A stretch of DNA of 64,000 bases from Burkholderiaceae bacterium (GTDB lineage Bacteria; Pseudomonadota; Gammaproteobacteria; Burkholderiales; Burkholderiaceae_E): contig JAMLIR010000011.1 of NCBI GenBank assembly GCA_023954045.1, forward strand, positions 1 to 64,000, in the 5' to 3' direction. A program made the translations under genes and the position numbers. Numbering within the stretch: the stretch's first letter is position 1; every line of letters begins with the position of its first letter. The notes under the pieces were generated by a model. That model was not told the DNA's origin. It saw only the letters and a list, made by a program, of their open reading frames with translations, and ran no database searches. Below, piece by piece: positions 1 through 64,000 of the stretch.

Positions 1-324
1 ATACCGCACCGATTCGCCGGTGCCGATCTCGCTGCACTGTTCGGTCACGCGGTAGCGGCCCTTGGCGAGCTGCCGCACCTCGTCGAACACGCAGTCCTCG
101 CGCGCAGCGTTGAGGCCCTTCCGGTGCAGCAGCGCGAGCGTCGCATTCGATGCCTCGCCGCAGGTCGTGTCGCTGGCGACGTAGAAGCCCCTCCGCAACG
201 TCAGCTCGGCCGCGCTCGGCGGCCTATCGGTGGACGCGGCCGGCGTGGCGAGCGGCCCGTCGGCGCGAACACTGAAGCCTGCAACGGCGAGACACAGCCA
301 GAATGCACGAGGAAGGCCGGGCAT
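1..324 (-). CDS. secreted hypothetical protein, 3' end cut by window edge
   Basis: Reading leftward from an ATG at 322-324, the frame stays open for 108 codons to the window edge, so the C-terminus is missing. The first ~21 residues are a plausible signal peptide (a Trp-Leu-Cys-Leu-Ala-Val-Ala core ending near VRA). The mature part has a GFYVASDTTC segment, then ED-C-VFDEV and EQC. These three cysteines suggest disulfides in a small periplasmic protein. I do not recognise the family. It lies downstream of the LuxR-type regulator on the same strand with a 55-bp gap, so the two could be co-transcribed. The opposite-strand frame here is shorter and lacks a signal sequence. Confidence 0.6.
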   Translation of the reverse strand, partial: MPGLPRAFWLCLAVAGFSVRADGPLATPAASTDRPPSAAELTLRRGFYVASDTTCGEASNATLALLHRKGLNAAREDCVFDEVRQLAKGRYRVTEQCSEIGTGESVRY

Positions 325-379
325 GCGTGAAGACCTCAGGACGATCGGCTAGGGGCGAAGCGCCGAACCGGCGTCGTCG

Positions 380-1522
380 CTAGGTGTCGGGGTTCGAGGC
401 GCTGCTGCGCGCCATCAAGGCCACCGCCTGCGCTTGCCGGTGTGTACCGGTCTTGGAGAGGATGCGCTTGAGATGGGTGCGGACCGTGGCGAGGCCGACG
501 CCCATCTGCACTGCGATGTCCTCGAGCGATCCGCCCCGCACGAGGGCGGTAGCGACGGCACCTTCGGTGGGCGTCAGGCCGAAGAGTTCGCGCAAACGTT
601 CCACCGCGACGGGCGTTTCGGGGTCCAGAACGAAGAGCAGCGCGCACGGGCGTTCGTCTCCGAACCGGTTTGCGGACGGGCGCAGGGGAGAGACCTCGAT
701 CGCCAGCGGCAGGCGATGCGTACGCGGGACCGAGAGGGCCGCTGCGGACCAGGACGCCCTGCCGCGTGCAGTGCTCAGCGCGGCGTCGACGAGCGACAGC
801 AACCGGTTCTGGAGCGCGGCGGGCCGCAGGACCAGGCATCCGCCGACGACGCCGAGTTCCGTGTTCTCGCGCAGCATGCGTTCCGCCACCGCGCTCGCGC
901 GGACGATCCGGCAGGAGCCGTCGACGACGAGGGCGCCCGCGTCGAGACGGTCGAGCGCCTCCAGTGCGGCCGCATTGCTGCGGGAGGCCGCGGCGAGTCG
1001 CTGCCCGAGTCGCAGTGCTCGCTGCAGATGAGGCAGCAGAGCGCTCGCCAGACGTCGCTCCGCGCGCGTGTAGGCGCCGGCACGACGTGAACGATGGATC
1101 CCCAGGACGCCGACAGCGCCCTCGGCGGCTGGAAACACCGCACCCAGCAGATGATGGATGGCGAGGTGACGCAGCCACTCCTGGTAGAAGCCGCTGCGCT
1201 CCTGCTCTTCGGGCGTCACCAGGTCCTCGTCGGTGATCACGCGCGACATCCCGCAGGCGACCGAGCGTTCGACCCAGAGATCCCTGCGGTGCCACTCGTC
1301 GGCCCACGCCCGCTGTCGTTCGGAGACGACGAGGTTGTCGGTGCACTCGAGCAGGCTCACACGGGCATCGTCATGGTGCAACTTCACGACGGCGCTTTCG
1401 GATCCGAGCACCTGGGCGATCCGGGTCGCCGTTCCCGGCCAAAGGGTCTCGTCGAGCGCGGCGTCGTAGAGATGCCCGATCAGTCGCGAGAGCCGGGCTT
1501 CGTCGAAGTCTGTTGGCTGCAC
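380..1522 (-). CDS. LuxR-family helix-turn-helix transcriptional regulator
   Basis: A 380-residue protein. The C-terminal ~60 residues form a LuxR/GerE DNA-binding domain: LTPTEGAVATALVRGGS, then EDIAVQMGVGLATVRTHLKRILSKTG, where the last helix is the recognition helix. The long N-terminal part (about 1-300) looks like a sensory region of the PAS/GAF kind and carries a central basic segment (PHLQRALRLGQRL). This architecture is common among unlinked LuxR regulators of Burkholderiales, and the ligand cannot be inferred. The gene is divergent from the secreted protein starting at 1867, and the 344-bp gap between them probably carries both promoters. Confidence 0.85.
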   Translation of the reverse strand: MQPTDFDEARLSRLIGHLYDAALDETLWPGTATRIAQVLGSESAVVKLHHDDARVSLLECTDNLVVSERQRAWADEWHRRDLWVERSVACGMSRVITDEDLVTPEEQERSGFYQEWLRHLAIHHLLGAVFPAAEGAVGVLGIHRSRRAGAYTRAERRLASALLPHLQRALRLGQRLAAASRSNAAALEALDRLDAGALVVDGSCRIVRASAVAERMLRENTELGVVGGCLVLRPAALQNRLLSLVDAALSTARGRASWSAAALSVPRTHRLPLAIEVSPLRPSANRFGDERPCALLFVLDPETPVAVERLRELFGLTPTEGAVATALVRGGSLEDIAVQMGVGLATVRTHLKRILSKTGTHRQAQAVALMARSSASNPDT

Positions 1523-1866
1523 GTCGTGTCAAATGCCTCGGATGCGCCCCGGATGCCCCGCGCATCCGGATCGGGCCGGATTGATTCTGCCTGAAGACAC
1601 TCGGGCCGGGACACCGTGCCTTGTCCCCTGTTTGAGGGACGACGTCGGCCCCGGCGCCAGGTTAGCTTCGCGCCGGTGCGCCCCACGCGTGGAGACTCGG
1701 GATCCCGGACGGACGGGGCCGCGGCCGACGCCTGACCGACCGTGTGCCGGGCACGGACAGGCCAGGCGACGATCCGTCGGAGTGTCGGGCGAAGGCATCG
1801 TCCGGGCGCAGCGGCCGCCGGGGAGATCGCGATCGCCGCGACGATCGAACGAAGGAGAAGCATTCA
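1523..1866. other. 344-bp divergent intergenic region
   Basis: No convincing gene is visible between the divergent LuxR-type regulator and the secreted protein. It holds a short dyad, GTCCC and GGGAC around an 8-nt centre at about 1624-1641, which could be a regulator site or a chance hairpin. A good Shine-Dalgarno (GGAG, about 1854-1857) serves the plus-strand gene at 1867. Open frames crossing the region have no recognisable content. Confidence 0.45.
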
Positions 1867-2634
1867 ATGATCCGCAGGTTACTTCCGATCCTTTCGGTGT
1901 GTTCACTCTTGCTTGCCGGGGGCGTCCATGCCCAGCAGCCGTCGTTCGACATCGTCGGACTGAAGCTCGGCATGACCGAACGTGAGGTGGTCAGCGCCAT
2001 CAGGGCCTACAACGGCGCCCTGAAGATCACTTCGGTGCAGAGTGCCTTCCCGTACTCCGACGGCGTCCAGCAGTTCCAGACCGATGCCTTCCTGTCGCGC
2101 ATCGTGGCGGGTTCGGGAGCCTCGACCGGGCCGGAACTGGTCGTCTACTTCACTCCGCCGCCCAAGGGAGGGAGGGTCTGGGCAATCGAGCGCGACGAAC
2201 GGATCAACGGGAACCCGCCCACGTTGCAGCAGTACGTGGCGGCACTCGGGCAGAAATACGGGGCACCGACCGCGGTTTCCCCTGGGGGCGCGCATCTCGC
2301 CTGGGATTTCCCGGCGGGGCGGCCGAACTGCATCGTGCGGCCACCGGATCGGGCCGGATTTCCGGCGTTCCGGCCCAGCGGCCGAGAGGACCTCGGCTTC
2401 CTGCTCGACCTCTGGCGACAGCGCAAGCTCGTGCCTGCCGACCTGACCACCTGCGCGTCGCGCCTGCACTACGTGCTCGGCTCGAACGGCGGGGTCATCA
2501 GCAACTACTACGCGGTGCTGATCGACGTGCCCGCGTATGCGACCTCGAACGAGGCCGCGAATCGCGAGGTGCAGGCGCGGGAAGATGCTGCGCGCAAGCT
2601 GCGCGAGAGCAAGGGGAGGGCGCCGAAGCTCTGA
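1867..2634 (+). CDS. secreted protein of unknown function
   Basis: A 255-residue protein. The ATG at 1867 is chosen over upstream in-frame starts because it follows GAAGGAG by about 8 nt and gives a clean signal peptide: RR, a hydrophobic LLPILSVCSLLLAGG, and a cut near VHAQ. Just after it comes FDIVGLKLGMTEREVVSAI, a motif like that in small outer-membrane-associated proteins of the SmpA/OmlA-like kind and other 'LGMT' lipoprotein-type repeats. The protein probably folds in the periplasm. The C-terminal ~25 residues are charged and helical. No enzymatic motif is seen. It is a single gene with its own promoter region, and a low-confidence name is all the sequence allows. Confidence 0.7.
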   Translation: MIRRLLPILSVCSLLLAGGVHAQQPSFDIVGLKLGMTEREVVSAIRAYNGALKITSVQSAFPYSDGVQQFQTDAFLSRIVAGSGASTGPELVVYFTPPPKGGRVWAIERDERINGNPPTLQQYVAALGQKYGAPTAVSPGGAHLAWDFPAGRPNCIVRPPDRAGFPAFRPSGREDLGFLLDLWRQRKLVPADLTTCASRLHYVLGSNGGVISNYYAVLIDVPAYATSNEAANREVQAREDAARKLRESKGRAPKL

Positions 2635-2743
2635 TCGGGCCGGCTTCCGCCATGCTGCCTGCACCCGAGGACGATCGCGGGAAGCGACGCGATCACGTCC
2701 ATGATTCGAAGCGCTCGTCGTCGGTCGGGCGGTCCCGCCGGGG

Positions 2744-5041
2744 TCAGCCAGCGCTCTCCCAACCGCCGCCGCGGCACCGCCGATGAACGACCGGTACTGC
2801 ATCGCCCTCGATCGCCAGCAAGTGCAGCCATCCGTGGTCAACGAGCCGGCGCACCGTCTCGTGGGCAGCGAGCACCTCGTCGATCGCCTCGCGCGGGGCT
2901 TCGACGAAGACCGACAGCCGCCGCGGCGTGTGGCGCAGCCGCTCGCCATCGTGCACCGATTGCCATGGCAGCCCGATTCGCAGGTCGCCGCCGTTGCCTT
3001 CGAACACGCCGATGCCGCCGCCGACCACGTTGTGCAGCAGCTTGTTGCCGGCGCCCTGGCGCTGCGGATCGACGCTCGAAGCGAGGTACTGCAGGTTGAT
3101 CCAGTGCGCGACGACGACCGGCGCGGTCAGGATGAGCGTCAGCACGCTGCGGTCGGCATCGAGCCGATGGTCGTAGTCGTGCAGGAAGACGCGGCCGCCG
3201 AGGTTCGCGCCCCGCGTGCGCGCGCGTGGGGCGGCGACGAATGCGGCGTTGTCGGCCAGCGCCCATTCCGGGCGCGTCTCGGCCCAGTGCGCGGCGCGCT
3301 CGCGCAGGCGGGTCAGCAGCGCCGGTGCCGGCAGCGCGGGCAGGCCGAGGCCCGGGGCGCGCTCGGCGCGCGCCGCGTCGCCGGCCCGGGCGAGCGCACT
3401 GCGCAGCGCCCCCAGCGCGCCGGCATGTGACGGCGGCAGCACGTCGGTGTCGAACAACCGGACTTCGTCGGTGGTGGTGTTGTGCAGACCGGCGAGAAAC
3501 CAGGTGCCGTCCGGGATCGCGAGGCCTTGCGCAGCCAGCGCCTTGCGCACTGCAGGGTCGTTCAGCAGCGCGGCCAGCGCACGGGCGTTGACCTCGCCGC
3601 TGCGGCCGCCGCAGGCGCCGCAGTCCAGTCCGGCGGCATGCGCGTTGTTCGCGCTCTGCCCGCCGTGGCCGCACAGCAGAACGAGCGGCGCGAAGCCCTC
3701 GACGAGCCCCATCGCGCGCAGGATGCCGGCCGCCAGCCCTGCGCCCGCCTCGGCATCGAGCGCCAGCCGCGGGCGAAGCGCGCATGCCTCGTCGCGCTCG
3801 AGGCCGGCCTGCGACCAGTCCGGTTCGGCGTCGGTCCGCGGCAGGCTCGCGCGCAGCAGCGATCCGGCATAGAGCACGCCGCACGCCTCGACGAACGAGA
3901 ACCCAGTCGCCGGCGTGCCGCGCCAGCCGTCCCACGACGCGGCTGCGGCGAGCCGACCGCGTCGGCGTCCGGCCAGTGCTTGCGAAAGAGAGCGCTCCTC
4001 GGGTTCCTCGTCGACCGTGAGCGCAGGTGCGAGCAGCCCCGGCAGCTGCGGCTGGCGCCACCCGGTCCCGAGCGGCCGATGGGCGATCGGCAGCCCGAAG
4101 AAGCCGGCGAAGCCGCGCGTGGCAATCGTCGGGTCGGCGCCTTCGAGCGCGCGACGCAAGACTTCGCTGCGCACGTCGATGCAGAACACCGCCTGCACGG
4201 TCGGCGCCACCGGCGCGCGTGCGCTGGGGCGCGACATCGCCGCAATCACCTCGGCCTGCAGCTGCCCCTCCTGCGCCTGCATCCGCTGCCAGCCGGCATG
4301 CTGGCGCGCGCGCTCGGCGGTGATCGCCGCTTCGATGCCGACCCACCCCTGCGCCCATTCGCGCACCGTGGCCGCGGGCAAGGCGTCGGCGAGCAGCGCG
4401 TCCCAGCAGGCGCGGATCGCGAGCAACTCGGTGAGTCGCGCGTCGTCGCCGCCGGCCAGCCGCGCCTGCCAGCGCGGCCACGCGCAGGCGGCGGCCCACC
4501 CGTTGAGGTCGAGCACCCATGCCGTCAGGCATGCCACGTGGCCGTCGGCCGGCACGCCGAGGCGTGCGAGCGCATGGCCGATCGCGGTCATCGCGTCGTC
4601 GTCCAGCCGGGCGATCGCCGCCAGTGCCGCCCGTCGCCCCTGCGGCCAGTCGAGCCCGCGGTCGGCCGCCAGGCGCGCGAGCCAGCTGCGGTACAGGCCG
4701 CCGTCCTCGCCGTCCACCGGCATGTGCCAGCGCGCCTGGCCCGCATCGAAGTGCGCCGCGCAGTGCCGGCTGATCTGGTGCACGACAGTGTCGCGCCGCC
4801 CGGCGAGATCGGCCAGCAAGGCGCGCCGCTGCACGGCCGCATCCGGCAGCAGCCGCATCCCTGCCAGCACGCCGACCGCGGCCGCGGCCTCCTCGATCGG
4901 ACGGTCGATCCAGCCCCAGTGCGGGTTGACGGCGATGAAGCGGTCGAGCGGCCAGCTCGGCGCGATGCGGTCGCAGGCCTGGGCCACGGCGTCGGCGAGC
5001 GCGTGGGCCTGGTGGTCGACGACGGAAAGCGGGGCGTTCAT
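2744..5041 (-). CDS. dabA: DabA, inorganic-carbon accumulation subunit (DUF2309)
   Basis: A 765-residue soluble subunit of the DAB system. DAB is a membrane-energised, carbonic-anhydrase-like machine that hydrates CO2 one way to build up cytosolic bicarbonate. The four residues expected of the beta-CA-like zinc site are visible: Cys287 and Asp289 in VFCIDVRSE, His459 in LLCGHGGQS, and Cys474 in GLDCGACGG. The 15-residue spacing between the His and the second Cys matches characterised DabA. The ATG (5039-5041) overlaps the stop of the membrane partner by 1 nt (TGATG), so translation is coupled. The frame is open further upstream, but that part lies inside dabB and is not taken as coding. Confidence 0.93.
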   Translation of the reverse strand: MNAPLSVVDHQAHALADAVAQACDRIAPSWPLDRFIAVNPHWGWIDRPIEEAAAAVGVLAGMRLLPDAAVQRRALLADLAGRRDTVVHQISRHCAAHFDAGQARWHMPVDGEDGGLYRSWLARLAADRGLDWPQGRRAALAAIARLDDDAMTAIGHALARLGVPADGHVACLTAWVLDLNGWAAACAWPRWQARLAGGDDARLTELLAIRACWDALLADALPAATVREWAQGWVGIEAAITAERARQHAGWQRMQAQEGQLQAEVIAAMSRPSARAPVAPTVQAVFCIDVRSEVLRRALEGADPTIATRGFAGFFGLPIAHRPLGTGWRQPQLPGLLAPALTVDEEPEERSLSQALAGRRRGRLAAAASWDGWRGTPATGFSFVEACGVLYAGSLLRASLPRTDAEPDWSQAGLERDEACALRPRLALDAEAGAGLAAGILRAMGLVEGFAPLVLLCGHGGQSANNAHAAGLDCGACGGRSGEVNARALAALLNDPAVRKALAAQGLAIPDGTWFLAGLHNTTTDEVRLFDTDVLPPSHAGALGALRSALARAGDAARAERAPGLGLPALPAPALLTRLRERAAHWAETRPEWALADNAAFVAAPRARTRGANLGGRVFLHDYDHRLDADRSVLTLILTAPVVVAHWINLQYLASSVDPQRQGAGNKLLHNVVGGGIGVFEGNGGDLRIGLPWQSVHDGERLRHTPRRLSVFVEAPREAIDEVLAAHETVRRLVDHGWLHLLAIEGDAVPVVHRRCRGGGWESAG

Positions 5042-6579
5042 CAGCGGACTCCGGCGAGGGGGGACGTCAGGGATCGCGCGGGTGCAGGGCCATCGGGCAC
5101 CGGCCAGCGGGCGAGCAGCGCGCGGCTGACCGGCTCGTCGAGGTAGAAGCCTCCGTAGGCCCACGGATAGAGCCGCCGCACGGCGGGCCAGGCAGGCCGG
5201 AGCGCGATCGCCGCCTGCGTGGCGAACAGCGTCGCCATCGCCACCGCGACGATCGTCACCAACGCCAGCGGCACGTCGAACGCGGCCGGCACGACGAGCC
5301 GCGACGCGACCGCGTGCGCGACGAACCAGCCGAGCGCCACCGCCAGCGTGCCGACGATCCTGCCCGAGGCAGCGAGCGGCACGAGCGCGAGACCCAGCAC
5401 CGCGCCGGCCAGCCCGGCCGACGGCGTTGACAGCGCGCCGCTCGCGACACCGGCGCCGACGATCACGGCCGGCACGACGAGCGCCGCGGCCACCCGGCGC
5501 CCGGCCAGGGGGGCGGCCGGCCCGGCCAGGCGCAGCGCCTGCTGCCGCTGCACGGCGCCGCCGGCGGCGAGGAACGCGTGCGCCTTGTACAGCGAATGCG
5601 CGACCAGGTGCAGCAGCGCCATCGCCGGCAGCCCGAGCGCCACCTGCAGCAGCATGAAGCCCATCTGCGCCACGGTCGACCAGGCCAGCGCGACCTTGAT
5701 GCTGATGCGCGTGCCCATCACCAGCGTGGCGACGACCACGGACACCGTGGCGACGGCAGCCAGGAGCCCGAGCGCCGCCGGCGCCTGCGCCAGCAGCGGC
5801 GATACGCGCGCCAGCACCAGGCCGCCCAGGTTGACGACACCGGCGTGCAGCAGCGCCGACACCGGCGTCGGCGCCTCCATCACCTGGATCAGCCATCCGT
5901 GGAGCGGCACCTGCGCGCACTTCAGTGCCGCGGTGACGACGAGCAGCGCGAGTCCCGCCTGCGCCAGCGGCGGCACGCCGTGCCCCGCCGCAGCAGCCAG
6001 CACCGACTCCAGCGACAGCGTGCCGTAGGCGGCGCCGAGCAGCGCCACGGCGCCCACCAGCGACGCATCGGCCGCGCGAGCGGACAGGAACTTCTTGTGC
6101 GCGGCCAGCCGCGCCGCCGGCCGGTCGGGGTAGAAGCGAAGCAACCGGTGCAGCGTCAGGCTGGTGCCGATCCACGCCCCGGCCAGCAGAAGCAGATGGT
6201 CGGCCGCGAGCACCAGGGACACCGCAGCCAGCGTCAGCGAAAGCAGGCGCAGGTAGCGGCGCTCGTGCGCCTCGCCCTGCAGATAGCGATGCGAGAAGCA
6301 CACGATGACCCAGCCGACGAAACCGACCAGCAGCGCGACGACCGCGCCGACGGTGTCCAGCCGCAGCCCGAAGCCGGCGAGCGGTCCGGTGGCCAGCACC
6401 GCCACCAGTGCCGCCGAGGCGGCGATCGTCGCACCGAGGGCGCCCGCTTCGGCCCGCCGCCAGGCGGCATCGCGGCTGCCCGCACCGGCCCCTGCGGCGG
6501 CCAGCCCATGCAGCAGGACAGGAACGGCGGGGAGGAAGAGAAGCACAAGGGGTATGAGGGGAAGGGTCGAGGTGTTCAT
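5041..6579 (-). CDS. dabB: DabB, NuoL-like proton-translocating membrane subunit of the DAB carbon pump
   Basis: A 512-residue polytopic membrane protein of the NADH-quinone oxidoreductase subunit 5/L (MrpA-like) family. About 13 hydrophobic segments are visible, with the antiporter-family core around HKKFLSARAADASLVGAVALLG and LHGWLIQVMEAPTPVSALLHAGVVNLGG. No other complex I gene is nearby, and the next gene is dabA, so this is DabB rather than NuoL. The ATG at 6577-6579 gives the first membrane helix (LPLIPLVLLFLPAVPVLLHG). Upstream in-frame sequence is Arg/Pro-rich and overlaps the LysR gene, so it is excluded. Coupling of cation flow to CO2 hydration is inferred from the family. Confidence 0.92.
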   Translation of the reverse strand: MNTSTLPLIPLVLLFLPAVPVLLHGLAAAGAGAGSRDAAWRRAEAGALGATIAASAALVAVLATGPLAGFGLRLDTVGAVVALLVGFVGWVIVCFSHRYLQGEAHERRYLRLLSLTLAAVSLVLAADHLLLLAGAWIGTSLTLHRLLRFYPDRPAARLAAHKKFLSARAADASLVGAVALLGAAYGTLSLESVLAAAAGHGVPPLAQAGLALLVVTAALKCAQVPLHGWLIQVMEAPTPVSALLHAGVVNLGGLVLARVSPLLAQAPAALGLLAAVATVSVVVATLVMGTRISIKVALAWSTVAQMGFMLLQVALGLPAMALLHLVAHSLYKAHAFLAAGGAVQRQQALRLAGPAAPLAGRRVAAALVVPAVIVGAGVASGALSTPSAGLAGAVLGLALVPLAASGRIVGTLAVALGWFVAHAVASRLVVPAAFDVPLALVTIVAVAMATLFATQAAIALRPAWPAVRRLYPWAYGGFYLDEPVSRALLARWPVPDGPAPARSLTSPLAGVR

Positions 6580-6655
6580 GGCCGCGATGGTGACGACTGG
6601 GGGATCATCTGTAAAATTCAATGTTCTGCACGATTCATTCTCTTTAACAGAACAT
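6580..6655. promoter_or_regulatory. dabBA/lysR divergent promoter region with perfect 8-bp palindrome
   Basis: The 74-bp spacer between the divergent dabB and lysR starts is much richer in A+T than its surroundings. A perfect inverted repeat, ATGTTCTG (6621-6628) and CAGAACAT (6648-6655), is separated by 19 nt, and its right arm runs into the lysR start codon. This placement fits a LysR-type autoregulatory and activation site for dabBA. It could also form a hairpin in the lysR leader. No strong sigma-70 boxes can be assigned. Confidence 0.5.
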
Positions 6656-7553
6656 GGCACGCCTGAACTACCACCACCTGCATTGCTTCTGGGCCGTCGC
6701 GAAGGAGGGTCACCTGACGCGCGCGGCCGAGCGTCTGCACGTCTCGCCGTCTGCCTTGTCGACGCAGATCCGCCAGCTCGAGGACGCGCTCGGCCAGCCG
6801 TTGTTCGAGCGCCGGGCGCGCACGCTGAAGCTGACCGAGGCGGGTCGGGTGGCGCTCGGCTACGCCGAATCGATCTTTGCCAGCGGAACCGAGCTGATGT
6901 CGGTGCTGCGCGGGGGACAGCGTGCACAGCGGCAGGTGCTGCGCATCGGCGCGGTGGCTACGCTGTCGCGCAACTTCCAGGAGAGTTTCCTCGCGCCGAT
7001 GCTCGGCCGCGACGACGTCGAACTCGTGCTGCAGTCGGGCGGCCTCGCCGACTTGCTGACGCGACTGCGCGTGCACACGCTGGACCTGGTGCTGTCGAAC
7101 AAGCGCGTGCACGGCAGCGCGGACGAGCCGTGGCGCTGCCGGCGCATCGCGCACCAGCCGGTGAGCCTGGTCGGCCGGCCGTGGAAGCGTCGGCGGGCGT
7201 TTCGCTTTCCGGAGGATCTCGCCGCGCTGCCGCTATTGCTGCCGGGCCGCGACAGCGAGATCCGCGCCGGCTTCGACCTGCTGTGCGAGCAGCTCGGTGT
7301 GCGCTACACGCTGAAGGCCGAGGTCGACGACATGGCGCTGCTGCGCCTGCTCGCACGCGACGCCGGTGCCATCGCGCTCGTGCCCAGCGTCGTCGTGCGC
7401 GACGAGCTGAAGAACGGCGTGCTCGTCGAGCACGCGGTCGTGCCCGACCTGGTCGAGAACTTCTACGCGATCTCGGTGCCGCGCCACTTCGCGCCGCCGC
7501 TGCTGCGCGAGCTGCTCGCGCGGCCGGAGTCCGCGGTGCTCGGCGCGGGCTGA
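6654..7553 (+). CDS. LysR-family regulator (NhaR-like), probable regulator of dabBA
   Basis: A 299-residue LysR-type transcription factor. The winged HTH is at residues 3-62: NYHHLHCFWAVAKEGHLTRAAERLHVSPSALSTQIRQLED. An effector-binding domain follows from about residue 90. The RNLNYHHL-like N-terminus and the sequence SPSALSTQIRQLE resemble the NhaR branch, whose members respond to ions. It is divergent from dabB across a short palindromic spacer, so control of DAB expression, perhaps by CO2 or cation status, is the natural inference. The ATG at 6654 is the first in frame, and no better start follows. Confidence 0.88.
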   Translation: MARLNYHHLHCFWAVAKEGHLTRAAERLHVSPSALSTQIRQLEDALGQPLFERRARTLKLTEAGRVALGYAESIFASGTELMSVLRGGQRAQRQVLRIGAVATLSRNFQESFLAPMLGRDDVELVLQSGGLADLLTRLRVHTLDLVLSNKRVHGSADEPWRCRRIAHQPVSLVGRPWKRRRAFRFPEDLAALPLLLPGRDSEIRAGFDLLCEQLGVRYTLKAEVDDMALLRLLARDAGAIALVPSVVVRDELKNGVLVEHAVVPDLVENFYAISVPRHFAPPLLRELLARPESAVLGAG

Positions 7554-7602
7554 CCTGACGAACCTGCCGAAGCGCGACTGGCGATCCGCGCCGCCTCGGC
7601 GA

Positions 7603-7827
7603 TCAGCGACGCACCACCCGCACCACGTGCTCCGATTCGGCGTCGCGCGACGGCTCGTGCGGCGTCGCACAGCCTCCGCAGGCGCCGCAGCCGTCGGCGA
7701 CCTGCGGTGGGCGACGCAGCACGACCCTTCGCAGCCAGTTCCGTGCGGACGTGGGCATGAACGTCCAGACGGCGTAGATCCCGCACGCGACGACGAGGAC
7801 GGCGACGATCGATTCCTGCATGCTCAT
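7603..7827 (-). CDS. small Cys-rich membrane protein following feoB
   Basis: A 74-residue protein with one N-terminal membrane helix (IVAVLVVACGIYAVWTF, about residues 7-23), a basic stretch (RNWLRRVVLRR) and a CGACGGC cluster (Cys47, Cys50, Cys53) before a charged tail. Its ATG overlaps the feoB stop by 4 nt (ATGA), so it is the third gene of a feoA-feoB operon. Short proteins of this shape commonly end betaproteobacterial feo operons (I believe the DUF6587 type). They occupy the place of FeoC but do not have its winged-helix fold. The cysteines could bind iron or an Fe-S cluster near the FeoB pore, which is inference. Confidence 0.75.
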   Translation of the reverse strand: MSMQESIVAVLVVACGIYAVWTFMPTSARNWLRRVVLRRPPQVADGCGACGGCATPHEPSRDAESEHVVRVVRR

Positions 7828-9716
7828 CCTCCCAGCCAAACGGCGACGCGGTAGGTGACGAAGGCCGCCACGTACGCCAGCACGAAGAGGTAGACCAGCA
7901 TCGCGAGCGGGTAGCGCCACGAGTTGGTCTCGCGCCGTACGACCGCAAGCGTGCTGAGGCACTGCGGTGCGAACACGTACCATGCCAGCATCGCATACGC
8001 GGTGGCGAGCGACCAGCTGTGCGCGAGCACCGGCGCGAGTTGCTCGGCCACGTTCTCGTCGGCGGCGGACAGCGCATAAACGGTGCCGAGCGCGCCGACG
8101 GCCACCTCGCGCGCAGCCATGCCGGGCACCAGCGCGATCGCGATCTGCCAGTTGAATCCGATCGGCGCCACGAGCGGCTGCAGCGCCTGGCCGAGCTGCC
8201 CGGCGAGGCTGTAGCGGATGGCCTGCTCGGTCGCACCATCCGGCGGCGCGGGCCACGTCGACAGGAACCACAGCAGCACCATCAGCGCGAAGATGATCGT
8301 GCCGACGCGGCGCAGGAAGACGCGCGCCCGTTCCCACAAGCCGAGCACGAGGTTGCGCACCCCCGGCACTCGGTAGGGCGGCAACTCGAGCATCAGCGGC
8401 TGGTAGCCGCTCTTGAGCCAGACGCGCTTGAAAACCCAGGCCACCGCCATCGCGCTGGCCACCCCGGCGACGTACAGCGCGAACAGGGTCAGCCCACGCA
8501 GGCCGACCGGCCCGAAGGCCCGGTCCGGAACGAAGGCACCGATCAGCAGCGCATAGACCGGCAGCCGCGCCGAACAGGTCATCAGCGGGGCGATCATGAT
8601 GGTGGCCAGCCGGTCGCGCCAGTTGGCGATCGTGCGCGTGGCCATGATGCCCGGCACCGCACAGGCGAAGCTCGACAGCAGCGGAATGAACGCGCGCCCC
8701 GACAGGCCGACACGGCCCATCACGTTGTCCAGCAGGAACGCCGCACGCGGCAGGTAGCCCGAGTCCTCGAGCAGCAGGATGAACAGGAAGAGGATCAGGA
8801 TCTGCGGCAGGAACACCAGCACGCTGCCCGCGCCGGCGATCACGCCGTCCACCAGCAGGCTGCGCAGGGGGCCTTCGGCCATGTGCTGCGACAGCCACTC
8901 GCCCATCGCGCCCATGCCTGCCTTGATGGCATCCATCGGCCACTGAGCCCACGCGAAGACCGCCTGGAACACGACGAACAGGATGGCGGCCAGGATGATC
9001 AGCCCCCAGACCGGATGCATTGCCCAGCGGTCCAGTCCCGGCTGGAAGCGGCGTGCCCGCAGTGCCGTCGGCGCCGCGTCGGCGAGGATGCCGCGCACCT
9101 CGGCGAGCAGGTCGGCCGGGTCGGTTCTGGCGGCGTCGGCGGAGGCGGCGGGCGCGGAAGCGGCCGGAACCCCCGGAGCAACCGGCAGCGTCGGCAGCAT
9201 GCGCTGCAACTGGGCCAGCAACCCGGCGTGTCCGTCGTGCCTGACGGCCACCGTCGGGACCACCGGGCAGCCCAGCCGCCTCGACAACCTGCCGACGTCG
9301 ATGTCCAGGCCGAGCGCGCGGGCCTCGTCGGCCATGTTCAGCGCCACCAGCATCGGCTGGCCGCGTCGCGCGAGTTCGAGTACCAGGCGCAGGTTCATGC
9401 GCAGGTTCGTGGCGTCGACGACGGCGACGATCAGTGCCGGCGCTGCCTCGCCTTCGCGGCGACCCTCGATCACCTCCAGCGTGACCTGCTCGTCGGCCGT
9501 GGTCGGCGTCAGGCTGTAGGTGCCCGGCAGGTCGATGATCTGCAGGGCGTGGCCGTCGCGAAGGCGTGCCACCCCCTCCTTGCGCTCCACGGTGACGCCG
9601 GCGTAGTTGGCCACCTTCTGGCGCGCGCCGGTCAGCAGGTTGAACAGCGCGGTCTTGCCGCAGTTCGGGTTGCCGACCAGGGCGATGCGGGGCAGGGCGC
9701 GCGAGGCGGGGTTCAC
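7824..9716 (-). CDS. feoB: FeoB ferrous iron transporter
   Basis: A 630-residue inner-membrane Fe(II) importer. The N-terminal G domain has G1 GNPNCGKT (15-22), the G3-type DLPGTYS and G4 NMAD. A helical GDI-like linker leads to the C-terminal membrane domain with the Gate motifs (SSFACAVPGIMATRTI and later AAREVAVGALGTVYAL). The GTG start at 9714-9716 is supported by the 4-nt GTGA overlap with the feoA stop. In-frame sequence upstream lies inside feoA and is Arg-rich. The stop overlaps the next small gene by 4 nt, so all three genes are translationally coupled. No clear Fur box was found upstream of feoA. Confidence 0.95.
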   Translation of the reverse strand: MNPASRALPRIALVGNPNCGKTALFNLLTGARQKVANYAGVTVERKEGVARLRDGHALQIIDLPGTYSLTPTTADEQVTLEVIEGRREGEAAPALIVAVVDATNLRMNLRLVLELARRGQPMLVALNMADEARALGLDIDVGRLSRRLGCPVVPTVAVRHDGHAGLLAQLQRMLPTLPVAPGVPAASAPAASADAARTDPADLLAEVRGILADAAPTALRARRFQPGLDRWAMHPVWGLIILAAILFVVFQAVFAWAQWPMDAIKAGMGAMGEWLSQHMAEGPLRSLLVDGVIAGAGSVLVFLPQILILFLFILLLEDSGYLPRAAFLLDNVMGRVGLSGRAFIPLLSSFACAVPGIMATRTIANWRDRLATIMIAPLMTCSARLPVYALLIGAFVPDRAFGPVGLRGLTLFALYVAGVASAMAVAWVFKRVWLKSGYQPLMLELPPYRVPGVRNLVLGLWERARVFLRRVGTIIFALMVLLWFLSTWPAPPDGATEQAIRYSLAGQLGQALQPLVAPIGFNWQIAIALVPGMAAREVAVGALGTVYALSAADENVAEQLAPVLAHSWSLATAYAMLAWYVFAPQCLSTLAVVRRETNSWRYPLAMLVYLFVLAYVAAFVTYRVAVWLGG

Positions 9717-10054
9717 GTCGCTTCCTGGTTCGGCTCGGCGTGCGGCTCGATCAGGACGCAGCGCGCCTCGACGAGCCGCAGTGCGAACATCGTCTCGCCC
9801 ACGCGCACCGCCAGAGGCTCGCGCCCGCCCGGACCCTTCTGGACGACTTCCACCGGTTCGCCCGGCAGGAAACCGAGTTCTGCCAGTCGATCGACGACGG
9901 CCGGGTCGACGCCGTCGCGACACAGGCCCGACACGAGCGCCTGTGCGCCCGGCGGGAGCTCGGCCAGCGAAGTCGGGGTGCCCGTCACGGTGAGAATGGG
10001 TGCGGTGAATTCGCGCCAGGGCGCAAATGCGAATAGTTCGTACTCATTGTACAT
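9713..10054 (-). CDS. feoA: FeoA, SH3-like accessory protein of ferrous iron transport
   Basis: A 113-residue protein of the FeoA family, whose SH3-like beta barrel acts on FeoB in the cytoplasm. Typical features are visible: LAELPPGAQALVSGL near residue 30, RLAELGFLPGEPVEVVQKGPGG in the middle, and LAVRVGETMFALRLVEARCVLIE at the end. The ~25 residues before the domain are a short extension beyond the usual ~80. The ATG at 10052-10054 is the first of the frame. The last four bases overlap the GTG of feoB. The upstream sequence abuts a CDF transporter remnant on the other strand. Confidence 0.93.
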   Translation of the reverse strand: MYNEYELFAFAPWREFTAPILTVTGTPTSLAELPPGAQALVSGLCRDGVDPAVVDRLAELGFLPGEPVEVVQKGPGGREPLAVRVGETMFALRLVEARCVLIEPHAEPNQEAT

Positions 10055-10104
10055 TGTCGGTACGCAGACGATCGGCCGGTCGCACGGACGAGTCGCTCGC
10101 CGGC

Positions 10105-10467
10105 GCTTGGTGGCTGGGCTGGTCGTGGCTGGACCCGGCGATCGGAATCGTCGGTGCCGCAGTGGTGGCTGTCCGGGCCAGGGGCCTCATCGGGGACACC
10201 GGCAAGGTGCTGCTGGACCGGGAAATGGACGCTCCCGTCGTGGAGGAGATCCGCGAGGTCATTGCCGAGCGGGGCGCCGACAGCGAGACGATGATCGCGG
10301 ACCTGCACGTCTGGCGCGTCGGCAAGGGCTCGTATTCGTGCGCGCTGAGCCTCGTCACGCACGACGAAGGGCTGACGCCGAAGCAGGTGCGCGAGTGGCT
10401 GTCGGTGCACGAGGAGATCGTGCACTCGACCATCGAGATCAATCGCTGCCCCGCGGAGCGGGAATAG
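10105..10467 (+). pseudogene. C-terminal remnant of a DmeF-like cation diffusion facilitator
   Basis: The frame encodes about 120 residues matching the last third of CDF metal exporters: LGWSWLDPAIGIVGAAVVA is the final membrane segment, then GDTGKVLLDREMD, EEIREVIAERGADSETMIADLHVWRVGKGSYSCALSLVTH and the end VHSTIEINRC. The first five membrane helices and the His-rich N-terminus of DmeF are missing, and the preceding in-frame sequence is unrelated. This is therefore a decayed 3' fragment truncated at about 10,105, not a working transporter. It sits head to head with feoA, suggesting a deletion joined the two metal-transport loci. No stop or frameshift occurs within the remnant, so the loss may be recent. 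Confidence 0.8.
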
Positions 10468-10485
10468 GGCGAAGCCGCCCGCTCG

Positions 10486-10797
10486 TCAACGCCCCGAAAC
10501 GGCCTTGGACACGAAATCGGCGACCGCCTCGATCTGCTGGTCGCTCAACTGGCCGGCAAACCTCGGCATCACGCCGATTCCGGTACGCACCACTTCGAGA
10601 ACGCGCGCCTTGTCCGGCTTCAGCTCGTCCAGCGACGGGCCGATCGTGCCGGTCGCGCCTGCCGCCTCGAGCGTGTGACACAAGGCGCAGGGCGGCTGGG
10701 CGGCCTCGGTGAAGACCTTGCGGCCGAGCTCGTCGGCAAATGCAGCCAGGGGCAGGGCCAGCCCGAGGGCCAGCCCTGCGGCGTGGAGCCTCGTCAC
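10486..10797 (-). CDS. sorB: SorB-like periplasmic cytochrome c, electron acceptor of the sulfite dehydrogenase
   Basis: A 103-residue class I cytochrome c. The GTG start at 10795-10797 overlaps the sorA stop by 4 nt (GTGA). A signal peptide (LHAAGLALGLALPLAAFA) precedes the haem-binding CALCH (Cys37, Cys40, His41). Met in IGVMPRFAGQL is the likely distal ligand, and the C-terminal helix SDQQIEAVADFVSKAV is typical. Next to a sulfite-oxidase-family molybdoenzyme it is expected to take electrons from sulfite oxidation and pass them to the terminal oxidase. It is the last gene of the barstar-sorA-sorB operon. Confidence 0.88.
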   Translation of the reverse strand: MTRLHAAGLALGLALPLAAFADELGRKVFTEAAQPPCALCHTLEAAGATGTIGPSLDELKPDKARVLEVVRTGIGVMPRFAGQLSDQQIEAVADFVSKAVSGR

Positions 10798-11989
10798 GCT
10801 ACGGTCACCGCGACGGCGTGGTCGCGCCAGCCGTTGTGCGCGTAGCCGCGCTCGTTTTCGACGCGCAGCTCCGGCTGCACCGTGCCGTCGATCGCGATCG
10901 CCCGGCTGGTGATCAGGTGAGAGCCGGGCGCGAGGTTCACCTCGGCCACGAAGTGCCGCCAGGCGTGCTTGCCCATGTGTGGTCCGATGAACTCCGCCGC
11001 ACGCCAGGATTTCCCGCCGTCCACCGAAACCTCGACCCCCTTGACCGGGCTGCCGCCGGTGAAGGCCACGCCGTGCACCTGCAGCGTGCCGGCGCGAAGC
11101 GATTCGCCGCCCGACGGCGAGGTCACGAAGGACTTCAGGTTCATCTGCCACATCGACGGTTGCGTCGCGTCGCCCTTCTTGCCGATGTCCCGGACACGGT
11201 ATCCGGACTGCTGGATGTTCGCGGGCGTTTCCGTCGGCGTGAACGCCACGCGCTTGACGTACTTGATGTTGTTGACGCCGTAGTAGCCCGGGATGATCAG
11301 CCGCAGCGGGCCGCCGTGCGCCAGCGGAATCGGCCTGCCGTTCAGCTCCCAGGCGAGGATCGCGTCCTCCATCGCGGTCCACGGGACCGAGCGCTCGACG
11401 ATCACTTTCTGCGGGTCGATGCCGGGCGGGATCGTCTCGCCGCCGGTGCTGGTCATGTACCGCATGCCCTGGCGCACCCCGCCCAGCGCGGTCACGACGT
11501 CCTTCAGGGGAACGCCGCTCCACAGCGTGTTGCCCGCGGCGCCGACCTTCCACTGCGAGCCGGCCGCCTTGTGGCTGAAGAATCCGCGCCCGTTGCCCGA
11601 GCACTGGAGCACCATCGCGACGTTGGCCAGTCCCATCCGCTTGAGCTCGGCGACGGTCAGGGTGCGCGGGCTCGTCACGCCGTCGATCTGGACCTGCCAG
11701 GCGTCGGCGTTGCCGACGATCGCCGCGTCGGGAGCCGCGATGTTGTTGCGCAGGAACAGGATGTCGACGTCGGTGACGCCGCTCGAACCGAACGCGCTGC
11801 GCTGGGTCTCGATCCCGCTCGCGCTGTGCACGATCACGCGGCTCGCGTCCTTGAACGACGCGACCGGCGGAAGCGGCTTGGCCTGTGCGAGGCTCGCGGG
11901 GCTCCAGCCGGCCAGTCCGGCAGCGGCGCCACCAGCGCTCGCGGCCAGCCACCAGCGTCGAGCGATGTCCACCTGAAGTGCTGTCTCCT

Positions 11990-11993
<4 letters not shown>
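10794..11993 (-). CDS. sorA: SorA-like sulfite dehydrogenase, molybdopterin subunit
   Basis: A 399-residue member of the sulfite oxidase family. The N-terminus has a twin-arginine-like RRWWLAASAGGAAAG signal for folded export. The molybdenum-ligand Cys131 is in VLQCSGNGRG. The Mo-cofactor domain runs to about residue 270, and a dimerisation domain follows (GTLQVHGVAFTGGSPVKGVEVSVDGGKSW). The enzyme would oxidise sulfite to sulfate in the periplasm and reduce the cytochrome encoded next. One oddity is LFLRNNI near residue 83, where sulfite oxidases usually have Arg-Asn-His. The family also includes SoxC and unassigned oxidoreductases, but the cytochrome partner favours SorAB. The ATG overlaps the upstream gene's stop by 4 nt. 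Confidence 0.88.
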
Positions 11994-13266
<1,273 letters not shown>

Positions 13267-13272
13267 AACGAA

Positions 13273-13297
13273 GAGGGCCGCTCGACGAGCGGCCCTC
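13273..13297. terminator. bidirectional hairpin between tadA and the parvulin gene
   Basis: A perfect 11-bp inverted repeat (GAGGGCCGCTC and GAGCGGCCCTC) with a 3-nt loop lies 7 nt after the tadA stop and between two convergent genes. It has no T-tract on either side, which is common for hairpins in very GC-rich genomes, so termination efficiency is uncertain. Confidence 0.6.
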
Positions 13298-13350
13298 CGG
13301 AGTTCGCTGGCGACGACTGCGCGTTCACGGCGCCGCCGGGCAGCCCGTCG

Positions 13351-14142
13351 TCACTGGATCTTCGCCTTTGCGCGCAGGCTCTTCTGCAGCTCCTGGATCC
13401 GGTGGCGCTCGATTTCCTGCTGGATCTGCGGGCGCACCTGCTCGAGCGGCGGCGCCTTGGCTTCGCGGACGTCGTCGAGGCGGATCACGTGGTAGCCGAA
13501 CTGCGTCTTGACCGGCGTCTCGGTGAACTTGCCTTTCTCCAGATTCACCATCGCGTCGGAGAACTCCTTGACGAAGGTCTGGGGCGTGTTCCAGTCGAGG
13601 TCGCCGCCGGACTGCGCCGAGCCGGTGTCCTTCGACTTCTTCGCGAGGTCCTCGAACTTCGCCCCCTTCTTCAGCTGCTCGATGATCTGTTTCGCTTCGT
13701 CTTCCTTCTCGACCAGGATGTGGCGGGCGCGGTACTCCTTGTCGCCGGCCTGCTGGCGGACCTTGTCGTACTCGGCCTTGATCTCGTCGTCCTTGATCGG
13801 GTTGGCCTTCAGGTGGTCGCGGATCAGCGCGCGGATCAGGATGTCCTGGCGCACGTTGTCGAGCTGGCGCTGCACGTCGGCGTTGCGCGCCAAACCCTTC
13901 TTCTCGGCTTCCTGGACGAAGAGCTCGCGCGCGATCAGTTCCTCGCGGACCGCGGCGCGCAACTCCGGCGTGTCGGGGCGCCCCTGCGCCGTCAGGGCCG
14001 CAACGAAGTCGTCGACCTTCTGTTTCGGAATCGGCTTGTTGTTGACCACCGCGGCGTTCTGCGCAAGGGCGGCAGACGCGATCGGCAGCAATGCAACGGC
14101 CGCGAGTTTCGCCAGCCGGAGCGACAGGGAGGGGTGCGACAT
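13351..14142 (-). CDS. periplasmic PpiC-type (parvulin) peptidyl-prolyl isomerase
   Basis: A 263-residue protein. The ATG at 14140-14142 gives a signal peptide (LRLAKLAAVALLPIASAALAQ). A SurA/PrsA-like N-terminal helical region follows (VDDFVAALTAQGRPDTPELRAAVREELIARELFVQEAEKKG). The parvulin domain begins near YRARHILVEKEDEAKQIIEQLKKGAKFEDLAKKSKDTGSAQSGGDLDW and ends at ETPVKTQFGYHVIRLDDVREAK. It would help fold outer-membrane or periplasmic proteins. The frame above the chosen start is Arg/Pro-rich. It lies 64 nt after the bolA stop on the same strand, a grouping with bolA-yciB typical of Burkholderiales. Confidence 0.93.
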   Translation of the reverse strand: MSHPSLSLRLAKLAAVALLPIASAALAQNAAVVNNKPIPKQKVDDFVAALTAQGRPDTPELRAAVREELIARELFVQEAEKKGLARNADVQRQLDNVRQDILIRALIRDHLKANPIKDDEIKAEYDKVRQQAGDKEYRARHILVEKEDEAKQIIEQLKKGAKFEDLAKKSKDTGSAQSGGDLDWNTPQTFVKEFSDAMVNLEKGKFTETPVKTQFGYHVIRLDDVREAKAPPLEQVRPQIQQEIERHRIQELQKSLRAKAKIQ

Positions 14143-14206
14143 CGTGGGTCCTTGTGGCAATCGTGGAGTGACCGGCGCGATACGGTGACGGCCGGCAGGC
14201 CTGGCG

Positions 14207-14479
14207 TCAGGACGCCTCGGCCGGGGTACGGGCATCGATCACGAGCGCGTGTATGCGCTGCGGCATCCAGTCGTGCACGGCATCATACACGAGCCGATGT
14301 CGGGCCACGGTGCCCAGCCCGGCGAAGCGCTCGCTGACCAGACGGACGCGAAAATGTCCGGCACCGCCGGCCGCCCCGGCGTGCCCGGCGTGCAGGTGGC
14401 TGTCGTCGCCGACCTCGATCGCCGCCCCGGGAAACCGCTCGGCGAGCCGCGTCTGCAGTTCGTCGACATCGGGCCGCAT
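14207..14479 (-). CDS. bolA: BolA/YrbA-family protein
   Basis: A 90-residue BolA-type protein. These small class II KH-like proteins work with monothiol glutaredoxins in Fe-S and redox control. The hallmark region is present: RLAERFPGAAIEVGDDSHLHAGHAG, then FRVRLVSERFAGLGTVARHRLVYDAVHDWM, with His residues that could take part in cluster binding. The ATG (14477-14479) overlaps the yciB stop by 1 nt (TGATG), so the two are coupled. The last residues (IDARTPAEAS) end as expected for the family. Confidence 0.93.
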   Translation of the reverse strand: MRPDVDELQTRLAERFPGAAIEVGDDSHLHAGHAGAAGGAGHFRVRLVSERFAGLGTVARHRLVYDAVHDWMPQRIHALVIDARTPAEAS

Positions 14480-15012
14480 CAGCCTTCCTCCTGCACGTAG
14501 CGGCCGAGGTAGAGAGCCTGCGCGATCACGAACGCGATCGTCAGCCCCATCGTGCCGAACAGCTTGAAGTTGACCCAGACGTCGGTCGGGAAGCGGTAGG
14601 CGACCAGCAGGTTCAGCCCTGCCATTGCGACGAAGAACACGATCCAGGCGACGCTCAGCCGGTGCCAGATCGGCTCGGGAAGCGCCAGCTGCTTGCCCAT
14701 CACCGACCTGATCAGGTTGCGGCCGAAGAACATCCGGCCGCCCGCCAGGACGGCCGCGAAGAGGCCGTAGAGCACGGTCGGCTTCCACTTGATGAACGTC
14801 TCGTCGTGGAAGAACAGCGTCATCCCGCCGAACACCACGACGATCGCCAGGCTCGCCCACTGCATGCCCTCGACCGGCCGGCTGCGCAATTTCAGCCAGA
14901 GGATCTGCACGACGCTCGCCGCGATCGCCACGGCGGTCGCGGCGTAGATGTCGGCCACCTTGTAGGCGACGAAGAACAGCAGGATCGGGAACAGGTCGAA
15001 GAGCAGCTTCAT
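14479..15012 (-). CDS. yciB: YciB/IspZ-family inner-membrane septation protein A
   Basis: A 177-residue integral membrane protein with about five hydrophobic spans ([45 protein letters not shown], and others). The family signature [25 protein letters not shown] and the end GRYVQEEG are recognisable. YciB affects envelope synthesis and septation; its biochemical role is not settled. The ATG at 15010-15012 is only a few bases from an A+T-rich TATACT-like element on this strand, so the transcript may have a very short leader. It is the first gene of the yciB-bolA pair. Confidence 0.93.
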
Positions 15013-15063
15013 GGCACCAGTATAAAATGGGGGTTTCGAATCCCCCGATCCTGGAGTTCCCCG
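15013..15063. promoter_or_regulatory. A+T-rich divergent promoter with a GC hairpin
   Basis: The 51-bp spacer holds TATAAA (15,021-15,026) on the plus strand, overlapped by TATACT on the minus strand, then a hairpin with a perfect 5-bp stem (GGGGG/CCCCC, 15,029-15,046) and the 8-nt loop TTTCGAAT. GGAG precedes the ATG at 15,064. No good -35 is seen for either direction, so the promoter call rests on the -10-like element and position. Confidence 0.4.
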
Positions 15064-15192
15064 ATGGCCGAACGCACCCGCAACCGCCGCAATACGCTCG
15101 AGCGCCGCTGCCTGCCCAAGTCGCTCAAGCGGCTGTTCAAGGGGTCGTCGCGCCCGGTGTTCCGGATGCTTGAAAAAATCAAGAAGGCCTGA
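15064..15192 (+). CDS. possible 42-residue basic small protein
   Basis: A short frame with GGAG 8-11 nt before its ATG. It begins [20 protein letters not shown], then runs through KRLFKG to a lysine-rich end (LEKIKKA). About a third of the residues are Arg or Lys, which fits a nucleic-acid-binding or ribosome-associated microprotein. It is divergent from yciB behind a TATAAA element and a hairpin, and its stop is 29 nt from the convergent msrB stop. The frame stays open upstream inside yciB antisense, so codon openness alone is not evidence. The support is the start-site context, the length of free space it fills, and its clean basic composition. Confidence 0.45.
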
Positions 15193-15221
15193 TTCCTGCG
15201 CGGGCCGAGGCGCCGCCCGCC

Positions 15222-15647
15222 TCAGCCCTTCGGCTCGAAGCGCAACGACGCCGAGTTGATGCAGTAGCGCAGGCCGGTCGGCGGCGGGCCGTCCTCGAAG
15301 ACGTGGCCGAGGTGGGCGTCGCAGACGGCGCACAGCACCTCGGTGCGAAGCATCCCGTGGCTGGTGTCGCGCCGCAGCGCGAGGCTCGCCTCGTCGATCG
15401 GCTGCCAGAAGCTCGGCCATCCGCTTCCGGACTCGAACTTCCGGCCCGACTCGAACAGCGGCGTGCCGCAGCACACGCACAGGTAGCGTCCTTCCTCGTG
15501 GTGGTCCCAGAAGCAGCCGGTGAAGGCGCGCTCGGTGCCGTGACGGCGCGCGACCTGGTATTGCTTCTCGGTGAGCAGGGCGCGCCACTCGTCGTCGGAC
15601 TTCTCGACGCGTGCAGGGCGCAGCGTGGGGTCTTTTCCGGTGGTCAT
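15222..15647 (-). CDS. msrB: MsrB, peptide-methionine (R)-S-oxide reductase
   Basis: A 141-residue cytosolic repair enzyme that reduces the R-sulfoxide of methionine. The two zinc CxxC pairs are Cys57/Cys60 and Cys106/Cys109. The catalytic Cys129 is in [11 protein letters not shown], and the substrate-pocket segment [10 protein letters not shown] is intact. No signal peptide is present. Its ATG (15,645-15,647) overlaps the selO stop by 4 nt, so it is the downstream, translationally coupled gene of a selO-msrB operon, linking repair of oxidised methionine to SelO, itself associated with oxidative stress. Confidence 0.95.
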
Positions 15648-17221
15648 GAGGAGCAGCTCAGTTGCAGGCCCGACGCCCAGTCGGGCGGAAGCGCGGCGTA
15701 CGCCTCCGATTCCGGCTGTTCGTCGCAGGGTCGTTCCAGGACTTTCAGCAGGCGCTCGACCTCGCCGTAGTCGCCTTCGCGCGCCCGGCGGATCGCGACC
15801 TCGGCCAGGTGGTTGCGCAGCACGTACTTGGGGTTGACGCGGTTCATCGCCGCGGCGCGCTCGGCGTCGCCGCGTGCCTCGATCGCCAGCCGTCGCCGGT
15901 AGCGCGCGAGCCAGCCGTCGAACGCGGCGCGGTCGGCGAACAGGTCGCGGCAGCCCGCGGCGTCGTCGGCCAGCGGGCCGGTCGCCGGTTCGGCACGCAC
16001 CGCCGAGAGCCGTCGGAAGAACAGCGTGAAGTCGCTCCGGTTGGCGTGCAGCAGGCCGAACAGGTCGTCGATCAGCGCCGCGTCGTCGGCATGCGGCCGG
16101 GCCAGGCCGAGCTTCGCGCGCAGCGCCGCCTGGAGCGCCTCGTCGAACAGCGCGCCCCACTGCCCCAGCACCGCCTTCGCGTCGTCGGGGCCGCCGCCGC
16201 GCTCGGCGACCAGCGGCATCAGCGCCTGGCCCAGGCACCAGCAGTTCCACTCGGCGATGCGCGGCTGCATCGCGTAGCTGTAGCGGCCGGCGTGGTCGGA
16301 GTGGTTGCAGACGTGATTGAAGTCGAAGCCGTCCAGGAACCCGAACGGGCCGTAATCGATCGTCAGGCCGAGCACCGACATGTTGTCGGTGTTCATCACG
16401 CCGTGGCAGAAACCCACCGACTGCCAGCGCGCGACGAGCGCCGCGGTGCGTCGCACGACGTCGTCCAGCAGCGCCAGGTACGGATCGGGCTCGCCGGCCA
16501 ACTCGGGGCGGAACTTCGCGATCAGGTAGTCGGCCAGCCGGCGCAGCTCGTCGACCTGGCCGGTCGCGTAGAAGTGCTCGAACGAACCGAACCTCAGGAA
16601 GCTTGGCGCCATCCGGGTGACGACGGCGGCCGTTTCCACCGTCTCGCGGATCACCGGAAGGTCGGACGCGACGATCGCCAGCGCGCGGGTGGTCGGTATG
16701 CCGAGCGCGGCCATCGCCTCCGAGCAGAGGAATTCGCGGATCGACGAGCGCAGCACCGCACGGCCGTCGGCGCCGCGCGAGTAGGGCGTGCGACCCGACC
16801 CCTTCAGCTGGATCTCCTGGGGGCCGCCCGGGGTGACGAGCTCGCCCAGCAGCAGCGCGCGCCCGTCGCCGAGCTGTCCGGCCCAGACGCCGAACTGGTG
16901 CCCCGAATAGACGGCGGCGAGCGGCTCGGCGCCCAGCGGCACCCGGTTGCCAGCGAAGACGTCGACGAACTCGGGGGTGCCGATCCGCGCCGAATCGATG
17001 CCGGCCAGCTCCAGCGCCGACCGGGAAACCGCCGCGAGCCGTGGGGCCGGCAGCGGCGCGGCGACGAGGCGGGTGTGGAACGCGGCGGGCAGCCGAGCGT
17101 AGCTGTTGTCGAACCGAAGCTCGGGCCAGGCCACGCCTGCGGCACGCGAAGCGTCTTCGATGGCGGGGGCGGCAGGGGCGTTCAAGCGGGGCGCGGGGCG
17201 AGGGGTTCGCAAGGGGGGCAA
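15644..17221 (-). CDS. selO: SelO (YdiU) protein adenylyltransferase
   Basis: A 525-residue member of the SelO pseudokinase family, which transfers AMP from ATP to Ser/Thr/Tyr of target proteins. Family blocks are visible: [68 protein letters not shown], and the catalytic-loop equivalent [28 protein letters not shown]. The C-terminus ends in CSS, so the position is kept as cysteine-serine without an obvious selenocysteine. The first ~25 residues are Pro/Ala-rich, so the true start may be slightly downstream. It is the first gene of the pair with msrB. Confidence 0.93.
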
Positions 17222-17343
17222 GCGGTCGGGACGAACCGGGATTCTAGGCGCTGGCCGGCGGGGTTGCAGGCCATCACCCCGGCGGACTCGCTAGAATTCA
17301 CGCCATCCGCACGCGCGCGTGCCCACAACGCCGGAGACACCCC

Positions 17344-18987
17344 ATGCAAGGACTGATGATGGACATGCCGCTGCTCGTCTCGAGCATCCTGCAGCACGCG
17401 GCGCGCCACTACGGGGACACCGAGGTCGTCTCGCGCCGCGTCGAGGGCGACATCCATCGCTACACCTATCGCGATTGCGAGGGCCGCGCCCGGCGGCTCG
17501 CCGACGCGCTGACGCGCGAGGGCGTCGGCATCGGCGACCGGGTCGCGACGCTGGCCTGGAACGGCTACCGGCACATGGAGCTGTACTACGCGGTCGGCGG
17601 CATGGGCGCCGTGATCCACACGATCAACCCGCGGCTGCACCCGGAGCAGATCGCCTGGATCGTCAACCACGCCGGCGACGTGCACCTGGCGTTCGACCTG
17701 ACCTTTCTTCCGATCGTCGAAGCGATCGCCGCGCACTGCCCGAACGTGAAGAGCTGGATCGCGATGGTCGACGAGGATCGCCAGCCGGCCTCGGCCAAGG
17801 TCGCGAACCTGGTCAACTACGAGAAGCTGCTCGCGAACGGCTCGGACGGCTATCGCTGGCCCGAGATCGACGAGCGCACCGCGGTCGGTCTTTGCTACAC
17901 CTCGGGCACTACCGGCAATCCGAAGGGAGCGATGTACACGCATCGCTCGACCGTGCTGCACGCCTACGCCGCCGCGCTGCCCGACGCGATGGGCGCGTCG
18001 TCGCGCGACTGCATCCTGCCGGTGGTGCCGATGTTCCACGTCAACGCGTGGGGGCTGCCGTACACCTGCCCGCTGGTGGGCGCGAAGATCGTGTTCCCGG
18101 GCGCGCACCTCGACGGCAAGTCGCTGTTCGAGCTGTTCGAGTCCGAGGGCGTGACCTATTCGGCCGGCGTGCCGACCGTCTGGCTGGGGCTGCTGCAGCA
18201 CGTCGCGCAGGCCGGCGCGAAGTTCAGCACGCTCACCCGCACGGTCATCGGCGGATCGGCCTGCCCGCCGGCGATGATCCGCACGTTCAAGGAACAGTAC
18301 GGCGTCGAGGTCATCCACGCCTGGGGCATGACCGAGATGTCGCCGCTCGGCACGCTGTGCAAGCTGCAGAACAAGCACCTGAGGCAGCCGGAGGCGGCGC
18401 AGCAGAAGCTGCTGGAGAAGCAGGGGCACGTGATCTTCGGGGTCGACATGAAGATCGTCGGCGACGACGGCATCGAGTTGCCCTGGGACGGCAAGACCTT
18501 CGGCAACCTGCTGGTGCGCGGGCCCTGGGTGATCCGCGAGTACTTCCGCGGCGAGGGCGGCGATCCGCTGAAGTACGACGCCGACGGCCGCGGCTGGTTC
18601 CCGACCGGCGACGTGGCGACGATCGACGCGGATGGCTACATGCAGATCACCGACCGCAGCAAGGACGTGATCAAGTCCGGTGGCGAGTGGATCAGCACGA
18701 TCGACCTGGAGAACCTGGCGATCGGGCACCCGGCCGTCGCCAACGCGGCGGTCATCGGCGTGCCGCATCCGAAGTGGGACGAGCGCCCGCTCCTGATCGT
18801 CGTGAAGAAGCCCGGCGCCGAGGTCACGAAGGAGCAGTTGCTGGCGTTCTACGAGGGCAAGATCGCCAAGTGGTGGACGCCCGACGACGTCCAGTTCGTC
18901 GACGCGATCCCGCTCGGGGCCACCGGCAAGATCCTGAAGACGAAGCTGCGCGAGCAGTTCCGCGACTACAAGCTCCCGGGCGCCTGA
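17344..18987 (+). CDS. acyl-CoA ligase (AMP-forming, medium/long-chain fatty-acid type)
   Basis: A 547-residue ANL-superfamily enzyme that activates a carboxylic acid as acyl-AMP and then acyl-CoA. The P-loop [12 protein letters not shown] is at about 185-196, the A5-type [13 protein letters not shown] near residue 325, [35 protein letters not shown] in the hinge region, and the C-terminal lysine motif [13 protein letters not shown]. The overall pattern resembles AlkK-like medium-chain ligases. The gene opens the plus-strand catabolic block and is followed by a hairpin and the promoter of an ABC binding protein, suggesting uptake of its substrate. The ATG at 17,344 is the first, and no strong SD is visible. 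Confidence 0.92.
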
Positions 18988-18998
18988 GGCGGCCGGCC

Positions 18999-19017
18999 CG
19001 GGGGGTATTTCCCCCCG
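18999..19017 (+). terminator. hairpin after the acyl-CoA ligase gene
   Basis: A 7-bp perfect stem (C plus six G, then six C plus G) closes a TATTT loop 12 nt after the ligase stop. There is no T-run after it. The -35-like TTGCGG of the next gene's promoter begins one base beyond the stem, so transcription of the ligase and the ABC genes is probably separated here. Confidence 0.5.
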
Positions 19018-19045
19018 TTGCGGCGGCCAACCGTTCGGTTATGAT
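19018..19045 (+). promoter_or_regulatory. promoter of the ABC importer operon with a palindromic operator in the core
   Basis: A -35-like TTGCGG (19,018-19,023) and -10-like TATGAT (19,040-19,045) are 16 bp apart. The spacer carries the palindrome AACCGTTCGGTT (arms AACCG/CGGTT, 19,029-19,040), which touches the -10. This is where a TetR-type repressor would block RNA polymerase. The same ACCG-NN-CGGT core recurs in the promoter at 53,227-53,243, next to a tetR gene. Confidence 0.65.
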
Positions 19046-19111
19046 CCTCCGGCACCCGGCGGCCCGAGCGGCATTCGATCGGGGACGGCCGACCACAACG
19101 AGGAGACACCC

Positions 19112-20362
19112 ATGACCGGATTCCGTTCCGCGGCGGCCGCGTTCGCCGCCGCCGTCGTCCTTGCGTCCCCCGCAGCCTTCGCCCAGTCGGGCACCGTAAA
19201 GGTCGCCTGGATCGACCCGCTGTCAGGAATGATGGCGCCGGTCGGCCAGAACATGGTGCGCAGCTGGCAGTACGCCGCCGACATCGCCAACCGCGAGAAG
19301 TGGGCCGGCGACGTCAAGTTCGAGGTCGTGACCTTCGACAACAAGCTCAGCCCGCAGGAGAGCCTCACGGTGCTGAAGTCGATCGTCGACCAGGGCATCC
19401 GCTACATCACGCAGGGCAACGGCTCGGGCGTGGCCATCGCACTGGCCGACGCCGTGGCCAAGCACAACGAGCGCAACCCGGGCAAGGAGATCGTCTACCT
19501 GAACTACGCGGCGGTCGACCCGTCGCTCACCAACGAGCGCTGCAACTTCTGGCACTTCAGGCTCGACATCAACGCCGACATGAAGATGGAGGCGCTGACC
19601 AGCTACATGGCCAAGCGCCCCGAGATCAAGAAGGTCTACCTGATCAACCAGGACTACGCGTTCGGCCACTCCGTCGAGAAGGCAGCCGAGGAATACCTGA
19701 AGCGCAAGCGCCCCGACGTCCAGGTCGTCGGCAAGGACCGCCACCCGCTCGCGCAGATCCGCGACTTCGCGCCGTACGTGGCGAAGATCAAGGCGGCCGG
19801 CGCCGACACGATCATCACCGGCAACTGGGGCGCCGACCTGGCGCTGCTGGTCAAGGCCGCCAACGATGCCGGCCTCAAGGCCAACTTCTACACCTACTAC
19901 GCCGGAACGACCGGCGTGCCGACCGCGATGGGCGCCTCGGGCGTCGACCACGTGCGGATGGTGTCCTACTGGAACGTGAACGACCTGCCGCCGAAGGAGC
20001 AGGCGATCGTCACGAACTTCAAGAAGAAGTTCAACGACGACTACTACACGATGGCGACGTACACCGCGTTCAGGATGCTGTCCGAGGGCATGAAGAAGGC
20101 CAAGTCCACCGATCCGCTGAAGGTCGCCCTGGCGATGGAGGGCCTGAAGTTCCAGTCGCTCAACGGCGAGGTCGAGATGCGCGCCTCGGACCACCAGCTG
20201 CAGCAGGCGGTCAACATCGCGTCCTGGCAGAAGGTCGACGGCAAGAAGGTGAAGTTCGACCAGGAGAACACCGGATTCGGCTGGCGCACCGAAGCGACGC
20301 TCGACAGCTACGTCGCGTCGCAGCCGACCTCGTGCCAGATGAAGCGCCCCGCCGCCCGCTAG
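19112..20362 (+). CDS. HAAT-family ABC transporter substrate-binding protein
   Basis: A 416-residue periplasmic binding protein of the branched-chain amino-acid/amide (Peripla_BP_6) family. The signal peptide is at residues 1-25 (AAAAFAAAVVLASPAAFAQ). The first domain begins TVKVAWIDPLSGMMAPVGQNMVRSWQYAADIAN. A hinge-region stretch GADTIITGNWGADLALLVKAANDAGLKANFYTYYAGTTG and a C-terminal Cys (SCQMKRP) are visible. The full permease and ATPase set follows. In this family the ligand may equally be an aromatic or aliphatic acid, and the catabolic neighbours favour an organic acid over an amino acid. A SD (GAGGAG) lies 8 nt before the ATG. Confidence 0.93.
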   Translation: MTGFRSAAAAFAAAVVLASPAAFAQSGTVKVAWIDPLSGMMAPVGQNMVRSWQYAADIANREKWAGDVKFEVVTFDNKLSPQESLTVLKSIVDQGIRYITQGNGSGVAIALADAVAKHNERNPGKEIVYLNYAAVDPSLTNERCNFWHFRLDINADMKMEALTSYMAKRPEIKKVYLINQDYAFGHSVEKAAEEYLKRKRPDVQVVGKDRHPLAQIRDFAPYVAKIKAAGADTIITGNWGADLALLVKAANDAGLKANFYTYYAGTTGVPTAMGASGVDHVRMVSYWNVNDLPPKEQAIVTNFKKKFNDDYYTMATYTAFRMLSEGMKKAKSTDPLKVALAMEGLKFQSLNGEVEMRASDHQLQQAVNIASWQKVDGKKVKFDQENTGFGWRTEATLDSYVASQPTSCQMKRPAAR

Positions 20363-20423
20363 GCGGCGGTCACGCGGGTGTGCCGGCCGGCCCGGCGCGC
20401 CCGCGCGCAGCGATCCTCGTCGC

Positions 20424-21392
20424 TTGGAATTCGTCGTCATCTCGCTGCTGAACGGCATCAGCTACGGGCTGCTGCTGTTCATGCTCGCCTCCGGGCTCAC
20501 GCTGATCTTCAGCATGATGGGCGTGCTGAATTTCGCGCACGCGTCGTTCTACATGATCGGCGCGTACGTGGCCTACCAGATCAGCACCTGGCTCGACGAA
20601 TTGCTGCCGGGCACCGGCTACTGGATCGCGCTGGTCGTCGCGCCACTGGTCGTCGGCGCGATCGGCGCGGTGGTCGAACGCTACGGGTTGCGCCGGGTGC
20701 ACAGGTGGGGGCACGTGCCCGAGTTGCTGTTCACGTTCGGGCTCTCGTTCATCGTCGTCGAGCTGGTGCAGATCATCTGGGGGCGCGCGGCGGTGCCGTA
20801 CCAGGTGCCGCCGGCGCTCGGCGGCTCGCTGTTCATCGTCTATTCGACGCACTTTCCGGCCTATCGCGGCTTCATGATGCTGGTCGCGGCGCTGATGCTG
20901 TTCGCGATCTGGCTGATGCTTACGCGCACGCGCATCGGGCTGGTGATCCAGGCGGCGCTCACGCATCCCGAGACGGTCGAGGCGCTCGGTCACAACGTCC
21001 CGCGGGTGTTCATGCTCACCTTCGGCGGCGGCACCGCGCTGGCCGGGCTGGCCGGCGTCATCGGGGGCAACGCCTACGTGACCGAGCCGTCGATGGCGGC
21101 GCTGGTGGGCTCGATCATCTTCGTCGTCGTCGTCGTCGGCGGAATGGGGTCGCTGGGCGGCGCGTTCATCGCGTCGCTGCTGATCGGCCTGATGCAGACC
21201 TTCGCGATCGGCATCGACTGGACGACGCTCTCTCTGCTGCGGTCGATCGGGCTCCAGGCCGGTCCCGACACGCCGCTCTACAGCCTGTGGTCGCTGAAGC
21301 TGTCGCAGGTCGCTCCGGTGCTGCCGTACCTGCTGCTGGTGCTGATCCTGATCTTCCGGCCCAAGGGCCTGATGGGCACCCGCGAGAACTGA
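20424..21392 (+). CDS. livH: LivH-type ABC transporter permease
   Basis: A 322-residue inner-membrane permease of the LivH branch with about eight hydrophobic segments, beginning FVVISLLNGISYGLLLFMLASGLTLIFSMMGVLNFAHASFYMIGAY, which is the hallmark N-terminus. The cytoplasmic coupling region is TRIGLVIQAALTHPETVEALGHNVPRVFMLTFGGGTALAGLAGVIGG. The start is read as TTG at 20,424 because no ATG or GTG in frame precedes the conserved N-terminus, and no convincing Shine-Dalgarno is present, so expression may depend on coupling to the upstream gene 61 nt away. It pairs with the LivM protein encoded 1 nt downstream. Confidence 0.93.
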   Translation: MEFVVISLLNGISYGLLLFMLASGLTLIFSMMGVLNFAHASFYMIGAYVAYQISTWLDELLPGTGYWIALVVAPLVVGAIGAVVERYGLRRVHRWGHVPELLFTFGLSFIVVELVQIIWGRAAVPYQVPPALGGSLFIVYSTHFPAYRGFMMLVAALMLFAIWLMLTRTRIGLVIQAALTHPETVEALGHNVPRVFMLTFGGGTALAGLAGVIGGNAYVTEPSMAALVGSIIFVVVVVGGMGSLGGAFIASLLIGLMQTFAIGIDWTTLSLLRSIGLQAGPDTPLYSLWSLKLSQVAPVLPYLLLVLILIFRPKGLMGTREN

Positions 21393-21393
21393 C

Positions 21394-22683
21394 GTGGGCA
21401 CGACGATCCGTTTCGCGCCGATCGACGTCGGGCGCTGGTTCGTCTGGGGCGCGACGGCCGTCGTGTTCGCGCTGCTGCCGCTCGTGTTCTCGAGCGGCTT
21501 CGCGATCACGCTGCTCTCGCAGATGGGGATCATGATCATCTTCGCCCTGTCGTACAACATGATCTTCGGGCAGGGCGGCATGCTGTCGTTCGGCCACGCG
21601 GTCTATTCGGGGCTCGGCGCGTTCTTCGCCATCCATGCGCTGAACTGGATCGGCCAGGGACACCTGTGGTTGCCGGTGTCGCTGGTGCCGCTGGTCGGCG
21701 GCGTGTTCGGCGCGCTGTTCGGCATCGTGTTCGGCTACGTGACCACCAAGAAGGCCGGCACCCCGTTCGCGATGATCACGCTGGGCATCGGCGAGATGGT
21801 GTTCGCCGCGTCGCTGATGTTCCCCGGCTTCTTCGGCGGCGAAGGAGGCATCTCGAGCAACCGCGTGGTCGGCGAGCCCTTCCTCGGGATCACCTTCGGC
21901 CCGGGCATCCAGGTGTACTATTTGATCGCGGCCTGGTGCTTCGCCTGCATGGTCGCGATGTTCGCGTTCACCCACACGCCGCTCGGGCGCATCGCCAACG
22001 CCGTGCGCGACAACCCGGAGCGCGCCGAGTTCATCGGCTACAACATCCAGCGGGTTCGTTTCTTCGTGCTGATCGCGTCGGCGTTCTTCGCCGGCATCGC
22101 CGGGGGACTTTCGGCGATCAACTTCGAGATCGTCACGGCCGAGAACGTCTCGGCGCTCCGGTCCGCCGGGGTGCTGCTCGCGACGTTCATCGGCGGCGCG
22201 ATGTTCTTCTTCGGGCCCATCCTCGGGGCTGTCATCTTCGTCTTCTTCGCGGTCGCGCTGTCCGACTATACGAAGGCCTGGCAGTTCTATCTCGGCGTGT
22301 TCTTCGTCGCGATGGTGATGTTCGCGCCGGGTGGAGTGGCCTCGCTGATCCTGATGAACCTGAGGGTGATGAAGCACCGGTTGTTCGCGCGGCTGCGCGA
22401 CCCCTACGCCGGCGTGCTGCTCTCGGGCCTGATCCTGCTGGTCGGCGTGGTGATGGTGGTCGAGATGAGCTATCACCTGACGCTGAATTTCGCGTCGGGT
22501 TCGAAGATGCGCCTGTTCGGGTTCCCGATCGACAGCGCCGCGCCGGAGATCTGGTTGCTGGCGATCGGGGTGGTCGTCGCCGGCGCGGCGAGCTTCGAGG
22601 CGATGCGGCGCTATTTCGCGCGCGAGTGGGGAGCGGTGCAGGCCGAGATCGAGGAACGCGTGCGGCGCGAGGCGGGGCTGTGA
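21394..22683 (+). CDS. livM: LivM-type ABC transporter permease
   Basis: A 429-residue permease that starts at a GTG only 1 nt after the livH stop. LivM landmarks are MIIFALSYNMIFGQGGMLSFGHAVYSGLGAFFAIHAL, the motif TPLGRIANAVRDNPERAEFIGYNIQRVRFFVLIASAFFAGIAGGLSAINFEIV, and the hydrophobic ladder to MFAPGGVASLILMN. Beyond the usual end (~330 residues) there is an extension of roughly 90 residues with two further hydrophobic segments and a charged tail (REWGAVQAEIEERVRREAGL). The stop overlaps the livG ATG by 1 nt (TGATG). Confidence 0.93.
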   Translation: MGTTIRFAPIDVGRWFVWGATAVVFALLPLVFSSGFAITLLSQMGIMIIFALSYNMIFGQGGMLSFGHAVYSGLGAFFAIHALNWIGQGHLWLPVSLVPLVGGVFGALFGIVFGYVTTKKAGTPFAMITLGIGEMVFAASLMFPGFFGGEGGISSNRVVGEPFLGITFGPGIQVYYLIAAWCFACMVAMFAFTHTPLGRIANAVRDNPERAEFIGYNIQRVRFFVLIASAFFAGIAGGLSAINFEIVTAENVSALRSAGVLLATFIGGAMFFFGPILGAVIFVFFAVALSDYTKAWQFYLGVFFVAMVMFAPGGVASLILMNLRVMKHRLFARLRDPYAGVLLSGLILLVGVVMVVEMSYHLTLNFASGSKMRLFGFPIDSAAPEIWLLAIGVVVAGAASFEAMRRYFAREWGAVQAEIEERVRREAGL

Positions 22684-23441
22684 TGGCGGCCGCCGCCCTC
22701 GACCTGCGCGACCTGCGCAAGAGCTTCGGCAAGACCGAGATCATCCGCGGCGTGAGCCTGTCGATCCCGCGTGGCGAGCGTCACGCGATCATCGGCCCGA
22801 ACGGGGCCGGCAAGTCGACGCTGTTCAACCTGGTCTCGGGACGTTTTCCGCCCACGAGCGGCCGGATCGAGCTCAACGGCGAGGACATCACCGGCCGGCG
22901 CCCGTTCGAGATCAACCGCAAGGGGCTCTCGCGCAGCTTCCAGATCACCAACATCTTCCCGAGGATGTCGGTCTACGAGAACGTCCGCTGCGCGACGCTG
23001 TACGCGCTGGGTTACCGCTATTCGTGCTGGCACCGGCTGGCGAAGCTCGCCGACGCGGCCGAGCGCGCCGAGGACGTGCTGCAGCGAATCGGCCTGCGCA
23101 ACCGGCGCGACACGCCGGCCGGAACGCTCACCTACGCCGAGCAGCGCGCGCTCGAGATCGGCATCACGATCGCGGGCGGCGCGGACGTGATCCTGCTCGA
23201 CGAGCCCACTGCCGGCATGAGCCGTTCGGAGAGCGATCGCGCGGTCGAGCTGATCCGGCGCGTCACCGAGGGCAAGACGCTGGTGATGGTGGAGCACGAC
23301 ATGAGCGTCGTCTTCGGGCTGGCCGACCGCATTTCGGTGCTGGTGTACGGCGAGGTCATCGCGACCGACACGCCGGCCGGCATCCGCGGAAACCGCGCGG
23401 TGCAGGAGGCCTACCTCGGCACGTCGGCCACCGAGTCCTGA
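22683..23441 (+). CDS. livG: LivG-type ABC transporter ATP-binding protein
   Basis: A 252-residue ATPase. Walker A is GPNGAGKST (Lys43), the Q-loop region is SRSFQITNIFPRMSVYENV, the signature is degenerate (LTYAEQRALEIG instead of LSGGQ), Walker B is DVILLDEPTAGMS and the switch His is in VMVEHDMSVVFGLADRI. All catalytic residues are present, so this is the intact nucleotide-binding site of the pair, in contrast with its neighbour livF. The ATG overlaps the livM stop by 1 nt. Confidence 0.93.
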   Translation: MAAAALDLRDLRKSFGKTEIIRGVSLSIPRGERHAIIGPNGAGKSTLFNLVSGRFPPTSGRIELNGEDITGRRPFEINRKGLSRSFQITNIFPRMSVYENVRCATLYALGYRYSCWHRLAKLADAAERAEDVLQRIGLRNRRDTPAGTLTYAEQRALEIGITIAGGADVILLDEPTAGMSRSESDRAVELIRRVTEGKTLVMVEHDMSVVFGLADRISVLVYGEVIATDTPAGIRGNRAVQEAYLGTSATES

Positions 23442-23459
23442 GCGCGAGACGGAAGACGC

Positions 23460-24164
23460 ATGGCCGCACCGATCCTCGAAGTCGAGAACCTGCACGCCTA
23501 CTACGGCAAGAGCCACGTGCTGCACGGCGTGGACCTCTCGATCGGCACCGGCGAGATCGTCAGCCTGCTCGGCCGCAACGGCGTCGGGCGCTCGACCACC
23601 GTCAAGGCGATCATGGGGCTGGTCGACGCGACCGGGCGCGTGGAGTTCAAGGGCCAGCCGATCCGCGGACTCGAGGCGTACCGGATCGCGCATCGCGGGC
23701 TGGGCTACGTGCCGGAGAGTCGCGACATCTTCCCGACGCTCACCGTCGAGCAGAACCTGCTCCTCGGGATGAAGGGCAAGCGCCCCGGGCGCTGGTCGTT
23801 CGAGGACATGTACCGGATGTTCCCGCGGCTGCGCGAGCGACAGCACACGCAGGCCGGCGTGCTCTCGGGCGGCGAGCAGCAGATGCTCACGCTGTGCCGC
23901 ACGCTGATGGGCGATCCGGACCTGATCATGATCGACGAGCCGACCGAGGGACTCGCGCCGAAGATCGTCGAGCTGGTCGCCGACTACCTGAACGAGCTGA
24001 AGAACCGGGGCATATCGGTGCTGCTGGTCGAGCAGAAGCTGGCGATCGCGATGAAGATCTCGCAGCGCGTCTACGTGATGGGGCACGGGCACATCGTGTT
24101 CGAAGGGACGCCGCAGCAACTGGGCGCGAATGCGCAGGTTCGGCGCGAGTGGCTCGAGGTCTGA
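23460..24164 (+). CDS. livF: LivF-type ABC transporter ATP-binding protein with Arg in Walker A
   Basis: A 234-residue ATPase of the LivF branch: NLHAYYGKSHVLHGVDLSIGTGEIVSLLGRNGVG, then RESRDIFPTLTVEQNLLLG, LSGGEQQMLTLCRTLMGDPDLIMIDEPTEGLAP and LLVEQKLAIAMKISQRVYVMGHG. The Walker A lysine, normally GRNGVGKTT, is Arg44 (codon CGC) in GRNGVGRST. The rest of the site, including the Walker B Glu, is normal. A Lys-to-Arg change usually lowers hydrolysis, although I recall some betaproteobacterial LivF proteins sharing it. The gene ends the transporter operon and is followed by a long inverted-repeat element. Confidence 0.92.
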   Translation: MAAPILEVENLHAYYGKSHVLHGVDLSIGTGEIVSLLGRNGVGRSTTVKAIMGLVDATGRVEFKGQPIRGLEAYRIAHRGLGYVPESRDIFPTLTVEQNLLLGMKGKRPGRWSFEDMYRMFPRLRERQHTQAGVLSGGEQQMLTLCRTLMGDPDLIMIDEPTEGLAPKIVELVADYLNELKNRGISVLLVEQKLAIAMKISQRVYVMGHGHIVFEGTPQQLGANAQVRREWLEV

Positions 24165-24178
24165 GAGGCGGCGTTCGC

Positions 24179-24491
24179 GGCATTCGACGGCTGGGCGGGG
24201 TGCGCCCACGGGGCCCCGAGGGCCGAGGCCAAGCCCGCTGCGGCGATGACGACGGCGGTCGGTGCTTCGCACCGACTTCCCTCCGCTGCTCGCCTCGGGG
24301 TCGTGCGGCGCAACTCGCTGCGCACGCTGCGCGAGCTCCGCTCAGACAAGGCGCCGCAAGTCAGAAGTACGATGCGCGCTTCGCGCGCCGACCGCGAGGC
24401 TGCGCTGCTCGGCGCCGCCGACATCGCCGCGGCGGGCCTGGCCTCGGCCCTCGGGGCCCCTTGGGCGCACCCCGCCCAGCCGCCGAATGCC
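24179..24491. repeat. 313-bp intergenic element with 70-bp terminal inverted repeats
   Basis: The arms are 24,179-24,248 and 24,422-24,491. The right arm's reverse complement matches the left at 66 of 70 positions, with mismatches only at arm positions 9, 31, 54 and 61. The ~173-bp interior contains further small dyads (TCGGTGC-TTC-GCACCGA, about 24,259-24,275; GCGCGC-TTC-GCGCGC, about 24,373-24,388). It has no transposase and begins 15 nt after the livF stop. Such a structure fits a non-autonomous mobile or REP/MITE-like intergenic repeat. It would also form a very stable cruciform or RNA hairpin able to end livF transcription. No target-site duplication is obvious. Confidence 0.75.
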
Positions 24492-24700
24492 GCTCTGGAA
24501 ACGTCGGTGGTGCACGGATGGAAAGCCGGGCCATCGTCGCAGGCTTTCGGAGGACGCTCGCGGACACCACAGCGGTATCGGCAAAGGCGCGGGCCTTCCA
24601 CGGTAAACTGCACGCAAGGACCGGAGCGACGGCGACTCAATGAATCGAACGGGCGTTCGCATCCGGGCGCCTTCACTTCAATGCACATCGGGAACCTTCC

Positions 24701-26794
24701 ATGAGCCAGGCCCACTACGCGACGCAGGGCGACGTCGCGGTCATCACGATGGACAACCCGCCGGTCAACGGGCTCGGCCACGCGCTGAGAACCGGCATCG
24801 TCGAGGGGGTCCGCCGTGCGGTGGCCGATCCGGCGATCAAGGCGATCGTGCTCACCGGCGCAGGCAAGGCCTTCTCGGGCGGCGCCGACATCCGCGAGTT
24901 CAACACGCCGAAGGCGCTCGCGGAGCCGGCGCTGTTCACCGTGATCCGCACGGTCGAGCAGTGCACGAAGCCGGTCGTGGCCGCGATCCACAGCGTGGCG
25001 ATGGGGGGCGGGCTCGAACTGGCGATGGGCTGCCACTTCCGGGTGGCAGCGCCGGGCGCGCAGATCGCGCTGCCCGAGGTCAAGCTCGGCGTCATCCCCG
25101 GCGCGGGCGGCACGCAGCGGCTGCCCAGGCTGGTGCCGCTGGAGATGGCGGTCAACATGATCGTCTCGGGCAATCCGGTGAAGTCGGAGAAGTTCAAGGG
25201 CACGCGGCTCTTCGACGAGATCGTCGAGGGCGACCTGCTGGCGGGGGCCGTGGCGTTCGCGCACAAGGTAGTCGCCGAGAACCGCGGATTGCCGAAGGTG
25301 CGCGACCTGAAGGTCGAGTACGACAACGCAGAGGCGTTCCTGCAGTTCGCGCGAAACACCGTGAAGTCGGTCGCGAAGAATTTCCCCGCGCGCGCGCGCT
25401 GCATCGATGCGATCGCCGGCGCGCTCGGCGACTCGTTCGAAGAGGGGCTTGCGCGCGAGCGGGCAATGTTCCTCGAGATGGTGCAGACGCCCGAGTCGAA
25501 GGCCCTGCGGCACGCGTTCTTCGCCGAGCGCGCGGCCAGCAGGATTCCCGACGTCCCCGACGACACGCCGACGCGCCCGATCGCCTCGGCGGCCGTGATC
25601 GGCGCGGGCACGATGGGCGGCGGTATCGCGATGAACTTCGCCAACGCCGGCATCCCGGTGAAGCTGCTCGAGGTCAAGCAGGAGGCGCTCGATCGCGGGC
25701 TGGCGACGATCCGCAAGAACTACGAGAACTCGGCGAAGAAGGGACGGATGAGCGCCGAGGACGTGGAGAAGCGGATGGCGCTGATCCAGCCGACGCTCGG
25801 CTACGAGGACATCGGTTCGGCCGACATCGTGATCGAGGCGGTCTTCGAGGACATGCCGGTCAAGGAGGCCGTGTTCCGCAAGCTCGACGAGGTAATGAAG
25901 CCGGGCGCGATCCTCGCGACGAACACCTCGACGCTCGACGTGAACCGGATCGCGTCGTTCACGAAGCGACCGCAGGACGTGATTGGCACGCACTTCTTCT
26001 CGCCTGCCAACGTGATGAAACTGCTCGAGATCGTGCGCGGCGAGAAGACGGCCAAGGACGTCCTGGCGACGACGATGCAGCTGTCGAAGAAGATCCGCAA
26101 GACCGGCGTGGTGTCGGGGGTCTGCGACGGTTTCATCGGCAACCGGATGCTCGAGCAGTACATCCGCCAGGGCCTGTACATGCTGGAAGAGGGCGCCAGC
26201 CCCCAGCAGGTCGACCGGGCAATCGAGAAGTTCGGTTTCGCGATGGGCCCGTTCCGGATGAGCGACCTGGCCGGCAACGACGTCGGTTGGTACATCCGCA
26301 AGCGCCGCTATCTGGAGCGCCCGAACCTGCAGTACCCGAAGATCGCCGACAAGCTGTGCGAGCTCGGCCGCTTCGGGCAGAAGACCGGCGCGGGGTGGTA
26401 CCGCTACGCGCCGGGCAAGCGCGATGCGCTGCCAGATCCGGCGGTCGAAGAGCTGATCGCCGCGCACCGCAAGGAGATCGGCGTGGCCTCGCGCAAGATC
26501 TCCGACGACGAGATCGTGCATCGACTCGTTTTCGCACTGGTCAACGAAGGTGCGAAGATCCTCGAGGAGGGCATCGCGCTGCGCGCTTCGGACATCGACA
26601 TGATCTACCTGACCGGCTACGGCTTCCCGTTGTGGCGCGGCGGCCCGATGCTGTATGCGGACATGACGGGGCTCTACAACGTGGTCAACCGGATGGTGGA
26701 CTTCGCTGCGAATCCGCACGGCGACGCCTCGTTCTGGACGCCCGCCCCGCTGCTCGCGAAGCTGGCGGCCGAGGGCAAGGGATTCAACGGTTGA
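24701..26794 (+). CDS. FadB-like fused enoyl-CoA hydratase / 3-hydroxyacyl-CoA dehydrogenase
   Basis: A 697-residue bifunctional beta-oxidation enzyme. The hydratase domain is at about 1-190 with the oxyanion segment GKAFSGGADIREF and both catalytic glutamates (GGGLELAMG and ALPEVKLGVIPGAGGTQRLPR). The NAD-binding 3-hydroxyacyl-CoA dehydrogenase domain begins at GAGTMGGGIAMNFANAGIPV (about 302), with the catalytic-His segment VIGTHFFSPANVMKLLEIVRG. Two C-terminal 3HCDH domains follow (GFIGNRMLEQY; GYGFPLWRGGPM). It hydrates and oxidises trans-enoyl-CoA to 3-ketoacyl-CoA for the thiolase encoded 21 nt downstream. Confidence 0.95.
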   Translation: MSQAHYATQGDVAVITMDNPPVNGLGHALRTGIVEGVRRAVADPAIKAIVLTGAGKAFSGGADIREFNTPKALAEPALFTVIRTVEQCTKPVVAAIHSVAMGGGLELAMGCHFRVAAPGAQIALPEVKLGVIPGAGGTQRLPRLVPLEMAVNMIVSGNPVKSEKFKGTRLFDEIVEGDLLAGAVAFAHKVVAENRGLPKVRDLKVEYDNAEAFLQFARNTVKSVAKNFPARARCIDAIAGALGDSFEEGLARERAMFLEMVQTPESKALRHAFFAERAASRIPDVPDDTPTRPIASAAVIGAGTMGGGIAMNFANAGIPVKLLEVKQEALDRGLATIRKNYENSAKKGRMSAEDVEKRMALIQPTLGYEDIGSADIVIEAVFEDMPVKEAVFRKLDEVMKPGAILATNTSTLDVNRIASFTKRPQDVIGTHFFSPANVMKLLEIVRGEKTAKDVLATTMQLSKKIRKTGVVSGVCDGFIGNRMLEQYIRQGLYMLEEGASPQQVDRAIEKFGFAMGPFRMSDLAGNDVGWYIRKRRYLERPNLQYPKIADKLCELGRFGQKTGAGWYRYAPGKRDALPDPAVEELIAAHRKEIGVASRKISDDEIVHRLVFALVNEGAKILEEGIALRASDIDMIYLTGYGFPLWRGGPMLYADMTGLYNVVNRMVDFAANPHGDASFWTPAPLLAKLAAEGKGFNG

Positions 26795-26815
26795 GACTTC
26801 AGGGGACATCGAATC

Positions 26816-27994
26816 ATGCGTGAAGCTGTCATCGTATCGACCGCGCGGACGGGCCTGGCGAAGTCCTGGCGCGGCGCCCTGAACATGACCCACGGCGCGA
26901 CGATGGGCGGGCACGTCGTGCGCGCCGCGATCGAGCGCGCCGGCATCGAGCCCGGCGAGGTCGAGGACGTGCTGATGGGGTGCGCCACGCCCGAAGGCGC
27001 GACCGGCTCCAACATCGCGCGGCAGATCGCGCTCGCGGCAGGCTGCCCGGTGACCGTCTCGGGCGTCACGATCAACCGCTTCTGCTCGTCGGGGCTGCAG
27101 ACCATCGCGATGGCCGCCCAGCGGATCATTGCCGGCGAAGGCGACGTCTTCGTGGCGGGCGGCGTCGAATCGATCTCGTGCGTGCAGAACGAGGCGAACA
27201 CGCACATGATCACCGAAGCGGGGCTGCTGAGAACCAAGCCCGAGATCTACTGGCCGATGCTGCAGACGGCCGAGATGGTCGCCAAGCGCTACAACATCTC
27301 GCGCGAGCGGCAGGACGAGTACGGTGTGCAGAGCCAGATGCGCGCCTGCGCGGCCGCCGCCGCGGGCAAGTTCACCGACGAGATCGTCCCGATCACCGTG
27401 CGGATGGCGGTGGCCGACAAGGCGACCGGCCAGCTCGGCACCCGCGAGGTCACGCTGTCCGACGACGAGGGGCGACGACCCGACACGACCCTGGAGGGGG
27501 TCTCGAAGATCAGGCCGGCGCTGCCCGGCGGCGTGATTTCGGCCGGCAACGCGAGCCAGTATTCCGACGGCGCGGGCGCGTGCGTCGTGATGGACGCGAA
27601 GCTGGCCGAGAAGCGCGGCCTGAAGCCGCTCGGATACTTTCGCGGCTTCGCGGTCGCCGGCTGCGAGCCCGACGAGATGGGGATCGGTCCGGTGTTCGCG
27701 GTGCCGAAGCTGCTCGCGCGCGCAGGCCTGAAGGTCGACGACATCGACCTCTGGGAGCTCAACGAAGCCTTCGCGGTACAGGTCCTCTACTGCCGCGACC
27801 GGCTCGGCATTCCGAACGATCGGCTCAACGTGAGCGGCGGCGCGATCGCGGTCGGGCATCCCTACGGCGTCAGCGGCCAGCGGCTCACCGGGCACGCGCT
27901 GATCGAGGGCAAGCGCCGCGGCGCGAAGCGCGCGGTGGTCACGATGTGCATCGGCGGCGGCATGGGCGCGGCCGGGCTGTTCGAGATCGCCTGA
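26816..27994 (+). CDS. acetyl-CoA C-acyltransferase (thiolase)
   Basis: A 392-residue thiolase that cleaves 3-ketoacyl-CoA with CoA. The nucleophilic Cys is in [18 protein letters not shown], the active-site His in [22 protein letters not shown], and the second catalytic Cys in [18 protein letters not shown]. The loop sequence [17 protein letters not shown] differs from the biosynthetic PhaA type, and a degradative FadA-like role is supported by the upstream FadB-like gene. Length and start (ATG at 26,816) are as expected. It completes the beta-oxidation core of the block. Confidence 0.95.
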
Positions 27995-28065
27995 GCGGGC
28001 GGCGAAGCGGCGCACCGCGATACGTCCACTGAGGTCTCCACTGCGCGCTCGACGCCCGGCCGACG

Positions 28066-28971
28066 ATGGAACTGCTGCGCACGCCCGATGACCGGTTCGA
28101 CGGACTGCTCGACTTTCCGTTCGCGCCGCACTATGTCGACGATCTGCCCGGCTACGAGGGAATCCGCGTCCACTACGTCGACGAAGGCGCCGCCCATCAC
28201 GGCACGGCGCTGTGCCTGCACGGCAATCCCACCTGGAGCTATCTGTACCGGCGCATGATCCCGATCTTCGCCGAGGCCGGGCTGAGGGTCGTCGCGCCGG
28301 ACCTGATCGGTTTCGGGCGATCCGACAAGCCGGTCGAGGAGTCGGCGCACGGCTTCGCGTTCCACCGCTCGATGCTGATTCGCCTGGTCGAGCGACTCGA
28401 CCTGCGCGACGTGATGCTGGTCTGCCAGGACTGGGGTGGGTTGCTCGGCCTGACGCTGCCTCCCGACATGCCGGGGCGCTTCACGCGGCTGCTGGCGATG
28501 AACACCGCGCTGGCGGTCGGCACGCCGCCCACCCGCGGCTTCGCCGAGTGGCGCGCCTACTCGAATCGCACGCCCGATCTGGCCGTGGGCAAGATGCTGA
28601 TGCGGGGCAAGCCCGACATGAGCGCGGCGGAGGCCGCGGGTTACGACGCGCCGTTCCCGGATGCGCGCTACAAGGCCGCGCTGCGGGCGTTTCCCAACCT
28701 GGTTCCCGATGAGCCCGACGCGCCCGGCGCCGAGCTCTCCGGGCGGGCCAGCCAGTGGTGGCGCGAATCCTGGAGCGGGCGCAGCTTCATGGCGATCGGC
28801 CTGCGCGATCCGGTGCTCGGCGAGGAATCGATGCTGCCGCTGCGTTCGATCATCCGGGGCTGCCCCGAACCGATGCGGCTCGCCGACGCCGGCCACTTCG
28901 TGCCGGAATGGGGCGGACCGGTCGCGCGCGCCGCGCTGGCGGAGTTCGACCTGCGCGGCCTGCGGCACTGA
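28066..28971 (+). CDS. class I (DhlA-like) haloalkane dehalogenase
   Basis: A 301-residue alpha/beta-hydrolase closely following DhlA: HGNPTWSYLYRRMIPIFAE, nucleophile Asp122 in CQDWGG, halide-binding Trp123 and Trp162 (FAEWRAY), acid Asp248 in IGLRDPVLG, and His277 in ADAGHFVPEWG. The Asp-His spacing of 29 equals that of DhlA. The cap is about 11 residues shorter than DhlA between MNT and FAEW, which is where DhlA carries a duplicated segment. It would hydrolyse a carbon-halogen bond to an alcohol in the cytosol. Genes of this subfamily are often placed in beta-oxidation operons without proven dehalogenation, so the substrate is open. The stop overlaps the next gene. Confidence 0.88.
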   Translation: MELLRTPDDRFDGLLDFPFAPHYVDDLPGYEGIRVHYVDEGAAHHGTALCLHGNPTWSYLYRRMIPIFAEAGLRVVAPDLIGFGRSDKPVEESAHGFAFHRSMLIRLVERLDLRDVMLVCQDWGGLLGLTLPPDMPGRFTRLLAMNTALAVGTPPTRGFAEWRAYSNRTPDLAVGKMLMRGKPDMSAAEAAGYDAPFPDARYKAALRAFPNLVPDEPDAPGAELSGRASQWWRESWSGRSFMAIGLRDPVLGEESMLPLRSIIRGCPEPMRLADAGHFVPEWGGPVARAALAEFDLRGLRH

Positions 28972-30824
28972 TGCGGGCGGCGCACACGATGGACTCGAAG
29001 CTCGTCTCGCGCCGCGACCTTGCGTTCCTGCTCTACGAGTGGCTCGACGCGCCGTCGCTCACCGCGCGCGAGCGCTTCGCCGAGCACTCGCGCGAGACCT
29101 TCGACGCGGCGCTCGACACCTGCGAGCGGATCGCCACTGCGCACTTCGCGCCGATCAACCGCTTGCTCGACGCGCAGGAGCCACGTTTCGACGGCGAGCG
29201 CGTCCACCTTCCGGAGCCGCTCGGAGCGGCGTTGCGGGTCTTCTGCGAGGCCGGCCTGATGGCGGCCGGCCACGACTACGGATTCGGCGGCATGCAGCTG
29301 CCGTACACGGTCGAGCGCGCCTGCTTCGCTTGCTTCAACGCGGCGAGCGTCGGCGCGGCGGCGTATCCGATGCTCACGATCGGCAACGCGAACCTGCTTC
29401 TCGCGCACGGCACCCCCGCACAGGTCGATGCCTGGGTGCGGCCGATGCTCGCGGGGCGCTTCTTCGGCACGATGTGCCTGTCCGAGCCGCAGGCCGGGTC
29501 GTCGCTGGCCGACATCCGCACCCGCGCCGAAGCGCGCGGCGACGGCAGCTGGCGGCTCTTCGGCAACAAGATGTGGATCTCCGGCGGCGAACACGAGCTC
29601 GCCGAGAACATCGTGCACCTGGTGCTGGCGCGCACGCCGGGGCCCGACGGCAACCCGGTGCCGGGCGTCAAGGGTCTGTCGCTGTTCATCGTGCCGAAGA
29701 AGCTGCTCGCCGCCGACGGCGCGGTCGGCGAGCGCAACGACGTCGCGCTGGCCGGGCTGAACCACAAGATGGGCTACCGCGGCACGACGAATTGCCTGCT
29801 CAACTTCGGCGAAGGGCGATTCCGTCCTGGCGGCGAGGCGGGCGCGGTCGGCTGGATGGTCGGCCAGCCGGGGCAGGGCCTCGCGCTGATGTTCCACATG
29901 ATGAACGAGGCGCGCATCGGCGTCGGCATGGGCGCGGTGATGCTCGGCTACACCGGCTACCTGCACGCACTCGACTATGCCCGCAACCGGCCGCAGGGCC
30001 GCCCACCCGGCGGGAAGGATCCGACGACGCCGCAGGTGCCGATCGTCGAGCACGCCGACGTGCGGCGCATGCTGCTCGCGCAGAAGTCGTACGTCGAGGG
30101 CGGGCTTGCGCTGAACCTCTTCTGCGCGAAGCTGGTCGACGACGAGCGCACGCACCCCGACGAGGCCTCGCGCGAGGCCGCCCACCGGCTGCTCGAGTTG
30201 CTCACGCCGGTTGCCAAGAGCTGGCCGTCGCAGTGGTGCCTGGAGGCCAACAGCCTGGCGATCCAGGTGCACGGCGGCTACGGCTACACGCGCGACTACC
30301 CGGTCGAGCAGTTCTACCGCGACAACCGGCTGAACCCGATCCACGAGGGTACGCACGGCATCCAGGCGATGGACCTGCTCGGGCGCAAGGTGAGGATGCA
30401 GGGTGGTCGGGCGCTCGCCGAGTTGGGCGCGCGCGTGGCCGCGACCGTCGAGCGGGCGCGCGCGGGCGACGACGAGTGGTCCGCGGCCGCCGCGCGGCTC
30501 GGCGACCTGGGCCGCCGTCTCGCCGGCTGCGTGGAGCGCCTGCACGCGGTCGCCGACGCGAAGCGCACACTGGCCAATTCGACCGTCTTCCTCGAGGCGT
30601 TCGGCCACTACGTGGTCGCCTGGATCTGGCTCGAGCAGGCGCTCTGCGCGCGCCAGGCCCTCGCTCGGACCGCAGTGCCCGATGCGGACCGCGACTTCTA
30701 CCGCGGCAAGCTGCAGGCGGCGCGCTACTTCGAGCGCTGGGAGCTCCCCAGGATCGTGCCGATGCTCGACCTGCTCGAATCGTTCGACACCACCACGCTC
30801 GAGATGCGCGACGCGTGGTTCTGA
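28971..30824 (+). CDS. acyl-CoA dehydrogenase (long form with C-terminal extension)
   Basis: A 617-residue FAD enzyme that introduces the alpha-beta double bond in acyl-CoA. The FAD/substrate segment is [56 protein letters not shown]. The helix [46 protein letters not shown] carries the presumed catalytic Glu of IHEGT. The ~180-residue C-terminal extension is typical of the ~600-residue subgroup. The ATG at 28,971 overlaps the dehalogenase stop (TGATG); Met at 28,989 is a possible alternative. It probably starts the beta-oxidation cycle served by the FadB-like protein and thiolase upstream. Confidence 0.93.
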
Positions 30825-30847
30825 ACCCCCAACCTCTGGAGACCACC

Positions 30848-31624
30848 ATGTCGTTGAAGCAGGCGCTCGATCTCGGAGGCCGCAAGGCCATCGTCACCGG
30901 CGGCTCGCGCGGTCTCGGGCTGCAGATCGCCGAGGCGCTCGGCGAGATGGGCGCCGAGGTGCTGCTCGCCGCGCGCAGGCAGGACGAGCTCGACGAGGCG
31001 GTCGCGCACCTCGCGAAGATGGGGGTGAAGGCGCACGCGGTCGCGGCCGACCTGGGCAAGCCGGAATCGGTACACGCGTTCGCCGACGCGGCGCTCGGGA
31101 AGCTGGGGCATTGCGACATCCTCGTCAACAACGCGGGGGCCACCTGGGGCGCCCCTGCGGCGGAGCACCCGCTCGACGCGTGGCAGAAGCTGGTCAACCT
31201 GAACCTGACCGGCGTCTTCCTGCTGACACAGGAGATCGGCAGGCGCTCGATGATTCCGCGCAAGTACGGCCGGATCCTGATCGTCGCGTCGATCGCCGGG
31301 CTGCGCGGCAACCCGCCGGGCACCAACCACACGATCGCCTACAACACGACCAAGGGCGGGCTGGTGAACTTCACCCGCGCGCTCGCGGGCGAGTGGGGCG
31401 AGCACGGGATCACCGTGAACGCTGTCGCACCGGGCTTCTTCCCGTCGAAGATGACCCGGGCCACGCTGGCGGCCATCGAGGACCGCGTGAAGGAGCGCAC
31501 GCCGCTGCACCGCCTCGGCGACGACGAGGACCTGAAGGGCGCGGCCGTGCTGTTCTGCTCGAACGCCGGAAAGCACATCACCGGGCAGATCCTCGCGGTC
31601 GACGGCGGCGTCACCGCGGTCTGA
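30848..31624 (+). CDS. SDR-family oxidoreductase (FabG/gluconate 5-dehydrogenase-like)
   Basis: A 258-residue short-chain dehydrogenase. The cofactor loop is TGGSRGLG (about 18-25), the NNAG motif is in DILVNNAGATWG, the catalytic Ser in ILIVASIAGLRG and the Tyr-Lys pair in AYNTTKGGLVNFTRALA. The end GQILAVDGGVTAV is classical. The Arg residues after the Rossmann glycines (AARRQDEL) favour NADP(H). The start is the ATG at 30,848 after GGAGACC. It likely handles a hydroxy/keto pair in the pathway encoded by its neighbours. The exact substrate cannot be read. Confidence 0.92.
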   Translation: MSLKQALDLGGRKAIVTGGSRGLGLQIAEALGEMGAEVLLAARRQDELDEAVAHLAKMGVKAHAVAADLGKPESVHAFADAALGKLGHCDILVNNAGATWGAPAAEHPLDAWQKLVNLNLTGVFLLTQEIGRRSMIPRKYGRILIVASIAGLRGNPPGTNHTIAYNTTKGGLVNFTRALAGEWGEHGITVNAVAPGFFPSKMTRATLAAIEDRVKERTPLHRLGDDEDLKGAAVLFCSNAGKHITGQILAVDGGVTAV

Positions 31625-31642
31625 GTCGACGTCGCGGCTCCG

Positions 31643-32077
31643 ATGGCCACGCCGCGCAGGGACCTCGCTGGAGGCTTTCCCGTCGAGATTCCGTTCGCCG
31701 AGCACCTCGGCGCACGGCTGATCGCGCGCGACGAGGGAATGGCGCACACCGAGCTGGACCTCGCGCCGCATCACTGCAATTCGTTCGGGGCCGCGCACGG
31801 CGGCGTGCTGATGACGCTGCTCGACGTCACGATGGCGATGGCCGCGCGTTCGCGTCCGCACCATCCGGACGACGACCGAAGCGGCGTCGTGACGATCGAG
31901 ATGAAAACCTCGTTCCTGCAGCCGGGACAGGGTCGCCTCGCGGGTCACGGGCGCTGCGTGCATCGAACGCGTACGATGGCATTCTGCGAGGCCGACGTGG
32001 TCGACGCGGCCGGACGGCTGGTGGCGCGTGCCTCGGGCACCTTCAAGTACCTCCGACTGAGAAAGGCCGGACCATGA
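31643..32077 (+). CDS. PaaI-type hotdog-fold acyl-CoA thioesterase
   Basis: A 144-residue hotdog protein with the family core HHCNSFGAAHGGVLMTLLDVTMAMAARS, the HGG block carrying the catalytic region. KTSFLQPGQGRLAGHGRCVHRTRTMAFCEADVVDAAGRLVARASGTFKYL completes the fold. It would hydrolyse acyl-CoA to free CoA, relieving CoA sequestration during breakdown. The stop overlaps the following reductase gene by 4 nt (ATGA), so the two are coupled. Confidence 0.9.
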   Translation: MATPRRDLAGGFPVEIPFAEHLGARLIARDEGMAHTELDLAPHHCNSFGAAHGGVLMTLLDVTMAMAARSRPHHPDDDRSGVVTIEMKTSFLQPGQGRLAGHGRCVHRTRTMAFCEADVVDAAGRLVARASGTFKYLRLRKAGP

Positions 32078-33072
32078 GCGAAAAGAACCTGCAGATCCTG
32101 CTGGCCAGCCGCCCGAAGGGCGAAGTCACGCCCGCCAACTTCAGGCTGGTCGAGACCGCGATCCCGGAGATCGGCCCCGGCGAAGTGCTGGTGCGCAATC
32201 ATTTCCTGTCGCTCGACCCGTACATGCGCGGCCGGATGGACGACGCGAAGTCGTACGCGGCCTCGCAGCCGCTCGACGAGGTGATGATCGGCGGCACGGC
32301 CGGCGAGGTAATCGAGAGCCGCAACCCGAAGTTCGCGGTCGGCGACAAGGTGATCGGCATGTTCGGCTGGCAGCTGTACGGCAAGACCGACGGATCCGCG
32401 ATCCGCAAGGTGGACGCGACGCACGTGCCGCTGTCGGCCTGGCTCGGCGCGGCCGGGATGCCCGGCATCACCGCGTGGTACGGCCTGAACCGGATCATCG
32501 CGCCGAAGGAGGGCGAGACGGTCGTGGTGTCCGCGGCCAGCGGCGCGGTGGGCTCGGTCGTCGGGCAGCTCGCGAAGCGCAAGGGCTGCCGCGTGGTGGG
32601 CGTCGCGGGCGGAGCGCAGAAGTGCGCCATCGTGGTCGACGAGTACGGCTTCGACGCCTGCGTCGACTACAAGGCGGGACAGATCTACGCGGACCTGCGG
32701 GCGGCCACGCCGGACGGCATCGACGGCTACTTCGACAACGTCGGCGGCGAGACGCTCGACGCGGTGCTGCGCCGGATGAACGCGTTCGGGCGAATCGCGA
32801 TCTGCGGGCTGATTTCGGGCTACGACGGGCAGGCCATGCCGCTGCAGAACTTCCGCTCGGTGCTGGTCAACCGGCTGCGGATCGAGGGCTTCATCGTGTC
32901 CGAGCACATGGAGCTGTGGCCGGACGCGCTGCGCGAGCTCGTCGGACTCGTGGGGGCCCGCGAACTGAAGTATCGCGAGACGATCGCGCAGGGCCTGGAG
33001 AGCGCTCCGGAGGCGTTCATCGGCCTGCTCAAAGGACGCAACGTCGGCAAGCAACTGGTGAGGCTCGTCTGA
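32074..33072 (+). CDS. NADP-dependent MDR oxidoreductase (leukotriene B4 dehydrogenase/CurA-like)
   Basis: A 332-residue zinc-independent medium-chain reductase. The N-terminal substrate domain has LVRNHFLSLDPYMRGRMDD, a hallmark of the prostaglandin/2-alkenal reductase group. The Rossmann motif is VVVSAASGAVGSVVGQLAK (about 150-168), with GVAGGAQKC giving NADP preference. A GYFDNVGGETLDAVLRRM segment and GRIAICGLISGYDG follow. It would reduce the double bond of alpha,beta-unsaturated carbonyl compounds. The ATG overlaps the thioesterase stop; the next gene begins 2 nt after its stop. Confidence 0.92.
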   Translation: MSEKNLQILLASRPKGEVTPANFRLVETAIPEIGPGEVLVRNHFLSLDPYMRGRMDDAKSYAASQPLDEVMIGGTAGEVIESRNPKFAVGDKVIGMFGWQLYGKTDGSAIRKVDATHVPLSAWLGAAGMPGITAWYGLNRIIAPKEGETVVVSAASGAVGSVVGQLAKRKGCRVVGVAGGAQKCAIVVDEYGFDACVDYKAGQIYADLRAATPDGIDGYFDNVGGETLDAVLRRMNAFGRIAICGLISGYDGQAMPLQNFRSVLVNRLRIEGFIVSEHMELWPDALRELVGLVGARELKYRETIAQGLESAPEAFIGLLKGRNVGKQLVRLV

Positions 33073-33074
33073 CC

Positions 33075-33947
33075 ATGAAGGACTTCGCGGGCAAGGTCGC
33101 CGTCGTTACCGGCGCCGGCAGCGGCTTCGGACGCGAGTTCGCGCGCATCGGCGCGCGGCTCGGCATGAAGCTCTCGCTGGCCGACATCCAGCCCGAGGCG
33201 CTCGCCGCGACGGTGGACGAGCTGCGCGGGCAGGGCGCGCAGGTGATCGGCGAGACGGTCGACGTGAGCCGCGGCGCGGACGTCGAGCGGCTGGCGCAAC
33301 GCACGCTCGACGCCTACGGCGCGGTGCACCTGCTGTTCAACAACGCCGGGGTCGCATCCGGAGGGCTCGTCTGGGAGAACAGCGTCAAGGACTGGGAGTG
33401 GGTGCTGGGCGTCAACCTCTGGGGCGTGATCCACGGCGTGCGCACGTTCGTGCCGATCATGCTGGCCCAGGGCGACGAATGCCACGTGGTCAATACCGCG
33501 TCGGTGGCCGGCCTGCTGTCTCCGCAATTGATGGGGGTCTACAACGTCAGCAAGCACGGCGTCGTGACGCTGACCGAGACGCTGTACCAGGACCTGCGCG
33601 TGACCGGCGCGCGGATCGGCGTGAGCCTGCTGTGCCCGGCGTTCGTGCCGACCGGCATCGCGCAGTCGCACCGCAACCGGCCGGCAGGGCTGCAGGACGA
33701 CGCTGCACCGACCGCGTCGATGATCGCATCGCAGAAGGCGTCGGAGAAGGCCGTGTCGTCGGGTCGGATCAGCGCCGCCGAAGTGGCCCGGATGACTTTC
33801 GACGCGATCGGCGAGGATCGCTTCTACGTGATCACGCACCCGAAGATCCTCGCGTCGGTCGAGTTGCGCCTGCAGGACGTGATCGCGCAACGCAATCCGA
33901 GCGACCCGTTCAGCTTCAAGCCCGACGTGGCGCACCGTCCCGGCTGA
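33075..33947 (+). CDS. SDR-family oxidoreductase
   Basis: A 290-residue short-chain dehydrogenase: cofactor loop TGAGSGFG (about 13-20), LLFNNAGVASGG, catalytic Ser in VVNTASVAGLLSPQ, Tyr-Lys in GVYNVSKHGVVTLTETL. A C-terminal extension of ~60 residues goes past the core (IASQKASEKAVSSGRISAAEVARMTFDAIGEDRFYVITHPKI), typical of the SDR subgroup found beside beta-oxidation genes. It uses Asp after the second strand (SLADIQPE), which favours NAD(H). It is part of the tightly packed series; no SD beyond a weak purine stretch is seen. Confidence 0.92.
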   Translation: MKDFAGKVAVVTGAGSGFGREFARIGARLGMKLSLADIQPEALAATVDELRGQGAQVIGETVDVSRGADVERLAQRTLDAYGAVHLLFNNAGVASGGLVWENSVKDWEWVLGVNLWGVIHGVRTFVPIMLAQGDECHVVNTASVAGLLSPQLMGVYNVSKHGVVTLTETLYQDLRVTGARIGVSLLCPAFVPTGIAQSHRNRPAGLQDDAAPTASMIASQKASEKAVSSGRISAAEVARMTFDAIGEDRFYVITHPKILASVELRLQDVIAQRNPSDPFSFKPDVAHRPG

Positions 33948-33963
33948 AGCGAGGCCGCGCCGC

Positions 33964-34878
33964 ATGAGTGCCTCCGCGCCCCCCGTCGTCACGTCGGGCC
34001 ACTTCGTCCAGGTCGCGCCCGACGTCCGGCTGCACTACGCGTCGTGCGGCGCGCCCGGGGCGCCGCTGATGGTCTTCCTGCACGGCTTTCCCGAGTTCTG
34101 GTACGCGTGGCGCGCGCTGCTGCCCGCGTTCGGCGACCGGTTCCACGCGGTGGCGCCGGACCTGCGCGGATACAACCTGTCGGACAAGCCTGCGGACGTG
34201 CGGGCGTACCGGGCCTCGGCGCTGGTGGCCGACATCGACGCGCTGGTGCGCGGCCTCGGGCACGAGCGCTGCGTGCTGGTCGCGCACGACTGGGGCGGCG
34301 CGGCGGCGTGGTCGTACGCGATCGCGCACCCGCAGCGGGTCGCGAAGCTGGTGATCCTGAACTCGCCGCACCCGGTGCCGTTCGCGCGCGCGCTGGCGCA
34401 CGACGCCGCCCAGCAGGCGGCGAGCCAGTACATGAACTGGCTGCGCCGGCCCGGCTCGGAGGCGGTGCTCGCGCGCGACGACTTCGCGCGACTCGACGAA
34501 TTCTTCCTGCGGCTGGGCGGCGCGGCCTGGTTCCACGGCGAGGTGCGCGACGCGTATCACGCAGCGTGGGCGCAGCCTGGCGCGATCGCCGGCGGCGTGA
34601 ACTACTATCGTGCCTCGCCGCTGTATCCGCCGGTCGGCGACGACCCCGGCGCCGCGCGGCTGGCGCTCGCCGAAGACGACTTCGTCGTGCGCGCGAAGAC
34701 GCTGGTGATCTGGGGCGACGGCGACACCGCGCTGCTGCCGGTACTGCTCGACGGCCTGGACCGGCTGGTGCCCGACCTGCGCATCGTGCGCCTGGCCGAC
34801 GCGACGCACTGGCTCGTGCACGAGCAGCCGCAACGGATCATCCGGGAGATCTCCGGGTTCGTCGACGATGCCGCTTGA
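33964..34878 (+). CDS. epoxide-hydrolase-like alpha/beta hydrolase
   Basis: A 304-residue hydrolase with the epoxide-hydrolase pattern: HGFPEFWYAWR (40-50), nucleophile Asp109 in AHDWGG, acid Asp254 in WGDGDTAL, His282 in ATHWLVHE, and cap tyrosines in QYMNWL (Tyr156) and NYYRAS (Tyr214/Tyr215) that would open the epoxide. Fluoroacetate dehalogenases share the same scaffold, so activity on a halide is an alternative. No signal peptide is present. It overlaps the start of the next hydrolase by 11 nt. Together with the dehalogenase this suggests a pathway with hydrolytic attack on activated carbons. Confidence 0.88.
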   Translation: MSASAPPVVTSGHFVQVAPDVRLHYASCGAPGAPLMVFLHGFPEFWYAWRALLPAFGDRFHAVAPDLRGYNLSDKPADVRAYRASALVADIDALVRGLGHERCVLVAHDWGGAAAWSYAIAHPQRVAKLVILNSPHPVPFARALAHDAAQQAASQYMNWLRRPGSEAVLARDDFARLDEFFLRLGGAAWFHGEVRDAYHAAWAQPGAIAGGVNYYRASPLYPPVGDDPGAARLALAEDDFVVRAKTLVIWGDGDTALLPVLLDGLDRLVPDLRIVRLADATHWLVHEQPQRIIREISGFVDDAA

Positions 34879-35833
34879 CCCGCAGGTCGAGAAGATCCTC
34901 TACTGGGCGCAGCGCTCGTCGGTGCCGCCCTATCCGGAACTCGGCGCGGTGCAGGCGCGCGAGCACTACGCGAAGGCGTCGGCGACGCTGGACATCGTGC
35001 CCCCGCCGCTGCACGCGGTGGAAGACATCGACGTCGAGCTGCCCGGGCGCGTGCTGCGGGTGCGCCAGTATGCGCCGTGGCCGCACAGCTGGGCCGAGCC
35101 GCGGCCGGCCTTGCTGTATTTCCACGGCGGCGGGTTCACGATCGGCTCGGTCGACACGCACGATCGCGTCTGCCGGGTGCTCGCGCTCGGCGGCGACTGC
35201 CTGGTGTACTCGGTCGACTACCGGCTCGCACCCGAGCATCGCTTTCCGAGCGCGCAGGACGACGCGTTCGAGAGCCTGGCGTGGCTGCGCAACGAATCGA
35301 CCGCGCTGGGCGTCGATTCCTCGCGGATCGCGGTCGGCGGCGACAGCGCCGGGGGAACCCTCGCGGCGGCCAGCGCGATCCACGCGCGCGACCGCGGCTG
35401 GCCGCTCGCGCTGCAGCTGCTCATCTACCCCGGCGTGTCGAGCCACCAGGACACCGATTCGTACCGGCGCTTCGCCAGCGGCTACCTGCTCGACGCGCAG
35501 ACGGTGCAGTGGTTCTTCGCGCAGACGCTGCGCGACGACGAAGATCGGCTCGACTGGCGCTTCGCGCCGCTTCGCGCGCCGGATCTGCGCGGCGTCGCGC
35601 CGGCGTGGATCGCCGGGGCCGAATACGATCCGCTGATCGACGAAGACCGCGCCTACGCCGAGCGGCTGCGCGAAGCCGGCGTCGCGGTGCGCTTCGTCCA
35701 GTACGATGGCATGATCCACTCGTTCTTCCAGCACGCCGGCTTCGTGCAGGCGGCGCGGCGCGCGCACGAGGACGCCTGCGCGGCGCTGCGCGAGGGGTTC
35801 GGGCAGGGCGAGCAACCGGGGGCGACGAGATGA
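34868..35833 (+). CDS. HSL-family (alpha/beta hydrolase fold-3) esterase
   Basis: A 321-residue carboxylesterase. The oxyanion motif HGGGF is at 86-90, the nucleophile Ser160 in GGDSAGG, the acid Asp254 in AEYDPL and His284 in GMIHSFF. SVDYRLAPEHRFPSAQDD is the usual conserved block. It would hydrolyse short-chain esters or lactones in the cytosol. The stop overlaps the next gene's ATG by 4 nt. Its place at the end of the catabolic series points to an ester or lactone intermediate, though that is inference. Confidence 0.9.
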   Translation: MPLDPQVEKILYWAQRSSVPPYPELGAVQAREHYAKASATLDIVPPPLHAVEDIDVELPGRVLRVRQYAPWPHSWAEPRPALLYFHGGGFTIGSVDTHDRVCRVLALGGDCLVYSVDYRLAPEHRFPSAQDDAFESLAWLRNESTALGVDSSRIAVGGDSAGGTLAAASAIHARDRGWPLALQLLIYPGVSSHQDTDSYRRFASGYLLDAQTVQWFFAQTLRDDEDRLDWRFAPLRAPDLRGVAPAWIAGAEYDPLIDEDRAYAERLREAGVAVRFVQYDGMIHSFFQHAGFVQAARRAHEDACAALREGFGQGEQPGATR

Positions 35834-36963
35834 ACCGCAACGACAACGTCGGCGCGCAGGCCGCCGAGCTGCGCACCGGGGACTGGGCCACGCTCGGCGC
35901 GGACGCGGGCGCGCTGCGCACCGCGGTGTTCGTGCGCGAGCAGGGGATTCCGGCCGAGTTCGAATGGGACGAATGGGACGCGCGCTCGGTGCACTGCGTC
36001 GCCTGGCTCGACGGCGAGCCCGTGGGCACCGGCCGCCTGCTCCCCGACGGGCGCATCGGCCGGATGGCCGTGCGCGCGGACCGGCGCGGCCGGGGCATCG
36101 GGCGCCGGGTGCTCGAAGCGCTGGTGGCGATCGCCCGCGAGCGAGGCGACACGCGCATCGAGCTCAGCGCGCAGCGCCAGGTCGAGCCGTTCTATCGCGC
36201 GCAGGGCTTCGTGCCGGTCGGCGAACCCTACGACGAAGTCGGCATCGCGCACGTGAAGATGCGACGCAACCTGCTCGGCGTGGGCGTCTCGGCTTGCTTG
36301 GCGATCGTCGCCGGACTCGGCGCTTCCCCGGTGCGCGCCGGCGCGCTCGACGCGGTGTCCAACGCGGATGCCGCCAGCGCGCTGCGCGTGGCCCTCGAGC
36401 GCGGCGCCGGGCAGGCGGTCGCGCGGCTCGGCAAGCCAGGCGGCTTCCTCGACGACCCGAAGGTCCGGATACCGCTTCCCGACGGGCTGCGCCAGGCCGA
36501 AGGGCTGCTGCGCACGATGGGGCGCGGTCGCGAGCTCGACGAACTGGTCGCCTCGATGAACCGCGCCGCGGAGCAGGCGGTCCCCGAGGCGAAGCAGCTG
36601 CTGGTCGCCGCGGTGAAGTCGATGAGCGTGTCGGATGCCAAGTCGATCCTGACCGGCGGCGACGACTCGGTCACGAAGTTCTTCAAGTCGCGCACCCAGG
36701 CGCCGCTCACCGAGCGCTTCCTTCCGGTCGTGACGAAGCAGGTTTCCCGTCTCGGGCTCGCGAAGCGCTACAACGCGCTGGCCGGCCAGGCCGGGAAGCT
36801 CGGCCTGCTGAAGGAGCGCGACGCGTCGGTCGAGCGCTACGTCACGACGCGCGCGCTCGACGGCCTGTACCTGATGATCGCCGAGGAGGAGCGCGCGATC
36901 CGCAAGGATCCGCTGAAGGCCGGCTCGAAGGTCATCGAGCGGGTGTTCGGCGCGCTGCGCTGA
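35830..36963 (+). CDS. GNAT acetyltransferase fused in frame to a DUF4197 protein
   Basis: A 377-residue reading frame in two parts. Residues 1-143 are a GNAT N-acetyltransferase of the ElaA-like type (REQGIPAEFEWDEWDARSVHCVAWLDGEPVGTGRLL, acetyl-CoA loop RADRRGRGIGRRVLEALVAIARERG, then ELSAQRQVEPFYRAQGFVPVGEPYDE). Residue 144 is a Met that opens a signal-peptide-like stretch (RRNLLGVGVSACLAIVAGLGASPVRAGA), followed by a ~200-residue DUF4197 domain to the end. DUF4197 proteins are normally exported on their own. Either a stop was lost and the two fused, or the DUF4197 part is made from the internal ATG at 36,259. It overlaps the convergent NRDE gene by 32 nt. Confidence 0.8.
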   Translation: MNRNDNVGAQAAELRTGDWATLGADAGALRTAVFVREQGIPAEFEWDEWDARSVHCVAWLDGEPVGTGRLLPDGRIGRMAVRADRRGRGIGRRVLEALVAIARERGDTRIELSAQRQVEPFYRAQGFVPVGEPYDEVGIAHVKMRRNLLGVGVSACLAIVAGLGASPVRAGALDAVSNADAASALRVALERGAGQAVARLGKPGGFLDDPKVRIPLPDGLRQAEGLLRTMGRGRELDELVASMNRAAEQAVPEAKQLLVAAVKSMSVSDAKSILTGGDDSVTKFFKSRTQAPLTERFLPVVTKQVSRLGLAKRYNALAGQAGKLGLLKERDASVERYVTTRALDGLYLMIAEEERAIRKDPLKAGSKVIERVFGALR

Positions 36964-37741
36964 AGCGCGTGCGCCGCTCGCCGGCGATGCGCACCGAGGT
37001 GCCGTCGGGCGCCCAGCTGCGCTCGATCGCCTCGATGCGCCCGTCGCGCCGGACCGCCACCAGCGTGGAGGCGCGCGTACCGTAGCCCAGCGCCGGGGCG
37101 ACGATCATCGCCGGCGCGAGGATCCGCTCGCGCGGCAACCCGACGCCGGTGTCGGGCAGCGCCTCGTCGGGCGGCTGCGAGCGATCGGCGAGCGCGTCGA
37201 GCAGCACCGTATCGATCGGGGCATGCGGATCGGCGAGCGCGCCGCCGAGCCGGCCGGTCAGGCTGCGCACCTTCGGCCAGTCGCTGTCGAGCAGGTCGTT
37301 GGACAGGCCATGGACACCCGCGGGCACCTCGAGCACGCGCTGCGGGTGGCGGTTCGACACGTACAGCGCAGGGCTCGATGCAGCGGGGTCGAACAGCAGC
37401 AGGTTGAAGCCGGCGTAGTCGTCGCCGCGCGCCGCGACGCGCTCCGCATAGGCTTCGAGCGACGCGTCGCCGCCGACGAAGTCGGCGACGAGCTCGCCGC
37501 GCGAGCGTCGGCCCGCCGGCGACGAGGGGTCGCGAACGTTGGTGACCGCGGCCAGACGCCCGTGACGGTCGATCGCGAGCCAGCTCCCGCCGGCCTCGAG
37601 GTCGCGCCCTCCCCAGGCCGGCCCGCGGTCGGCCCACCACGCGGCAGGCGCGGCGGCGCGCGCGTAGTACTCGTCGCGATTGGCCGCCAGCAGCAGCACG
37701 AAGTCGTCGTGCGCGTCGAGCGCAAAACCGATCAGGCACAT
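36932..37741 (-). CDS. NRDE-family protein (TANGO2 homologue)
   Basis: A 269-residue protein starting MCLIGFALDAHDDFVLLLAANRDEYYAR, which contains the family's NRDE motif and an N-terminal Cys2 that could be the nucleophile of an Ntn-hydrolase-like fold. WGGRDLEAGGSWLAIDRHGRLAAVTNVRDP, DYAGFNLLLFD and HGLSNDLLDSDWPKVR are the other conserved blocks. The human relative TANGO2 is linked to haem handling, while the bacterial role is unknown. Its end overlaps the end of the convergent DUF4197 fusion gene. It lies 22 nt beyond the DUF4936 gene on the same strand. Confidence 0.9.
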   Translation of the reverse strand: MCLIGFALDAHDDFVLLLAANRDEYYARAAAPAAWWADRGPAWGGRDLEAGGSWLAIDRHGRLAAVTNVRDPSSPAGRRSRGELVADFVGGDASLEAYAERVAARGDDYAGFNLLLFDPAASSPALYVSNRHPQRVLEVPAGVHGLSNDLLDSDWPKVRSLTGRLGGALADPHAPIDTVLLDALADRSQPPDEALPDTGVGLPRERILAPAMIVAPALGYGTRASTLVAVRRDGRIEAIERSWAPDGTSVRIAGERRTRFSAARRTPAR

Positions 37742-37763
37742 CGGCGCGTGCCGGCGAAGGGAA

Positions 37764-38060
37764 TCAGGCGCTCCACTCGAACGCCTCGACGTGGCGGCCG
37801 TTCAGGGCCAGCGCGTCGAGCCCCAGCTCCCGGGCGGCCGCCTGCAGCGAGTCGACGAACGCATCGCAGCGCTCGGCCGCGAGCGGCTCGTAGGTTTCGA
37901 GCCAGGTGCGATAGCCGGCGCCTGCCTCGTCGCGCCAGCCCCACCGCGCCGAGATCCCGTGGGCGTCGGTCATCCTTCGCGCGAGCGCCGCCAGGCGCTC
38001 GCCGCAGGCGTCGTCGTGCGCACGGTCGGCGCGAAACCAGACCATCATGACGCGGCTCAT
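37764..38060 (-). CDS. DUF4936-type small protein
   Basis: A 98-residue protein: MMVWFRADRAHDDACGERLAALARRM, a central RWGWRDEAGAGYRTWLETYEPL, then AFVDSLQAAARELGLDALALNGRHVEAFEW. This alpha/beta pattern matches the DUF4936 family found in Burkholderiales next to ygfZ. No signal peptide or catalytic motif is seen. It lies 13 nt after ygfZ and before the NRDE gene on the same strand, so the three are probably one transcript. Confidence 0.82.
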   Translation of the reverse strand: MSRVMMVWFRADRAHDDACGERLAALARRMTDAHGISARWGWRDEAGAGYRTWLETYEPLAAERCDAFVDSLQAAARELGLDALALNGRHVEAFEWSA

Positions 38061-38073
38061 CGAGGCGGTCCGT

Positions 38074-39180
38074 TCAGTCGCCCGACGGCAGCGCGTAGGG
38101 CAGGGGTTCGATGCGCAAAGGCCGGTCGCCGATGCGCAATGCGCTGGTTCCGGTCGCGGCAGCGGCCTGCAGCTCGACGAGCAGGTCGGTGCCGCCGCCG
38201 GGCGCCGGCGCCGCGAACGCGACGATGCCGACCGGGTCCGCAGCCTGGGCGACGACCTCGGTGCCCGGCGCCGGCTCGGGGCCGTCGAGGTGCGCGAGGA
38301 ACACGCGCCGCTTGACCTTGCCGAGGTAGTGGCTGCGGGCGACGATCTCCTGCCCCGGATAGCAGCCCTTGTCGAAGCTGACCCCGCCGACGGCGTCGAA
38401 ATTGATCATCTGCGGGACGAATTGCTCGACCGTGGCGGGCACGACCCGGGCGACCCCGCTGCGCACGTCGGTCCAGCGCCAGGCTGCGCTCCCCACCGGC
38501 TGCAGGCGCGCGGCGAGCGAGGACCAGACGGCCGGCAGCGAACCGGCCGGCACGACGACGAGCCAGCGCCGCAGCGCCGCGGCGTCGCCCGCCGCGCCGC
38601 GGCCGACCTCGGCGAGCCCGATCACCACGGCCTGCGCCGACGGATCGGTGCCGGGCGAAGCGTGCGCCACTTCGAAGGCAGCAGGCGCCGGCAGCCCGAG
38701 CGAGGCCAGCGCGCCGAGCGCCCGCTCGCCGCAGACGCCAAGCACCGAGTGGGCATCCGAGCGGTCCTCGATGCGCACTTTCGCGCGCAACACGTACATC
38801 GACAGCCGCTTGCGAACCGGTTCTGCCTGCAGTCGCGGCAGCAGCAGCCAGATCGCCTGCGGATCGCGCCAGGCGAGCATCGTCGCGAGCAGGCGGCCCT
38901 TGGGCGTGCACAGGCCGTGCCAGCGCGCCTGCGAGGCAGGCTGGTGCTCGACGTCGTTGGTCGTCATCGAGTGCAGGAAACGCACCCGCTCTTCGCCGGT
39001 CAGCGCGAGAAGCCCGTGATCGGGCAGCAGCGCGACCGCGCCGGACTCGAGCGCCTCGAAGGGCGGCTCGTCGCGCACGGCCTGCGGGCCGTAGGCGTCG
39101 AGCGCGAAGCGGGCGCCGGAGGCTTCGACCGAGGCACGGGCGGCGCTGTCGTCGGTGAGAGTGGGGGGAGCGGCGAGCAT
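38074..39180 (-). CDS. ygfZ: YgfZ, folate-binding Fe-S cluster maintenance protein
   Basis: A 368-residue GcvT-like protein that supports repair or assembly of certain Fe-S enzymes, working with tetrahydrofolate. The family-defining KGCYPGQE motif is present (Lys271, Cys273) in VGGVSFDKGCYPGQEIVARSHYLGKVKRRVFL. The N-terminal half has ALTGEERVRFLHSMTTNDVEHQ and CTPKGRLLATMLAWR. The ATG at 39,178-39,180 is the second Met of the frame and is preferred because the upstream residues extend into the divergent promoter. It is divergent from mltG. Confidence 0.93.
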   Translation of the reverse strand: MLAAPPTLTDDSAARASVEASGARFALDAYGPQAVRDEPPFEALESGAVALLPDHGLLALTGEERVRFLHSMTTNDVEHQPASQARWHGLCTPKGRLLATMLAWRDPQAIWLLLPRLQAEPVRKRLSMYVLRAKVRIEDRSDAHSVLGVCGERALGALASLGLPAPAAFEVAHASPGTDPSAQAVVIGLAEVGRGAAGDAAALRRWLVVVPAGSLPAVWSSLAARLQPVGSAAWRWTDVRSGVARVVPATVEQFVPQMINFDAVGGVSFDKGCYPGQEIVARSHYLGKVKRRVFLAHLDGPEPAPGTEVVAQAADPVGIVAFAAPAPGGGTDLLVELQAAAATGTSALRIGDRPLRIEPLPYALPSGD

Positions 39181-39236
39181 GGCTGATCCGGAAGGGGTCG
39201 GGATTATTATAGGCACCCCCTTCGCCCCCCGAGGCC
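39181..39236. promoter_or_regulatory. divergent ygfZ/mltG promoter region
   Basis: A 56-bp spacer containing the only A+T-rich stretch nearby (ATTATTATAGG, about 39,203-39,213), which can supply -10-like elements in either direction. It is flanked by a 7-bp inverted repeat (GAAGGGG near 39,191 and CCCCTTC near 39,217). No consensus -35 is evident. Confidence 0.4.
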
Positions 39237-40250
39237 ATGACCGCTGTGCCGAAAGGCCGAATCACCGCCCTGCTGATCCTGCTGCTGCTCGCGGCCGCGG
39301 GCGGGCTCGCCTGGGCGTGGCACGGCTTTACCGCCGCGCCGCTCGCATTCGAATCCTCGCCGGTGCGCTACACGGTGCCCAAGGGCGCCACCGTGCGCAC
39401 CGTGGCGGCCGGGCTGCGTGCGCAGGGGATCGACGTCTCGCCGACGCGGCTCTGGATCTGGTACAAGCTGCGCCGCTACGACGGCCGCCTGAAGGCCGGC
39501 ACCTACGGCTTCGCGCCGCCGCTGACGATCGATGCGCTGCTCGACAAGCTGGTGCGCGGCGACGTGCTGGTGACCGACATCCGCTTCATCGAGGGCTGGA
39601 CGTTCCGGCAGATGCGCGACGCGATCGACGACCATCCGGACCTCGCGCACGACACCAGGGGGATCGACGAGGCGGCCCTGCTGTCGCGGATCGGAGCCGA
39701 AGAACGGCGCGCCGAGGGCCTGTTCTTCCCCGACACCTACACGTTCTCGCCAGGGGCGAGCGACGTCGAGATCTACCGTCAGGCCTACCGGCGGCAGCAG
39801 CAGGCGCTGCGCGCGGCCTGGGAGGCGCGCGACCCGTCGCTGCCGTACCGCAGCCCCTACGAGGCGCTGATCATGGCCTCGATCGTCGAGAAGGAGACCG
39901 GGCATCCCGTGGACCGCGACAAGGTCGCGGCCGTGTTCGTGAACCGGCTCAAGCGCGGCATGATGCTGCAGAGCGATCCGACCACGATCTACGGGATGGG
40001 CGAGCGCTTCGACGGCAATCTGCGCAAGCGCGACCTGCAGGCCGACTCCGCGTACAACACCTACACACGCGCCGGGCTGCCGCCGACGCCGATCGCCCTG
40101 CCGGGCAAGGCGTCGATCGAGGCGGCGCTGAAGCCGGCCGACGTGCCGGCGCTGTACTTCGTTTCGCGGGGCGACGGCACCAGCGAATTCTCCGAGGACC
40201 TGGCGAGCCACAACCGGGCGGTGTCCCGCTACCAGCGCAACGGCCGATGA
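39237..40250 (+). CDS. mltG: MltG, endolytic murein transglycosylase
   Basis: A 337-residue YceG-family protein that cuts nascent peptidoglycan strands at the inner membrane. A single N-terminal anchor (ALLILLLLAAAGGLAWAWHGF) is followed by a LysM-like region (YTVPKGATVRTVAAGLRAQGIDV). The catalytic domain has IMASIVEKETGHPVDRDKVAAVFVNRLKRGMMLQSDPTTIYGMG, where the Glu of VEKET is the presumed catalytic acid, and the ending TSEFSEDLASHNRAVSRYQRN is typical. The stop overlaps the tmk start by 4 nt, the usual order in Burkholderiales. Confidence 0.95.
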   Translation: MTAVPKGRITALLILLLLAAAGGLAWAWHGFTAAPLAFESSPVRYTVPKGATVRTVAAGLRAQGIDVSPTRLWIWYKLRRYDGRLKAGTYGFAPPLTIDALLDKLVRGDVLVTDIRFIEGWTFRQMRDAIDDHPDLAHDTRGIDEAALLSRIGAEERRAEGLFFPDTYTFSPGASDVEIYRQAYRRQQQALRAAWEARDPSLPYRSPYEALIMASIVEKETGHPVDRDKVAAVFVNRLKRGMMLQSDPTTIYGMGERFDGNLRKRDLQADSAYNTYTRAGLPPTPIALPGKASIEAALKPADVPALYFVSRGDGTSEFSEDLASHNRAVSRYQRNGR

Positions 40251-40861
40251 GCGGGCGCTTCGTCACCTTCGAGGGGATCGACGGTGCCGGCAAGAGCACC
40301 CACATCGAGTGGTACGTCGAGCGCCTGCGCAACCGCGGCATCGACGTCGTCCAGACGCGCGAGCCGGGCGGCTCGGAGCTGGCCGAGTCGCTGCGCGAGT
40401 TGCTGCTGCACCGGCGCATGTCGATGGACACCGAGCTCCTGCTGATGTTCGCCGCGCGACGCGACCACCTCGAGCGGCTGATCCGCCCGGCGCTGGCGGC
40501 CGGGCAATGGGTCGTCTGCGATCGCTTCACCGACTCGACCTACGCCTACCAGGGCGGCGGCCGCGGGGCGCCGCTCGAGCGCATCGCGTGGCTCGAGGCC
40601 TGGGTCCACGGCGGATTTCAGCCGTACCGAAGCTACCTGTTCGATCTCGCACCCCGACTTGCCGCGCAGCGCCGGGCCTCGGCCCGGGCTCCCGACCGTT
40701 TCGAGTCGGAGGACGTCGCCTTCTTCGAGCGCGTCAGCGAAGGCTACCGCGCGCGCGCCGCCGCCGATCCCGAGCGCTTCGTCGTGCTCGACGGCCAGCG
40801 AGCCATCCCTGAAATTCGTGTGATACTCGAAGAAGATATCGCAGAGCTTTGTAATACATGA
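40247..40861 (+). CDS. tmk: thymidylate kinase
   Basis: A 204-residue cytosolic kinase phosphorylating dTMP to dTDP. P-loop GIDGAGKST (10-18), TREPGGSELAESLRELLLH, the DR(F/Y) block CDRFTDSTYAYQGGGRG, and a LID region (RASARAPDRFESEDVAFFERV) are visible. The Arg after the P-loop region and the LID arginines are consistent with a proteobacterial type II enzyme. The ATG overlaps the mltG stop, and the stop overlaps the holB ATG (ATGA), so three genes are coupled. Confidence 0.95.
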   Translation: MSGRFVTFEGIDGAGKSTHIEWYVERLRNRGIDVVQTREPGGSELAESLRELLLHRRMSMDTELLLMFAARRDHLERLIRPALAAGQWVVCDRFTDSTYAYQGGGRGAPLERIAWLEAWVHGGFQPYRSYLFDLAPRLAAQRRASARAPDRFESEDVAFFERVSEGYRARAAADPERFVVLDGQRAIPEIRVILEEDIAELCNT

Positions 40862-41898
40862 TTTATCCTTGGCTGGAACCCGCCTGGACGCGGCTGCTCG
40901 CGCAGCGCGACCGGCTGCACCACGCGCTGCTGATCCACGGCCCGGCGGGCATCGGGAAGTCCGCGTTCGCCGCGGAACTGGCGCGATCGCTGCTGTGCGA
41001 GTCGCCGTTGCCCGACGGCGCGGCCTGCGGCTCCTGCAGCGCCTGCGGCTGGTTCGCGCAGGGCAACCATCCCGATTTCCGGTTGCTGGCACCGGCCGCG
41101 GCCGACGAGGCGCGCGAAGGCGAGGCCGGGCCAGGCGACGAGGCGCCGCGCAAGGCGACTGGCAAGGGCAGCGCGAGGCCGCCGCGCGACATCCGCATCG
41201 ACCAGGTGCGCGCGCTCGAGCGATTCACCGGGATCGGCGGACATCGCGGCGCCGCGAAGGTCGTGCTGATCGAGCCGGCCGATGCGATGAATACCGCGGC
41301 AGCCAACGCGCTGTTGAAGACACTCGAGGAGCCGAGCGGCCAGACCCGCTTCGTGCTGGTCACCGACCGGCCCGACGTGCTGCCCGCCACCGTGCGCTCG
41401 CGCTGCCGGGCGCTCGGCCTGCCGCTGCCGGCCCCCGAGGTGGCCGCAGCATGGCTGGCCGCCGATGCCGGGGTGGATCTCGCCCAGGCGCGCGCCTGGC
41501 TCGCCGCGGCCGGTGGTGCGCCGCTGCGCGCCCGCCGATTCGCCGATCCCGCGCAGGCCGCCATCCATCGGCTGGTCGTGGAGACGCTGGCCGGTATTCC
41601 CGAGACTGGCATCGCGCAGGCAGCCGATGCGCTGGCCGACATCGAGCCCGCGACCTGGGTCGGGACACTGCAGTCCTGGGTGGTCGACCTGCAACGGGTG
41701 TGCGTCGGCGCCGAGCCGCGCTACTTCCCGGAGCAGGCCCGACGTCTCGGGTCGCTGGCGCGGCGCACCGACCTGGCTGCGCTGGATCGCCTCGCCGTCC
41801 GGCTCGACCGGGTGGCCCGCGCGGTCGATCATCCGCTGAACCCGCGGCTGGTGATCGAGGATGCGTTGCTGGACGTTCGCGCCGCACTGACGGCCTGA
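40858..41898 (+). CDS. holB: DNA polymerase III delta' subunit
   Basis: A 346-residue clamp-loader subunit. The P-loop-like GPAGIGKSA is at 28-36, the zinc module Cys47, Cys57, Cys60 and Cys63, and the sensor-like region NALLKTLEEPSGQTRFVLVTDRPDVLPATVRSRCRAL carries the SRC motif. An insert of ~25 residues after the zinc module (ADEAREGEAGPGDEAPRKATGKGSARPP) is charged and disordered in look. It coordinates loading of the beta clamp with the tau/gamma and delta subunits. Its start overlaps tmk by 4 nt. Confidence 0.94.
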   Translation: MIYPWLEPAWTRLLAQRDRLHHALLIHGPAGIGKSAFAAELARSLLCESPLPDGAACGSCSACGWFAQGNHPDFRLLAPAAADEAREGEAGPGDEAPRKATGKGSARPPRDIRIDQVRALERFTGIGGHRGAAKVVLIEPADAMNTAAANALLKTLEEPSGQTRFVLVTDRPDVLPATVRSRCRALGLPLPAPEVAAAWLAADAGVDLAQARAWLAAAGGAPLRARRFADPAQAAIHRLVVETLAGIPETGIAQAADALADIEPATWVGTLQSWVVDLQRVCVGAEPRYFPEQARRLGSLARRTDLAALDRLAVRLDRVARAVDHPLNPRLVIEDALLDVRAALTA

Positions 41899-41945
41899 GC
41901 GCCGACAGACCCCGGCATTGCCGGGAACGAGCAGGAGTGCAGGCG

Positions 41946-42437
41946 ATGTACGAGACCTCGAATGCGGCGCTGGGCGAGCCGACCACCGGGACGGCGCTCG
42001 CAGCTGCGCTCGAACCCTCCACGATGCCGGGTGCGGGCGCGGTCGAGGTGACGAGCGTGCCGGGCACCCCGGCGCCGGGCGGCGAGCCGGCGCGTGCCGG
42101 CGCGCGACCCGGCGTCGTGCAGCTGGCGATCCGTGAGAAGGCCGCGCTGTACGCGGCCTACATGCCGTTCGTCGAAGGCGGAGGGCTGTTCGTGCCGACG
42201 ACGCGCACGGTGAGCCTCGGCGACGAGCTGTACCTGATCCTGTCGCTGATGGACGAGCCGAACAAGCTGCCGGTCACCGGCAAGGTGATCTGGATCACCC
42301 CCGCCGGGACGCCCGGCAGGCAGCAGGGACTCGGGGTGCAGTTCTCGAAAGACGATTCGGGCGCCCAGGCCCGCAATCGCATCGAGACCCTGCTGGGCGG
42401 CACGCTGAAGGCCAGCCGGCCGACGCACACGATCTGA
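41946..42437 (+). CDS. pilZ: PilZ-domain protein (type IV pilus PilZ type)
   Basis: A 163-residue protein. Residues ~55-160 form the PilZ domain: VVQLAIREKAALYAAYMPFVEGGGLFVPTTRTVSLGDELYLILSLMDEPNKLPVTGKVIWITPAG, then QQGLGVQFSKDD. The RxxxR c-di-GMP motif is absent, as in the PilZ proteins needed for type IV pilus assembly. The first ~55 residues are an Ala/Gly/Pro/Thr-rich extension longer than in typical ~115-residue relatives, so a start at an internal codon is possible. The holB-pilZ-tatD order is conserved in related bacteria. Confidence 0.9.
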   Translation: MYETSNAALGEPTTGTALAAALEPSTMPGAGAVEVTSVPGTPAPGGEPARAGARPGVVQLAIREKAALYAAYMPFVEGGGLFVPTTRTVSLGDELYLILSLMDEPNKLPVTGKVIWITPAGTPGRQQGLGVQFSKDDSGAQARNRIETLLGGTLKASRPTHTI

Positions 42438-42550
42438 GCCCGGGCGGCGCGCGGCATCGGGTCGCAACGCGTCCCGCCAGGAGAGCCGACCGCGGCGAGG
42501 GGCTGCAGCGCCTGCCGATACAATGGCAGGTCAACCCCGCGAACGCGGCC

Positions 42551-43333
42551 ATGCTCGTCGATTCCCACTGCCATCTCGATTTCCCCGAGCTCTCGGGGCG
42601 CCTGGACGAGGTGCTTGCCGCGATGTCGTCGCACGACGTCGGGCACGCGCTGTGCGTCTGCGTGACGCTGACCGAGTTCGATCGCGTGCTCGAAGTCGCG
42701 GCGCGCGACGATCGCCTCAGCGCCTCGGTGGGCGTCCATCCCGACTATCCGGACACGGTCGAACCGGACGTCGCGACGCTGGTGCGCCTGGCCGATCACC
42801 CGAAGGTCGTCGCGATCGGGGAGACCGGGCTCGACTACTACCGGACGCAGGGCGACACCGAGTGGCAGCGCGAGCGCTTCCGCGTGCACATCCGTGCCGC
42901 GCGGCAGGCGCGCAAGCCGCTGATCGTGCACACCCGCGCCGCATCCGCCGACACGCTGCGCCTGATGCGCGAGGAAGGCGCCGACGACGCCGGCGGCGTC
43001 ATGCACTGCTTCACCGAAGACTGGGAGACGGCCCGCGCGGCGCTCGACCTCGGTTTTCACATTTCGCTCTCCGGGATCGTCACGTTCAGGAATGCGGCGG
43101 CGTTGCGCGAGGTCGCCGCGCGCGTCCCCGAGGACCGGCTGCTCGTCGAAACCGACGCGCCGTATCTGGCGCCGGTGCCTTTTCGCGGCAAGACCAACGA
43201 GCCGGCGTTCGTGCGCTTCGTCGCGGGCTGCCTGGCGGAAGTCCGGCAGCAGAGCCCGGAACGGATCGCCGAGATAACTACCGACAATTTCTTCCGACTT
43301 TTCAGTAAATTGCAGAATCCTTTGAATGCGTAA
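42551..43333 (+). CDS. tatD: TatD-family metal-dependent deoxyribonuclease
   Basis: A 260-residue TIM-barrel hydrolase. Metal ligands are visible: His6 and His8 in DSHCHLD, Glu in VAIGETGLDYYR, His in KPLIVHTRAA, His in GGVMHCF and Asp in LLVETDAPYLAP. TatD proteins act as 3'-5' exonucleases in DNA repair; the family also includes D-aminoacyl-tRNA deacylase-like members. An A+T-rich TACAAT about 28 nt before the start may serve as -10. The end overlaps the ankyrin gene by 8 nt. Confidence 0.94.
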   Translation: MLVDSHCHLDFPELSGRLDEVLAAMSSHDVGHALCVCVTLTEFDRVLEVAARDDRLSASVGVHPDYPDTVEPDVATLVRLADHPKVVAIGETGLDYYRTQGDTEWQRERFRVHIRAARQARKPLIVHTRAASADTLRLMREEGADDAGGVMHCFTEDWETARAALDLGFHISLSGIVTFRNAAALREVAARVPEDRLLVETDAPYLAPVPFRGKTNEPAFVRFVAGCLAEVRQQSPERIAEITTDNFFRLFSKLQNPLNA

Positions 43334-44126
43334 CTTCAAGTTACGAGGAAACATTCGGCGCCGGATCGCCGAGTCGCTCGCCGTCGTGCTGGCGTTCGGT
43401 GCGCTCGTGCCGCCTGCCGGCGCCGCATCCGCGCGCAGCGCGGGAGCGCCGCAGGAGTTCTGGGAGGCTCTGGGGCGCGACGACGTCGACCGGGTGCAGA
43501 CCCTGCTGCTGCGCGGTACCGACACCAACGCCGCGCACCCGGAACTGGGCCCCGCGATCGTCGCGGCCGCACGCGAGAAGGCGTGGAAGACCCTCAGGCT
43601 GCTCGCCGGCCTCGCGGGCACGAAGATCGACGCCCCGAACAAGCGCGGCGAGACCGCGCTGATGATCGCGGCGCTGCACGGACAGCTCGACATCGTCCAG
43701 CTGCTGGTCAAGCGCGGCGCCGAAGTCAACCGGCCGGGCTGGACGCCGCTTCACTACGCGGCGACCAACGGCCACGTGGCGGTCGTCCGCTACCTGCTCG
43801 ACGAGAACGCGTACATCGACGCCCAGTCGCCGAACCGGACCACGCCGCTGATGATGGCCGCCCGCCACAAGCATCCCGACGTGGTCAGGCTGCTGATCGA
43901 AGCCGGTGCCGATCCGACGGCACGCAACGAAGCCGGCATCGACGCGGCCGGCTACCTGCAGCGCCAGGGCGAGCCCGAACTGGCCGCATGGGTGCGCGAA
44001 CGCGCAGCCGACTACGCGCGGCGCTACGGCACGCTCGAGCGGCCGCGTACCGTCGAGGCGATCGAGCAGGAGAAACGCCGTTCCGAGCGCCTGGACGCGC
44101 CCCGGTTGCCCGGCGCGCGCGATTGA
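43326..44126 (+). CDS. periplasmic ankyrin-repeat protein
   Basis: A 266-residue protein with a signal peptide (RRRIAESLAVVLAFGALVPPAGAASA) and at least three good ankyrin repeats: KRGETALMIAALHGQLDIVQLLVKRGAEVN, PGWTPLHYAATNGHVAVVRYLLDENAYID and NRTTPLMMAARHKHPDVVRLLIEAGADP, plus degenerate repeats on either side. The C-terminal ~50 residues are charged (YARRYGTLERPRTVEAIEQEKRRSE). Ankyrin proteins of this position (after tatD) are common in Burkholderiales, and the partner is unknown. A hairpin follows at 44,149-44,166. Confidence 0.9.
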   Translation: MRNFKLRGNIRRRIAESLAVVLAFGALVPPAGAASARSAGAPQEFWEALGRDDVDRVQTLLLRGTDTNAAHPELGPAIVAAAREKAWKTLRLLAGLAGTKIDAPNKRGETALMIAALHGQLDIVQLLVKRGAEVNRPGWTPLHYAATNGHVAVVRYLLDENAYIDAQSPNRTTPLMMAARHKHPDVVRLLIEAGADPTARNEAGIDAAGYLQRQGEPELAAWVRERAADYARRYGTLERPRTVEAIEQEKRRSERLDAPRLPGARD

Positions 44127-44148
44127 GCGGCGACGGCACGGCGCGCAG

Positions 44149-44166
44149 CGGCTGTCCTCTCAGCCG
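44149..44166. terminator. hairpin between convergent ankyrin and ZIP genes
   Basis: A perfect 6-bp inverted repeat, CGGCTG and CAGCCG, with a 6-nt loop, lies 22 nt past the ankyrin stop and overlaps the stop codon of the convergent ZIP gene. No T-tract is present. It may end both transcripts. Confidence 0.35.
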
Positions 44167-44963
44167 AGCGCGACGTCCAGGAAGAACGTCAGTCCGAAGC
44201 CCGTGAACAGCGCCGCCGTCGCGCTGTCGCCGAAGCCCGCGCGGTGGGTCTCCGGAATCACCTCGTCGCTGATCACGAACAGCATCGTGCCGGCCGCGAA
44301 CCCCAGCGCGAGCGGCAGCAGCGCCTGCGAAATGGCCAGCAGGCCGGCGCCGGCCAACCCGCCGATCAGTTCGACCGCGCCCGTCAGGGCCGCGACGCCG
44401 AGCGCATGCACGCGGCCGTAGCCGAGGCCCGCCAGCGACATCGCGACCGCGAGCCCCTCGGGCAGGTTCTGCAGCCCGATCCCGAGGGTGACGCCGATGC
44501 CGATGGCCGCGTCGCCGCTGGCGGCGCCGACGCCCATCGACAGCCCTTCGGGAAAGTTGTGGACCGCAATCGCCAGGACGAACAGCCAGACGCGCGCGAG
44601 GCGTCGCGCGCCGGGTCCTTCGGGGCCTTTCTCGAAGTGCTCGTGCGGCAGCAGGCGGTGGATTGCGGCCATCGCCAGCCCGCCCGCGGCCATCGCCGCG
44701 ACCATCGCCGCCGCGGCCGTCCGGCGATCGCCGAACAGCGGCTCGGCCAGTGCGAATCCGGGCAACAGCAGCGAAAAGACGGTCGCCGCCAGCATCACGC
44801 CTGCGGCGAAAGCGAGCATCGCGTTACTGGTGCGTGGCGACAGCCGGCCGACGACGAGCACCGGCATGGCCCCGATGGTGGTCGCGATCGTTCCACCGAC
44901 CAGGCTGGCCAGCAAGGCGAGCGTGAATGGCGAAGCGTCGTGCAGGAAGGCGAGCGGATCCAC
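44160..44963 (-). CDS. ZIP-family divalent metal transporter
   Basis: A 267-residue inner-membrane protein with about eight hydrophobic spans. The two metal-binding helices characteristic of ZIP proteins are clear: AVHNFPEGLSMGVG and GIGLQNLPEGLAVAMSLAG. A short loop with HEHFEKGPEG between spans three and four is the usual His-containing variable loop. It imports zinc or another divalent cation. The ATG at 44,961-44,963 is near the start of the first span. It is a single gene, convergent with the ankyrin gene. Confidence 0.93.
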   Translation of the reverse strand: MDPLAFLHDASPFTLALLASLVGGTIATTIGAMPVLVVGRLSPRTSNAMLAFAAGVMLAATVFSLLLPGFALAEPLFGDRRTAAAAMVAAMAAGGLAMAAIHRLLPHEHFEKGPEGPGARRLARVWLFVLAIAVHNFPEGLSMGVGAASGDAAIGIGVTLGIGLQNLPEGLAVAMSLAGLGYGRVHALGVAALTGAVELIGGLAGAGLLAISQALLPLALGFAAGTMLFVISDEVIPETHRAGFGDSATAALFTGFGLTFFLDVALG

Positions 44964-45035
44964 CGCGCGATTCTAGTGCGCGGTCGCAGCTTCGCGGCGG
45001 CTGTCCGTTCGCCGGCCTCCTGCACGTCGCGCCGC

Positions 45036-45380
45036 TTACCGCCCGGTCGATCGGCGCGCCCGTCGCGAAGACAACCCGTGCGAGCCGCCTGAGGGTTCTG
45101 CAGGCGCAGCGCTCGCGGACGACTCTTCGATTTGCAGCGAAGCGCGGCGAATCGCGCCGTCGTCGGCCGCGCTACCCGAGATCGGCCTCAGCGCCGCGCC
45201 GGGCACGTCCTCGGTGCTCGTCGGCAGGCTGGCGGCCACCCAGGCGTTGCACTGGTTGCCGGTGGCGTCCATGCCGCCGTCGGGTCCGCCTGAGCAGGTC
45301 TGGGCGGTAGCCGGGACAGCGATGGCGAATGCGGCCACGATGCAGCCGGCCGATCGGACGAGTCGATGATCGAGACGCAT
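45036..45380 (-). CDS. small secreted protein with CSGGPDGGMDATGNQC motif
   Basis: A 114-residue protein. The ATG at 45,378-45,380 follows a strong Shine-Dalgarno (GGAGGG) and gives a signal peptide (CIVAAFAIAVPATAQ, cut near residue 27). The mature N-terminus is Cys-Ser-Gly-Gly-Pro-Asp-Gly-Gly-Met-Asp-Ala-Thr-Gly-Asn-Gln-Cys, with Cys29 and Cys44 likely disulfide-bonded, and Asp/Gly/Asn spacing reminiscent of a calcium loop. The rest is low complexity. I recall similar short secreted proteins in Burkholderiales, always unnamed. It lies 124 nt after a Sel1-like gene on the same strand. Confidence 0.65.
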   Translation of the reverse strand: MRLDHRLVRSAGCIVAAFAIAVPATAQTCSGGPDGGMDATGNQCNAWVAASLPTSTEDVPGAALRPISGSAADDGAIRRASLQIEESSASAAPAEPSGGSHGLSSRRARRSTGR

Positions 45381-45504
45381 GGTGGTTCCCTCCTGCGTTG
45401 AGCGCCTCCCGGTTGTCCCGCGATCCCGGGTGGGTCGGTGAAGGCCCCTGCGAAGCGGAGCGGGGCAGGGGCAATGCCCTGGAGTCGGTCCTCGATAGGG
45501 CGCA

Positions 45505-45888
45505 TCAGTCGGGTTCGGACCTGGCCGTCGGGGCGGGCGCGAGGGGGAGCCAATCACGTCCGCCGGTGACTCCGGCGCGGGTCAGGCACCGTGCAGCCGG
45601 TGGGACGTTGCTCACGAACTGCCGGCGCAGCGCGCAGTACATGCGCAGGGACACCGGTTCGCCCTGGCGCGCCGCGAGGTCGAACCAGTGGATCGCTTCG
45701 CGGCCGTCGCGGTTGACGCCTGGAAACATCGAGGTGCCCAGCGCATGCATGAAGCCGAGCATCTCCTGCGCGCGCGCATTGCCCTGGCGCGCCGGTTCGC
45801 GCAGCCAGAGGGCGACGATGCCGGCGACGGCCACCCGGAAGGCGTCCCGGAGGCCGGAGTTGTCGTGATCGCTGGCGATGGTGTTCAT
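45505..45888 (-). CDS. Sel1-like repeat protein
   Basis: A 127-residue protein with Sel1/TPR-like helices: ALWLREPARQGNARAQEMLGFMHALG and NRDGREAIHWFDLAARQGEPVSLRMYCALRRQF (about 26-90). No signal peptide is seen, though the segment AFRVAVAGIVALWL is hydrophobic. Sel1 proteins act as protein-interaction scaffolds. The last ~35 residues are unstructured in look. It starts with a SD (GGAGG) just before the ATG and is followed by the secreted GPDGGMDATG protein, so the two may form a unit. Confidence 0.7.
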   Translation of the reverse strand: MNTIASDHDNSGLRDAFRVAVAGIVALWLREPARQGNARAQEMLGFMHALGTSMFPGVNRDGREAIHWFDLAARQGEPVSLRMYCALRRQFVSNVPPAARCLTRAGVTGGRDWLPLAPAPTARSEPD

Positions 45889-46127
45889 GCGAACCTCCTG
45901 TCGGGGAAGCAGATGGGGAAGGCCGGCACGGCGCCCGGGGCAGGGATGATGGTAGGAAGGCGTGGAGGCGGAAAAAATCCCGCCGATGCGGCCCGAGTGG
46001 CCTGCGGCCTACCGCATTCGCGGCAGGCCATCGCCAGCGTCACGCCGGCGGCGCCTGATCACGCGGGAAGTGCCATACTCGACGCCGAACCGCCGCGACG
46101 CTTCGACGGCCGCTATCGGGAGGGCGC

Positions 46128-46592
46128 ATGAACCGGTCGATCCTCGGCTTCGCCAACCTGCTGGTTGCGGCACTGGTCATCGGCACCGCGTTCGGCATCT
46201 GGCTCGGATACGACCCGAGCGGCCTCTCGGCCGCCGCGTGGGTCGAGCAGCAGCAGCACGCGATCGCGGCGCTGAACACGAGCCTGCCGGCACTGGGTGC
46301 CGTCACGATCGCGCTCACGCTCGCATCGGCCGTGGTCGCCCGCGGCGATCGCCGCGCGTTCGCGTTGCTGCTGTGCGCCTGCGCCTGCTTCGTCGCGGTC
46401 GCGCTCGTCACGCGGTTCGAGAACCAGCCGATAAACGCGCTCGTCCTGGGCTGGTCGCCGTCGTCGCCGCCGCCCGACTGGGCTGTCTTGCGGGACCGCT
46501 GGTGGCGTTGGCACGAACTGCGCGCCGTTCTCGGCGTCGCGGGGCTGTCGCTGCTGATCGCCGGCCAACTCGCGCTGGCCAGACGTGGCTGA
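46128..46592 (+). CDS. DUF1772-like membrane protein
   Basis: A 154-residue protein with four hydrophobic segments (ILGFANLLVAALVIGTAFGIWLG, TSLPALGAVTIALTLASAVVA, AFALLLCACACFVAVALVTRF, ELRAVLGVAGLSLLIAGQLAL). A conserved-looking block FENQPINALVLGW and WAVLRDRWWRWHELRAVLG lies between the last two. This matches the DUF1772/anthrone-oxygenase-like family of small inner-membrane proteins. The function in bacteria is not established. A SD (GGGAGG) precedes the ATG. Its stop is 4 nt from the convergent dehydrogenase stop. Confidence 0.8.
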   Translation: MNRSILGFANLLVAALVIGTAFGIWLGYDPSGLSAAAWVEQQQHAIAALNTSLPALGAVTIALTLASAVVARGDRRAFALLLCACACFVAVALVTRFENQPINALVLGWSPSSPPPDWAVLRDRWWRWHELRAVLGVAGLSLLIAGQLALARRG

Positions 46593-46596
46593 GCGC

Positions 46597-47478
46597 TCAG
46601 GCGTTCGCCGCGAGCAGGTCGATTAGCGAGGGGACCGCCGATTGCCCGTGGGCACGCGCCGCGTGCGCGTAGGTCTGGCGCACGGCCCCGGCCGTCGCGC
46701 GCGCAGCGCCGAGTTCGTCCGCCATCGCGGTGTAGTAACCCATGTCCTTCGACGCGTTGGCGATCGTGAACCGGAAGCCCGAGGCGTCGCGCGCTTCGAG
46801 ATAGGGGCGCATCCGCTCGAGCACCACGCCACCGCCGCCGCCGTTGGCCAGTACCTGCACGAAGACTGCGGTGTCGACACCGGCGCGTTGCGCGCAGGCC
46901 GCCGCTTCGGCCAGCACGGTCGCGAAGCCGAGCGACACGTAGTTGTGCAGCAGCTTGAGCTGGTGCCCGGCGCCGACCGGGCCGGCGTGGACGACGTTCT
47001 CGGCGAAACTTGCGAGCAGCGGGCGGCACTGCGCGAAGAGTGTCGGCTCGGCACCCACGATCAGGTTCAATCGTCCCTCGGCGGCTTCCTTCGGCGTGCG
47101 CGTCATCGGCGCATCCATGAACCGGCCGCCGGCCGCCGCGACCGCCTCGGCGAGGCGCAATGTCGACGAGGGAATCGCGGTCGAGCAGTCGATGACGATG
47201 CCTCCAGGCCGCAGGCCGGCGAGCACGCCATCCTCGCGCAGCAGCACGTTCTCGACCTCCGGCGAGCCGGTGACGCACAGGATCACCACGTCGGAGCCGG
47301 CAGCCAGTTCGGCGCATCCCGACACCGGGCGTGCGCCGGCGGCCACGAGGTCCTGCGTCGGCTGGTTGCCCGGGTGCTCGAGGAACGCCAGCGGATATCC
47401 ACGCCGCAGGACGTTCGTCGCAATGCCGTGGCCCATCAGGCCCACGCCGATCATGCCGATCCGCTGCTTGTCCGCCAT
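46597..47478 (-). CDS. NAD(P)-dependent beta-hydroxyacid dehydrogenase (3-hydroxyisobutyrate dehydrogenase family)
   Basis: A 293-residue oxidoreductase. The Rossmann motif GMIGVGLMGHGIA is at about 8-20, CVTGSPEVENVLL and GGIVIDCSTAIPSSTLRLAEAV give the family core, DAPMTRTPKEAAEGRLNLIVGAEP is the substrate loop, and the catalytic Lys is in GAGHQLKLLHNYVSLG. Members act on 3-hydroxyisobutyrate, tartronate semialdehyde or succinic semialdehyde. The exact substrate is not evident. The start ATG (47,476-47,478) is 140 nt from the dif site. Confidence 0.92.
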   Translation of the reverse strand: MADKQRIGMIGVGLMGHGIATNVLRRGYPLAFLEHPGNQPTQDLVAAGARPVSGCAELAAGSDVVILCVTGSPEVENVLLREDGVLAGLRPGGIVIDCSTAIPSSTLRLAEAVAAAGGRFMDAPMTRTPKEAAEGRLNLIVGAEPTLFAQCRPLLASFAENVVHAGPVGAGHQLKLLHNYVSLGFATVLAEAAACAQRAGVDTAVFVQVLANGGGGGVVLERMRPYLEARDASGFRFTIANASKDMGYYTAMADELGAARATAGAVRQTYAHAARAHGQSAVPSLIDLLAANA

Positions 47479-47617
47479 GTCCCGCTTCCTTGGCTGCGAT
47501 GCGCGCCACTTTAAACCCCGGTGAACCGCGGTCGCTTCACGCGATGGGGGGGCAACTGGTTCAGCGTCCTGGTCGGCGGTGTGGCGGGTTCGAGGTCGTG
47601 GGTCTGGTCTCGCCCTA

Positions 47618-47645
47618 ACTGCGCATAATGTATATTATGTCAACT
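47618..47645. other. dif: dif site: XerC/XerD chromosome-dimer resolution site at the replication terminus
   Basis: A 28-bp site in an otherwise empty 208-bp spacer. Compared with the Escherichia coli dif site it is identical at 24 of 28 positions, including the whole stretch TGCGCATAATGTATATTATGT (47,620-47,640 minus the outer bases). The XerC half is 47,618-47,628, the 6-bp centre TGTATA 47,629-47,634 and the XerD half 47,635-47,645. The core CATAAT-GTAT-ATTATG is a perfect dyad in a region of very high GC, so chance occurrence is negligible. The four differences fall in the outer bases of the two half sites. Confidence 0.93.
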
Positions 47646-47686
47646 GCTAGATCGAAGCATCCGGCCGCACAGCGCCGGACGCCGCG

Positions 47687-49408
47687 TTACCGCCGAGCCA
47701 GGAGGCGCATCAGCTCCCGCAGCGGCCGCGCATTTGCGACGTCGCGCCGTTCGAGCCACCCGCGGCGCGCCTGCCCCACGCCGAAGCGAAGGTTCGCGAA
47801 CTGCGCGACGTCGTGCGCATCGGACGTGATCGCGACCAGCACGCCCTCGTCCTTCGCCATCCGGCAGTGCGTGTCGATGAGGTCGAGCCGCTCCGGGTGC
47901 GCATTGAGCTCCAGGCAGACGCGCCTTTCCTTCGCCTTGCGCATCACCTGCAGCATGTCCACGTCGTAGGGCTCCCGCTCACCGATCAGCCTTCCGGTCG
48001 GGTGCGCAAGCAGGCTCACGTTGGGATTCTCGAGCGCGCGCAAGATGCGCTGGGTCTGCTGCGCGCGGCTCAGGTCGAACCGGCTGTGCACGGCCGCGAT
48101 CACGAGGTCGAGCCCGGCCAGCGCGCGGTCGGGCAGGTCCAGCGTGCCGTCGTCCAGGATGTCGACCTCGATGCCCTTGAGCACGCGGATTCCCTTTGCG
48201 CGCGCGTTGAACCGGTCGATCGCCTCGCCCTGCTCGCGCAGCCGCTTCTCGTCGAGGCCGTGCGCCATTCCCTGGCGGCGCGAGTGCTCGGTGATCGCCA
48301 GGTACTCCAGCCCGAGCGCGCGCGCCGCCGCCGCCATCTCGTCGATCGTCTGGTGGCCGTCGGTGGCGGTCGTGTGCGCGTGCAGGTCGCCGCGCAGGTC
48401 GCCCAGCTCGATCAGCTTCGGCAGGCGACCCGCCCTCGCCGCGTCGATCTCGCCGCGATCCTCGCGCAGCTCCGGAGGGATCCAGGGGAGCTCGAGCGCC
48501 GCGTAGACGGACTCCTCGGTGTCCCCGGCGATGCGCGTGTCGCCGCGAAAGACGCCGTACTCGTTGACCTTCAGGCCCCGCTCCTGGGCCAGGCGCCGCA
48601 ACGCGACGTTGTGCGCCTTCGAGCCGGTGAAGTACTGCAACGCCGAGCCGAAGCTCTCCGGAGCGAGCAGGCGCAGGTCGACCTGCAGGCCGCCGCGCAG
48701 CCGCACGCTGGCGCGCGTGCCGCCGCGGGACAGCACCTCCTCGACCTCGGCAAAGCCGGTGAACTGCTCGATGGCCTGGTTCGCCTTGCGCGCCGTGACC
48801 AGCACGTCGAGGTCGCCGACGGTCTCCCGCATGCGCCGAAAGCTGCCGGCGACCACCACGCGCTCGACGCCCCTTGCCCGCTGCAAGTGCGCCACCAGCG
48901 CGTCGGCGTACTGGCCGGCCACCGCGAGCTTGAAGCGGCGCTCCTTCGACAGGTGCGCCGCCACGGCAGACTCGATCCTGCGCTCGGTCTTCTCGCCGAA
49001 CCCCGGCAACGCGCGGATCCGCCCGTCGCGCGCGGCGCGCAGCACCTGCTCGGGCGTCTGCACTTGAAGGTCGTGCCACAGGCTCGCGACGCGCTTCGGG
49101 CCCAGCCCCGGCACCTGCAGCAATTCGGTGACCGCCGGCGGCATCTCGCGGCGCAGGCGTTCGAGCAGTTCGCAGGTGCCCGTGGTGACGATCTCGTGGA
49201 TCTTGCCGGCCAGGTCGGCCCCGATGCCGCGCAATTCCGTGAGGTCGCGGCCCTGCTCGATCATCTGCCCGACGTCCCCGCTGAGTTCCTGCAGCGTGCG
49301 GGCGGCATTGCGGTAGGCATTGATGCGAAAGACGTTGGCCCCCTGGATGGCGAGCCTGTCCGCCAGTTCTTCGAAAACCGCCGCCACCGCCAGATTCCGG
49401 ACCGGCAT
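47687..49408 (-). CDS. polX: PolX, DNA polymerase X family with PHP exonuclease domain
   Basis: A 573-residue repair polymerase. An N-terminal helix-hairpin-helix region (LLQVPGLGPKRVASLWHDL; RIRALPGFGEKTERRIESAV) precedes the nucleotidyltransferase site with SFRRMRETVGDLDVLV and LQVDLRLLAPE supplying the three carboxylates. The C-terminal PHP domain begins near residue 335 (GDLRGDLHAHTTATDGHQTIDEMA), with ITEHSRRQGMAHGL, GIEVDILDDG and ITSDAHDV as metal motifs. It fills short gaps in base excision repair. The ATG at 49,406-49,408 is chosen as the start of the conserved N-terminus. It is the first gene past dif. Confidence 0.94.
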   Translation of the reverse strand: MPVRNLAVAAVFEELADRLAIQGANVFRINAYRNAARTLQELSGDVGQMIEQGRDLTELRGIGADLAGKIHEIVTTGTCELLERLRREMPPAVTELLQVPGLGPKRVASLWHDLQVQTPEQVLRAARDGRIRALPGFGEKTERRIESAVAAHLSKERRFKLAVAGQYADALVAHLQRARGVERVVVAGSFRRMRETVGDLDVLVTARKANQAIEQFTGFAEVEEVLSRGGTRASVRLRGGLQVDLRLLAPESFGSALQYFTGSKAHNVALRRLAQERGLKVNEYGVFRGDTRIAGDTEESVYAALELPWIPPELREDRGEIDAARAGRLPKLIELGDLRGDLHAHTTATDGHQTIDEMAAAARALGLEYLAITEHSRRQGMAHGLDEKRLREQGEAIDRFNARAKGIRVLKGIEVDILDDGTLDLPDRALAGLDLVIAAVHSRFDLSRAQQTQRILRALENPNVSLLAHPTGRLIGEREPYDVDMLQVMRKAKERRVCLELNAHPERLDLIDTHCRMAKDEGVLVAITSDAHDVAQFANLRFGVGQARRGWLERRDVANARPLRELMRLLARR

Positions 49409-49520
49409 CGCTCCCCTCCCGTCTGGCGCCATTCGACCACGGTCGAGGGGTCGCCGGAAAGCGCGAATCGAGGTGCGCGGACGACGGTCCGGGGCCGAGG
49501 CGGCCGCGGTCAGTGTCCGG

Positions 49521-50663
49521 TCATGCGACCAGCATGCGGTCGCTGACGTACCCGAGGTGGTGGTCGGCGTCGCCGAACGTGGCGTTGATCGTCGTGAGGC
49601 GCTTGAAGTAGTGGCTGACGCCGAGCGCGTCGACCACACCCATCCCGCCATGCAGCTGCACGGCCTCCTGGCCCACGCGACGCGACGCCTGCCCGACGTG
49701 GGCCTTGGCCGCCGAGATCGCCAATCGCCGCTCGGCCGCATCGTCCGAATCGGCGCGAACCGCCGCCAGCGTCGCCATCGAGCGAGCCTGCTCCGTCGCG
49801 ACCACCATGTCGACCATCCGGTGTTGCAGCGCCTGGAAACTGCCGATCGGCTGGCCGAACTGCTTGCGCACCTTCAGGTATTCGAGCGTCGCCTCGTTGA
49901 GGGCGGACATGATGCCCACGGCCTCTGCGCACAGGGCCGCGATCGATCGATCGATGGCGCGCTCGACGATCGGTAGCGCGCGATCCCTCTCCCCCACCAG
50001 GGCATCGGCCCCTACCCGCACTTCGGCGAGTTCGACGTCGGCAGCACGCCTGTCATCCTGCGTCGGGTAGCCGATGACGCGGACTCCGGGCGCCTTCGAA
50101 TCCACGATGAAGAGCGAGAGGCCGGCGTCGTCGCGCAGGTCGCCGCTCGTGCGTGCGGAGACGATCAGCTTGTCTGCGGTGTCTCCGCCGAGCACGACAG
50201 CCTTGGCACCGTCGATCACGTAGCCGCTGCCCTCACGCCTCGCCGTCGTCGCGACATGGTTCGACTCGTAGCGCGTGCCGGGCTCGTGGTGAGCGAGGGC
50301 CATCAACAGGGCCCCTCCGGCGATGAGCGGCAACACGGCCCTTTGCTGCAAGTCGCTGCCGGCGTCGCGGATCAGGCCACCGCACAGGACGATCGTCGTC
50401 AGATACGGTTCGACGACCAGGCCGCGCCCGAGCATCTCCATGACGAGCATGGTGTCGACCGCAGTGCCGTCGGCACCGTCGAGGTGGCCCGGAAAGGGCA
50501 TGGCGAGAACGCCCAGGTCGGCGAACTTCGACCACACACTGCGACTGAATCCGTCGGCGGACGCGATGAATGCCCGGCGCTTCTCGAACCCGTATTCCCT
50601 GCCGATGAAGCGGCGCAGGGTTTCCTGCAACGCCAGTTGTTCTTCGTCGTAGTCGAAATTCAC
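49521..50663 (-). CDS. acyl-CoA dehydrogenase, small subunit (PimD-like)
   Basis: A 380-residue acyl-CoA dehydrogenase-family protein of the type found as the smaller partner in two-subunit enzymes such as pimeloyl-CoA dehydrogenase: MNFDYDEEQLALQETLRRFIGREYGFEKR, ALAHHEPGTRYESNHVATTARREGSGYVIDGAKAVVLGG and EAVQLHGGMGVVDALGVSHYFKRLTTINATFGD. The usual catalytic Glu of the C-terminal helix is not at its expected place, and the partner subunit encoded just upstream has one. It lies 24 nt after that gene and ends the minus-strand operon headed by the HAAT binding protein. Confidence 0.9.
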   Translation of the reverse strand: MNFDYDEEQLALQETLRRFIGREYGFEKRRAFIASADGFSRSVWSKFADLGVLAMPFPGHLDGADGTAVDTMLVMEMLGRGLVVEPYLTTIVLCGGLIRDAGSDLQQRAVLPLIAGGALLMALAHHEPGTRYESNHVATTARREGSGYVIDGAKAVVLGGDTADKLIVSARTSGDLRDDAGLSLFIVDSKAPGVRVIGYPTQDDRRAADVELAEVRVGADALVGERDRALPIVERAIDRSIAALCAEAVGIMSALNEATLEYLKVRKQFGQPIGSFQALQHRMVDMVVATEQARSMATLAAVRADSDDAAERRLAISAAKAHVGQASRRVGQEAVQLHGGMGVVDALGVSHYFKRLTTINATFGDADHHLGYVSDRMLVA

Positions 50664-50687
50664 CGTCGTCTCGCCTCGTCGGGATGC

Positions 50688-51896
<1,209 letters not shown>

Positions 51897-51979
51897 GGTC
51901 CGTCCTGGCGTGCCCCGGCCATCCCCAGGATGCCGGGCTCGTTGAAGAGCCGCGGCGCGCCGGCGCCGCGGCAGGCGGC

Positions 51980-53146
51980 TCAGCGCTCGCCGAAGTAGTC
52001 CGACGTCGTCACCCAGCGACCGCCGCGAATTTCGGCGAACCGATAGAGGCTCGACCCGAGGCGCTTGGTGGGGCTGAAGGTCATCTCCGCGCTGCCGAAG
52101 ATGTCCGTGGGGAACCTGGTCGCTTCGATCGCCCTGATGAGCGACTCGGTGCTCAGGTCGGGCCCGGCCTTCTGCAGCGCGATGATCATGGCCTCGGCGT
52201 TTGCGTACCCGTAGACCGAGTGCATCCACGGGTCTTCGCCGAACTTGCTCTTGTAGCGCTGGATCCAGGCGCGCACCTGTTCCGACCCGCTATCCGGGTA
52301 GGGAACCGCGGCCGTGTGGGTGGCGACGATGCCATCCATCGCGGAGCCGCCGAGCTTGTGGATCTGGTCGTAGTAGATCCCGGTCGTGCCCAGGAATACC
52401 GGATTGAAGCCCGTCTTGCGAGCCTCGGCCACGGTTCCGATCGTCTCGCGGATGAGGGTGCCGAGGACGACCAGGTCGCACCCCGCGCTTCTCATGCGTG
52501 CCACCTGTGACGAGAAGTCGGTGGCGCCGCGCTTGTACGACGTCTTCTCGACCCACTGCAGGTCGATCGTCTTCAGGCCGTCCTCGGCACCCTTGAGGTG
52601 CTCGATGCCGTAGTCGTCGTCCTGGTAGATGATGCAGGGTTTCTTCAGCGCCCTCTGCTTGACGAGCACGGGGACGGACTGGCGCGCCTGGTCGTAATAG
52701 GGAGTGAAAGACGCGAACTTCAGGCGATGCACCGGATCGAACATCTGCCTGCCCGGGCTGAAGGGAAACAGGTTGATCACGTTGCGCTCGAACAGCAGCG
52801 GCATCACCGCGACGTTCGTCGGCGTGCCGATGTGTCCCAGCATCAGGAAGATCCTGTCCTGCTCGAGCAGCTTGTGCGTCGCGAGGACTGCGCGCTTGGG
52901 ATCGTAGGCGTGGTCCTCGACGACGAAGCGGATCTTGCGGCCGTGAATGCCGCCCTTCTCGTTCTGCTCGTCGATCCTCATCTGCATGCCGTTGCGGCTC
53001 GCCTTGCCGAGGCTGGCGATCGGGCCGGACAGGTCCTGCAGCGAACCGACCACGATCTCGGTCCTGCTCACGCCCTGGGTCTGGCCCGACGCCGCCCCCG
53101 CCACGAGCGCCAGCGCAGCCCCCAGCGTCACCAGTGTCCAGCGCAT
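51980..53146 (-). CDS. orphan HAAT-family ABC substrate-binding protein
   Basis: A 388-residue periplasmic binding protein (Peripla_BP_6). The signal peptide is WTLVTLGAALALVAGAASGQ, then TEIVVGSLQDLSGPIASLGKASRNGMQMRIDEQNEKGGIHGRKIRFVVEDHAYDPKRAVLATHKL. The C-terminal WMHSVYGYANAEAMIIALQKAG is typical. No permease or ATPase gene is adjacent, so it probably feeds another Liv-type importer, perhaps the one at 20.4-24.2 kb. Its promoter carries a consensus -35 with a palindromic operator (53,221-53,249). It heads the operon with the two-subunit acyl-CoA dehydrogenase. Confidence 0.93.
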   Translation of the reverse strand: MRWTLVTLGAALALVAGAASGQTQGVSRTEIVVGSLQDLSGPIASLGKASRNGMQMRIDEQNEKGGIHGRKIRFVVEDHAYDPKRAVLATHKLLEQDRIFLMLGHIGTPTNVAVMPLLFERNVINLFPFSPGRQMFDPVHRLKFASFTPYYDQARQSVPVLVKQRALKKPCIIYQDDDYGIEHLKGAEDGLKTIDLQWVEKTSYKRGATDFSSQVARMRSAGCDLVVLGTLIRETIGTVAEARKTGFNPVFLGTTGIYYDQIHKLGGSAMDGIVATHTAAVPYPDSGSEQVRAWIQRYKSKFGEDPWMHSVYGYANAEAMIIALQKAGPDLSTESLIRAIEATRFPTDIFGSAEMTFSPTKRLGSSLYRFAEIRGGRWVTTSDYFGER

Positions 53147-53220
53147 ACCCCTCTCCCTCTCGTGAGTGAACGATCGGCTCGCGAGCGGCGATCGGTCGTG
53201 GCAAGGTTAACCGTCCGATC

Positions 53221-53249
53221 AGTCTAGTTACCGATCGGTTACCTGTCAA
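53221..53249 (-). promoter_or_regulatory. promoter of the binding-protein/acyl-CoA dehydrogenase operon with operator in the spacer
   Basis: On the minus strand there is a perfect -35 TTGACA (53,249-53,244), a 17-bp spacer and a -10-like TAGACT (53,226-53,221). The spacer (GTTACCGATCGGTTACC on the plus strand, 53,227-53,243) contains the perfect palindrome ACCGATCGGT. A repressor bound there would sit between the boxes. The site overlaps the stop codon of the tetR fusion gene. A further half-site-like AACCG lies at about 53,209-53,213, just downstream of the -10. Confidence 0.75.
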
Positions 53250-54330
53250 CGAGCCGGGAACGGGCCGACCGGCCCGATCGGGAGTTGCCGCCGACCGGTC
53301 GCGCGGGCGGCGGCATCCAGAGCCCGCCTTCCGGGACGATCTCGCCGACGCTGTCCGGCAGCGGGCCGATCGGCGCGCTGCCCAGCATTCGCGCGTACAG
53401 CGCGCTCGTCGCTTCAGCCACCTGTTCGCCGGTCCAGGGGCCTTTCGGGTCGTACCACTTCGTCACCCACGCCATGCTCCCGGTCACCAGCAACGACACC
53501 AGCTGGGGATCGCACGGCAGGATCGACCCGTCGCGTATTCCCGCTGCGACCCAGCTCCGGAACTCATGATCGAGCGCGCGCCGGGCGACGAGTATTTCCT
53601 CGGCCTGCTCGGGAGCCAGAGCCCCGTCTTCCAGCAGGATGAACGTCACCGTCGGCGACTCGGTGATCGCGGCGACATAGTTGAAGATCATCTTCCGGAC
53701 CCTGCCGAGGCCGGTGCTCTCGGTGGCCGCACTGTCCTGGGCGGCCCGCGCCGCCTGAAGCGAGCGCACGTGGATGTTGTAGAGCAACTCCCTCTTGTTC
53801 GCGACGTAGTTGTACAGCGCGGCCTTGGTGATCCCCAGTTCCTTCGCCAGGTCGCTCAGCGACGTGCCGTGATAGCCGTGGTTGTTGAACCACCGGGCGG
53901 CGGTCTCATAGAGCACCTCTTCCCTCAGTTCCCGCTGCGCCCTGCGCCCCGGAACGCGACTGCCCCACGCCGTCTCGTCGGGAAGACTGCCAGCCGTCGC
54001 TTGCGACGCACGCGCGCGGCCTTCCGCTCTTTGCGCCTTGCGGCTTTCGGCGGGGTCGACCCCGCTGGCCAGCAGTCGCCGCGCTTCGTCGCGTTTCTCC
54101 CTGGCGCCTGGAATCCATTCCCCCGTGACTGCGTCCCGGCAGCCCTCGAGCGGAACGGCCGGATAGGCTCCCAGCGCCAACCTCTTTTCCTTGCCGCCGA
54201 ATCGATACTTGAAACGCCAGAGCTTTCCACCGGCGGGCGAGATCTCGATGTAGAGCCCACCGCCGTCGAACATGCGCACGGGTTTGGCGGCAGGCATGGC
54301 GCGGCGAATGGCGGCGTCGGTCAGGGGCAT
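53239..54330 (-). CDS. TetR-family regulator fused to an integrase arm-binding (DUF4102) domain
   Basis: A 363-residue frame from the ATG at 54,328-54,330 (an ATG 9 nt upstream is possible). Residues 1-98 match the N-terminal arm-binding domain of tyrosine integrases: MPLTDAAIRRAMPAAKPVRMFDGGG, KLWRFKYRFGGKEKRLALGAYP and AREKRDEARRLLASGVDPAES, with a ~13-residue insertion before AREKRD. After an Arg/Ala linker, residues ~133-183 are a TetR HTH (ETAARWFNNHGYHGTSLSDLAKELGITKAALYNYVANKRELLY) followed by the ligand-binding region. No ATG, GTG or TTG in frame occurs between residue 20 and the first HTH helix, so TetR can only be made as the fusion. It likely represses the adjacent operon. Confidence 0.8.
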   Translation of the reverse strand: MPLTDAAIRRAMPAAKPVRMFDGGGLYIEISPAGGKLWRFKYRFGGKEKRLALGAYPAVPLEGCRDAVTGEWIPGAREKRDEARRLLASGVDPAESRKAQRAEGRARASQATAGSLPDETAWGSRVPGRRAQRELREEVLYETAARWFNNHGYHGTSLSDLAKELGITKAALYNYVANKRELLYNIHVRSLQAARAAQDSAATESTGLGRVRKMIFNYVAAITESPTVTFILLEDGALAPEQAEEILVARRALDHEFRSWVAAGIRDGSILPCDPQLVSLLVTGSMAWVTKWYDPKGPWTGEQVAEATSALYARMLGSAPIGPLPDSVGEIVPEGGLWMPPPARPVGGNSRSGRSARSRLVDR

Positions 54331-54448
54331 TTGTCTCATCCAAGGATGCAATGCCCCCGATTATGCCCCCACTCAGCCGGCATCGCAATCGAAGCGGTAC
54401 GAGGTGTTCCCATCGCAGCGGGGCCCCCGTCGGCTGCGGGGTCGGTCG

Positions 54449-57400
54449 TTACCGGATCGGGCTCGTTCCGCGCAGCAGGCGCTCGGCCAGCTCGGCCAGC
54501 GCGATCTCCTCCTCGCCTTCGCCGCGGCGAGCGCGCCTGAGCGCCAGGCGCTCGCGCTCGATCGTCGCCACCAGGCAGCGCTGGTAGAAGGCCGGCAGGT
54601 CGATCGCGTCGCGCTTTGCTTCGAGCAGGCCGTACTCCGCCTCGGCGGCGACCAGCGCCGGGTCCAGCTTCGGAATCCGCAGCGTGCGCGTGCAATCGGG
54701 AAGATGCGCCTCCAGTTCGCGAAGCCGGCTTCCCTTCGGCGCGGCCGCGACCAGCTTCGCGGCCAGCGCGCGGTGAATCCGGTGGTGCGTCACGGCGGCC
54801 AGCGACGCGTCGCGCTCGACCTGCCGCAGGCTCGCGACGGCTTCGGCTCGGGCAGCGGCGCGTTGCTTGGCCCGTTCGAGCGCCGCGGCGTCGGGCCGGC
54901 GCGCGCCCCCCGGCTGCAGCGTCGCAAGCTGTCCGAATTCCTCGACGACGACCGGGCCGTTGTTCGTCGACACGACCCAGGACACGACGCTCGCGCGCGT
55001 CCCGGACACGTCGGCGCAGGCGCGTGCGAAGCCGGCGGGCGCGTGGCCGCGCGCGAGCACGTGCGCCACCAGCGCGTCGAATACCGGCTCGCCCCACGTC
55101 GCGAAACGCAGCGGCTCGTCGCGCCCCGGCAAACCGCGCTCGTATAGCGCGCGCGATACGGTGAGCAGGCACGGCTCGCAGCCGGGAATCCCGCGGACCA
55201 GCAGCGCCGCCCCGTGCGTCGTCTCGATCCGTTCGCTGCCCAGCGCCTTCAGCGTTGCCGAGGCGGCCAGCGTCTCGAAGACCTCCCCGAGCGTCATCGG
55301 CAGCTTCGCCGCCGCCAGTTCGTCGCCGAGCTCGCGGTACAGCGCGTGCAGTTCGGCCGCGGTCGGCGACATCGACTCGGCGCGCTCGCGCGCCAGCCGC
55401 AGCCGTTCGCGCACGATCGCCTCGAGACGCTCCGGCTCGAGCTCGCCCGTCGACAGGCGCCGCAGGTCGGCCGGATCGACCGGCAGCACGACCAGCGGCT
55501 GCGCCCCCACGGTGCCTGCCGCGCCCTGGATTCGCCGCAGCAGCCGCACGTACACCTCCTCTTCCACCGTGCCGGGGTAGGCGAGGTTGATCACGTGGAC
55601 CGTGCGATGGCGCTGGCCGATGCGATCGATCCGGCCGATCCGCTGCTCGAGCTTCATCGGATTCCACGGCAGGTCGAAATTGACCAGCAGGTCGGCCGAC
55701 TGCAGATTCAGCCCCTCGGCGGCCGCGTCGGTGCACAACAGCAGGTCGATGTCGCCACGGACGAAGCGCCGCTTCACCTCCTCGCGGCTGGCCCCGTGCC
55801 AGCCGCCCGCCTCGTCCATCCACGCACAGCGCGGCCCCGAGAAGACGCCCAGGCGCACCGACGGCTCGTCGTGCTCGACCCAGCCCTGCAGGTCGACCAG
55901 CGTGTCGTAGAAGCGCGTGAAGACGACGGCCTGCCGCAGGCGCCCGTCCGCGCCGCGGCGCGCGCGCAGCGCCTTCAGCAGTGCACGCACCTTCGGCGAG
56001 CGTAGCTGCGCAAGCGGCGCGAGCCGCTCGAGCAGCGCCGTCAACTGCTCGACCTCCCAGCCGAGGTCGACCCGGCTGCGCCAGTGCAGGCCGGCCGTCA
56101 GCAGTTCGTCGTCCGGCGTATCGGCTTCGTCGTGGGCGCGCCCCTCCAGGTCGCGCCGTTCCCACTCGTGATCCTCCCAGTCGCGTTCGTCCCAATCGCG
56201 TTCGCTCCAGCCGAGCGTCTCGCCAGGCGACCGAGAAAGCCGGCCCTCCAGCGCGGCGGCGACCTTGTCGCGCCGTCGCGCCAGCGTGTCGTGGATCGCC
56301 TTGTAGCTCGACGCGAAGCGCAGGCCGAAGAAACTCAGCATGAAGCCGACGGCGATGCGCTGCCGGCTGTGCGCCCTGACCTGCTCGGCGAGGGTGCGGC
56401 AATATGGCGCGAACCGGTCGTAGACCTCCCGCTCCGCGGCGGTGAGCCGGATCGCGGGCAAGTGGACCTTGCGGGTGGGCAGCGGCGCAGCCAGGCGCCC
56501 CTCGCGCTGGTAGCGGCGCAGCAGGCCGCGGTCGTGCCGCATCATCGCCCGCGACAGCGGCGCCACCGCGAACAGCAGCCGCAGCACCGCCTTGCGCAGC
56601 GGCGGCGCCGGCGCGGCATTCGCCGCGTCGGGGGCGTCGAGCCAGCGCTGCAGCGCCGCGCCCGCGCGTCCGCGCATCACCGACCGCTCGACGAAGCGGG
56701 CGGCCGCGGGGTCGAAGCGCAATACGTGCCTCGCCGCGCGCGCGACGAAGCGCCATTCCAGTGGCTCGAGCCCGGCACCCGCGCGCAGCCTTGCGAGCAG
56801 GCCGTAGTAGGCGAGCGCGACCCGGGGTTCGAGTGCGAAGGGACCGAGCCGTCGCGTGAGCGTCGCGAGATCGATCGCCTCGATCGGCTCGAGCTGCATC
56901 GGCGTCGCGGTGGCGAGCCACAGCGCGGCGGCCTTCGGGCGCAGCACGTCGCGCGCGATCCGGTAGAGCCGGGTCCAGCGCGGCGGGCTCTCGGGAGCGG
57001 CTGTCGGGTTCGATCGGCGCGCGCAGTGCGCCTCGTCGAGCAGCACCAGATCCCAGCCGTCGGCGCCCTTCAGTTCGAGCTGTCGCTCGCGCCGCGTGAG
57101 CAGCCCGGTCGAGACGACGAGCAGCTCGGGCTCGAACAGCGAGGCGGCGGCACGCTCGTGCTCGCGCGGCAGCAGCAGCCGGTGACGCGGGTGCGCCCCG
57201 CCGAGCGCGCGGGCGACCGGCAGCAGGCACTTGTCCGCCAGCTCGCGCTGCCACTGCGCGGCGATGCTCGCGGGCACCGCGATCAGCGCGCGCCCGACGT
57301 AGCCGGACATCCGCAACGCGCGCAGCGCCAGCCCGGCTTCGATGGTCTTGCCCAGCCCCACTTCGTCGCAGAGCATCCACGACAGCGGCCAGCCGTCGAC

Positions 57401-57562
57401 CAGCCGCCGCGCGACGACGCGCTGGTGCGGCCAGGGTTCGACCGGCGCGGTCTCGATGCCCAGGTACTGGCCGTTGGGCATGCACGGCGCGTCGCGGATG
57501 AACGCGAACGCGAGCCACTCCGACGGGCTCGGCGCCGGAGTCGCGGCCGCGTTATCGTCCAT
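54449..57562 (-). CDS. SNF2-family DEAD/H helicase-like ATPase
   Basis: A 1,037-residue SF2 protein. Walker A DEVGLGKTIEAGLALRAL (GLGKT 69-73), the DEAH box in LVLLDEAHCARR (176-179) and the C-terminal helicase domain with FVRGDIDLLLCTDAAAEGLNLQSADLLVNFDLPWNPMKLEQRIGRIDRIGQ place it in the RapA/SNF2 group. Between the two lobes (about 448-475) is a D/E/R/W-rich repeat (SERDWDERDWEDHEWERRD). The C-terminal ~300 residues have no obvious domain but include coiled-coil-like stretches. RapA-like RNA polymerase recycling, or a DNA-translocase role in defence (as DrmD), are both possible. It is divergent from the Mut7-C gene, 44 bp away. Confidence 0.88.
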   Translation of the reverse strand: MDDNAAATPAPSPSEWLAFAFIRDAPCMPNGQYLGIETAPVEPWPHQRVVARRLVDGWPLSWMLCDEVGLGKTIEAGLALRALRMSGYVGRALIAVPASIAAQWQRELADKCLLPVARALGGAHPRHRLLLPREHERAAASLFEPELLVVSTGLLTRRERQLELKGADGWDLVLLDEAHCARRSNPTAAPESPPRWTRLYRIARDVLRPKAAALWLATATPMQLEPIEAIDLATLTRRLGPFALEPRVALAYYGLLARLRAGAGLEPLEWRFVARAARHVLRFDPAAARFVERSVMRGRAGAALQRWLDAPDAANAAPAPPLRKAVLRLLFAVAPLSRAMMRHDRGLLRRYQREGRLAAPLPTRKVHLPAIRLTAAEREVYDRFAPYCRTLAEQVRAHSRQRIAVGFMLSFFGLRFASSYKAIHDTLARRRDKVAAALEGRLSRSPGETLGWSERDWDERDWEDHEWERRDLEGRAHDEADTPDDELLTAGLHWRSRVDLGWEVEQLTALLERLAPLAQLRSPKVRALLKALRARRGADGRLRQAVVFTRFYDTLVDLQGWVEHDEPSVRLGVFSGPRCAWMDEAGGWHGASREEVKRRFVRGDIDLLLCTDAAAEGLNLQSADLLVNFDLPWNPMKLEQRIGRIDRIGQRHRTVHVINLAYPGTVEEEVYVRLLRRIQGAAGTVGAQPLVVLPVDPADLRRLSTGELEPERLEAIVRERLRLARERAESMSPTAAELHALYRELGDELAAAKLPMTLGEVFETLAASATLKALGSERIETTHGAALLVRGIPGCEPCLLTVSRALYERGLPGRDEPLRFATWGEPVFDALVAHVLARGHAPAGFARACADVSGTRASVVSWVVSTNNGPVVVEEFGQLATLQPGGARRPDAAALERAKQRAAARAEAVASLRQVERDASLAAVTHHRIHRALAAKLVAAAPKGSRLRELEAHLPDCTRTLRIPKLDPALVAAEAEYGLLEAKRDAIDLPAFYQRCLVATIERERLALRRARRGEGEEEIALAELAERLLRGTSPIR

Positions 57563-57606
57563 GCTGGTGCATTTGCCTTTCGATCAGCTTGCCACAGCCT
57601 TGGCCG

Positions 57607-58353
57607 ATGCCGCACTTCTGCTTTCACGACGAGCTCAACGACCTCCTTCGACCGGAGCTGCGCGATCGCGTCTTCGAATGGCCCTGCGCCGAGCGCGCGA
57701 CCGCCAAGCACGCGATCGAGGCGCTCGGCGTGCCGCACACCGAGGTCGGCCGGGTCCTGGTCGACGGCCGCCCCGCCGGACTCGGGCACCTGCTGCAGGC
57801 GACCGATTCGCTCGACGTATTCCCGACCGAAGCGATGCGGCCCGCCCCGGGCGATCCGGCGCCGCGCTTCCTCGCCGACGCGCACCTGGGCGGCCTGGCC
57901 CGGCGGCTCCGGCTGCTCGGCTTCGACACCGAGCTGGCGCGCGACGCGCCGGATCGCTCGCTCGCCCACCTCGCCGACGGCGACGGGCGCATCGTGCTGA
58001 GCCGCGATCGCGAGCTGCTCAAGCACCGGCGGGTGGCGCGCGGGCGCTACGTGCGGGCACGCACGACTGAAGAGCAGTTACGCGAGGTCGTCGCGCACTT
58101 CGGCCTGCGCGAGGGCATCCGCCCGTTCAGCCGCTGCCTCGAGTGCAATGCCCTGCTGCGGCCCGCCGAACGGGGCGACATCGCCGGTCGCCTGCCGCCG
58201 CGCGTGGCCGCCGAGCAGACGGAGTTCACGCTGTGCACCGGCTGCGGTCGGGTCTACTGGCCGGGCTCGCACTGGCAGCGGCTGAAGGCGGTGGTGTCGG
58301 AATACTCGACAGTCCCGACCGATCGAAGCGCGAACGCCGAGCCAGGTTCCTGA
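57607..58353 (+). CDS. Mut7-C RNase-domain protein with ubiquitin-like N-terminus
   Basis: A 248-residue protein. Residues ~1-85 look like the MoaD/ubiquitin-like domain found before bacterial Mut7-C (HFCFHDELNDLLRPE, AIEALGVPHTEVGRVLVDGRPAG, DSLDVFP). Mut7-C (PIN-like RNase fold) follows: PRFLADAHLGGLARRLRLLGFDTELARDA, IVLSRDRELLKHRRV, with Asp residues as metal ligands, and the zinc ribbon CLECNALL...CTGCGRVYWPGSHWQRL (four Cys). It probably cleaves RNA. The ATG at 57,607 is preferred to an in-frame TTG six codons upstream. Confidence 0.88.
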   Translation: MPHFCFHDELNDLLRPELRDRVFEWPCAERATAKHAIEALGVPHTEVGRVLVDGRPAGLGHLLQATDSLDVFPTEAMRPAPGDPAPRFLADAHLGGLARRLRLLGFDTELARDAPDRSLAHLADGDGRIVLSRDRELLKHRRVARGRYVRARTTEEQLREVVAHFGLREGIRPFSRCLECNALLRPAERGDIAGRLPPRVAAEQTEFTLCTGCGRVYWPGSHWQRLKAVVSEYSTVPTDRSANAEPGS

Positions 58354-58354
58354 A

Positions 58355-58564
58355 TTCGCGGCGGGCGACGAGCCGGTCGAAGCCGTCGCGCTCGAAGCCG
58401 GCGACCAGGACGCGAGCTTCTTCTCGCGCCTGTTCCGCCGCCGCGTCGCGCTGACGCCGGCGCAGTACCGTCGCCGCTTCGGCGGCCTCAAGCGCCGCCT
58501 GGCGGCCGCCCAGCCTGGTCCGGACGCGCCGCCAGATGTTCGCGCGCGGCCGACGAGGCCGTGA
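58355..58564 (+). pseudogene. C-terminal remnant of an AraC/GlxA-type regulator
   Basis: Directly after the Mut7-C stop, an open frame reads PVEAVALEAGDQDASFFSRLFRRRV followed by ALTPAQYRRRFGGLKRRLA. This is the second helix-turn-helix of an AraC-family regulator (compare the usual Ala-x-x-x-Gly-(Y/F)-x-(D/S)-x-S-x-F-x-R-x-F-(R/K) and the P-x-x-Y-R pattern). Nothing upstream in this frame belongs to the family and no start exists, so it is a fragment. Its 3' end overlaps the convergent SnoaL-like gene. Confidence 0.75.
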
Positions 58565-59003
58565 ACTCCCGCGCGTAGCGACCCAGCAGCTTGCCGATGC
58601 GTGGCAGCTCGTAGCCCAGCTGCGTGAAGGCGATCCCGCGGTCGAACGCCTCGTCGTACCCGGCGATCAGCCCGTCACGCAGCCGCAGCTGCGCGATCCC
58701 TTCGAACACGACGAGCTGCCCGGCGCTCTCGGGCTCGCGCGAGCGGTAGCTGAAGACGTAGCGCGCGTAGCCCAGGTCGTCGTTCGCCGCGACGTCGCGG
58801 AACTGCCAGAAGAACGCCTCCCCGCCGACGAAGAAGCGGTCGAGCATCGCGGCGATCGCGTCGCGGCCCTCGTGGACACCGAAGAAGCCGTCGTGGTAGC
58901 GCCCGTCGGGCGTGAACAGCGCGGCGAAACCCTCGGTGTCGTGTGCCGCGACCGCACGGGCGAAGCGCCCGAGAAGCGCGGATAGCCCAGCGTCAGCGGG
59001 CAT
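58488..59003 (-). CDS. SnoaL-like (NTF2 fold) protein
   Basis: A 171-residue protein: ALLGRFARAVAAHDTEGFAALFTPDGRYHDGFFGVHEGRDAIAAMLDRFFVGGEAFFWQFRDVAANDDLGYARYVFSYRSREPESAGQLVVFEGIAQLRLRDGLIAGYDEAFDRGIAF. This matches the NTF2-like polyketide-cyclase/nuclear transport factor fold, a cone-shaped pocket used by isomerases and by many uncharacterised proteins. The ATG (59,001-59,003) lies inside the 3' end of gshA (11-nt overlap), so the two are coupled. The C-terminal ~20 residues lie over the AraC remnant and are low complexity. Substrate unknown. Confidence 0.85.
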   Translation of the reverse strand: MPADAGLSALLGRFARAVAAHDTEGFAALFTPDGRYHDGFFGVHEGRDAIAAMLDRFFVGGEAFFWQFRDVAANDDLGYARYVFSYRSREPESAGQLVVFEGIAQLRLRDGLIAGYDEAFDRGIAFTQLGYELPRIGKLLGRYAREFTASSAAREHLAARPDQAGRPPGGA

Positions 59004-60603
59004 CGGGCAACGGCAGTTCGCCGGCCAGGTAGCGCTGCCGATAGGTCTCGAACGGCATGTCGTCGTCGGCCTCGATGCGCCGTTGCTCCGCGAGCGACTC
59101 CTCGGCCATCCGCGCGAACCGGACCTGCGCCGCCTCGTCGAACGGCAGGTCGAGCAGCGTCCGGTGGTGCCGGATCGACTGCGCCAGCGCGAAGCGCGAG
59201 AACGAATTGTCGAAGCCCTGCGCCATCTCGCGCAGGCAGCGCGCCGACGGTGTGAGCGACGGATCGGCGAGCAGCGCCTCGGCGGCGGCCAGCGCCGCGC
59301 GATGCGGGGCGGCGCCTGGCGCGCGAGCGCCGGTCGCGGCGTCCAGCGCCTCGGCGATCGGAGCGCATTCCCGCAGCAGCTCGCGGCCCCACTCGACCAG
59401 GCCGACTTCCCGCTCACCGCGCTGCAGGCGCAGCCCGGGCTCGCGGCCGCTCTGCGCCACCTCGTGCTGGTTGTGCGACATCGCCGCGATCTCCTCGGGC
59501 GTGTCGCGGGGGCTCTCCTCGAGCAGGCAGTGCAGCAGGAACACGTCGAGGAAGTGCAAGGTGCCGGCCTCGATGCCGATCGGACTGAACGGATCGAGAT
59601 CGAGGCAGCGCACCTCGACGTATTCGACACCGCGCTCGGCGAGCGCGCGCAACGGCCGCTCGCCGGAGCGGATGCTGCGCTTGGGCCGGATCGTTCCGTA
59701 GAACTCGTTCTCGATCTGCAGCAGCGACGCGGCCAGCTGGCGGTAAAGACCGTTGCCGTCGTGGATGCCGATCCGCTCGTACGGCGGATACGGCTCGCTC
59801 AACGCGCGCGACAGCGACTTCGAGTAGCTGTCCAGGCAATTGAAGCTGACCGCCAACGCGGCCTGCGCGTCGCTCTGGTATCCGAGCGGGCCCATCCGCA
59901 GCGAAGTCGCGTGAGGCAGGTGCAGCGTGCCACCGTCGAGCTTTTGCAGGTTGTGAGGATGCCCGGCCAGGAACGTGCTGCACGCGGCGGGCGAGGCGCC
60001 GAACAGGTAAAGCAGCAGCCACGAGCGGCGGCGGAAGTTGCGGATCAGGGCGAAGTAGGCGGCGGTGCGGTAGTCCTGCTCGGATCCCGCGTCGCCGTCG
60101 GCCTGCTGCAGGATCGGCCAGGCGGCCTCCGGCATCGAGAAGTTGTAGTGGATGCCCGAGATCGTCTGCATCCGCCGCCCGTAGCGGTGCGACAAACCCT
60201 GGCGGTAGACGGTCTTCGCGCGGCCGACGTTCGAGGTGCCGTAGCGCGCGAGCGGGATCGCGTCGTCGGCCGGCAGCCCGCAGGGCATGCTCGCCGCCCA
60301 CAGGATCTCGTCGCCGATCCCGCGGTGCACCGCCTGGTGGATCCGGGTCAATTCTGCGAGACACGGCTCTGCGTCGCGGTGCACGCCGGTGATCAGCTCG
60401 AGCTGCGACTCGCTGAAGTCGGTGGTGATGTGCGGGTGGGTCAACGCCGACCCGAGCGCCCGCGGATGCGGGGTGTCGGCCAGCATGCCGTCGGCACGGG
60501 CGCGCAGGCTCTCCTTCTCGATACCACGCGCCAGCGCCCCCAGCAACTCGAGCGGCAGCAGGCGAAGGCGGTCGTTCAGGCGGCTCAAGATCGGGGACTC
60601 CAC
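58993..60603 (-). CDS. gshA: GshA, glutamate-cysteine ligase
   Basis: A 536-residue type I glutamate-cysteine ligase, the first step of glutathione synthesis. Blocks visible are LARGIEKESLRARADGMLADTPHPRALGSALTHPHITTDFSESQLELITGVH, GLSHRYGRRMQTISGIHYNFSMPE, AGHPHNLQKLDGGTLHLPHATSLRMGPLGYQSDAQAALAVSFNCLDSYSKSL and GVEYVEVRCLDLDPFSPIGI. Length agrees with gammaproteobacterial and betaproteobacterial GshA. The start ATG at 60,601-60,603 is the first of the conserved N-terminus. The product supplies glutathione for proteins such as the GST encoded at the right edge. Confidence 0.95.
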   Translation of the reverse strand: MESPILSRLNDRLRLLPLELLGALARGIEKESLRARADGMLADTPHPRALGSALTHPHITTDFSESQLELITGVHRDAEPCLAELTRIHQAVHRGIGDEILWAASMPCGLPADDAIPLARYGTSNVGRAKTVYRQGLSHRYGRRMQTISGIHYNFSMPEAAWPILQQADGDAGSEQDYRTAAYFALIRNFRRRSWLLLYLFGASPAACSTFLAGHPHNLQKLDGGTLHLPHATSLRMGPLGYQSDAQAALAVSFNCLDSYSKSLSRALSEPYPPYERIGIHDGNGLYRQLAASLLQIENEFYGTIRPKRSIRSGERPLRALAERGVEYVEVRCLDLDPFSPIGIEAGTLHFLDVFLLHCLLEESPRDTPEEIAAMSHNQHEVAQSGREPGLRLQRGEREVGLVEWGRELLRECAPIAEALDAATGARAPGAAPHRAALAAAEALLADPSLTPSARCLREMAQGFDNSFSRFALAQSIRHHRTLLDLPFDEAAQVRFARMAEESLAEQRRIEADDDMPFETYRQRYLAGELPLPDAR

Positions 60604-60677
60604 CGGTTGCGATGCCCGTCGCGGTCCGGCGGGCGTCCGGCAGCGATCTTACCTTCTTGCAGCAGGCGAGCCGCCGT

Positions 60678-61214
60678 TCAGGGCATCCGGGAGGTCAGGC
60701 GGACCGTCTCGCCAGCCACCATGAACGTGCCGTAGCCGCGATGGTGGAGCGTCTGCGGCGCCTTGCGCGACCGGTCCGCCCAGGCCGCGACGACCTCGAG
60801 GACGAAGAATCCGTACTTCGCGACCATCCGGGTGTCGACGACGCGGCACTCGAGGTTGGCGAAGCACTCGCGGATCAGCGGCGCGGCGACGCGGCTCGCG
60901 GGCGCGGTCGACAGCCCGAACGCCGCGAACTTGTCGATGTCGCGGCCCGAGGCATTCCCGCATGCGACCACCTTGTCGGCGATGTCGCGCTCCGGGACGT
61001 TGATCGCGCACTCGCGCGTGGCCTTCAGCGCCGCGAAACTGTAGTTGCGGTCGCTCACGACGCAGCCCACCAGCGGCGGCTCGAACTCCATCATCGTGTG
61101 CCACGACATCGTCATCACGTTCGGGCGCCCATTGCGGGCCGTGGTGAGCAGCACGACCGGTCCGGGCTCGAGCAGCTGGTAGACCTTCGACAGGGAGAGC
61201 GCGCGTCTGGCCAC
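60678..61214 (-). CDS. flavin reductase-like FMN-binding protein
   Basis: A 178-residue split-barrel flavoprotein: LSLSKVYQLLEPGPVVLLTTARNGRPNVMTMSWHTMMEFEPPLVGCVVSDRNYSFAALKATRECAINVPERDIADKVVACGNASGRDIDKFAAFGL, ending in YGTFMVAGETVRL. FMN-binding segments (VMTMSWH, SDRNYSF) are recognisable. The start is the GTG at 61,212-61,214, because a strong GAGGAGG lies 5 nt before it and the protein then begins MARRALSLSKVY; a longer GTG-started frame is less likely. It may reduce free flavin or act as an unassigned oxidoreductase. Confidence 0.88.
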   Translation of the reverse strand: MARRALSLSKVYQLLEPGPVVLLTTARNGRPNVMTMSWHTMMEFEPPLVGCVVSDRNYSFAALKATRECAINVPERDIADKVVACGNASGRDIDKFAAFGLSTAPASRVAAPLIRECFANLECRVVDTRMVAKYGFFVLEVVAAWADRSRKAPQTLHHRGYGTFMVAGETVRLTSRMP

Positions 61215-61325
61215 TTCGACCTCCTCGTTCGACCGAGCGGCCCCGACGCGCACCTTGACGCGGATCGAAGCACGCCCGGTTCTGCGACATTACACTCGAT
61301 CGCCGTGCAACAGGGAGGGTTCGGG

Positions 61326-62078
61326 ATGTCGAAACAACTGGAACAGCGGGTCGCCATCGTCACCGGCGGGGGTTCCGGGATCGGGCGCGCAGTCGCCCTC
61401 GCCTATGCGCAAGCCGGCGCCCGGGTCGTCGTCTCGGACATCGGCGAGGACGGCGGCCGTGAGACCGTCGCGCAGATCGCTGCCGGCGGAGGCGAGGCCT
61501 GCTTCGTGCGCGCCGACACGTCGAACGCGACCGACAACGAGAAGCTGGTGGCCGAGGCGGTGAAGCGCTACGGCGCGCTGCACGTCGCGTGCAACAACGC
61601 TGGCGTAGGGGGAACCGGCGCCGACGTCGGCGACTACGCGCTCGACGAGTGGCAACGGATCATCGGCATCAACCTGTCCGGCGTGTTCTACGGAATGCGC
61701 TACCAGATCCCCGCGATGCTGGCGGCCGGCGGCGGCGCGATCGTGAACATGGCCTCGATCCTCGGCCAGGTCGGGTTTCGCGGACACTCGGCCTACGTGG
61801 CGTCCAAGCACGGCGTGATCGGGCTCACCCGCACCGCCGCACTCGAGTACGCGGCGCGCGGGATCCGCATCAACGCGATCGGCCCCGCGTTCGTCGACAC
61901 TCCGCTGCTGGCCAACCTGCCCGCGGAGGCACGCGCGGGGCTCGTCGCCCTGCATCCGATCGCCCGCCTCGGCAAGGCCTCCGAGGTGGCCGAACTGGTG
62001 CTGTGGCTGAGCTCCGACAAGGCTTCGTTCGTCACCAGCAGCTACTACCCGATCGACGGGGGCTACCTGGCGCAGTGA
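61326..62078 (+). CDS. SDR-family oxidoreductase
   Basis: A 250-residue short-chain dehydrogenase. The cofactor loop is TGGGSGIG (about 14-21), Asp of VVVSDIGEDGG prefers NAD(H), ACNNAGVGGTGADVGDYALDEW, catalytic Ser in AIVNMASILGQVG, Tyr-Lys in AYVASKHGVIGLTRTAALEYA and the end ITSSYYPIDGGYLAQ-like. It resembles cyclohexanol/gluconate-type SDRs. It is divergent from the flavin reductase gene, with TACACT (about 61,292) as a possible -10. SD GGGAGGG precedes the ATG. Confidence 0.92.
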   Translation: MSKQLEQRVAIVTGGGSGIGRAVALAYAQAGARVVVSDIGEDGGRETVAQIAAGGGEACFVRADTSNATDNEKLVAEAVKRYGALHVACNNAGVGGTGADVGDYALDEWQRIIGINLSGVFYGMRYQIPAMLAAGGGAIVNMASILGQVGFRGHSAYVASKHGVIGLTRTAALEYAARGIRINAIGPAFVDTPLLANLPAEARAGLVALHPIARLGKASEVAELVLWLSSDKASFVTSSYYPIDGGYLAQ

Positions 62079-62105
62079 TCGGAGCCGGGCGACGCCGCCG
62101 CTCGG

Positions 62106-63239
62106 CTACCGCGGGCGCCGTCGCTGGGGTGCCGGGGGCGTGCTCGCCCGCGCGCCGCCGGCCAGCGAATCGCGGGGAAAGTCGCGCTCGAGGTCGACGG
62201 TCGCGCGCCGCCCGAGGTGCATGAAGTTGCGCGCCAGCCAGTCGTCGGCCGCGTCGTAGCCGAGACGGTGCAGTTGCGACAGCGTCGCCGGGTCGGCGGC
62301 GAGCCGGCTCGAATTGCCGAGCCGGGCCAGGTCGACGCCCCCGTCGAGCCGGTGCAGGCGAAGGTCGTGCAGCCGCCGGAACAGCGGCGCCCGGTAGCGC
62401 TCGATCGGCCTGCCCTCCTCGCGCAGCATCCATTTGACCAGCGCGATCGAGCGCAGCTCCTTCAGCAGGCTGCCGTTGAACGTGATCTCGTCGATGCGCG
62501 CGAGGATGTCCGGGGCGCGGGTCGGCACCTCGTCGCGCTCGGTCGGGTTGATCTGCACCAGCAGTACGTCGTCGGCGCTCGCCTCGGCGATCAGCGGCAG
62601 CAGCGTCGGGTTGCCGCTGTAGCCGCCGTCCCAGTAGGCCTCGCCGTCGATCTCGACCGCCTGGAACAGCATCGGCAGGCACGCCGACGCCAGCACCGCG
62701 TCGACGCTCAACTCGGCGTTGCGAAAGACCCGCAGCCGGCCGGTGCGCACGTTCGTCGCGCCGATGAACAGGTCGATCTTGTCGCAGCGCCGCACCGCGT
62801 CGAAATCGACCGCGTCGGCGATCACCTGGCGCAGCGGATTGACGTTCAGCGGATTGAACTGGTACGGCGAGAACACGTGGCTCGCCATGTCGAGATAGAG
62901 CCCCAGCGGCGACCAGGCCGCGGCCGCGCTGCCGAACATGGCGCCGAACATGCCGCCGTTCAGCGGGTTGAGCCGCGCCGACGCGCCGACGCTCGCCCAG
63001 AATTCGCGCAGCGCCTCGCGTGCGGCGGTGCGCCCGCCCGCCATCAGGCCCGCCGCCATGACCACCGCGTTGATCGCGCCGCCACTCGAGCCGCTGATGG
63101 CGCCGATCTCGATGCGATCGTCCTCGAGCAACCGGTGCAGCACCCCCCAGGTGAAGGCGCCGTGGGCGCCACCGCCCTGGAGCGCGAGGTCGATGTTCTT
63201 TCGGGTACGGGGCGTTCGACGCGAGGTGCTCATGGACAA
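62106..63239 (-). CDS. patatin-like phospholipase
   Basis: A 377-residue patatin-family protein. The oxyanion loop GGGAHG is at 22-27 (LALQGGGAHGAFTWGVLHRLL), the nucleophile Ser52 in GSSGG (ISGSSGGAINAVVMA) and the catalytic Asp204 in YWDGGYSGNP complete the Ser-Asp dyad. RVFRNAELSVDAVLASACLPMLFQAVEIDG is the usual block before it. It would act on lipid acyl esters, including possibly intracellular storage or membrane lipids. The ATG is at 63,237-63,239, with another Met two codons later. The last ~30 residues are basic and disordered. Confidence 0.92.
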   Translation of the reverse strand: MSMSTSRRTPRTRKNIDLALQGGGAHGAFTWGVLHRLLEDDRIEIGAISGSSGGAINAVVMAAGLMAGGRTAAREALREFWASVGASARLNPLNGGMFGAMFGSAAAAWSPLGLYLDMASHVFSPYQFNPLNVNPLRQVIADAVDFDAVRRCDKIDLFIGATNVRTGRLRVFRNAELSVDAVLASACLPMLFQAVEIDGEAYWDGGYSGNPTLLPLIAEASADDVLLVQINPTERDEVPTRAPDILARIDEITFNGSLLKELRSIALVKWMLREEGRPIERYRAPLFRRLHDLRLHRLDGGVDLARLGNSSRLAADPATLSQLHRLGYDAADDWLARNFMHLGRRATVDLERDFPRDSLAGGARASTPPAPQRRRPR

Positions 63240-63282
63240 TGGCCGATGCCGGCAACGGCCGGGCTAGGATAGGCGGACGGCG

Positions 63283-63311
63283 CGCGGCGCGGGCGGACCG
63301 CCCGCGCCGCG
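63283..63311. repeat. 14-bp perfect inverted repeat in the patatin/GST divergent spacer
   Basis: CGCGGCGCGGGCGG (63,283-63,296) and its exact complement (63,298-63,311) flank one base. It is a very stable dyad between divergent genes, 44 bp from the patatin start and 45 bp from the GST start. It may be a leader hairpin or a regulator site. Such purely G/C dyads are not rare at this GC content. Confidence 0.5.
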
Positions 63312-63355
63312 GGTCGATGCGATCATATCGGAGCAGACGCGGGGGCACGCACGAG

Positions 63356-64000
63356 ATGGGCAAGGAGTTCACGCTCTACATCGGGAACCGGAACTACTCG
63401 TCGTGGTCGATGCGCCCCTGGGTGCTGATGCGCCAGGCCGGCATCGAATTCGACGAAGTGATGGTCCCGTTCGACTCGTTCGGACCCGACTCCGAATTCA
63501 AGCGGCGCCTGGCCGGCGTGAGCCCCACCGGCCAGGTGCCGGTGCTGCAGACGAGCGTCGACGGCACGCCGACGACGATCTGGGACACACTCGCGATCGC
63601 CGAGTACCTGGCCGAGCGCTTCCCTGCCCTGCACCTGTGGCCGACGCAGCCGGCGTCGCGGGCGCGGGCGCGCTCGGTCACGGCCGAGATGCACTCGGGC
63701 TTCGCCGCGCTGCGCACCCACTTCGCGTTCAACGTCGAGGCGAACCTGCCGCAGGTCGGCCAGCGGGCGCTGGCCGGGCAGCCGGCGCTGCGCGCCGACG
63801 TCGCGCGGATCACGCAGCTCTGGAACCAGTGCCTCGCAGCATCGGGCGGACCGTTCCTGTTCGGCGGCTTCGGCATTGCCGACGCGTTCTACGCGCCGAT
63901 CGTGCTGCGCTTCCGGACCTACGGGGTGCCCCTCGACGCGGCCTGCGTCGGCTATGCGCGACGCGTCGTCGAGTGCGTGGCCGTGCGCGAGTGGATCGAC
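63356..64000 (+). CDS. glutathione S-transferase, 3' end cut by window edge
   Basis: The frame opens at ATG 63,356 and stays open for 215 codons to the window edge, so the C-terminus is missing. The N-terminal thioredoxin-like domain is FTLYIGNRNYSSWSMRPWVLMRQAGIEFDEVMVPFDSF, with the Ser of SSWS in the usual catalytic position. GQVPVLQT and IWDTLAIAEYLAERFPALHLWP are the cis-Pro and GSH-binding blocks. The helical C-terminal domain follows (ARSVTAEMHSGFAALR, LFGGFGIADAFYAPIVLRFRTYG). It belongs to the ~210-230-residue GST group that reads RNYSSWS and would conjugate glutathione to electrophiles. Confidence 0.93.
   Translation, partial: MGKEFTLYIGNRNYSSWSMRPWVLMRQAGIEFDEVMVPFDSFGPDSEFKRRLAGVSPTGQVPVLQTSVDGTPTTIWDTLAIAEYLAERFPALHLWPTQPASRARARSVTAEMHSGFAALRTHFAFNVEANLPQVGQRALAGQPALRADVARITQLWNQCLAASGGPFLFGGFGIADAFYAPIVLRFRTYGVPLDAACVGYARRVVECVAVREWID

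What the first reader, a model, noticed from the sequence alone, without database searches (positions are those of the whole stretch)
47618..47645. Canonical dif site: the window crosses the chromosome terminus
24 of 28 positions equal the Escherichia coli dif site, including 21 consecutive bases across the XerC-centre-XerD junction. It is the most A+T-rich dyad in a ~70% GC window and lies in a non-coding spacer. This fixes the replication terminus and explains local gene orientation.
Basis: partly seen in the sequence, partly recalled or inferred. Interest (0 to 1): 0.85.

Follow-up and report, generated by a model that had tools for sequence, protein, structure and literature searches.

The report
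Ordinary chromosome dif site
This is a standard dif site, the 28-base spot at the far end of a bacterial chromosome where fused sister chromosomes are cut apart before division; it is genuine but ordinary.

Summary
Window 47618-47645 matches the E. coli dif 28-mer at 24 of 28 positions, 21 in a row. It lies in a 208-bp spacer, overlaps the most A+T-rich 28-mer of the window, and is the only such site found in the 4.02-Mb draft genome.

The cumulative GC skew of the 137-kb contig peaks about 0.6 kb from dif. The octamer GGGCAGGG, a form of the FtsK-orienting sequence KOPS, points towards dif in 19 of 19 copies. The genome encodes XerC, XerD and an FtsK gamma domain. Of 18 genomes of the genus, this one included, 14 carry one site each. 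In one congener sampled skew changes sign around dif and around dnaA.

Refinements: dif marks the dimer-resolution pole and does not prove where forks meet, and it explains gene orientation only in part.

One small oddity: against a close relative, homology stops at the XerD-side end of dif and resumes 52 bp on, where the relative has about 1.7 kb. Ordinary member of a known kind; low interest.

The parts
47618..47645 (+). dif site, 28 bp, read XerC arm to XerD arm
   Evidence: 24 of 28 identities to the E. coli dif; only match in the draft genome at up to 3 mismatches
47618..47628 (+). predicted XerC-binding arm (11 bp; arm boundaries recalled from E. coli)
   Evidence: positions 1, 2, 4 and 8 vary among 14 genus sites, the window's own included
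47629..47634 (+). predicted central hexamer TGTATA
   Evidence: position 15 of the 28-mer is A in 7 and G in 7 of 14 genus sites
47635..47645 (+). predicted XerD-binding arm (11 bp)
   Evidence: positions 18-23 invariant in 41 of 41 aligned sites
47479..47686 (.). 208-bp intergenic spacer that holds dif
   Evidence: between the Pfam-supported ORFs 46597-47478 and 47687-49741
46597..47478 (-). 3-hydroxyisobutyrate/6-phosphogluconate dehydrogenase-like gene flanking dif
   Evidence: PF03446, PF14833
47687..49741 (-). PolX-like DNA polymerase gene with a PHP domain, flanking dif (start probably internal)
   Evidence: PF14716, PF14791, PF02811; many relatives match from about residue 110 on

Best explanation
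This is the chromosome's dif site. When homologous recombination fuses two sister chromosomes into a dimer, FtsK at the division septum pumps DNA along polar GGGCAGGG-type sequences towards dif. It then activates XerD, which with XerC makes a crossover at the central hexamer and returns two monomers. Shown here: the site, its single copy in the draft, its position at the skew and KOPS switch, and the presence of the three protein genes. Inferred from established knowledge of E. coli: binding, activation and strand exchange.
For: 24 of 28 identities with E. coli dif. Single match in the draft genome. 14 of 18 genomes of the genus and 92 of 200 genomes of the order have a match at up to 2 mismatches of 21, the window's own genome counted in both. 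The four differences from E. coli fall at positions 1, 2, 24 and 27, all of which vary among 14 genus sites. Skew maximum of the contig at 47,046. GGGCAGGG points to dif in 19 of 19 copies on the contig and in 17 of 17 over 100 kb of G001. XerD and XerC pass the NCBIfam cut-offs of TIGR02225 and TIGR02224. FtsK_gamma matches at 2.5e-26. In G002 the sampled skew is positive in 3 of 3 stretches before dif, negative in 11 of 13 between dif and dnaA, and positive in 4 of 4 after dnaA. dif lies about 2.12 Mb from dnaA in about 3.9 Mb (G002) and about 2.20 Mb in about 4.3 Mb (G016).
Against: No recombination was measured. XerC passes its cut-off only narrowly (336.6 against 335.15 bits). In G002 GGGCAGGG within 50 kb of dif is 11 towards and 2 away, 2 of 13 sampled stretches between dif and dnaA have the wrong skew sign, and after dnaA the octamer is 3 to 2, no clear bias. 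GGGNAGGG on the contig is 22 towards and 2 away. 4 of 18 genus genomes and 108 of 200 order genomes gave no match at 2 mismatches; three of the four are below 90% complete and one (G014) is 95% complete. I did not look for more divergent sites in those.
Confidence: 0.97

Rival explanations
1. It is an attachment-site copy left by a dif-integrating element (a Xer-exploiting phage or island) and not the resident chromosomal dif.
For: Such elements are known to use dif (passages of PMC2731167). Against G010, homology stops at 47641, inside the XerD-side end of dif, and resumes at 47694, where that relative has about 1.7 kb.
Against: One site in the draft genome. Apart from dif itself read on either strand, the best dif-like match in the window and within 10 kb of dif in 12 relatives is 16 of 24. 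None of the 12 Phage_integrase matches of the genome lies on this contig. Of 10 window ORFs scanned around dif, 7 have Pfam families, none of them a phage or integrase family, and 3 have none. The G010 segment holds a universal stress protein gene.
Confidence: 0.02
2. It is a chance A+T-rich match with no function.
For: None found.
Against: 0.00 expected by shuffling. One copy in each of 14 of 18 genus genomes. Sits at the skew and KOPS switch.
Confidence: 0.005

Closest known systems
Escherichia coli dif/XerCD/FtsK
   Same: 24 of 28 bases, 21 in a row; XerC, XerD and FtsK gamma genes present; GGGCAGGG polarity (the KOPS motif itself is recalled)
   Different: differs at positions 1, 2, 24 and 27, which also vary among 14 genus sites
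dif sites of Burkholderiales listed by Carnoy and Roten 2009 (PMC2731167, passages seen; author names recalled)
   Same: non-coding, A+T-rich, near the cumulative GC-skew maximum, conserved XerD arm; the Bordetella pertussis site in its table is AATTCGCATAATGTATATTATGTAAAGT
   Different: minor arm differences; distance to the skew maximum about 0.6 kb on this contig, against a published median of 7277 bp on whole chromosomes

Membership tests
proteobacterial dif (XerCD) site | 28-bp sequence with two 11-bp arms and a 6-bp centre, and a conserved XerD arm | tested here: met
proteobacterial dif (XerCD) site | single copy on the chromosome | tested here: met
   one match at up to 3 mismatches in 4.02 Mb; the genome is a draft, 97% complete
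proteobacterial dif (XerCD) site | non-coding and low G+C | tested here: met
   spacer 47479-47686; 9 of 28 G+C in a window of about 70% G+C
proteobacterial dif (XerCD) site | palindromic structure | tested here: met
   imperfect: 7 of 11 arm positions pair
proteobacterial dif (XerCD) site | close to the cumulative GC-skew maximum | tested here: met
   about 0.6 kb on the 137-kb contig; replicon scale only by sampling in congener G002
proteobacterial dif (XerCD) site | XerC and XerD encoded in the genome | tested here: met
   XerC only just over its cut-off
proteobacterial dif (XerCD) site | FtsK-orienting sequences converge on it | tested here: met
   GGGCAGGG 19 of 19 towards dif, GGGNAGGG 22 of 24
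proteobacterial dif (XerCD) site | XerCD binds and recombines the site, FtsK-dependent | not testable with these tools
   needs an assay

The most novel reading that the evidence does not exclude
The XerD-side flank of dif turns over faster than the XerC-side flank in this genus, with gene gain and loss starting exactly at dif, perhaps through past Xer-mediated insertion or excision that left one dif.
Probability: 0.1. Interest if true: 0.3.

Novelty: new member of a known kind. Interest (0 to 1): 0.1.

Why it matters
It orients the window: the terminus pole of a Burkholderiales-type chromosome lies at 47.6 kb, which gives strand context for the neighbouring genes. It raises no new question about the Xer system.

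Tried and rejected
Second dif, for a chromid or an integrated element: none at up to 3 mismatches in the draft genome. Tandem or partial dif at the other end of the G010 segment: the best match other than dif itself is 16 of 24, no better than in the other loci compared. The G010 segment elsewhere in this genome: nine short matches of 33 to 96 bases, with 40 of 598 first-look candidates scored. RNA features: no Rfam family at gathering score; one tRNA-Gly at 3292-3382, far away. A 67-bp stretch of G001 that includes dif aligns to window 47617-47685 at 79.7%, so some XerD-side flank may be shared with that relative; it is too short to build on. Folding the 60 bases right of dif gave a hairpin beside the end of the PolX-like gene, without a shuffle control; I drew nothing from it. 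A scan for A+T-rich dyads asked for 9 of 11 paired arm positions and so left dif itself out; its 53 hits hold 17 or more G+C of 28.

Gene-orientation test: my crude GC3-based caller kept 94 genes on the contig, 18 plus and 12 minus left of dif, 15 plus and 49 minus right of it (Fisher p = 0.001). It misplaced at least one gene: it chose a minus ORF at 42158-43729 over the plus-strand TatD gene at 42551-43333 that Pfam supports. The counts are therefore rough.

Full report
What is there. Positions 47618-47645 read ACTGCGCATAATGTATATTATGTCAACT. Against the E. coli dif 28-mer, recalled and then found in E. coli IAI39, 24 of 28 positions agree and 47620-47640 agree for 21 in a row. A blastn of a 46-base stretch around it finds a short match in 5346 of 5426 E. 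coli genomes, median one place per genome; no place covers 80% of the query. The IAI39 match lies between a hipA pseudogene and a hypothetical-protein pseudogene, with no feature under it. Shuffled windows give 0.00 expected matches of the 21-mer at up to 3 mismatches.

Uniqueness. The window is the start of contig C3 (137,215 bases) in a 50-contig, 4.02-Mb, 97%-complete draft genome. A 24-mer at up to 3 mismatches, and a second version with three positions left open at up to 3 mismatches, find this site and no other.

Conservation. Of 18 genomes of the genus, the window's own included, 14 have one site each at up to 2 mismatches of 21; among those at least 90% complete and at most 5% contaminated, 10 of 11. 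Of 200 genomes drawn from the order at a completeness minimum of 90, again with the window's own and two congeners among them, 92 have a match; one (G034) has two places, both close to contig starts, and one (G141) also has a reversed-pattern control hit. I aligned 41 sites: 14 from the genus, the window's own included, and the 27 further order sites for which a locus was returned, not all 92. Positions 18-23 (XerD arm) are invariant in 41 of 41, and the window's four differences from E. coli (positions 1, 2, 24, 27) are at variable columns. By the flanking PolX-like protein the three most similar named records are Burkholderiaceae ACE_PRO50 (91% identity), Burkholderiales 70-64 (86%) and Lautropia SCN 69-89 (83%), among the best 80 of 452.

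Position. On the whole contig the cumulative GC skew rises to 615 at 47,046 and falls to -677 near the far end. GGGCAGGG occurs 10 times left of dif on the plus strand and 9 times right of it on the minus strand, with none the other way; in a scan of octamers it is among three tied at the lowest binomial p, 1.9e-6. The wider form GGGNAGGG is 22 towards and 2 away. Over 100 kb around dif, GGGCAGGG is 17 towards and 0 away in G001, and 11 and 2 in G002; the skew maxima of those stretches lie 1.7 and 3.8 kb from dif. In G002, with 20 stretches of 20 kb sampled along a 3.25-Mb contig, skew is positive in 3 of 3 stretches before dif, negative in 11 of 13 between dif and dnaA, and positive in 4 of 4 after dnaA. 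GGGCAGGG plus/minus counts in the three parts are 9/1, 4/26 and 3/2. dif and dnaA lie about 2.12 Mb apart in about 3.9 Mb in G002 (3 contigs) and about 2.20 Mb apart in about 4.3 Mb in G016 (4 contigs); genome sizes are rounded by the tool.

Machinery. The genome has 12 matches to Phage_integrase, 11 over the cut-off and none on contig C3. I scanned the best two with NCBIfam: XerD (377.6 bits, cut-off 329.6) and XerC (336.6, cut-off 335.15); the other ten were not named. There is one FtsK gamma domain and one DnaA.

Surroundings. dif lies in the spacer 47479-47686 between two minus-strand genes. Within 10 kb of dif in 12 relatives (10 of the genus, 2 of the family), by tblastn at E up to 1e-20, the TatD gene is on the XerC side in 11 of 12, the ankyrin-repeat gene in 10 of 12 and the dehydrogenase gene in 6 of 12; the PolX-like gene is on the XerD side in 3 of 12. 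The PolX-like gene ends about 40 bp from dif here, and lies about 1.7 kb away in G010, 5.2 kb in G004 and 8 kb in G005. Between the window and G010, homology (91.3% on the left, 94.9% on the right) stops at 47641 and resumes at 47694. No second dif-like site marks the G010 segment, so I do not claim a Xer-mediated event; only this one close pair shows the break at single-base scale.

Literature. PMC2731167 (Carnoy and Roten 2009, author names recalled; passages seen) describes proteobacterial dif sites by the features tested here and lists Burkholderiales examples. PMC3025954, a prediction of dimer resolution sites over bacterial genomes, and a Xer review, PMC5357621, were seen in the search listing with the start of the abstract only. 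I made three paper searches and did not look for this particular genome in print.

Verdict. It is an ordinary dif site, strongly supported and of low interest.

Noticed in passing
window 47641-47694 against L149 (G010): Homology with a close relative breaks at the XerD-side end of dif and resumes 52 bp later; the relative has about 1.7 kb there with a universal stress protein gene.
   Followed up: partly
L145 9049-9996 minus (G004): An ORF that starts at dif and runs away on its XerC side has a helix-turn-helix domain (PF13384); it looked to me like a possible mobile-element remnant, from recall only.
   Followed up: partly
L148 (G008): None of the seven window neighbour genes searched is found within 10 kb of dif in this congener at E up to 1e-20, so its dif neighbourhood differs.
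   Followed up: no
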